Source of the DNA: Alphaproteobacteria bacterium
GTDB taxonomy: Bacteria; Pseudomonadota; Alphaproteobacteria; Caulobacterales; Aquidulcibacteraceae
Direction: 5' to 3'
DNA: 33,654 nucleotides
Assembly (NCBI GenBank): GCA_027488965.1
Contig: JAIYAO010000042.1
Span: 1 to 33,654 of the forward strand
Shown piece after piece: positions 1 to 33,654 of the stretch; position 1 is the stretch's first letter; every line of letters begins with the position of its first letter. A program made the position numbers and the translations under genes. The notes under the pieces are model-generated. The model had not been told where the DNA came from. It saw only the letters and a list, made by a program, of their open reading frames with translations, and searched no databases.

Positions 1-725
1 AGCTTGAGCGGTTCGTTCAGGCGCCGCTTGAAGGAGGGAAACCCGGCAACCTCGAATTGCACGCTTACGCGATTGAACGCAGGGCGATTCCAGATCGCCG
101 ACATGTCTTCGCGCGCAAGCTCGATACGCCCGATCTTGAGGACGCGCGTTTCAGCTGGACGCGATGGGTCGGGATCACCCAAGTCCGCCCACGATCGTCC
201 CCGCGTAAAGGACGGGCCTTGTTTCCACATCCGTCCCTGATACTCCCAGCCATCGCCAGCGGCCGGAGTCAGCCGCGCACTGAAGGCGTGCCCATCCGAC
301 CGGATACACGTGGCGGCCTGATCCGAGCGCTGCACCGCAAGACCATTGCGTCGTGCCGGCGCCTCGGCGACCAGCCCGCAATACACCGGCGCTCCCTGCC
401 GCAGCGGGTCACTGAATCCTTCCTCGACCCAGAGCGGAAACATCAGCTGGCCCTCGGCGAGCTTCGTATCGGGTTCGGCAGACGCAAGTCGACGCGGGGG
501 CGTTGGGACGATCTGGAGATCGGCAACGCGATCGGACGGAGAGAATCTTGCCTGCGCGGCAATATCGGCGCGTTGAACCTCGAAAGCTGGGCGCATCGGG
601 TTGCTGTCCGGCGTCTGGAAGATGACCGGCCCGTCTGGACACCAGTTTGCGGGGTCTATCGCGGCATGGGCCACACCCGACCACAGAGCGGCGGCTCCAA
701 CCCAGCAAAGCAATGTTCGGCGCAT
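1..725 (-). CDS. Secreted protein of unknown function (3' end beyond window)
   Basis: An open reading frame starts at an ATG (725) and continues without a stop to the left edge, giving about 241 codons. The start is preceded by AGGGG about six bases upstream. The first 23 residues form a typical signal peptide: an MRR start, a hydrophobic core and a likely cut after VAHA, before AIDPANWCPDG. The mature part has several tryptophans and cysteines and no motif I recognise. It reads as a periplasmic or extracellular protein. It lies upstream of nothing else on its strand in this window; sucD ends 32 bases upstream of its start, so co-transcription with sucD is possible. Third codon positions are GC-rich throughout, which supports coding. 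The function is unknown. Confidence 0.75.
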   Translation of the reverse strand, partial: MRRTLLCWVGAAALWSGVAHAAIDPANWCPDGPVIFQTPDSNPMRPAFEVQRADIAAQARFSPSDRVADLQIVPTPPRRLASAEPDTKLAEGQLMFPLWVEEGFSDPLRQGAPVYCGLVAEAPARRNGLAVQRSDQAATCIRSDGHAFSARLTPAAGDGWEYQGRMWKQGPSFTRGRSWADLGDPDPSRPAETRVLKIGRIELAREDMSAIWNRPAFNRVSVQFEVAGFPSFKRRLNEPLK

Positions 726-757
726 GCCAGCCCCTGGGGTTTGCCACCACGAAGGGA

Positions 758-1642
758 TCAGCCCTTCAACAACTCCGCCATCGTCCGCCCCAGCGCCGCC
801 GGGTGCGGGGCGACCTTGATGCCGGCGGCTTCCATGGCGGCGATCTTGCTCTCCGCGTCGCCCTTGCCGCCGGAGATGATCGCGCCGGCGTGGCCCATGC
901 GGCGTCCCGGGGGCGCGGTGCGTCCGGCGATGAAGCCCACCGTCGGCTTCTTGCGGCCCTTCTTCGCCTCGTCGGCCAGGAACTGCGCGGCGTCCTCTTC
1001 GGCCGAACCGCCGATTTCGCCGATCATCACGATGGAGGTGGTTTCGGGGTCGGCCAGGAACATTTCCAGCATGTCGATGAATTCCGTGCCCTTCACGGGA
1101 TCGCCGCCGATGCCCACCGCCGTGGTCTGGCCAAGTCCCTCGTTCGACGTCTGGAACACCGCCTCGTAGGTCAGCGTGCCAGAGCGCGAAACGATGCCGA
1201 CGTTGCCCTTCTTGAAGATCGACCCCGGCATGATCCCGATCTTGCACTCGTTCGGCGTCAAAACGCCGGGGCAGTTCGGCCCGATGAGGCGCGACTTCGA
1301 GCCCTTCAGCTTGGCCACCACGCGCACCATGTCCAGCACCGGGATGCCTTCCGTGATCGTCACAATGAGCGGGATCTCCGCATCGATGGCCTCCTCGATC
1401 GCCGCGGCAGCGCCCGCGGGCGGCACGTAGATCACCGTCGCGTCCGCGCCGGCCTTCTCTTTCGCTTCCGCCACGGAGTTGAACACCGGCAGGCCGAGGT
1501 GCGTGCCCCCGCCCTTCCCCGGGCTGACGCCCCCCGTCATCCGCGTGCCGTAGGCGATGGCCTGCTCGGAGTGGAACGTGCCGTTCTTGCCGGTGAAACC
1601 CTGGCAGATGACACGCGTCGACGCGTTCACGAGAATGGACAT
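758..1642 (-). CDS. sucD: Succinyl-CoA synthetase (ADP-forming) alpha subunit
   Basis: This is the alpha subunit of succinate-CoA ligase of the TCA cycle, which couples succinyl-CoA cleavage to nucleotide triphosphate formation in the cytoplasm with SucC. The 294-residue product matches the family length. It starts [18 protein letters not shown] (CoA-binding Rossmann domain). It has the [10 protein letters not shown] segment near residue 121 and the phosphohistidine motif GHAGAI with His251. The reading frame is open upstream, but the ATG at 1642 gives the conserved N-terminus; the ribosome binding site there is weak. Its partner sucC is not adjacent: it lies about 3.9 kb upstream on the same strand, with an amidase, an UrcA gene, a VOC gene and a protease gene between. 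sucD may be expressed from its own promoter or with the amidase gene 97 bases upstream. Confidence 0.97.
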
Positions 1643-1739
1643 GGGAGAGGGACCGCCGCCGCTGGATTGAACGTGGGTGAGGAATGCGGGGCGTTCGTAG
1701 CGCAGCGGACGGGAAAGGCAAACCCAGCCCGGCGTGCGT

Positions 1740-3332
1740 TCAGTCCCGCAGAGTCGGCAGGAACGCCGGCGCGCGGCGCGCCTTGGTGCGCTGCTCGAAG
1801 GCATAGGCGAAGCCGATCAGCTTCGCTTCCGTCCATGCCGGACCGAAGAACGAGAGACCCACCGGCAGCCCGCGCACCTGCCCCATGGGCACGGTGACGT
1901 GCGGGTAGCCCGCGACGGCCGCGAAATCGGAGGCGGAACTCACGAAATGGTCCCCCAGCACGGGATCGATGGGCCATGCCGGCGAGCCCGTGGGCGCCAC
2001 GATGGCGTCCAGACGGTGCTGGGCCACCATCCGGTCGATGCCTTCGGCGCCGGCGATGCGCAGCGACTTGGCGCGCGCCTCGATGTAGGCGGGATCGGCG
2101 AGCCCCTTGGTGGCCTCCGCCTGCTCGAAGTACTCTTGCCCGAACAACGCAAGCTCCCGCGGCTCGGCCTTGTTGAAGGCGATGAGGTCGGCCAGCGTGC
2201 GCGCCGGCGATTGCGCGGGCGTCGTGGTGGCCAGGTAGGCATTCATGCCGTGCTTCATCTCGGCGAGCAGCACGGTGAACTCCGCGGCGCCCATGGCGCC
2301 GCGGTCCGGCGCTTCGGTGATCTCCACCAGTTCAGCGCCGCCCGCGCGCAGCGCCGCCAGCGCCTGCTCGAACGCGGCGTTGGTGGCCAAGTTGTTGCCT
2401 GCAAGGAACCGCGCCACGCCGAGACGCCGCCCGCGCAGCGCGTCCGGGTCCAGCGCGCGCGTGTAGTCCGTGCGGCGCGCGTCGGCGGACGCGGTGGCGG
2501 CGTCGGCGGGATCGCTGCCCGCCATCACGGTGAGCAGAGCTGCCGCATCGGCCACAGTGCGCGTCATCGGCCCGGGCGTGTCCTGGCTGGCGCTGATGGG
2601 AATGATGTGCGTGCGCGACAGCAGGCCCACCGTCGGCTTGATGCCCACCAGTGCGTGGATGGAGGCCGGGCAGACGATGGAGCCGTCCGTCTCGGTGCCC
2701 AGCGCCGCCGCCGCGAGGTTCGCCGCGATCGCCGCGCCAGAGCCGGAACTGGAGCCGCAGGCCGACCGGTCGAGCACGTAGGGGTTGCGCGTCTGGCCGC
2801 CGAGCGCGCTCCAGCCGCTGATGGAGTTCGCGCCGCGCAGGTTGGCCCACTCCGACAGGTTGGTCTTGCCGAGGATGACCGCGCCGGCGGCGCGCAATCG
2901 CGCCACGATGGGCGCATCGCGGCCCGTGAGGTTCGCTGTGAGCGCGAGCGAGCCTGCGGTGGTGGGTACGGGGTCCGCGGTTTCGATGTTGTCCTTGATC
3001 AGCACGGGCACGCCGTGCAGCGGGCCGCGCACCTTGCCGGCGCGCCGTTCGGCGTCCAGCGCCCGGGCCTGGGCGCGGGCTTCGGGATTGACGGCGATGA
3101 CGCTGCGCAGCGCCGGACCGCGCCGGTCGAGGGCCTCGATGCGCGACAGATAGGCTGTGACAAGCCGCTCCGACGTGGTCTTGCCGGCGGTCATGTCCGC
3201 CTGCAGGTCGGCAATGGCGCGTTCCTCGATCCAGGCGGCGGGCGCAGCGAGCGCCGGCGACGCGGGCGCCATGGTGAGCAGCATCGCCGCGAGAGCCGCC
3301 AGCGCCGCACGTCCGGTGTTCAAGATGCCCAT
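1740..3332 (-). CDS. Secreted amidase (amidase signature family)
   Basis: This 530-residue protein has a signal peptide (residues 1 to about 30, ending PASPALAA) followed by an amidase-signature fold. It should hydrolyse amide bonds in the periplasm. The catalytic Ser-cisSer-Lys set is visible: Lys113 in GVPVLIKDN, the serine-rich loop [10 protein letters not shown] (residues 192-200, cis-Ser), and nucleophile Ser218 in [13 protein letters not shown]. Length and secretion resemble bacterial peptide amidases that act on C-terminal amides. The substrate is not determinable from sequence. The ATG at 3332 is the natural start because the signal peptide begins there. It is transcribed towards sucD and diverges from the UrcA gene. 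Confidence 0.9.
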
Positions 3333-3626
3333 GGATCGCCCCGTTCCGAAGTCAGGCGCGGACCGTAGGGCGCCGATCCGGCGCCGTCACGGGGCCCGGC
3401 GTCGCAGGCGCGGCCGCCCGCCCGGCCGGTTCAGGGCAGCCCTGCGTTTTCGCCCCGGCGCCGGCGGGCGCTGCAATAACAGCCGCTTGCGGCGGGCCGT
3501 GACTCCAGCGTGACGGTTTGCCGACGCAGGCGTCACGCCGCTGTGGCCGGCGCGTCAAACGAATCGCCTAGCGGGCGCGGCGGTGAATGGCGGCGCCCAA
3601 GTCCGCCGGATTGCCGGAGAGATCCC

Positions 3627-4037
3627 ATGAAAACCACCGTCACCGTCCTCGCGTCGGTCCTCGCCGCCGCCACGTTCGCCACCGAAGCGCAGGCGCGCGA
3701 CGTGGCCGTCTCCACGCGCGGCGTGGACTTCGGCGACGCGCAATCAGTCGACGCCTTCCACCGCACGCTCGCCCGCGCCGCGGAAGACGCGTGCACCACG
3801 CCCGGCCGCCGTGACCTGACCCTGCGCCGCGTCGAGGACCAGTGCCGGGCAGAAGCGCTCGCCGACGCCGTCGCCGAACTCGACCGGCCGGTGCTGACGG
3901 CGCTGAACGAGGCGCTCGACGCGCGCCTGCGGCTGCGTCCGGCGCGCCCGGCGCTGGACGGTGCGGCGCTGGCCGCCGCGGAGTCTGCCGCGCGCCCGCT
4001 CCGCGCCGAAATCGCAGGCGAGACCGCCCTGCGGTAG
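3627..4037 (+). CDS. UrcA family protein
   Basis: A 136-residue exported protein whose signal peptide ends near TEAQA (residue 21). The mature region (VAVSTRGVDFGDAQSVDAFHRTLARAAEDAC, then a second cysteine in VEDQCRAEALADAV) has the UrcA pattern: a beta strand, a helical stretch with AA..AC, then a C-R-x-EAL-A-A helix. UrcA proteins are small secreted or periplasmic proteins of alphaproteobacteria with no established function. This one has a longer, Ala/Arg-rich C-terminus (residues about 95-136) than the usual ~100-residue members. The ATG at 3627 has GGAGAG about six bases upstream. In the 294-base gap to the divergent amidase gene I see no other gene. Confidence 0.8.
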   Translation: MKTTVTVLASVLAAATFATEAQARDVAVSTRGVDFGDAQSVDAFHRTLARAAEDACTTPGRRDLTLRRVEDQCRAEALADAVAELDRPVLTALNEALDARLRLRPARPALDGAALAAAESAARPLRAEIAGETALR

Positions 4038-4093
4038 GCGCCGTGGACGAAACGGGGGCGGCGCGCGCACAGCCCGCGCGCGCCGTCGCCAGC

Positions 4094-4465
4094 TTAGCCC
4101 ATGATGAAAGCGTTGAGCTTGTTGCCGTCGGGATCGCGGAAGTAGGCGGCATAAAAGCCGCTGTCGCCGCGCGGACCGGGCGGGCCTTCGCACGTGCCGC
4201 CGTGAGCGAGTGCGATCTCGTGCAGGCGGTGGACCTGGTCCTTGTCCTTCGCTTCAAGCGCAACCATCACGCCGTTGCCGACACTGGCGGGGTTGCCGTC
4301 GAAGGGCTTCGTCAGTCCGATGCCCGGCGCACCGCCCGGTGCGCCCCAGGCGATGAACTCGCCGAACTCCATCATGCGCCCGACGCCCATCTCCGAGGCG
4401 ATGGCGTCATAGAACGTGGCGGCGCGGGCGAGATCCTTGGTGCCGAGCGTAACGTATCCGATCAT
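4094..4465 (-). CDS. VOC family (glyoxalase/bleomycin-resistance-like) protein
   Basis: A 123-residue protein of the vicinal oxygen chelate superfamily. The N-terminal MIGYVTLGTKDLARAATFYDAI and the C-terminal FYAAYFRDPDGNKLNAF are the two halves of the beta-alpha-beta-beta-beta module. Such proteins are metal-dependent lyases, isomerases, dioxygenases or drug-binding proteins, and the substrate cannot be assigned here. AGGGAG lies upstream of the ATG at 4465. It diverges from the M48 protease gene across a 223-base gap. Confidence 0.9.
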   Translation of the reverse strand: MIGYVTLGTKDLARAATFYDAIASEMGVGRMMEFGEFIAWGAPGGAPGIGLTKPFDGNPASVGNGVMVALEAKDKDQVHRLHEIALAHGGTCEGPPGPRGDSGFYAAYFRDPDGNKLNAFIMG

Positions 4466-4688
4466 GCGGGTCTCCCTTTCAAGCCGATGTGCAACGCGGC
4501 CGCTCCGGTGTGACGATCACGTCTCCGGGCCGTCCATACTTTCCGGTGATGTCGGCGCGTCGTGACGCCAGGCCCCGACCGGGCGCAATGGCAAGCCGTT
4601 CCCCGGATACATCGCCGACGGCCGGTCAGCCAGCATGGTCTTTCGCGGTGGGACTCGACGGCGCGGGCGCCGCGCCTATCTAGGACCC

Positions 4689-5462
4689 ATGACATCGCCC
4701 CTGGACCGCCGACGCCTGTTGCACCTCCTCGCCGGCGGGCTCGCCGTGACGGCCTGCTCGGAGAACCCCGCCACGGGCCGCTCCCAATTCGCCTTCGTGC
4801 CCGATGACGTTCTCGCGCAGATGGCGCAGACGGCCTGGGCCGACATCCAGCGCCAGATCCCGCGTGCGGACGATCCGCGCCTGCAGCGGCGCCTGGAACA
4901 GATCGGCACGCGCGTGGTCGACCGCGCGGGCGATCAGGTCCCTGCGCAGGCGTGGGAGTTCGTCGTGTTCGACAGCCCCGAGATCAACGCCTTCGTGCTG
5001 CCGGGCGGCAAGGTGGGGTTCTTCCGCGGCCTGATCGAGGCGACCGGCGGCGACGATGCGGCGATCGCGGCGGTGATGGGCCATGAGATCGGCCACGTCT
5101 CAGCCCGCCACGCCGCAGAGCGGATGAGCCAGCAGCTCGCCGTGCAGGCGGGCGTGCAGCTGGCGGCCATCGCGCTGGCGGAAGACCTCGGCGAGTTCGC
5201 TGACGACGCGGCGGCGGCGCTGGGCGCGGGCCTCGTGTACGGCGTCGTGCTGCCCTACTCGCGGCGACACGAACTGGAGGCCGATCGCCTCGGGCTCCGC
5301 TACATGGCGGCCGCCGATTATCCGCCCACCGCGGCGCTCAACTTCTGGCAAACCATGATCGCGCGCAACGCGGACCGTCCCCGCCCCCTGGAGTTCCTCT
5401 CCACGCATCCGGCGGACGATGAGCGGCTGGCGGCGCTCAAGGCGGAGATCGCGCTGCTGTAG
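4689..5462 (+). CDS. M48 family zinc metalloprotease, lipoprotein
   Basis: This 257-residue protein is a periplasmic membrane-anchored zinc peptidase related to BepA/LoiP, which handle misfolded outer-membrane proteins. The N-terminus PLDRRRLLHLLAGGLAVTAC is a lipoprotein signal with Cys23 as lipidation site. Its RRR run would also allow a Tat-like reading. The zinc motif is HEIGH (residues 132-136), and the third ligand lies in HELEAD (194-199). The C-terminus ends ...STHPADDERLAALKAEI, common in this family. There are no TPR repeats, so it is a short M48C-type protein. The ATG at 4689 is chosen over an in-frame upstream ATG (4635) because it starts the signal sequence and has TAGGA before it. 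It converges on sucC with a 50-base gap. Confidence 0.92.
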   Translation: MTSPLDRRRLLHLLAGGLAVTACSENPATGRSQFAFVPDDVLAQMAQTAWADIQRQIPRADDPRLQRRLEQIGTRVVDRAGDQVPAQAWEFVVFDSPEINAFVLPGGKVGFFRGLIEATGGDDAAIAAVMGHEIGHVSARHAAERMSQQLAVQAGVQLAAIALAEDLGEFADDAAAALGAGLVYGVVLPYSRRHELEADRLGLRYMAAADYPPTAALNFWQTMIARNADRPRPLEFLSTHPADDERLAALKAEIALL

Positions 5463-5512
5463 GGGCGCTCAGGGCCTTGGCGCATTCAGACAGACACGCG
5501 GTGGGCTTCGCT

Positions 5513-6706
<1,194 letters not shown>

Positions 6707-6777
6707 CGGACGGGTCCTTGGTGCGGGTGTGGAGGGTTCGCGCCGGGTATCGCAAGGCCGGGTGAAGGGGGCAAGGC

Positions 6778-7995
6778 CTAGAGCGGCAGCAGCGTGGCCC
6801 CCGCCCCTCCTGCACCGACCACCAACACAACCAGCCACGCGGGCGCCTTCGCCCACTGAAGCAGCGCAAAGCCCGCCGCCGCGATCGCCGCATCGGCGGG
6901 CGAGGCGACGCCCGATGTGATGACCGGATCCCACAGCGCCGCCGCCAACACGCCGACCACCGCCGCATTGGCGCCGCGCACGAACGCCATGGCGCGCGGA
7001 CGCCGCTTCAGCGCCTCCCACAGCGGCAACGCGCCCGCCACCAGCAGCAATCCCGGCAGGAACAGGAACGCGAGCGCGAGCAGACCGCCGGTCCATCCCG
7101 GCATCGGCCCCCCTGCGGCGCCCAGATACGCCGCGAACGCAAACAACGGCCCCGGCAGCGCCTGTGCTGCGCCGTATCCCGCGAGGAACGCGTCGGGCGT
7201 GAGCCAGCCGCGCGCTACAGTCTCCGCCTCCAGCAACGGCAGCACCACGTGGCCGCCGCCGAACACCAGCGCGCCCGCGCGGTAGAACGAATCCATGATG
7301 GCGAACACGCCGCCCTGCGCTGCGAGCAACGGCAGCGAGATCAGCAAGACGAAGAACAGCGCCAGCAACGCCCAGCCGGCCCCCATCCCCCCACTGCGTG
7401 GGAAGAGTGCTTCCGCGCCGTTTCTTCCCCCGCTTGCGGGGGAAGTCCCCGGCGAAGCCGGGGGATGGGGGCCCCGCGCCACAAGCACAGCGACAAGCCC
7501 GCCCGCGAAGATCACCGCCGGCTGCACCCACACCGTCGCCACGAGCAACGATACCGCGAGCGCCGCAAGCGCCAGCGCGCGCGTGAACGTGTCCTTGCAC
7601 AGGTTGCGGGCCATGCCGAACACCGCGTGCGCGACGATGGACACGGCCACAAGCTTCAGCCCATGCGCGATGGCCTGACCTTCAGGCGAAGCGAACCAGT
7701 CCGCGCCGTAGGCCACCGCGATCATCAGCGCCGCAGACGGCGCGGTGAACCCCAGCCACGCCGCAAGGCCGCCCAGCGCGCCCGCGCGCTTCAGGCCCAG
7801 CGCGAAGCCCACCTGGCTCGACGCGGGGCCCGGCAGGAACTGGCACAGCGCCACGAGATCGGCGTAGCCGGCCTCGTCGATCCATTTCCGGCGCGCCACG
7901 AACGCCTCGCGGAAGTAGCCCAGATGCGCCACCGGCCCGCCGAAGGACGTAAGCCCGAGGCGCAGGAAGACGAGGAAGACATCAAGCGCAGCCAT
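6778..7995 (-). CDS. chrA: Chromate transporter ChrA with in-frame palindromic insert
   Basis: A 405-residue inner-membrane protein of the CHR family, which exports chromate by ion antiport. It has the two-domain architecture. Domain one begins [25 protein letters not shown] and includes [13 protein letters not shown]. Domain two includes [12 protein letters not shown] and a second [14 protein letters not shown]. About ten hydrophobic spans are visible. Residues 176-205 (Gly, Pro and Ser rich) lie between the halves and are encoded by a 90-bp palindromic element (see repeat). The start lies 2 bases after the stop of the upstream MFS gene, so the two are almost certainly co-transcribed and translationally coupled. 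Confidence 0.93.
7381..7470. repeat. 90-bp palindromic element inside chrA
   Basis: Three nested inverted repeats are visible. There is an outer 11-bp pair (7381-7391 with 7460-7470), a 10-bp-arm hairpin with a two-base loop (7424-7445), and a 7-bp-arm hairpin (7447-7463). The total length is 90 bases, a multiple of three, and it adds 30 codons without breaking the frame. The composition and the unusual Gly/Pro/Ser/Arg peptide contrast with the membrane spans on both sides. It looks like a mobile palindromic element that landed in the linker between the two ChrA halves. Confidence 0.75.
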
Positions 7996-7997
7996 GG

Positions 7998-9257
7998 TCA
8001 GACCGTCGGCGCCGGGCGCAGCGGCTCTTCACCCGAATCGTCATCTCCGTAGGCAATGTCCGCCGCCGCCACGCTTGTGGCCTGCTGCGGCGCGACCGAT
8101 TCCTTCGACGTCTGCACAGAGGGTTCACGCGCGCTGCGCCGGTGCACCATGAACGCCGCGAGGCCCGCAGCGCCCAGGCCGGCAAACCAGAACATCGCCT
8201 CCCGGCCCGCCGCCTCCACCGCCACGCCCAGCAACAGCGGGCCGACGATGGAGCCCGTGGCCCACACGAACAGCAGCCCGCTCGCCGCCTGCGCGAGACG
8301 GCCAGGCTCCGCACGATCGGCCATGTGCGCGGTGGCGATGCCGTAGAACGACAGGCCCCCCGCCCCCCAAAGCGCAAACAACAACGCCGCGGCCGGGAAC
8401 GGCAACGCGCCGCCGAACACCGCCAGCGCAATGGCTGAGACCGCCGCAAGCGCGGCCAGTGCAAACATCACCGTGCGCCGGTCGATGCGGTCCGACAGCT
8501 TGCCCGCCGGCCACTGCAGCAGCAGCGAGCCGAGCCACGCCGATGCCTGAAAGGCCGACGCCTGCGCCACGCCGAAATGCTCCTGCGCGTAGAGCGGCGC
8601 GAGCGTCATCACGCCCGCATTGATGAAGCCCGCAAAGAACGCCGCGGTGACGGCCGCCGGCGCCACGTTGAACTGGCTGCGCAGCGCCAGCGGCTGGGCG
8701 CGCGGCGGCTCCGGCTGCGGCTGCGTGGTCATCGTGATGGGCACCACCGCCAGCGCCTGCAGCGCGCCGGCGATCATCAGCGGCACGGCCGATTCCATCG
8801 GCGCGCCGAACGCAAGGAACGGCCCCAGCGTGAGCGCGGCCTTGGTGAGCACCTGATAGACGCCCATGGCGCCGCCGCGCTCCTCGCGCTTCACCGAGGC
8901 GCTCATCCAGGAATCCACCGCCACGAACACCAGCGCGGTGGCCCCGCCCATCACCGCGCGCAGCACGCCCCACGAGATCGCATCGGAGGCCGCAAACAGC
9001 ATCAGTGTGGCCGCCGTCACCACCGAGGCCGACGCCGCAAACACCCGGATGTGGCCCACCCGCGCCAGCATCGTTGGCCCGAACCAGGCGCCCGCCATGA
9101 AGCCGGCGGAGTACATGGCGCCCACGAACCCGATGGCGCCGCCGCCCATTCCGTCGGCATGCATGGCCAGCGGCAGCTGCACGCCCATCAGCCCCTGCGC
9201 GGCCTGCAGGATCGTGATCGCGGCGATCAGCGAGAAAATGGCGCGGAGCGAGGTCAT
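7998..9257 (-). CDS. MFS transporter
   Basis: A 419-residue major facilitator superfamily permease with about twelve hydrophobic segments. A charged central loop (TTQPQPEPPRAQPLALRSQ, around residues 203-221) and the motif-A-like stretch GKLSDRIDRRTVMF follow the family. The N-terminal half includes VAVDSWMSASVKREERGGAMGVYQ, which resembles the YcaD-type subgroup. The C-terminal ~40 residues are a hydrophilic acidic tail (ADIAYGDDDSGEEPL). The substrate is unknown. It is the first gene of an operon with chrA (2-base gap). Its ATG (9257) is preceded by CCCCGGG, a poor ribosome site. Confidence 0.9.
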   Translation of the reverse strand: MTSLRAIFSLIAAITILQAAQGLMGVQLPLAMHADGMGGGAIGFVGAMYSAGFMAGAWFGPTMLARVGHIRVFAASASVVTAATLMLFAASDAISWGVLRAVMGGATALVFVAVDSWMSASVKREERGGAMGVYQVLTKAALTLGPFLAFGAPMESAVPLMIAGALQALAVVPITMTTQPQPEPPRAQPLALRSQFNVAPAAVTAAFFAGFINAGVMTLAPLYAQEHFGVAQASAFQASAWLGSLLLQWPAGKLSDRIDRRTVMFALAALAAVSAIALAVFGGALPFPAAALLFALWGAGGLSFYGIATAHMADRAEPGRLAQAASGLLFVWATGSIVGPLLLGVAVEAAGREAMFWFAGLGAAGLAAFMVHRRSAREPSVQTSKESVAPQQATSVAAADIAYGDDDSGEEPLRPAPTV

Positions 9258-9360
9258 CCCGGGGCGTTGTATCGGGGTTTTCCGACGGATTCGCTACACT
9301 TGGACCGGTCGCCTGGGCTGCACGGACGGTCCGACAGGCGGGGTCTGCCTCTTTTCGAAC

Positions 9361-9452
9361 GCAATTGGGGCCTAGACGCCCTTCATCGTGTGACGGCCCA
9401 AGACTTGGCCCGGCCCCCGCGAGGGCGCCTGCTAGCTCCAACCCCCAATTGC
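9361..9452 (+). promoter_or_regulatory. Structured 5' leader of the cold-shock gene
   Basis: The 262-base gap between the MFS gene and the cold-shock gene has no ORF. It contains a 10-bp perfect inverted repeat, GCAATTGGGG (9361-9370) and CCCCAATTGC (9443-9452), flanked inside by CCTAG and CTAG. If transcribed as the cspA leader, the arms would close a large stem. Long folded leaders are typical of temperature-controlled cold-shock mRNAs. A convincing promoter was not identified. Confidence 0.4.
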
Positions 9453-9519
9453 ATCGATACGTCCGACGGACCGCGCCATCGTGCGCGTCCCGTCCCTTTT
9501 TAGAATGTTAGGAAATCCC

Positions 9520-9729
9520 ATGACGACGGGAACAGTGAAATGGTTCAACCCCGACAAGGGCTTCGGCTTCATCCAGCCCGATAACGGCGGCAAGGATGTG
9601 TTCGTGCACATCAGCGCCGTCGAGGCCGCTGGCATGCGCAGCCTGGGCGAAGGCCAGAAGGTCGAGTTCGAAGAAACCGCCGACAAGCGGACCGGCAAGG
9701 CTGCTGCGAGCAACCTTCGCGCCGTCTGA
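9520..9729 (+). CDS. cspA: Cold-shock protein (CspA family)
   Basis: A 69-residue single cold-shock domain that binds single-stranded RNA and DNA and melts RNA structure. RNP1 is visible as KGFGFIQP (residues about 15-22) and RNP2 as VFVHIS. The N-terminus [18 protein letters not shown] is canonical. The ATG at 9520 has GGA seven bases upstream (GGAAATCCC); an upstream in-frame GTG (9481) is not needed. It is monocistronic, with a structured leader upstream and an intrinsic terminator 24 bases after its stop. Confidence 0.97.
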
Positions 9730-9753
9730 ACTCTTCTGCACTGAATGAGTTGG

Positions 9754-9788
9754 CAGCCCCCGTGCGGTGATGCGCGGGGGCTGTTTTG
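9754..9788 (+). terminator. Intrinsic terminator of the cold-shock gene
   Basis: A 12-bp stem (arms 9754-9765 and 9772-9783, one G-T pair) with a six-base loop (9766-9771) is followed by TTTT. It sits just after the cold-shock gene and just before the convergent DUF2141 gene end. Confidence 0.85.
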
Positions 9789-9791
9789 CGT

Positions 9792-10217
9792 CTAGTTTAG
9801 CCGCACGGTCTGGGCCGCGCCGGCAGGGCCCACGTCGAACGCCGCGGCCGCGAACGGCGGCGGGCCGAAGCGCGCCGGCGCATCGTTGGAGAAGGCGTAG
9901 GGCTCCGTGGGGATGCCCATCAGGCCGGCATCGAGCTTTCCGTCGCCGTCCCGGTCGAGATAGAGCCTCACCGCGTAGCGCCCGGGCGCCACGCCCGGAA
10001 ACACCACCGCCACAGGCCCCGCCCCTTTCCCCGCCGGCGCGCGCGACCGATGCCTGGCCGGCCCCGCCTCCCAGCCCGCCGCATCGACCAGGGTGGCGTA
10101 CACCGTGCCCGTCCGCCCGCGCAGGTTCTCCACGGTGATGGTCACCGCCCCGCCCTGCGCCGCCGCGGGCACTGCGAGCGCCCATATCGCCAGCACCGCC
10201 GCCATCGTCTTCCACAT
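9792..10217 (-). CDS. Secreted DUF2141 domain protein
   Basis: A 141-residue exported protein. The signal peptide MWKTMAAVLAIWALAVPAAAQ is followed by the DUF2141 beta-sandwich pattern: VTITVENLRGRTGTVYATL, then PGRYAVRLYLDRDGDGKLDAGLMGIPTE and YAFSNDAPARFGPP. The role of this family is not established; the D-x-D-x-D loop looks like a calcium or metal loop. I chose the ATG at 10217 because AAGGAGG lies at ideal distance upstream; a longer in-frame start at 10235 lacks such a site. It follows the DUF2306 gene by 29 bases, so the two form an operon. Confidence 0.85.
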   Translation of the reverse strand: MWKTMAAVLAIWALAVPAAAQGGAVTITVENLRGRTGTVYATLVDAAGWEAGPARHRSRAPAGKGAGPVAVVFPGVAPGRYAVRLYLDRDGDGKLDAGLMGIPTEPYAFSNDAPARFGPPPFAAAAFDVGPAGAAQTVRLN

Positions 10218-10246
10218 GCGCGCCTCCTTCGTCATCGCCTGCCCCC

Positions 10247-10798
10247 TCAACCGAAGAACACCCGCCACATCAGGCGGCCGGGAATGAATGTGAACGCGCC
10301 CGCGATCAGCAGGCCGCCGAGAAACAGGCTGGTCATCGACCGGCGGTGGCGGGCCACGTCGCCGCGCCGCACCGCCGCCACGGCCATCGGCAGCGCGATG
10401 ATCGTCCAGCCGGACAGCGCGTGGATGAGGCTGAGCGCGTCCCCATTCAGCCCGCGGATCAGGAACGAGCTCACGGCCGTCACCGCCATGGCGGCCACCC
10501 ACGTCCAGCCCAGCGTCTTGTGCAGCCCCACGCCCTTGGGGCGCAGCATGATCACCGCGCCGATGGCCAGCGCCGCGACGGCGGCCGCGAGATGGACATG
10601 GATCGCCAGGCCCTGCCGCGCCAGCAGCGCGAGATCGGGCGTGCGCAGGCGCCAGTCCCGCCCGGCGATCGTGGCGATGTCATAAGGGCTCGCCACCATG
10701 GCGACGGCGACCACAGCGAGCGCGATCCCCGTGCCCGCAAGCAAAGGCAGCACCCTGCGGCGTCCATCGGCGACGGGCTTGCTGGCGGTGGGGGTCAT
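10247..10798 (-). CDS. DUF2306 family membrane protein
   Basis: A 183-residue integral membrane protein with about four to five hydrophobic helices. The pattern HVHLAAAVAALAIGAVIML, GLHKTLGWTWVAAM, IHALSGWTIIALPMAV, RRGDVARHRRSMT and GGLLIAGAFTFIPGR matches DUF2306, a family of predicted inner-membrane proteins with conserved histidines of unknown function. It is first in an operon with the DUF2141 gene and diverges from the LytTR regulator gene, which suggests that the regulator controls it. Confidence 0.85.
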   Translation of the reverse strand: MTPTASKPVADGRRRVLPLLAGTGIALAVVAVAMVASPYDIATIAGRDWRLRTPDLALLARQGLAIHVHLAAAVAALAIGAVIMLRPKGVGLHKTLGWTWVAAMAVTAVSSFLIRGLNGDALSLIHALSGWTIIALPMAVAAVRRGDVARHRRSMTSLFLGGLLIAGAFTFIPGRLMWRVFFG

Positions 10799-10926
10799 GC
10801 GGCATCTCCTGCGACGTTGTCCGGTGCGTCCGTCCTGGACGCCCCACCGCCCGGATGCCCGCCCGCATGCGTGAACCGACCGCAGATCTTCGTGAGCCGC
10901 ATGGCCCTGCCGTTCGCGCTTCGTGG

Positions 10927-11676
10927 ATGGCGGGGATGTTTTCGCGGGAGCGGCTGCGCGGATACGCGGTGGCTTCCGCCGCCGGCATGTTCATGGCGCT
11001 GGTCAACGCCTTCGGCATGAACGATGCGCCGCTGCTCAAGCGTCTGATCTACTGGGTGCCGCTGATGGTGGCCGGCGCCGTCATCGGCAACGCCGCCGGC
11101 GCCATGGTGGCGCGCCAGCCGAAGATCGGGGAAAGCCGGCTGGCGATCTGGGCGGCGGTAACGACCATCGTCACCATCCCGGCCACGCTGCTGGTCTGGG
11201 CCGTGACCGGCTTCATGTTCCGCGGCGGCGTGCAGCTGGCGGCCCTGCCCTACTACGTGGGCGCCGTGCTGCCGGTGTCGGCGGCCATGTCGGCGATCAT
11301 GATGCTGGTCAACGCGCCGGGCGCGGCCACGCATGCGCCGGCGGCGGGGGCTGCCCCCCGGCCCGTGCCCTTCGCGCGCCGGCTGCCGGCGAAGATTATG
11401 GGCGGCGCCATCTGGGCGGTCTCGGCGGAAGACCACTACCTGCGCATCCACACCTCCAAGGGCGCCGACATGGTGCTGATGCGCCTGGCCGACGCCATGG
11501 CCGAACTCGACGGCCTGGAGGGCGCGCAGGTGCACCGCTCCTGGTGGGTGGCGCGGGACGGCGTGGCCGAAGTGAAGCGCGACGGCGCGCGCGTGACGCT
11601 AGTGCTGAAGGACGGCGCCGAGGCGCCGGTGAGCCGGCCCAACGTGAAGCCGCTGCGCGAGGCGGGGTGGTTCTAG
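10927..11676 (+). CDS. Membrane-bound LytTR-domain transcription regulator
   Basis: The protein has about four transmembrane helices (roughly residues 8-130 from this start) and a C-terminal LytTR DNA-binding domain. The LytTR part is recognised by AVSAEDHYLRIHTSKG, QVHRSWWVARDGV and PVSRPNVKPLREAGWF. Membrane-anchored LytTR proteins often regulate the gene next to them; here that is the divergent DUF2306-DUF2141 operon. The frame is open to an ATG at 10855. The codons between 10855 and 10927 lack the strong GC bias at third positions seen afterwards, so I prefer 10927 (249 aa), with 10936 also possible. No good ribosome site marks any of them. Its stop codon overlaps the remnant stop of a decayed toxin gene on the other strand. 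Confidence 0.85.
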   Translation: MAGMFSRERLRGYAVASAAGMFMALVNAFGMNDAPLLKRLIYWVPLMVAGAVIGNAAGAMVARQPKIGESRLAIWAAVTTIVTIPATLLVWAVTGFMFRGGVQLAALPYYVGAVLPVSAAMSAIMMLVNAPGAATHAPAAGAAPRPVPFARRLPAKIMGGAIWAVSAEDHYLRIHTSKGADMVLMRLADAMAELDGLEGAQVHRSWWVARDGVAEVKRDGARVTLVLKDGAEAPVSRPNVKPLREAGWF

Positions 11677-11829
11677 GCGGGCTTGTGGGAGCGTACGGCG
11701 GTCCAGTCGATGATCGTCACGGCGCCGACCGCGCCGTCCCCAAGCGCGATGGACGGCGCGATATCATTCCGCCGCAACGAGCTCCTCGTGCGCGAGGTCG
11801 TCAGTCGCGTAGGCCGCGGCTGTGAGCAT
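11673..11829 (-). pseudogene. Decayed DUF433/DUF5615 toxin-antitoxin remnant
   Basis: Two short in-frame fragments on the minus strand resemble the ends of the intact pair at 22703-23354. Fragment one (11829 to stop at 11764) reads TAAAYATDDLAHEELVAAE, comparable to the DUF433 tail AAATYAAHYLSHEGLTAAE. Fragment two (about 11738 to stop at 11673) reads GAVTIIDWTAVRSHKPA, comparable to the DUF5615 tail SSVLVINWTTARIRPLA. Order and strand are the same as in the intact pair. The toxin N-terminus and the body of the antitoxin are missing. This explains most of the gap between the LytTR gene and the next CDS. Confidence 0.6.
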
Positions 11830-11861
11830 TCATGGGGCCAAGATACCACGGCGCCGCAGCC

Positions 11862-13379
11862 CTACCCCACCATCCGCAGCACGCCTTCGCGCGCGAGCGC
11901 CAGCGTCTGCTTCAGTTCCGGGGCGAGATCGAGATCGGGCTCCGTCAGCAGGGTGTACTTCACGGTGTTGTCGGCCATGTCGCCCGACAGCGCGGTGACG
12001 AGATCGACCAGCACGTTGTAGGCGCCGCGCGTGCGCTCGTGTTTCGTCACCGGGTCCTTCGGCGAGACGGCGGCGAACGCCGCGCAGCTGACGAGCTTGT
12101 TGGCGGGGTTCACGTACACCGTGCCCGTGATCACCTGGCAGCCTTCGGACCAGTTGTTCACGTCGCCCGCCATCCCGCGCCCGCCCCAGTGGATGTTGAT
12201 CGTGGGCTCCGGGCGCAGGCCCCTGTCGAGATCGGCGTCGTCGAGCTTCCTGTCGGCGCCCGCGCGGATGATGAGCACGCCCGGACCTTTCGGTCGCAAC
12301 GCGAGGTACGTCCGCTTGTGCCAGCCGAAGTGATAGTCGTGCTGGCCGGGCACGAGGTGTGGCGGGCCGTCGGGATGCTGGCTGGCGCCAGGCTCCGTGG
12401 AGCCCTGGAACTTGAACACAAGGCCCTTGATCAGCAGCACGAAGATGTCGTCGAACTTGTTGTTGGCTTCGTTGCGCCGCACGCCGATGAGGTGAATGCC
12501 GGACGGGCCGGAATCCCAGTTGGCCACCTTGCGCGTGTCGGACGCGCCGGCGAATGCGTTGACCTTCTCCAGCACGCGGCCGGGTGCGGCGAGATACTTC
12601 TGCTTCACGCCGTTGAGCAGGCCGAGCCACGCCTCGTACTCGCCCACGCGCGGCGCCCAGTCGGGCTGCGCGCCGGCGGCGAGCCAGCGTTGCAGGTGCG
12701 CCTGCGTCTGCGGGCCGAAGCGGCCGTCCGGCAAACACGCCTGGCCCTCGATGGAGCGCACGTACTCCTGGAAAAGGCGGATGGCCGAATGCGTGCGGTA
12801 GCCGCAGATGCCGTCCACATCGCCGCCGGGAAAGAAGCCGAGCGCCTTCAGCCCCTGCTGCACCTGCGCGATGGTCATGGCGCCGGCGGGCGCGGGCGCC
12901 ATGCGCACCGTGGCCACCTTGTCGAGACCGGGAGACACATCCGCCAGCTTCAGCCGCGTGGTGCGCTCCACCTCGCCGAGATACGCCGCGCACGCCTGGT
13001 CCGGCACATCAGCATCGACGCAGCCGAGCGCGATCATCTGCCCTGCAGGCGGAGAGATCGGCGCCGGCGGCTGCACGGGCGGTGACGGCGGCGCCAGCGG
13101 CGGCGCGGGCGGCGGGGGCGCTGCGGGCTCCGGCGCGTCGTCGGCGATGTCCTCCACCTCGCCGTGGCGCAGATAACCCTCGTACTTCCGCCCGCCGGGG
13201 ACATCGGCGTAGAAGCGCATCCAGTCGCCGTTCCAGTACACCGTATCGAGCCGCCGCAGCCGCTGGCCGCGCGCCAGCGTCACGAGCGCGAGCGCATCCG
13301 CTTCCGGGTACTCCCGCAGCACCGCTTCCGTCTGCGCGACCTGGAACAGGTCGGTGTAGAGGCTGTAGTCCGTCGCCAT
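11862..13379 (-). CDS. SH3 / peptidoglycan-binding / L,D-transpeptidase-like protein
   Basis: A 505-residue multidomain protein. Residues about 25-80 look like a bacterial SH3-type domain (LRRLDTVYWNGDWMRFYADV). Residues 82-112 are a Pro/Ala linker. Residues about 168-235 resemble a peptidoglycan-binding domain (IAQVQQGLKALGFFPGG, YRTHSAIRLFQEY). The C-terminal half ends in NIHWGGRGMAGDVNNWSEGCQVI, with His397 and S-E-G-Cys414. This recalls the H...SxGC catalytic segment of YkuD-type L,D-transpeptidases. No signal peptide or membrane helix is visible at the N-terminus MATDYSLYTDLFQVAQTE. It could be a cell-wall enzyme exported by another route, a lysis protein or a secreted effector. The catalytic assignment is inference. 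Confidence 0.65.
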   Translation of the reverse strand: MATDYSLYTDLFQVAQTEAVLREYPEADALALVTLARGQRLRRLDTVYWNGDWMRFYADVPGGRKYEGYLRHGEVEDIADDAPEPAAPPPPAPPLAPPSPPVQPPAPISPPAGQMIALGCVDADVPDQACAAYLGEVERTTRLKLADVSPGLDKVATVRMAPAPAGAMTIAQVQQGLKALGFFPGGDVDGICGYRTHSAIRLFQEYVRSIEGQACLPDGRFGPQTQAHLQRWLAAGAQPDWAPRVGEYEAWLGLLNGVKQKYLAAPGRVLEKVNAFAGASDTRKVANWDSGPSGIHLIGVRRNEANNKFDDIFVLLIKGLVFKFQGSTEPGASQHPDGPPHLVPGQHDYHFGWHKRTYLALRPKGPGVLIIRAGADRKLDDADLDRGLRPEPTINIHWGGRGMAGDVNNWSEGCQVITGTVYVNPANKLVSCAAFAAVSPKDPVTKHERTRGAYNVLVDLVTALSGDMADNTVKYTLLTEPDLDLAPELKQTLALAREGVLRMVG

Positions 13380-13436
13380 GCTCGATCTCCCCGCGCCAAG
13401 GTATCGAGCCCGGGCGCCGGGCGGTCAAGCACGGGC

Positions 13437-14915
13437 CTACCGCGCGGCGGGCGCAGGCGTGGCCGGCGCGGGCGTACGGAAATTCCAGTCCATCTCCGCG
13501 GCGAGCCAGATGGCGCTGGCGTAAACCGCCACGTTCTGGCGCAGCTGCGCGGGATCGATCTTGTCGAGCGTGTCGTCGGGCGTGTGGTGCAGGTCGAAGT
13601 AGTCGAGGCCGTTCTGGCTGAACTCCAGCATTGGCACGCCGGCGGCGCGCAGCGGCCCGAGGTCGGGTCCGCCGTTGCCGGTGTTGTCGCCCGGGATCAC
13701 CTTGAGCGGCGCGATGGCGCCATGCAGTGCGCGCACGTAGGGCAGCGCGCCCTCCCCCACCCGTGACCGCAGGCGCCACACGGGGCCGGCGCCGAAATCG
13801 CTCTCCGCGGCGACCACATGGTTGGCAACTTCGCCCGCGTGTTCGCGCGCGTACGCCACGCCGCCGTGGATGCCCGTCTCTTCGGCGCCGAACATCACCA
13901 CGCGGATGGTGCGGCGCGGGCGGCGCGGCAGATCGCGGATAAGCTTTGCGGCGGCGGTGGTGATGGCGATGCCGGCGCCGTCGTCCACCGCGCCGGTGCC
14001 CTGGTCCCACGAGTCGAGGTGGCCGCCGATCAGCACGATCTCCTGCGGCGCCTCACGCCCCACGATCTCGCCGACCACGTTGCCGGACGGCGCATTCTCC
14101 CGCGTCTCGACAGAAATCTCGAGCTTGAGGCGCACCGGCCCGCGGGCCATCAGCCGCGTGAGCTGGTCCGCATCGGGCGGCGACATGGCGGCCGCCGGCA
14201 GCGCCGTGCCCGCGGGCTGGCGCGCGTTGCCGCCCTGGTGGGCGAAGCGGTGCGTGTGGGTGCCCACGGAACGGATCACGCATGCCAGCGCGCCCTTGCG
14301 CTGCGCGGCGGGCGCGCACTGGCCGCGCTTGGCGACGCCCGCGCCATAGCCCGAACCGTCCTGCGTGCGCACGGTGGCTTCATCGATGAACACGATCCTG
14401 CCGCGCACGGCCTCCTCCGGCGCGGCGTTGAGCGCGGCCATGGACGCAAAGCGCACGACTTCCGCCGCCACGCCGCCCGCCGGCGTCGGCGCAGAGCCGC
14501 CGAGCGCTGCGATCACGAGTCTTTGTTCGCCGCCGTCGGCGCCGATGACGGTGGCGCGCTCGAGCGTGCGCGCCCAGTACGGGATCGTGAACGGCTCCAC
14601 GCGCACGTTCTGGAAGCCGAGGCTCCTCAATTTCGCCACGCCCCACGCCCGCGCGCGCGCTTCCGCATCCGAGCCGGCGAGGCGCGGGCCGATCTCGGTG
14701 GTGAGGCTTTCCACGATCTCGTAGGCCAGATCGCTCTCCAGCGCCGCAGCGCGCAGGCGCTCCACCGTCTGCTGGGCGGCGGGCGGCACGGGGGCCACGA
14801 CCGGCGGCGCAGGCGGATTGAGGATGGCTGACGGCGCCGGCGCCTGGGGCGGCGCCGTCTGGGCTGCGGCGGTGGACACGAGGAAAGCGGCGGCGAGGGG
14901 GAGAAGAATGCGCAT
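13437..14915 (-). CDS. Secreted M28 family zinc aminopeptidase/carboxypeptidase
   Basis: A 492-residue exported metallopeptidase. The signal peptide MRILLPLAAAFLVSTAAAQ is followed by a Pro-rich stretch. Then come a PA-like insert (about residues 130-270) and the M28 catalytic core: GGHLDSWDQGTGAVDDGAG (zinc His and bridging Asp), FGAEETGIHGG (Glu-Glu), AESDFGAGP (Asp) and FDLHHTPDDTLDKID (His). All metal ligands are therefore present. It probably digests peptides in the periplasm. The C-terminus is an Ala/Pro tail. The ATG at 14915 is chosen over upstream in-frame ATGs because the signal peptide starts there. Confidence 0.92.
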   Translation of the reverse strand: MRILLPLAAAFLVSTAAAQTAPPQAPAPSAILNPPAPPVVAPVPPAAQQTVERLRAAALESDLAYEIVESLTTEIGPRLAGSDAEARARAWGVAKLRSLGFQNVRVEPFTIPYWARTLERATVIGADGGEQRLVIAALGGSAPTPAGGVAAEVVRFASMAALNAAPEEAVRGRIVFIDEATVRTQDGSGYGAGVAKRGQCAPAAQRKGALACVIRSVGTHTHRFAHQGGNARQPAGTALPAAAMSPPDADQLTRLMARGPVRLKLEISVETRENAPSGNVVGEIVGREAPQEIVLIGGHLDSWDQGTGAVDDGAGIAITTAAAKLIRDLPRRPRRTIRVVMFGAEETGIHGGVAYAREHAGEVANHVVAAESDFGAGPVWRLRSRVGEGALPYVRALHGAIAPLKVIPGDNTGNGGPDLGPLRAAGVPMLEFSQNGLDYFDLHHTPDDTLDKIDPAQLRQNVAVYASAIWLAAEMDWNFRTPAPATPAPAAR

Positions 14916-15046
14916 GCACCGACCTAGCCCACAGCGCCGCGCCAGCGCAACGCGGCGCCGCGAAATCGGGGAATGGCCGCCGCCTTTTTTGCGATTGCGC
15001 CGCGCAGCACTTCGACGCATCGTACTTGCCGCTACGGGAGAGGCGG

Positions 15047-15739
15047 ATGGCGTTCACGGGCTTCGGGAAGGAATTCTTCGCGTTCTTCCGGGAGCTTGCG
15101 GCCAACAACGACCGCGCGTGGTTCGAGGCGAACAAGCAACGCTACAAGGACGTGGTGGTGGCGCCCGTCGGCGTGTTCATCACCGCGCTTGCGCCGAAGC
15201 TGCGCAAGGTGAGCCCGCACTTCGTGGCCGATCCGCGCCCCGTGGGCGGCTCCATGTTCCGCATCCATCGCGACACGCGCTTCGCCAAGGACAAGGCGCC
15301 CTACAAGACGCACACGGGCGTGCAGTTTCGCCATGCCGCCGGCAAGGACGCGCACGCGCCGGGCTTTTACCTGCACCTTGAACCCAAACGCGTGTTCTAC
15401 GGCGGCGGCGTGTGGGAGCCGCCGCCCACGCTGCTCGCCGCCGTGCGCACGCGCATCGCGGAGGAACCGGGCGTGTGGAGGAAGGCCGTCGGCGCGGCGT
15501 CGCTGGTGGAGACCTTCGGCGGCCTGCAGGCGGGCGACCCGCTTGCGCGCGCGCCGCGCGGCTTCGCCCCCGACCATCCGCTGATCGACGACATCCGCAA
15601 GCGCAGTTTCTTCGTCAGCGTCGACGCCACCGAAAACGACGCCGGCAAACCCGGCTTCCTGCACGACGTCGCCGAAGCCTACCTCGCCGCCAAACCCGTG
15701 ATGCGTTTCCTCACGCAGGCGGCGGGGCAGGAGTTCTGA
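15047..15739 (+). CDS. DUF2461 domain protein
   Basis: A 230-residue cytoplasmic protein of the DUF2461 (TIGR02453) family. Visible landmarks are FTGFGKEFFAFFRELAANNDRAWFEANKQRY at the N-terminus, SMFRIHRDTRFAKDKAPYKTHTG in the middle and GFYLHLEPKRVFYGGGVWEP. These are the characteristic conserved blocks. The biochemical function of the family is unknown. The ATG at 15047 has GAGAGGCGG upstream and gives the usual N-terminus. The following 261 bases (15740-16000) hold no gene I can support. Confidence 0.92.
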   Translation: MAFTGFGKEFFAFFRELAANNDRAWFEANKQRYKDVVVAPVGVFITALAPKLRKVSPHFVADPRPVGGSMFRIHRDTRFAKDKAPYKTHTGVQFRHAAGKDAHAPGFYLHLEPKRVFYGGGVWEPPPTLLAAVRTRIAEEPGVWRKAVGAASLVETFGGLQAGDPLARAPRGFAPDHPLIDDIRKRSFFVSVDATENDAGKPGFLHDVAEAYLAAKPVMRFLTQAAGQEF

Positions 15740-16000
15740 AGCGGTCGCGATTGTCCGCTATCAGGACGGTGCACCGAACTGCGTCGCGTCGGCAGACGCT
15801 GGGTTTTCGACAGGGCCACGATTGGAAAACTGACCGGAAAGAGCGCCTTCTGGGGCACCCGCACGACGGACTGATTCCGGCGGGATTTCGCCGGAGGCAG
15901 CCGTAGCTCTCTATGACAGCAATGTCGGCTTTCTGGGTCATTCCCGACACGCCGCGCCAATGCGTCCAAATTCAAAGAAAATTTGCCGAAGCGGACACTA

Positions 16001-16834
16001 TCAGCCCGCGCCCAGTGCCTTCAGTGCCCAGTCCGCGCCTAGGATCAATCCCGCCGTGACAAAGCCGCTGAGGATGGTGAGGCCGAAGCGAGCGCCAAAG
16101 CGGATGCCCGCAGTAGAACGGCCGAATGCCAGAGCCGCGACGCCGATAGCCGCCACGATCCCGCCCAGGGTGAGGAACCCCGCCGTGGCGGAGAGGCCGG
16201 GCATGTAGGACAGGGCTGCCCCAATCGGGAACGCGAGCAGCCCGAGAAAAAGGACAAAGCCAACGCCAAGTCGGAGCACCTCCCCCGGATTGCCACTGCC
16301 GCGACCGAGTTCGCTGACGGCTTCAGTTAGACCAAACAGCAACATAAGGATCGCCACCGGGACGGCCGCGCGCAAGCCCTGCGCCCACCAGCCGCCATCG
16401 CTGGGCAGGACGCCCGCCAGTACCGCGCCCGACAGTGCGCCAAAGCCGACAACAATAACAACGCCGACTGCCTCGCCGCGATACTCACGCCGCCACCAGC
16501 TTCGCGCCACAGCGAACACGAACACCATCCCCAACGCGAACAGCGGCCGCCAGACTGGGTCCAGCGTCAGGGACCAGTTCAGCCGCGAGTTTAGCCAGTC
16601 GATTGCCGGCTGAATCAACGGCTCCACTACCGCGCCCAGCACCGCCATCACCCGGTTATAGCCATCCACGATCCATTGCAGCGCGGGCACAAGCTGGTGA
16701 TCGACAAACACGGTTTCCGAAATCGCCAGGATCGACGGCCCGCTCACAAACAGGGCAAGGGCGGTGGGAAACCAGCCCAGATCCTTGATCGCATCCCACA
16801 GCGTCAAGCTTTCGGGTTTTGCCTCTTCCGCCAT
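16001..16834 (-). CDS. Multi-pass membrane protein of unknown function
   Basis: A 277-residue protein with a short acidic head (MAEEAKPESLTLWDAIKDLGW) and about seven to eight hydrophobic segments. The segment between the first two helices (VDHQLVPALQWIVDGYNRVMAVLGAVVEPLIQ) is amphipathic and is followed by a DPVWRPLF turn before the next helix and an R-SWWRREYRGE cluster. I do not recognise the family. Its plan (helix, Y-containing amphipathic stretch, W turn, helix ending VARSxW) is echoed in the membrane protein at 21767-22477. The ATG at 16834 has AAGGGGG upstream. It diverges from the acylase gene. Confidence 0.8.
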   Translation of the reverse strand: MAEEAKPESLTLWDAIKDLGWFPTALALFVSGPSILAISETVFVDHQLVPALQWIVDGYNRVMAVLGAVVEPLIQPAIDWLNSRLNWSLTLDPVWRPLFALGMVFVFAVARSWWRREYRGEAVGVVIVVGFGALSGAVLAGVLPSDGGWWAQGLRAAVPVAILMLLFGLTEAVSELGRGSGNPGEVLRLGVGFVLFLGLLAFPIGAALSYMPGLSATAGFLTLGGIVAAIGVAALAFGRSTAGIRFGARFGLTILSGFVTAGLILGADWALKALGAG

Positions 16835-17190
16835 CGCCCCCTTCCGCGTGTGAGCGGACGATACTCCAGCGCATAGACAATTTCTATCCGGTGGATTTCC
16901 AAAGGAAGCTATGCCCAAATAACGCAATTGACGACACGGTTCTGTTTGCCGGTTTTCCGACGCAAACCAGACATTCGCATGCGACAGTCTGAGCGGACGA
17001 GAGGGGCCAGCTGTACCCGGTCCCCACAGGCGCCCTGACGGGCTGAATCGCCCACGACCTGCCGTTCGGGCACGTGGGCAATGCCTCCCCAAGCAGCCCG
17101 TCCCCCGCGGGCGCACGCCGACGCCCCCCACTGGACGCGGCTCCCGACCCGTGGCCGAGTGCGCGAAACACCACGCGGGGGAAAACGCAC

Positions 17191-19353
17191 GTGAAGCTGT
17201 GGAAGACCATCGTCGCCGTCACCGGCGGCGCGCTGCTGCTGGGCGCGGTGGGTGCGGGCGCGTGGCTGTGGACGCCGCCGGCGCCGGCGTTCGACGCTGC
17301 AGCCGCGCGGGTGCAGGCCGCCGTCTACGAGGCGCGGGTGATCCGCGACGCCTTCGGCGTGCCCCACATCTACGGCCAGCGCCACGCCGACGTGGCGTTC
17401 GGACTGGCATATGCGCATGCGGAGGACGACTGGGCGACCATCGAGGAGACGGTGCACCAGAACCGCGGCACGCTGGCGCTGCTGAAGGGCGCGGACGCGG
17501 CGCCCTCGGACTTCATCATGCGCGCGCTGGGCAACATCGAGGCGACGGCGGCCGGCTACGACACCGTCGTCAGCCCTGCGGGGCGCGCGGTGGCGGAGGG
17601 CTACGCGGCGGGGCTGAACCTGTGGTGCGCGGAGAACCCCGGCAGCGGCTGCGCGCGCACGGCGCCGGTGGTCGGGCGCGCGATCGTGGCGGGCTACGCC
17701 AACCGCTCGCCGTTCTTCTACGGGCTGGACAGGACGCTGCTGGGGGTGATCGAGGGTGACGGACCGCCGGCGGCGACGAAAGCGGCGCGCGCCATCCTGC
17801 ATGGCGCAGCGCCGGAGGTGGAGCTGGGCTCCAACGCCATCGCCGTGGCGCCGCGGCGGTCGGCGGACGGGCACACGCGGCTGGCCGTCAATTCGCACCA
17901 GCCGTTCACGGGGCCGGTGGCGTGGTACGAGGCGCGGCTGAAATCCGAGGAAGGCATCGATCTCATCGGCGGCGTGTTCCCGGGCTCGCCGCTGATCCTG
18001 CATGGCGCGGGGCCCGCGATGGGCTGGGCCGCAACCGTGAACCATCCCGACGTGGCCGACGTGTTCAGGCTCGCGGTCGATGACGAGAAGAAGCCGACGC
18101 GCTACCGCATGGACGGCGCGTGGAAGCCGCTCGCGCAGTTTCCCATCCGCTTCCGCGTGAAGCTGTGGGGGCCGTTCAGCCTGCCGGTGACGCGCACGGG
18201 CTACCGCAGCGAACACGGCCCCGCCTTCGTCACGCCGCGCGGCGTCTTCGCCGTGAGCTACGCGGGCGACGGCGAGATCCGCCACATCGACCAGTACATC
18301 GCCATGAACACCGCAAAGAGCGTGGCCGACTGGCGCGCGGCGCAGATCGCGTTCAACGCCACGCCCTCCATCAACTACGTGGTCGCCGACAGCGCAGGCC
18401 ACATCGGCTACTTCTGGAATGCGCGTATGCCCGTGCGCGCGGAAGGCTTCGACCGCACGCAGGTGCTGGCGGGCGATGTGAGCGCGACCCTGTGGAAAGG
18501 CTTCGAGCCGGTGGCGCGGCTGCCGGCGGTGAGCGATCCCGTCTCCGGCTACGTGCTGAGCGCCAACCACTCCCCGCTCCTGGCCTCCGCGCCGGGCGAC
18601 AACCCGAAGGCCGACGCGTTTCCCCAAAGCTTCGGGCTCGACACGCTGGTCACCAACCGCTCCCTGCGCGCGCAGGCGCTCTATGGCGGCGACGCCTCCA
18701 TCACGCGAGAGGAGTTCTTCGCCTACAAGATGGACCACCGCTACGACGAGCGCGCCAACGTGCGCACCATGGTGAGCGAACTGGTGGCGATGGGCGACGG
18801 GGGCGACGGCGACCTGCGCGCCGCGCTTGACCTGCTGGCCTCATGGGACGGCGCGGCGGATGCGGGCAACCGTGCGGCGGCGCTCGCGATCCGCACCGGC
18901 CAGGTGGCCATGGGCGGCCAGATCCACGATGCGGCCACGCCCGCGCAGAAGCTTGCCGCGCTGCGCACGGTAATGGGCCAGCTGAAGGCCGCCTACGGGC
19001 GGATCGATCCCACCTGGGGCGAGGTCTCGCGGTTGCGGCGCGGGGCGCAGAGCTGGCCGCTAAACGGCGGGCCCGACACGCTGCGCGCGATCTACGCCGA
19101 CGGCGACTTCGCCAAGGACGGCTTCCTCACCGCCATCGCCGGCGACACCTACATCGTCATGGCCGACTGGGCGCCCGACGGCGCGTTGCGCCTCGACACC
19201 ATCCACCAGTTCGGCGCAGCGACGCTCAACGCCGCCTCCCCCCACTTCGCCGACCAGGCGCCGCTGTTTGCGCGCGAGACCTACCGCACGCCGCCGATGA
19301 CGCTCGATGCCGTGCTGAAGGAGAAAACCCGCGACTACCGGCCCGGGAAATAG
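17191..19353 (+). CDS. Penicillin acylase family Ntn hydrolase (acyl-homoserine-lactone/lipopeptide acylase-like)
   Basis: A 720-residue S45-family precursor that is exported and self-cleaved into alpha and beta chains. The N-terminus KLWKTIVAVTGGALLLGAVGAGAWLW is a signal anchor or signal peptide. The alpha chain shows VIRDAFGVPHIYGQRHADVAFG and AYAHAEDDWATIEE. The beta chain starts at the predicted nucleophile Ser214 in ELGSNAIAVAPRRSADG, followed by NSHQPFTGPVAWYE and ATVNHPDVADVF. The alpha-chain length and the SNAIAV motif fit the PvdQ/AhlM group, which deacylates N-acyl homoserine lactones and lipopeptides; the substrate is inference. I prefer the GTG at 17191, preceded by a G-run. An ATG at 17074 would add 39 low-complexity Pro/Arg residues before the signal sequence. 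The 260 bases after the stop hold no recognised gene. Confidence 0.9.
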   Translation: MKLWKTIVAVTGGALLLGAVGAGAWLWTPPAPAFDAAAARVQAAVYEARVIRDAFGVPHIYGQRHADVAFGLAYAHAEDDWATIEETVHQNRGTLALLKGADAAPSDFIMRALGNIEATAAGYDTVVSPAGRAVAEGYAAGLNLWCAENPGSGCARTAPVVGRAIVAGYANRSPFFYGLDRTLLGVIEGDGPPAATKAARAILHGAAPEVELGSNAIAVAPRRSADGHTRLAVNSHQPFTGPVAWYEARLKSEEGIDLIGGVFPGSPLILHGAGPAMGWAATVNHPDVADVFRLAVDDEKKPTRYRMDGAWKPLAQFPIRFRVKLWGPFSLPVTRTGYRSEHGPAFVTPRGVFAVSYAGDGEIRHIDQYIAMNTAKSVADWRAAQIAFNATPSINYVVADSAGHIGYFWNARMPVRAEGFDRTQVLAGDVSATLWKGFEPVARLPAVSDPVSGYVLSANHSPLLASAPGDNPKADAFPQSFGLDTLVTNRSLRAQALYGGDASITREEFFAYKMDHRYDERANVRTMVSELVAMGDGGDGDLRAALDLLASWDGAADAGNRAAALAIRTGQVAMGGQIHDAATPAQKLAALRTVMGQLKAAYGRIDPTWGEVSRLRRGAQSWPLNGGPDTLRAIYADGDFAKDGFLTAIAGDTYIVMADWAPDGALRLDTIHQFGAATLNAASPHFADQAPLFARETYRTPPMTLDAVLKEKTRDYRPGK

Positions 19354-19613
19354 CCGTTCATGTTTTGTCCCCTGCGACACCGCTTTTGCTGAAGCGCCCT
19401 CTCTCGCGCCGGCTGACCCTTGGAGACGACCCGCCATACCGCAGTGTCGCCTGCAGATTTTCAGGTGGAAGACTTCCCGACGACTTGCCATGCCCTGTCG
19501 CGTGTCGCAGCAGAGCTGTCTGATAACGGGCAGGCGTACCGCCGAAATCTTCCGACGCCCAAGTAACTCACGGATGTCACATTCCCGTCAAGCGCGATTC
19601 GGCGTCATGAACT

Positions 19614-21263
19614 TCACAGCTGCACGATGCGCGGCGCGCCGTGCGTGGGCGGGCGCTCCACCAGCAGCGCGGTGAGCGCCCAAACGAGCGCATCGGCGCG
19701 ATCGCGCAGGCCTCCATTGCTCAGGCCCCCATTGCTCAGGCCGCCGCCATCGCCCGCCGACAGCGCCATCAACTCCTCCTCCAGCGCCACGAACGCCGCG
19801 CAGTGCGTGATGCGGCCCTGTTCGTAGAGCGCAGCCACAGGCTCTGCGCGCACGCGCTTGCCGTCGCGCGCGTGCACGAGATGCACCGCGCACGGCGCCT
19901 CGGCGCTGGCGAGCGTGGTGCGCACCATGGCGCCGCCCTGGTTGGCTTCCGCGATGATGCGGCGCGCGCCGAACTCCGCCGCGGCCGCGGCCACGCGCTG
20001 CGCCCAGCCGAGCGGCGAGAGACCGCGGGCCGTGCGATCAGCCAGCACGAAGCCCTGCCGCCCCACGCGCCCCGCCACCACGATGCCGCACGCCGCGCCC
20101 TCCTCCCCCGCCGGGGGATCGACCGCCACCACCACCTCGTCGAACGCCGGCGGCGCCGCCCCGCGCGCGGCGATGAAATCCTTGGCCCGCCACAGCGCGC
20201 CATCGTTCTCCACCATCACGCCGCCCAGCTCCTGCGCCGCAAAGCGCGTGCCGCCGTAGAGATCCTCGAGGCCATCGAGGAACGCGGGCGCAAGGTGGGC
20301 GGCGTTCGCCGCGGTGGGCGCCTGCGTGGTGACGGTTGAGCCTTCGGCGCGCAGCTGGCGCAGCGCCGCGATCGTCTTCGGCGTCGTCGTCACCACGAGG
20401 CGCGGCGCCGATCCGCGGCGCAGCCCCATGCGCAGGATGCGCAGCGTGTGCGCGGGATCCTTCCACGCGCAGAACTCATCGGCCCACGCGTGATCGAACT
20501 GCGGCCCGCGCAGACGCTCCGGCTCCTGCGCGGAAAACGCATACGCCACCGCACCGCTGGCGAACACGAGCCGCTGGCGGCCCGCCTCGAACCGCGGCGG
20601 CGCCCGATGCGGCAGGTGCGCGAGGCCAGAGGGCCCGTCGACCATCACCTCGCGCACATCGCGCAGCGTGGCGCCGATGAGCGCAATGCGCACGTGGGCG
20701 CCTTCCGCCGCCCGCGCCGCGATCCACTCCGCGCCCGCGCGCGTCTTGCCCGCGCCGCGCCCGCCCTGGAACAGCCACGTGCGCCACGCGCCCTCCGGCG
20801 GCACCTGCGCGGCGTGCGCGACCGTGCGCCAGCGCGCGTCCGCCTCTTCGGGGGTGATGTCCGACGGCGTCTCCTGTGGTTCAACCGCGCGCGCAAAGCG
20901 CGTCTTCGAAATATTGTTGCGCGAACGCCAGAGTGCGAACGTGCCTTTGTTGAGGCCATGGAGTTCGCAGACGACCGAGTCGGTGTCGCCCGCCAGCCAC
21001 TGCTTGACCGCCGCCTCGTAGGACTCGCGCGGCCGATGGATGCGCTTCAGGATCGGCCCGCGCACGGCGGGCGCAGCGCCCGTCTGGCGCCGCTGCAGGC
21101 CGCACTCGCCCGCGCGCTTGTAGATCGCGCTCATGCTCATGCCGATGCGCTGCGAGATCGCCGACGCGCTTTCGCCCGCGGCGTACGAGGCCATGGCGTC
21201 CTGCCACTCGGCCTCGCTGAAGAGGCGGAACGGTTTTCGTGGAGAGGGGGATGTGTGTGTCAT
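19614..21263 (-). CDS. Gene-transfer-agent/phage-type large terminase with N-terminal HTH extension
   Basis: A 549-residue DNA-packaging terminase. The ATPase has Walker A GGRGAGKT (about residues 167-174) and Walker B HAWADE (Asp262, Glu263). The RNase H-like nuclease has VVVAVDPPAGEEG (Asp382), RIIAEANQGG and DRADALVWA. These features match the DNA-packaging-protein-gp2-like terminases of alphaproteobacterial GTAs. Unlike the usual ~430-residue protein, about 145 residues precede the ATPase. They contain two helix-turn-helix-like segments (FSEAEWQDAMASYAAGESAS.., then YEAAVKQWLAGDTDSVVCEL). This could be a fused small-terminase-like DNA-binding part. No portal, protease, capsid or tail genes follow. 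The start may be this ATG or an in-frame GTG at 21290. The C-terminus has a GGLSN tandem repeat. Confidence 0.85.
   Translation of the reverse strand: MTHTSPSPRKPFRLFSEAEWQDAMASYAAGESASAISQRIGMSMSAIYKRAGECGLQRRQTGAAPAVRGPILKRIHRPRESYEAAVKQWLAGDTDSVVCELHGLNKGTFALWRSRNNISKTRFARAVEPQETPSDITPEEADARWRTVAHAAQVPPEGAWRTWLFQGGRGAGKTRAGAEWIAARAAEGAHVRIALIGATLRDVREVMVDGPSGLAHLPHRAPPRFEAGRQRLVFASGAVAYAFSAQEPERLRGPQFDHAWADEFCAWKDPAHTLRILRMGLRRGSAPRLVVTTTPKTIAALRQLRAEGSTVTTQAPTAANAAHLAPAFLDGLEDLYGGTRFAAQELGGVMVENDGALWRAKDFIAARGAAPPAFDEVVVAVDPPAGEEGAACGIVVAGRVGRQGFVLADRTARGLSPLGWAQRVAAAAAEFGARRIIAEANQGGAMVRTTLASAEAPCAVHLVHARDGKRVRAEPVAALYEQGRITHCAAFVALEEELMALSAGDGGGLSNGGLSNGGLRDRADALVWALTALLVERPPTHGAPRIVQL
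19701..19745. repeat. 15-bp tandem repeat in the terminase gene
   Basis: Two near-identical 15-bp units (19716-19730 and 19731-19745, unit beginning ATTGCTCAGGCC) follow a third, diverged unit (19701-19715). They encode GGLSN-GGLSN-GGLRD just before the last nuclease acidic motif. Unit number could change by slippage without a frameshift. Confidence 0.8.
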
Positions 21264-21766
21264 GCCCCGATGATGGGGCCGAACCGTCACCCCCCGGATT
21301 GGAGGGCGTGTTTTTGGTCGAAACCCCTTTGAAACCGGCGTTTCGGACGGGGATAAGGCGTGTCACTATCCTCCTATTTTCTCCGTTTCCGCGGTCCGCG
21401 AGGGCAGCGCGTTCGTGCAGCGGCGCCCATCAGCGCCCTTTCCCCGGCCCGCACCGCGAACACCCCACCCGTCGCGCGCTCACGCGCGCGCCACCCTCCC
21501 CATCGAGGGGAGGGAGACCTGGCGGCGTCACCGCGCGATCACGGGCGCAACCGTCCCAAGCACAGTCACCCTCCCTCCCCTCGATGGGGAGGGTGGCCTG
21601 AGCATAGCGAAGGCCGGGTGGGGCGCGCGCGGGATGATGGGGCGAATGGAGCGAGAGGAAGGCTTGTTCAAGCAGCGACGCCCATCCGCGTCCAGCCAAA
21701 CAGGACCCAGTTGCACCGTCCGAACAGACAAAGTAGGGACGGCATTGCGATGGCTGGGGAGATATC
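21264..21766. other. Intergenic region with no supported gene
   Basis: About 500 bases between the terminase start and the following membrane protein. ORFs here are short, Arg/Pro-rich shadows. The middle is occupied by a large palindromic repeat (separate entry). The bases from about 21640 to 21760 presumably hold the promoter of the downstream gene; I could not assign its boxes. Confidence 0.6.
21463..21623. repeat. Composite intergenic palindromic repeat
   Basis: Two arms of 27 bp (21490-21516 and 21571-21597) are perfectly inverted, with a 54-base spacer. Each arm is itself partly palindromic around ATCGAGGGG / CCCCTCGAT. An outer 9-bp pair (21463-21471 and 21615-21623) frames them. The sequence GCATAGCGAAGGCCGGGTGGGG at the right end resembles intergenic repeat families of high-GC alphaproteobacteria. 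It could fold into a very stable hairpin in either transcript. Confidence 0.75.
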
Positions 21767-22477
21767 GTGTTTTCGGGGACACTAAGCCGCGATTTCGTCG
21801 CGGCCTACGGCGGCTTGGCGAAGGTTCTGGGCATCGCGCTCGGCGCAGTCGCCATCTTCAACTGGCTCATGCGGGCCTTTACGCTGTCACCGAGCAGCAT
21901 TCTGGAAGCGCTGCTCACCGCCTATCATCAAATTTTCGACCCGCTGTTTGAGGTCCTGTTCGGCTGGCTGCCCTTCGCTATTCCGCCCGAATGGAAGGAC
22001 GGGCTGGTCTTGTGGGTGGTGCTTGGCGGCGGCGTGGCGCGGTCGCTCTGGATCCTCAGGCAGACACAGATCGAGACCGAAGACACCGATGAATCCGAGA
22101 GCAGTCTGCTGCTGCCCAAGAACCTGATCCTTTTCGCACTCGTGCTGGTTGTCGCGAACCTTCTGTGGCCCCTTTTTCTGCCCGCGATGTTCATGGCGCC
22201 ATTCGTGTATCGCGCGACCGTTCACCACTATCGAGAGGAGGAGCGGTTTGGGGGCATATTCGGCGGCGTGTTCGGCACCACGCAAAAGCTGGCGCGCAAG
22301 AGTAGTGTCACCGTGGCGCGAAAGACACTTGTGGAGTCCAACTGGACGTCCGGTAAGACGAAGGTTCTCCACGACATGGAGTACAAGTTCGACCTGCGCA
22401 TGGTCTGGTTCTTCCAAGTGGTCGGCCTCGTCGTGGCCAGCGCCGTGCTGGTGCTGGCAAATGCCGCCTCCGCATAA
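21767..22477 (+). CDS. Membrane protein of unknown function
   Basis: A 236-residue protein with about four to five hydrophobic helices: near residues 15-40, 78-95, 118-142 and 215-234. After the first helix comes ILEALLTAYHQIFDPLFEVLFGWLPF, then AIPPEWKDGLVLWVVLGGGVARSLW. The central soluble stretch (about residues 145-205, YREEERFGGIFGG...VARKTLVESNWTSGKTK) is basic. I do not recognise the family. The start is a GTG (21767) preceded by GGGGAG about six bases upstream; an overlapping ATG at 21750 is in another frame. The 57 bases after the stop (22478-22534) separate it from the gyrB remnant on the other strand. Confidence 0.78.
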   Translation: MFSGTLSRDFVAAYGGLAKVLGIALGAVAIFNWLMRAFTLSPSSILEALLTAYHQIFDPLFEVLFGWLPFAIPPEWKDGLVLWVVLGGGVARSLWILRQTQIETEDTDESESSLLLPKNLILFALVLVVANLLWPLFLPAMFMAPFVYRATVHHYREEERFGGIFGGVFGTTQKLARKSSVTVARKTLVESNWTSGKTKVLHDMEYKFDLRMVWFFQVVGLVVASAVLVLANAASA

Positions 22478-22534
22478 GCTTGGGGTTAAGTGATATCTCG
22501 GGACCAAGTGTAATACTGCCCAGCCAGCGCCTCA

Positions 22535-22705
22535 CTATACATCCGCCGCTGCATCCGGCACGTCGTCCAGATTGAACGCACACCGCAGCTCTACCAGGTC
22601 GCCCACAAGCTGTGTGAAAGGTTTGTCGGCGTGGGTCGGCATTCACCTGCAGCAACGTACGGATTTGGCGATCTAGCGTGGCATTCCAGAGCTGGTCGCC
22701 GTTCA
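22535..22705 (-). pseudogene. Duplicated, frameshifted gyrB 3'-end fragment
   Basis: On the minus strand this segment repeats the last ~59 codons of the intact gyrB (23404-23583). The first part reads NGDQLWNATLDRQIRTLLQV against [20 protein letters not shown]. After a frameshift around 22625-22642 it continues DKPFTQLVGDLVELRCAF..., ending AAADV-stop, against [18 protein letters not shown]..., ending AAVDV-stop. The nucleotide match is clear but imperfect, so the copy is old or came from another strain. Its first bases supply the stop codon of the DUF5615 gene. It cannot encode a functional gyrase part. Confidence 0.88.
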
Positions 22706-23059
22706 ATCCGCCAGGGGCCGGATGCGTGCCGTTGTCCAGTTGATGACAAGCACCGAACTCTCGAGGTCGTTTGTCGCCTGTATCGCCTCGATGACGCGCT
22801 GGGCGACGCGCGGCCAGTCCCGACCTTTCAGCCGCAGCAGGACGTAGCCAACGGCCGGTTGTCCGCTCCGCAGGATAAGCTCGCCGAAGTCACGGTCCTG
22901 CGCGATCACGATGCGGCCTTGCGCCACCGCGGCCGCAAGCACGGCGTCATCGCTCGCCGACCGCATGGTTTCAACGCTGCGGACGATGTCGAACCCGGCA
23001 CGCTCCAGTGCGTCAGCGACAGGATCGGGACAACTTTCGTCGGCGAGAAACCTGTACAT
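22703..23059 (-). CDS. DUF5615 family PIN-like toxin
   Basis: A 118-residue protein with the DUF5615 (Mut7-C/PIN-like) pattern. FLADESCP opens with the first acidic residues, SASDDAVLAAAVAQGRIVIAQDRDFGELI carries the central acidic cluster, and VLVINWTTARIRPLAD closes it. Members are the predicted RNase toxins of type II-like pairs whose partner is a DUF433 protein, as found 67 bases upstream here. The acidic residues expected for metal binding (Asp7, Glu8, and SDD and DRD further on) are present, so it looks intact. Its TGA stop lies in the first bases of the gyrB-like fragment, so the duplication junction is exactly at its end. Confidence 0.85.
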   Translation of the reverse strand: MYRFLADESCPDPVADALERAGFDIVRSVETMRSASDDAVLAAAVAQGRIVIAQDRDFGELILRSGQPAVGYVLLRLKGRDWPRVAQRVIEAIQATNDLESSVLVINWTTARIRPLAD

Positions 23060-23126
23060 GAAGCGCCCCGGTTCGGTTTGACGCGTGCAGCGGTCACGGC
23101 GTTCCGGTTACCAAAGTGTTTCGAAG

Positions 23127-23354
23127 CTATTCGGCCGCAGTGAGACCTTCGTGGCTCAGGTAGTGTGCGGCATAGGTGGCGGCGGCGCGGACATCTTCGA
23201 CGCTCAGATGGCGGTGCCCCTCGATGATCTCGTCTGCCGTGAGGCCCTCGCCGAGGTACTCTAGGATCAGTTCCACGGTGATCCGTGTACCCTTGATGCA
23301 GGGCTTGCCGCTCATGATGGCGGGATCGCGGGAGATGCGGTCGAAGGCGTTCAT
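23127..23354 (-). CDS. DUF433 family antitoxin
   Basis: A 75-residue protein with the DUF433 signature: RISRDPAIMSGKPCIKGTRITVELILEYLGEGLTADEIIEGH, then LSVEDVRAAATYAAHYL. DUF433 is a small winged-HTH-like domain and the usual antitoxin/repressor partner of DUF5615 toxins. It starts 49 bases after the gyrB stop on the same strand and precedes the toxin gene by 67 bases, the antitoxin-first order common for such modules. Confidence 0.88.
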   Translation of the reverse strand: MNAFDRISRDPAIMSGKPCIKGTRITVELILEYLGEGLTADEIIEGHRHLSVEDVRAAATYAAHYLSHEGLTAAE

Positions 23355-23366
23355 GAAATAAGACTA

Positions 23367-23378
23367 GCACAATCGTGC
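23367..23378 (-). promoter_or_regulatory. Possible operator of the DUF433/DUF5615 module
   Basis: A small palindrome GCAC-GATT-GTGC sits 12 bases upstream of the antitoxin ATG, overlapping a plausible -10-like TAGTCT. Antitoxins commonly autoregulate from such sites. The arms are only 4 bp, so this is weak. Confidence 0.25.
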
Positions 23379-23403
23379 CTGAAATGCACGCCGCCCCTAC
23401 CCC

Positions 23404-25860
<2,457 letters not shown>

Positions 25861-25906
25861 AGGGCTCGAAAGTCCCGAAAATCCGGCGCCGAAAACAGTA
25901 TTCCTG

Positions 25907-26287
25907 CTATGCGTCCGCCCCTTGCGCCCCAAGGCAGAGCCAGGGAAGTTTCAGCTCCGGAAAATCGGCCTTCGTGGGGGCGAACTTCCCCGGTTCGTCG
26001 AGGGCGCCGAGGTGGATGTGGATCTCCTCGGGCAGGTTGTCGCCCTCGAACGTCAGCGTCGATCCGCAGGCGCCGCAAAAGCCCCGCCAGGCGCCCGGGG
26101 AGGACTCGAACCGTGTGGGCGCGCCTGCGACAAACCGGACATCCGCGCGCCGGAAATCCGCATAGGCGGCGACCGGCGCGCCGGTGTGCCTGCGGCAGCT
26201 GCCGCAATGGCAGAACGCCACCAGCAAAGGCGCCGCCGTCGCCTCGAACCGCACCGCGCCGCACAGACAGCCTCCGCCGATCATCAT
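25907..26287 (-). CDS. GFA/CENP-V family zinc protein
   Basis: A 126-residue protein of the GFA (glutathione-dependent formaldehyde-activating enzyme-like) fold. The zinc-binding cysteines are all visible: C7-L-C9 in GGGCLCGAV, C26-H-C28-G-S-C31, and C71-G-A-C74. The family adds glutathione to formaldehyde in a few cases, but most members have unknown substrates. It begins 9 bases after recF ends, so it is probably the last gene of the dnaN-recF operon. Confidence 0.92.
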   Translation of the reverse strand: MMIGGGCLCGAVRFEATAAPLLVAFCHCGSCRRHTGAPVAAYADFRRADVRFVAGAPTRFESSPGAWRGFCGACGSTLTFEGDNLPEEIHIHLGALDEPGKFAPTKADFPELKLPWLCLGAQGADA

Positions 26288-26296
26288 GCGCCCCTC

Positions 26297-27421
26297 CTAC
26301 ACCCCCACCATCTGCGCGCGCGCACCGAAGGCCTCGAAGAGGCCGATCTCGGTGCCCGTGAGCCACGCCTGGCCCGGCAGGGCGAGCAGTTCCTCATAGA
26401 GGGCGGCGCGGCGGGCGGGATCCAGGTGGGCGGCGGCTTCGTCCAGCAGCAACAGCGCGGGGCCCGCGCCGGGATCGTCCGCCAGCGCGCGCCCGTGCGC
26501 GAGAATGAGGCCCAGCAGCAGCGCCTTCTGTTCGCCGGTGGAGCATTGGTCGGCCGGCATGTCCTTGGGCGCATGACGCACGAGCAGGTCGGACCGGTGC
26601 GGGCCCTCAAGGGTGCGCCCGGCTTTCGCGTCTCGGGCGCGACCGCGCAGCAGCGTCTCCAGGAATTCGTCCTCGATGTCGGCGCTGGCGCGGCCTTCGG
26701 CGAAGGCAGCCTCCAGCGCCCCTTCCAGGGCGATCTTCGCTTTCGGGAAGGCGCCATCGGGGCGCTGTGCGATGGTCTCGCGCAGGCGCTCCAGCGTTTC
26801 GAGCCGCGCCGCCGCCATGGCGCACCCGTTCGCGGCCATCTCGCGCTCCAGCGCGTGCAGCCAGGCGGCGTCGCCCACCTCCTCGTTCAGCAGCCGCTGC
26901 CGTTCGCGCATGGCGCGCTCGTAGGCGGCCGCCGTCTGGCCATGTTCCGGCGCACGGCCGAGGACGAGACGGTCGAAGAAGCGGCGGCGATCGCCGGCGG
27001 CGCCCGCGAACAGCCGATCCATCGCCGGCGTCAGCCATGACAGGCGCGCCGCGCGCGCCAGCTCGCTTGCGGACGCGGCCCGGCCATCGATGCGCGCGAC
27101 GCGACGGACGCCGGCGTCGGTGCGCTCGGCGCCGACGCCCAGCGCCAGCGTCTCGCCATCGGCGACCATACGTGCGGAGATCGTCCAGGGGCGTGGGCGT
27201 AGTGCTGCGCCATCGGCGCCGCCGCGCGCCACGTCCATCAACCCGGCGCCGCGCAGTCCCCTGCCCGGCGCCAGCATGGTCAGCGCTTCAAGAATGTTGG
27301 TCTTGCCCGCGCCGTTGGGCCCGTGGAGACAGACCGGGCGCGCATCGAGGTCCAGATCGAGGGCGGCGTGGCTGCGGAAGTCCGTGAGCGTCAGCCGCGC
27401 GCAGTGGAGGCGTGGCGTCAC
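26297..27421 (-). CDS. recF: DNA replication and repair protein RecF
   Basis: A 374-residue SMC-like ATPase that loads RecA with RecO and RecR at gapped DNA. Walker A is HGPNGAGKTNILEAL (about 34-48), the ABC signature is CSTGEQKALLLGLILAHGR, and Walker B is ALLLLDEAAAHLDPARR. The N-terminus LTLTDFRSHAALDLDLD is typical. It starts with GTG at 27421, which overlaps the dnaN stop by four bases (GTGA), so the two are translationally coupled. Confidence 0.97.
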   Translation of the reverse strand: MTPRLHCARLTLTDFRSHAALDLDLDARPVCLHGPNGAGKTNILEALTMLAPGRGLRGAGLMDVARGGADGAALRPRPWTISARMVADGETLALGVGAERTDAGVRRVARIDGRAASASELARAARLSWLTPAMDRLFAGAAGDRRRFFDRLVLGRAPEHGQTAAAYERAMRERQRLLNEEVGDAAWLHALEREMAANGCAMAAARLETLERLRETIAQRPDGAFPKAKIALEGALEAAFAEGRASADIEDEFLETLLRGRARDAKAGRTLEGPHRSDLLVRHAPKDMPADQCSTGEQKALLLGLILAHGRALADDPGAGPALLLLDEAAAHLDPARRAALYEELLALPGQAWLTGTEIGLFEAFGARAQMVGV

Positions 27422-28536
27422 ACCCGCAGCGGCATGAGCACGTAAAGCGCATTCGGATCGCTTTCGTCGCGCACCAGCGTGGGCGAGCCGGAATCGGCGA
27501 ACTCGAACTGCACGGACTCGCCTTCGATCTGGCCCGCCACATCGAGGAGGTACCGGGCGTTGAAGCCGATCTCCATGGGCTCCGAATCGTACTCCGCCGG
27601 GATGTCCTCGGTGGCGAGGCCCGCGTCGGGGTTATTGACGGTCAGCGTCAGACGATCGCCGTCCAGCGCCATCTTCACCGAGCGCGAGCGCTCCGCCGAC
27701 ACCGTGGCGACGCGATCCACCGCTTCGGCGAATGCGGCATTGTCGACGCGCAGGATGCGGTTGTTCTGCTTGGGAATGACCCGCGCATACTCCGGGAACG
27801 ACCCGTCGATCAACTTCGAGGTAAGCACCGCATCGCCGAGCTGGAAGCGGATCTTCTGGTCGGACGCGGCGATTTCCACCGGGCCGCTCGCATCGTCGAG
27901 CAGGCGGTGCAGTTCGGCGATCGTCTTGCGCGGGACGATGACGCCCGGCATGCCCTGCGCGCCATCGGGCGCCGGCGCATCGGCGAGCGCGAGGCGGTGG
28001 CCGTCGGTGGCGACGCCGCGCAGCTTGGGTCCGTCGTCGGTCACCGCGGTGTGCAGGTAGATTCCGTTCAGGTAGTAGCGCGTCTCTTCCGTCGAGATGG
28101 CGAAGCGCGTTTTGTTGATCAGCCGCTTGAGTTCACCGGGGTGAATTTCGAACCGCGTGGCCAGCGCATCGACGGGCATCAGCGGGAAGTCCTGCGCCGG
28201 CAGCACGGGCAAGTTGAGCCGCGCCTTGCCCGCCCACACCGACAGCCGCGCATCGTCCCCACCGAGATCGAGCTTCACGGAGGCGCCGTCCGGCAGCTTG
28301 CGGACGAAGTCGTACAGGTATTGCGCCGGCGCCGAGGTGGAGCCCGCGCGCTCGACGGTGGCGAACGCGTCCTCGGCGATCTCGATGTCGAGGTCGGTGG
28401 CGGTGAGGCGCAACGCGCTGTCCTGCGCACTCAGGAGCACGTTGGACAGGATGGGGATCGTGTTGCGGCGCTCGACGACGCTCTGGACGTGGGTGAGCGC
28501 CTTGAGCAGCGTCGCCCGTTCGATCGTCAACCGCAT
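27418..28536 (-). CDS. dnaN: DNA polymerase III beta sliding clamp
   Basis: The 372-residue processivity clamp of the replicative polymerase. The N-terminus MRLTIERATLLKALTHVQSVVERRNTIPILSNVLL is canonical. DLDIEIAED, the middle domain with ATDGHRLALADA, and the C-terminal LNARYLLD-like FNARYLLDVAGQIEGE and ending YVLMPLRV are all recognisable. It is separated from dnaA by 213 bases of non-coding sequence and coupled to recF. Confidence 0.98.
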   Translation of the reverse strand: MRLTIERATLLKALTHVQSVVERRNTIPILSNVLLSAQDSALRLTATDLDIEIAEDAFATVERAGSTSAPAQYLYDFVRKLPDGASVKLDLGGDDARLSVWAGKARLNLPVLPAQDFPLMPVDALATRFEIHPGELKRLINKTRFAISTEETRYYLNGIYLHTAVTDDGPKLRGVATDGHRLALADAPAPDGAQGMPGVIVPRKTIAELHRLLDDASGPVEIAASDQKIRFQLGDAVLTSKLIDGSFPEYARVIPKQNNRILRVDNAAFAEAVDRVATVSAERSRSVKMALDGDRLTLTVNNPDAGLATEDIPAEYDSEPMEIGFNARYLLDVAGQIEGESVQFEFADSGSPTLVRDESDPNALYVLMPLRV

Positions 28537-28749
28537 GGACGCATCCGTATCTGCCTGGCCGCACCCTCCCCGTCGGAAGGGTGCCCCGCGCGACTCAAGG
28601 CCGTGCGGGGCGAAAAACTAGCAGAACCCGGCGTCTGCGGAAGCCCTTTGGGGCTTGCCGCCCACGGGCCGCCTGCCTCGCGCTCATGACGTCGGAGCGG
28701 CAGCCCCCGCCTCCCCCGCCCTAGGTGAGGGCGGGGCCTGGCGCGGGCG
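28537..28749. other. dnaA-dnaN intergenic region with hairpins
   Basis: There is no gene here. Three inverted repeats are present: GCACCCT/AGGGTGC (28561-28584), GCCCCGC/GCGGGGC (from 28583 to about 28613, enclosing a GACTC at 28592), and a 9-bp-arm hairpin at 28714-28736 just after dnaA. The last could attenuate dnaA read-through; it has no T-run. The dnaN promoter should lie in this stretch, but I could not assign it. Confidence 0.55.
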
Positions 28750-30195
28750 CTAGTGGCTCGGCGCCTGGCCCTGCGGCTGGCGGAGCAGCTTCATGATCTC
28801 TTCCACGTCCCGCCGCATGTCCGGGGACTCGGTGAGCAGCCGCGTCACCTTGCGCTTGCTGAAAAGCACGGTCGTGTGATCGAAGCCGCCGAAGAGTCGC
28901 GCGATGTTCGGGAGGCTGAGGGTGGTCAGCTTGGTGCTCAGGTACATGGCGATCTGCCGGGGATGGGACACCTGCTTCTCGCGGGTGCGGCGCAGCAGGT
29001 CCTGGACGGTCATGCCGTGGTAGCGCGCCACGGCGGCCTTGATCATGTCCACCGTCACTTTCCGCTCCCTTTCCGCGATGCGGGACCGCAGCGCCGTTTC
29101 AGCCGCTTCCAGCGTGATGACCGATCGTGCGGCGAGCCATTCCACCATGAGCTGGCGCACCGCGCCGTCCAGTTCCCGGCCCGTGACCGGCATCCGCTGG
29201 GCGATCATGTCGAGGGCGGCGGGCGCCACGCTGAAGCCGGGCTGCTCGGCGGCGTAGGCGGCCACGCGGGTCTCCAGAATCCGCCGGCGAAGGTCCTCGT
29301 CCGGCAGGGCGATCTCGCACTCGGTGGCGCACTTCAGGTGGTGGGCCAGCCGCTCGCCGAAGACCGACAGGCCCGATTGGCCTGTCACCGCTGTCAATAC
29401 GACGAAGCCCCCCCGGTCAAAGACCGACATGATGGTGTCGTACAGCTCTTCCTCGGTCTGCTTGCGGCCGGCGACGCGCGGCACGTCGTCGATGATCAGC
29501 AGGTCGGCTTCGCGGACATGGGCCTTGAAGGCCGTGGTGTCGCGCTTGCGGACGGTATCGACGAAATCCTCGGTGAACTTCTGGCCATTGATCAGGCGTA
29601 CGCAGAGGCCCGGATTCTGCGCCACCGCCTCGTTGGCGATGGCTTCCACCAGCAGCGTCTTGCCGACGCCGGGCTCACCGCGGACCAGCACCATGCGGAG
29701 GTTGGCGCTGCGGGCGGCGATGAGCCGGCCGAGCATCACGGCCTTGTCGTTGGCCGGGCCGACGCACAGCGTGTCGAAGGTGCCGCTCCACGCCGACCGG
29801 GCGGGTGCGGTGGCCGCGGGGGCGGCGCCCACGGACGGTTCCGCCGCGGGCTCCAGCCGCCGCGCCCGGATGGAGTCCAGGGCTTTCTGGTTCAGCTCCC
29901 GCATCACGCAGATGCGGATGGGCTTGTAGACGCGGGTATGGGCGCTCATGCGCCGGGCGATCTGGTCCTTGGCCTCGGTGTTGAGCCAGTTGGACTGGGT
30001 GCCGCCGTCGCGGGCGAGAAAGATGCGCTCGTCCTCTTCGTCCAGCGCCAGCTCGAGCCGGTCGATGTAGGCCCGGAACTGGGCCTCGCCGAAGTGAGTG
30101 CGCAACTCGTCCTTGCTGAGCGCCCAGGCGCGGAGCGCCTCCATGGCCGGACGGCCGGACTCGTTGCTTGGTTTGCGTGCGTGATCTTGGTCCAT
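28750..30195 (-). CDS. dnaA: Chromosomal replication initiator DnaA (divergent)
   Basis: A 481-residue AAA+ initiator. Domain I is residues about 20-95 (ALRAWALSKDELRTHFGEAQF..NWLNTEAKDQIARRM) and an Ala/Pro linker follows (about 117-135). The AAA+ domain has Walker A GEPGVGKT (173-180) where most DnaA proteins have GGxGLGKTH, Walker B LLIIDD (232-237) and sensor-2 GRELDGAVRQL (339-349). Domain IV ends HPRQIAMYLSTKLTTLSLPNIARLFGGFDHTTV. The box normally read as GGRDHTT has Phe438 in place of Arg. The ATG at 30195 is preferred over a TTG at 30288 because GAGGGG sits five bases upstream. Function as initiator is very likely. Confidence 0.95.
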   Translation of the reverse strand: MDQDHARKPSNESGRPAMEALRAWALSKDELRTHFGEAQFRAYIDRLELALDEEDERIFLARDGGTQSNWLNTEAKDQIARRMSAHTRVYKPIRICVMRELNQKALDSIRARRLEPAAEPSVGAAPAATAPARSAWSGTFDTLCVGPANDKAVMLGRLIAARSANLRMVLVRGEPGVGKTLLVEAIANEAVAQNPGLCVRLINGQKFTEDFVDTVRKRDTTAFKAHVREADLLIIDDVPRVAGRKQTEEELYDTIMSVFDRGGFVVLTAVTGQSGLSVFGERLAHHLKCATECEIALPDEDLRRRILETRVAAYAAEQPGFSVAPAALDMIAQRMPVTGRELDGAVRQLMVEWLAARSVITLEAAETALRSRIAERERKVTVDMIKAAVARYHGMTVQDLLRRTREKQVSHPRQIAMYLSTKLTTLSLPNIARLFGGFDHTTVLFSKRKVTRLLTESPDMRRDVEEIMKLLRQPQGQAPSH

Positions 30196-30639
30196 AAGCC
30201 CCTCGGATTTCGGTGCGGCCGCAGGTGCGGCCTCGAAGTCCAGAGCAGACACAACCTCAGCGTGCCCCGCCGCAGCGTGGCCCGCCAAACGTCTTCAACA
30301 GCCCGATGAAACGTTTGTGGCGGTAGTCGTCAGCCCCTGTCTTAAAACCCTATGAAAGGGCAGAACGGCAGTCAAGAAACGTACATTATCGCACAAAACC
30401 GACCGCAAAGCCTTGGGGCCCAAGGTGTGACATTTTTTGGTACGAATCGGGCCAGCGGTCTAAACCCTTGTCTCCGTTGGGGTTGGGCCAACACGCCTCA
30501 CGGGCGAAAAAATCGCGTGAACTGCGTTAATTTTGTTAAGAATGCTTAACGCAAATAGACCAAAACAGACACAATTGTGAGCGCTGCGAAACTCGCAACG
30601 CGCGGACTAATCCTCAGGTTGTAGGTGTGCCGTTCCGGC
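30196..30639. promoter_or_regulatory. dnaA-rpsT intergenic region, AT-rich core
   Basis: No gene is supported in these 444 bases. From about 30510 to 30580 the sequence is strikingly AT-rich for this genome and contains GCGTTAA..TTAACGC and nested GTTAAG-AATG-CTTAAC, giving three TTAA boxes spaced 5 and 6 bases apart. One GANTC site is at 30444-30448. I found no match to the DnaA box TTATCCACA with one mismatch on either strand. It should carry the dnaA promoter. The TTAA boxes resemble CtrA sites, but the usual spacer is 7. Confidence 0.5.
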
Positions 30640-30918
30640 CTAGGCCGGACGGGTTCCCGCCAAGGCCTTCACGCGCTGGGCCAGCCGCGACACCTTGCGC
30701 GAGCCCGTATTGCGGTGGAGCACGCCCTTGGTGACAGCGCGCCGGGTTTCGGACTCGGCGTTCTTGAACGCCGCCGCCGCCGCCGCCGCATCGCCGGACG
30801 CGATCGCCTCTTCCACCTTCCGCCAGTAGGTCCGCACCCGGGAACGACGCGCGGTGTTGACCGCCGTACGGCGGGCGATCACGCGGATCGCCTTCTTGGC
30901 GGAGGAGGTATTGGCCAT
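30640..30918 (-). CDS. rpsT: 30S ribosomal protein S20
   Basis: A 92-residue basic helical protein that binds 16S r[42 protein letters not shown] is the family N-terminus, and the C-terminal [19 protein letters not shown] is conserved. The middle carries an Ala run ([12 protein letters not shown]). The stop codon lies in the centre of a 16-bp palindrome (30634-30649). The gene lies upstream of dnaA on the same strand, as in many alphaproteobacteria. Confidence 0.97.
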
Positions 30919-30990
30919 GTCTGGTCTCTGGAACGTGTCTGAATAGAGCCGGGGGGTATATCGGGGCGCCCCTCGCGGGTCAATCGACAG

Positions 30991-31020
30991 GCGCCCCCCT
31001 TGTTCGGGGGGGGGGGGCGC
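30991..31020. terminator. GC hairpin with a 12-G run after the enoyl-CoA hydratase gene
   Basis: Arms GCGCCCCCC (30991-30999) and GGGGGGCGC (31012-31020) flank TTGTTC and part of a run of 12 G (31006-31017). It sits 5 bases downstream of the hydratase stop and may act as a terminator, although there is no T-run after it. Confidence 0.4.
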
Positions 31021-31024
31021 GCGC

Positions 31025-31798
31025 TCAGCGGTCGATGAATGCCGGCGGGCGCTTCTCGATAAAGGCCGCCATCCCTTCCTTCTGGTCGGCCGTGGCGAAC
31101 AGGGAATGGAAGACGCGGCGCTCGAAGCGGACGCCTTCGGCGAGGGTCAGCTCGAACCCCCGGTTGATGGCTTCCTTGCACACCATCAGCGCCGGCTTGG
31201 AGAAGCCCGCGATGGTTGCGGCCGCGGCCAGCGCTTCCGCCACCAGCCGGTCCGCCGGCACCACCCGCGCCACAAGCCCCGCCTTCTCCGCCTCCGCGGC
31301 GTCCATCATCCGGCCGGTCAGGCACAGGTCCATGGCCTTGGCCTTGCCGATGGCGCGCACTAGGCGCTGCGTGCCCCCTATGCCCGGAATGACGCCGAGC
31401 TTGATCTCGGGCTGGCCGAACTTCGCAGTGTCCGCGGCAATAATCATGTCGGCCATCATGGCCAGTTCGCAGCCGCCGCCGAGCGCGAACCCCGCCACCG
31501 CCGCGATGGTGGGCTTGCGGCAGCGCGCCAGCGCATCCGCATCGGCGAAGAAGTCGGACGCGTACATCTCGCCGAAGGTCTTTTCCGACATCTCCTTGAT
31601 GTCTGCACCGGCGGCGAACGCCCGCTCCGAGCCCGTCACCACGATGCAACCGACGCTCGGATCTGCATCGAGGGTCTTCAGCGCGCCATCCAGTTCGCCG
31701 AGCAGTTCGGAATTGAGCGCATTCAGCGCCTGCGGCCGGTTGAGGCGCACCAACGCCACGGCGTCGTGCCGCTCCACGATCAGCGTCTTGAGGTCCAT
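31025..31798 (-). CDS. Enoyl-CoA hydratase (crotonase family)
   Basis: A 257-residue crotonase-fold enzyme that hydrates trans-2-enoyl-CoA in beta-oxidation. The oxyanion-hole segments are [10 protein letters not shown] (about 61-70) and [13 protein letters not shown]. Both catalytic glutamates of true hydratases are present: Glu111 in GGGCE and Glu131 in FGQPE, 20 residues apart as in rat crotonase. The C-terminus ends KRPPAFIDR. The chain length of the substrate cannot be read from sequence. It follows the small secreted-protein gene by 42 bases. Confidence 0.95.
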
Positions 31799-31840
31799 CG
31801 TCGGCGTCCTTCGAGGCGGGTGAGATGAATGGGCATCGGC

Positions 31841-32236
31841 TCAGTCGAGCGCGAGCGAAGCGCTGCGCGCCACCATCCTGTAGCGCACCGAAAGCCGTCC
31901 GTCAGACCCGGGCGTGAAAGTGAGTGTCAATCGCTCGCGTCCGCGCGCGAAGGCGAGCCGATGGGCGCCGTCTTCCTCCAGCGACCAGCCCAGCGCTTCC
32001 AGCGCGGGCCGGTAGAAGCTGCGCACGGCCCCTTCGTCGGCCGCGCCTGCCGCCACCGTTTCCTCGATAGCCCCGGCGGCGCCTACGAACGTGAACGCCC
32101 GGCCGACCTGTTCTTCGAGCCCTGGCGCGAGCGGTACGTCCTCGAAGGTCGCCAGAAAGCGCGCCTGCGCAGCCGCGGCGGCCGAACCGGCAAGCGCGAC
32201 GGCGAGAACGAGTGCAAAGCGCCAGGCAAGAATCAC
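31841..32236 (-). CDS. Small secreted protein of unknown function
   Basis: A likely 131-residue exported protein starting at a GTG (32236). The signal peptide ILAWRFALVLAVALAGSAAAAAQA is clear. The mature part reads ARFLATFEDVPLAPGLEEQVGRAFTF... and ends in beta-rich ERLTLTFTPGSDGRLSVRYRMVARSASLALD. I know no named family. The frame is open far upstream, but codon content and the signal peptide place the start near here; a TTG two codons upstream is also possible. It probably shares a transcript with the downstream enoyl-CoA hydratase gene and diverges from the VIT gene. Confidence 0.7.
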   Translation of the reverse strand: MILAWRFALVLAVALAGSAAAAAQARFLATFEDVPLAPGLEEQVGRAFTFVGAAGAIEETVAAGAADEGAVRSFYRPALEALGWSLEEDGAHRLAFARGRERLTLTFTPGSDGRLSVRYRMVARSASLALD

Positions 32237-32323
32237 TCGCAAAGAGTACGCTGATCGTCGCAACCCCGCAAAATCGCGGCAGGACAACCGACGCCGGTCT
32301 AGATTGCGGACGGAGCGCCACCC

Positions 32324-33025
32324 ATGAGCCGTCAGACCACGCACCTCGAACGCCACCTTGTGGCCCGCATCGGCTGGCTGCGCGCCGCCGTGCTCGGCGC
32401 CAACGACGGCATCGTCTCCACCGCAAGCCTCATCGTGGGCGTCGCCGCCGCCGCGGCGGACAAGCCCGCCATTCTCATTGCCGGTCTTGCGGGACTTGTG
32501 GCGGGCGCCATGTCCATGGCGGCGGGGGAGTACGTGTCGGTGAGCTCGCAATCCGACTCCGAAACGGCCGACCTCGCGCGCGAGCGCGTCGAACTGGACA
32601 CCGACATCGACCACGAGCGCGCGGAACTGGCCGCGATCTACGAAAAGCGCGGCGTATCGCCGGAACTGGCCGTGCAGGTGGCCGACCAGCTGATGGCCAG
32701 GGATGCGCTGGGCGCGCACGCGCGCGACGAACTGGGCATTTCCGACATGACGACGGCGCGCCCGATCCAGGCGGCGTTTGCGTCCGCGCTGATGTTTTCC
32801 GTCGGCGCAGCATTGCCGCTGGCGACGGCCATGGCCGCGCCTAGAGAGACGATACCCACCGCAGTGGCGGTCGCCTCCCTCGTCTTCCTGGCGCTTCTGG
32901 GCGCTGTCAGCGCCCGCGCCGGCGGTGCAGGCATGACAAAAGCCATTGTGCGCGTCACGTTGTGGGGGGCGCTGGCGATGGCGGCGACAGCCGCGATCGG
33001 ACGGTTGTCGGGCGCAGTGGTGTGA
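32324..33025 (+). CDS. VIT/CCC1 family iron/manganese transporter
   Basis: A 233-residue membrane protein of the VIT family. The signature LGANDGIVSTASLIVGVAAAAAD and AGLVAGAMSMAAGEYVSVSSQSDSE (helices 1-2) is intact. The cytoplasmic insert (roughly residues 75-145) is rich in acidic residues (ADLARERVELDTDIDHERAELAAIYEKRGVSPELA), which in related proteins bind metal. Three C-terminal helices follow. Family members export Fe(II)/Mn(II) from the cytoplasm. The ATG at 32324 has CGGAG upstream. Confidence 0.92.
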   Translation: MSRQTTHLERHLVARIGWLRAAVLGANDGIVSTASLIVGVAAAAADKPAILIAGLAGLVAGAMSMAAGEYVSVSSQSDSETADLARERVELDTDIDHERAELAAIYEKRGVSPELAVQVADQLMARDALGAHARDELGISDMTTARPIQAAFASALMFSVGAALPLATAMAAPRETIPTAVAVASLVFLALLGAVSARAGGAGMTKAIVRVTLWGALAMAATAAIGRLSGAVV

Positions 33026-33032
33026 GCTGCGC

Positions 33033-33654
33033 CTATTCGGCCAGAAACGCCTGGGGCGCCCGCGGACCGACGCCTTCAGGCACAGGCACGTCGGTGGCGT
33101 CGTAGTCCGAATTGAGAACAAGGTCCGGGCCGGCTGAAACCTGAATGTTGCGGGCCACGATGACGGTATAGGCGGACCGGTCGGCGATGGGGGCGCTTGC
33201 GGCCACTTCCAGAACGCCGTCGCGCAGGTAGATGGTGCCCAGCATCTCGCGTGCGTCATTGCTGTTGATCACGAAGCGCCGGAGTTTGGCCTTGCCGGTC
33301 AGCAGGACGCGCTCGGCGAACAGCAGGAAGCCCGCCATCGGACCGTCGCGCGGCGCGGTCAACTCCACCTGGCTATCCCCTTCCAGCCGCATGGTGGCCA
33401 GATCGCCCACGAAGTAGAAGCCGACATTCTCGCCGCGCAGCGCGCCGCCATCGAGGACGTTGAGCGGGCCGTTCTTCATCACATAGACGCCGGGTGCGAG
33501 ACTGGCTGTGGCGCCCTTGCGGACGATGAGACCGCCGCAATAGACCCCGGGCTTCAGCGATGTCGCGCCGGAGACGACGACCGGCAGCAGGTGCGTGCAT
33601 GCACAGACGGCCGGTTCCGGCCTGTTGGCGAGGGGATCGGGAACGGCTGGGCAA
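33033..33654 (-). CDS. Tad-type pilus-associated (TadG-like) secreted protein, C-terminal part
   Basis: An incomplete gene whose 5' end is beyond the right edge; 207 codons remain. It reads DPLANRPEPAVCACTHL, then LKPGVYCGGLIVRKGATASLAPGVYVMKNGPLNV, then ENVGFYFVGDLATMRL and LTAPRDGPMAGFLLF. These repeated beta-strand blocks are the C-terminal pattern of alphaproteobacterial TadG-like pilus-assembly or extracellular proteins. The N-terminal TadG/TadE part is not in the window, so the identification is tentative. It is convergent with the VIT gene (7-base gap). Confidence 0.6.
   Translation of the reverse strand, partial: CPAVPDPLANRPEPAVCACTHLLPVVVSGATSLKPGVYCGGLIVRKGATASLAPGVYVMKNGPLNVLDGGALRGENVGFYFVGDLATMRLEGDSQVELTAPRDGPMAGFLLFAERVLLTGKAKLRRFVINSNDAREMLGTIYLRDGVLEVAASAPIADRSAYTVIVARNIQVSAGPDLVLNSDYDATDVPVPEGVGPRAPQAFLAE

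Follow-up and report, generated by a model that had tools for sequence, protein, structure and literature searches.

The large terminase gene in the window, by which we mean the whole 33,654-nt stretch of DNA that was analysed, is no lone relic: Caulobacterales carry a family of solo terminases to which it belongs. Judged from comparisons of the gene, its relatives and their genomic settings, what we describe is probably a maintained family of terminases derived from gene transfer agents (GTAs), with exchangeable putative DNA-recognition heads, rather than a stray gene. The two additional copies in the same genome, the family and the exchange of heads were not foreseen by the first-pass annotation of this DNA.

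The reading frame encodes 549 amino acids if translation begins at an ATG, and 558 if it begins at an upstream GTG (features are collected in Table 1). Pfam assigns Terminase_6N (E 1.8e-29) and Terminase_6C (E 6.8e-21), both far over the cut-off, and together with the Walker A and Walker B motifs and the D-E-D nuclease residues these identify the protein as a large terminase (TerL); the Pfam matches and the motif alignment bear out the annotation's reading of the ATPase and nuclease motifs as intact. The N-terminal part, which we call the head, matches HTH_23 slightly over the cut-off (E 2.2e-6), with residues 94–125 as the best stretch; Pfam coordinates are counted on the 558-residue form. 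In an AlphaFold model (23-row alignment, mean pLDDT 83), the two helix-turn-helix (HTH)-like segments already noticed in front of the ATPase appear as two three-helix units, both tied by low-confidence linkers to a complete TerL fold, the best PDB match of which is the large terminase of phage D6E (Z 28.3, rmsd 4.9, 364 residues). The head alone has as PDB neighbours the DNA-binding domain of Caulobacter GcrA (Z 6.8), the Tc3 transposase (Z 6.0) and the small terminase of phage G20C (Z 4.9). All of the head's matches lie under Z 8, too low to tell kinship from a shared, generic HTH fold. Modelling of the N-terminus, which had been proposed as a check, has thus delivered the two HTH units, and structural matches that are all generic. 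On this model the protein has the N-terminal HTH domain of a small terminase, as a predicted and generic fold; in the place of a small terminase's helical oligomerisation and TerL-binding region, it shows the low-confidence linkers.

Table 1. Features of the solo terminase and its gyrB neighbour, in window coordinates
Feature	Coordinates	Strand	Details	Basis
Solo large terminase with tandem HTH head	19614..21263	-	549 aa	ORF, Pfam, AlphaFold, trees
HTH unit 1	21105..21215	-	residues 17-53, three helices	AlphaFold
HTH unit 2	20919..21029	-	residues 79-115, three helices	Pfam HTH_23, AlphaFold
ATPase domain (Terminase_6N)	20175..20771	-		Pfam, alignment
Walker A	20742-20765	-	GGRGAGKT	alignment
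Walker B	20475-20480	-	DE	alignment
RNase H-like nuclease domain (Terminase_6C)	19671..20126	-	D382, E439, D521/D524	Pfam, alignment
gyrB	23404..25815	-	neighbour of the solo terminase	named by sequence reading

As had been claimed, the terminase stands alone: by tblastn, we found no portal or capsid gene within the window. Nor is there a complete GTA cluster next door, an outcome that the first-pass annotation had allowed for: the genome of the window (G000; 200 contigs, 3.28 Mb) holds only one portal match, on a different contig from the window terminase, and an HK97 capsid was not found anywhere in it. The gene is not, then, a cluster terminase set beside its portal. Nor does it look like the terminase of a prophage, with no portal or capsid nearby, housekeeping neighbours (from gene calls), and 203 matching phage records that all fall below 60% identity. 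The recommended search for GTA genes in the rest of the genome turned up no capsid, but it did find a cluster reduced to a scar on contig C173 (L002 5227-6906), in which portal residues 1-285 are joined out of frame to gp15 from 1087 onward and in which there is a second frameshift. The scar is flanked by penicillin-binding-like and DnaJ-like proteins, the same pair that flanks the GTA cluster of genome G001; the junction may reflect either a real deletion or an assembly error. Two further solo terminases lie at C57:6639-8267 (61% identity) and C151:322-1575 (66%); all three copies are open and motif-complete, and their surrounding genes are non-phage as far as can be read from gene calls. A groEL neighbourhood is common to C57 and to contig C1 of G042, but the distances differ.

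Some smaller features of the locus are recorded here in their own right. Between gyrB and the terminase, a short frame (22308-22706, minus strand) resembles the C-terminal end of gyrB and, by that likeness, is perhaps a partial gyrB duplication; two small genes at 22703-23354 (minus strand) resemble what we take to be a DUF5615/DUF433 toxin-antitoxin pair. Inverted palindromic repeats adjoin the terminase at 21450-21640 (by reading), and similar ones appear to lie within the reading frames of terminases in G042 and others.

We searched 398 genomes of the order with 11 solo terminases as queries and obtained members in three bacterial families; a second search, of 101 genomes of genus g16, yielded more. 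Fifty-four loci were treated as the family, 53 of which have neither portal nor capsid in the fetched stretch; the other, L217, has both and was rejected as a cluster terminase. As a control on this criterion, 76 cluster-type loci were screened, and 68 had a portal and 58 a capsid. A careful tree built on 76 terminase domains (33 solo, 43 cluster; G101 was left out, its Walker A having missed the search pattern) places the solo rows in one clade (100/95) that recurs in 100% of 200 bootstrap trees; shuffling of the labels gives an expectation of 24.8 label changes. A second careful tree, with 42 cluster rows and solo rows thinned to 35 (11 newly fetched), again has one solo clade (100/94; 99% of 200 bootstrap trees). 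A quick 78-row tree (26 cluster-type rows plus L217) did not recover a single solo clade: solo rows of families f1 and f2 joined one Asticcacaulis row, f3 rows lay apart, and the forks between were unresolved. The position of the solo clade beside Caulobacter/Brevundimonas cluster terminases is weakly supported (81/68 in the first careful tree, 89/75 in the second). The solo terminases are nested among Caulobacterales GTA terminases, in trees that held no phage terminases; the best phage-record match of the window terminase has 45% identity over 77% of the query, versus 47-62% for the Caulobacterales matches listed. From these trees, the solo terminases are probably of single origin and derived from a Caulobacterales GTA. 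Among the viral-contig matches listed (80 loci), just two (L235 and L243) match before query residue 130, and both are ordinary GTA clusters without a solo-type head; none of the 50 plasmid records checked covers 80% of the window terminase.

The sites occupied by solo copies recur between species, with neighbours named by sequence reading. In 11 of 33 compared loci, from genera g1 and g11, gyrB lies upstream of the terminase (the window, G001, G002, G036, G134, G139, G152, G203, G267, G272 and G277). A site with polA and an HI0933-like gene is common to G058a, G074, G376 and G385, a ferredoxin/ftsY site to Brevundimonas intermedia and G225, an rpoH site to G034 and G171, and yet another site to G058b and G281. 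Such shared sites argue for inheritance versus mobile insertion, and point to much vertical inheritance. That the window terminase had merely been split from a cluster by a contig break was considered and rejected: the window contains 33.6 kb of other genes, and the recurring gyrB neighbourhood also rules out such an artefact.

The catalytic part appears, from substitution patterns, to be mostly under purifying selection. Walker A, Walker B and the nuclease D-E-D positions are kept in all 34 members first aligned; the first Walker A glycine is changed in G101, and the Walker A pattern was matched in 19 of 20 later-fetched loci (L217 included), the altered one being G413, which missed the search pattern and was left out of the head/motor comparisons. 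By the Nei-Gojobori method, omega of the catalytic part is 0.096-0.244 in 14 of 18 pairs, 0.375 for G074/G376 and 0.39 for G001/G002; a further, partly overlapping set of 13 pairs spans 0.10 to 0.47, with five pairs at 0.30-0.47. These results bear on selection at the Walker and nuclease residues in relatives, which the first-pass annotation had wished to see examined. Values are 0.13-0.20 among the capsid-less genomes G036, G267 and G277. Bearing in mind that G036 retains an open cluster TerL of its own family's kind beside a partial portal, in addition to its solo terminase, GTA loss there may be recent and the constraint may predate it.

These data bear on whether the gene is in decay, left over from a GTA or prophage that was lost, a reading that we regard as quite improbable and that is disfavoured among the options first listed for the gene. 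Decay would be in keeping with the scarred and frameshifted portal-gp15 remnant, with the omega of 0.54 and 0.45 between the window copy and its two paralogs, and with damaged or fragmentary copies in other genomes: matches run over stop codons in G034, G139, G152, G171 and G277, and also in G434, G453 and G424. The stop lies in the head region in the first five and in G434; in those five, the open frame begins below it, and the first HTH may be lost. Terminase fragments also occur among the matches, and the damaged ones may include both solo and cluster type. Against decay stand the three open, motif-complete copies in one genome, the purifying selection in most pairs, and the lack of any copy with such a head among the 80 viral-contig loci listed. 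In a family whose motor stays constant while heads are exchanged, as described next, the solo gene has the appearance of being retained and functional, not fossil.

A second line of evidence comes from the heads. By DNA comparison of close relatives, the head is shown to be replaced as a block at fixed sites between species, with the motor unchanged. At the site that they share, B. intermedia and G225 are 97% identical in catalytic DNA and 97% downstream, and 83-100% over about 0.7 kb upstream (divergent farther out), while their heads are 55% identical; the motor of G448a is 92-93% identical to these two, yet its head is 93% identical to that of G225. The pair G299/G456 has 96% identity in the catalytic part, 90% upstream and 99% downstream, with heads at 57%, and the head of G448b is 90% identical to that of G456, so that each of these trios is a mosaic. 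G058b and G281 repeat the pattern (catalytic 92%, head 56%, upstream 90%, downstream 94%), and in sliding plots identity drops inside the ORF and is regained on both sides. For B. intermedia/G225, dS is 0.68 in the head versus 0.07 in the motor; synonymous divergence being raised too, the head has been replaced by a diverged version and not altered by point mutation. Forty-nine pairs have a catalytic amino-acid identity of at least 78%, and 14 of these have catalytic DNA at least 0.88 identical; the heads of the 14 fall in two groups, nine at 0.65 or below and five at 0.81-0.93, in pairs that share members and hence are not independent. In G379, G433 and G462, the measured head window sits in or before a separate ORF. 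Heads of the same type have omega 0.28-0.42 (G225-G448a, G448b-G456, G376-G457, G203-G272, G267-G277), or 0.69 in the case of G385-G440. Most of eight control pairs of cluster terminases have no internal identity drop; the control is imperfect, in that L021/L022 and L048/L055 also drop to about 60-70% upstream. Type I restriction systems, with a constant enzyme and an exchanged DNA-recognition part in HsdS, offer an analogy; the likeness lies in the exchanged recognition part, and no methylase was seen at the solo loci.

Could the head serve the gene itself? It would then recognise a sequence within or close to the gene, and GTA particles would preferentially carry, and so spread, the terminase locus. 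We find such selfishness improbable. Several copies in some genomes, sites that differ between lineages, and the occurrence of solo terminases in three families, with the f1 cluster terminases placed in another part of the tree, would all suit it; the vertical inheritance indicated by sites common to species does not, nor does presence of the gene without capsids, nor do the heads, which have no unusual synonymous conservation (G225-G448a: dS 0.147 in the head, 0.131 in the catalytic part).

What the head derives from is suggested by a sister subclade of nine loci in the quick tree (the G042 type), eight of which (L124, L125, L212, L214, L215, L216, L218, L219) have an HTH frame directly upstream of TerL; no such frame was called at L213. 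These separate ORFs hold an HTH plus a helical-looking region, and that of L124 matches PHROG 1206 (phrog_1206, terminase small subunit; E 1e-4, 111 residues). In addition, a cluster-type GTA terminase in G043 (L094, minus strand) is directly preceded by a 157-residue small-terminase-like frame with an N-terminal HTH. Since small-terminase-like ORFs occupy this upstream position, the solo head is, on gene arrangement, most likely a small terminase that has been joined to TerL, either whole or as its DNA-binding part alone, which lends support to the earlier idea of a built-in small terminase. An HTH model has a match in 43 of 53 solo-family rows (L217 counted among the 53) and none in the other ten, of which G346, G373 and G434 have no HTH by eye either. 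Within 900 bp upstream of cluster-type TerL, the same model matches at 1 of 101 loci, and there in a separate frame, so the extension is not a common property of canonical GTA terminases, as the first-pass annotation had conceded it might be. The small terminase of RcGTA, gp1, apparently has no N-terminal DNA-binding domain, according to the accessible part of its description (PMC6854486).

As a side observation, a free-standing protein with an HTH and a helical part, weakly resembling small terminases, is encoded at G000:C200:1390-2058 (L193) and at L194-L199 and L128; it lies near a lepA-like gene (by reading) in seven of these eight loci, L195 being the exception. Within f1, strong matches to it occur only in g1 and g11, with one weak match in g6; solo terminases in f1 are confined to g1 and g11.

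The relation of solo terminases to GTA clusters is twofold. In G001, G002, G042 and G058, gene calls describe a GTA cluster that runs from portal to capsid to gp15 without a terminase, and all full-length terminases are solo ones; in G171, G232 and G372, a GTA capsid is present and the sole TerL match is the solo one, among three candidates scored in the case of G232 and G372. Where the cluster lacks a terminase and solo copies are the only full-length ones, these probably package in trans, to judge by gene content. The other side of the relation emerges from 60 genomes of f1 (capsid threshold E 1e-30 or better). A GTA capsid is present in 38, among which the cluster TerL is unbroken in 33, frame-split in 2 and absent in 3. 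All three of the last hold a solo terminase, versus 5 of the 35 others (Fisher p 0.007), and an unbroken cluster TerL occurs in 33/38 genomes with capsid and 1/22 without (G036; p 1.6e-10), figures that overstate independence, as the genomes are related. Solo copies are as frequent with capsid (8/38) as without (6/22; p 0.75), and genus g11 has them in 6/15 and 5/15, respectively, so that the solo gene and the particle are uncoupled in f1. This decoupling is tempered by shared ancestry, by incomplete genomes (among the capsid-less, G277 is at 82%, G286 at 65% and G291 at 57%) and by possibly recent losses; cluster TerL pieces persist in capsid-less G028 (partial, open frame), G013 (contig end), G029, G032, G221 and G252. 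A CcGTA-type promoter model matches 24/76 cluster TerLs and 0/32 solo ones, but 0/4 terminase-less clusters too. Two further sightings are noted for themselves: a cluster TerL split over two frames despite a GTA capsid (G033:C1:822989-824207 and G229:C115:7217-8393), and a genome of genus g16, G370, with a GTA capsid but no TerL match among 13 candidates scored.

Two single-purpose accounts may be set against these observations. One is a purely split GTA, in which the solo gene is a relocated GTA terminase that works with the heads of GTA particles alone. It draws on the four terminase-less, yet otherwise complete-looking, clusters, and on the Brachyspira GTA, for which one terL away from the cluster is reported in the accessible portion of that study (PMC9662315); we consider it rather unlikely, given that five capsid-bearing f1 genomes (G134, G139, G152, G203, G272) have a solo copy alongside an unbroken cluster TerL, that the solo gene persists in 6 of the 22 f1 genomes without capsid, and that the trees keep the solo rows apart from the f1 cluster terminases. 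The split GTA of the first-pass annotation fits those four genomes. The other account is a machine independent of GTAs, a site-directed nuclease-translocase acting, for example, versus invading DNA, with the head swapped in an arms race. Equal f1 frequencies with and without capsid fit it, as they fit the earlier suggestion of a recruited terminase, and so do head exchange with dS raised in the head only and the finding of no constant partner gene among four neighbours per side at the 33 loci compared. It too seems fairly unlikely: three proteins submitted to PADLOC matched no model of a known anti-phage system, no modification or immunity partner was seen, omega is higher in the window genome, and the terminase-less clusters suggest a packaging role.

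We lean, somewhat beyond an even chance, to a site-directed family of GTA-derived terminases that outlives its particle and is re-targeted by head exchange, the role being one that we infer from the comparisons above. The head would bind a particular DNA sequence and bring the TerL nuclease and motor there. Where a GTA cluster has lost its own TerL, the solo protein would act as the packaging motor in trans and its head would set the start of packaging; in genomes that have lost the GTA, that of the window among them, the protein would persist and cut or move DNA at its site with no capsid. Head exchange suggests that selection may reward a changed DNA target. A further formulation, which we put forward only tentatively and think somewhat unlikely, is a capsid-free, site-directed nuclease-translocase for DNA processing or defence, its target reprogrammed by horizontal exchange of HTH heads, that can also drive GTA packaging where required.

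The solo terminases resemble RcGTA gp2 and CcGTA GtaT in their ATPase and nuclease, and their clade adjoins the Caulobacter/Brevundimonas GTA terminases; unlike these, they lie outside the cluster, are sometimes an extra copy, carry an HTH head and occur also without capsid. With phage and GTA small terminases (PHROG 1206; RcGTA gp1) they have in common the frame with an HTH and a helical-looking region that precedes TerL in the G042-type loci; the difference is that the solo head forms one protein with TerL and is exchanged from species to species. Split GTAs as such are already known: RcGTA genes are spread over five loci, and the putative terL of the Brachyspira GTA lies outside its cluster, as the accessible text has it (PMC9662315), whereas CcGTA starts with its terminase gtaT, by the accessible part of its report (PMC11150451). 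The Brachyspira case resembles the solo family in having terL away from the structural genes and a proposed packaging role; it differs as a separate GTA lineage with a single terL copy, and the accessible portion of that paper describes no head or head exchange (PMC9662315). We came upon no account, in literature drawn mainly from openly accessible journals, of a GTA terminase that is solo, bears an HTH head or exchanges heads.

Published descriptions have GTAs package host DNA with no preference for sequence (PMC6854486). With a GTA-derived terminase whose DNA-binding head is retained and exchanged, a bacterium would be able to direct packaging or cutting to sequences of its choice. Two questions become testable: can GTA packaging be directed, and what is the fate of packaging motors once the particle is lost? 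Solo copies in the single-contig genome G139 and in B. intermedia VKM B-1499 (L058) make experiments practical. If true, the capsid-free reading would give bacteria a re-targetable DNA-processing or defence enzyme.
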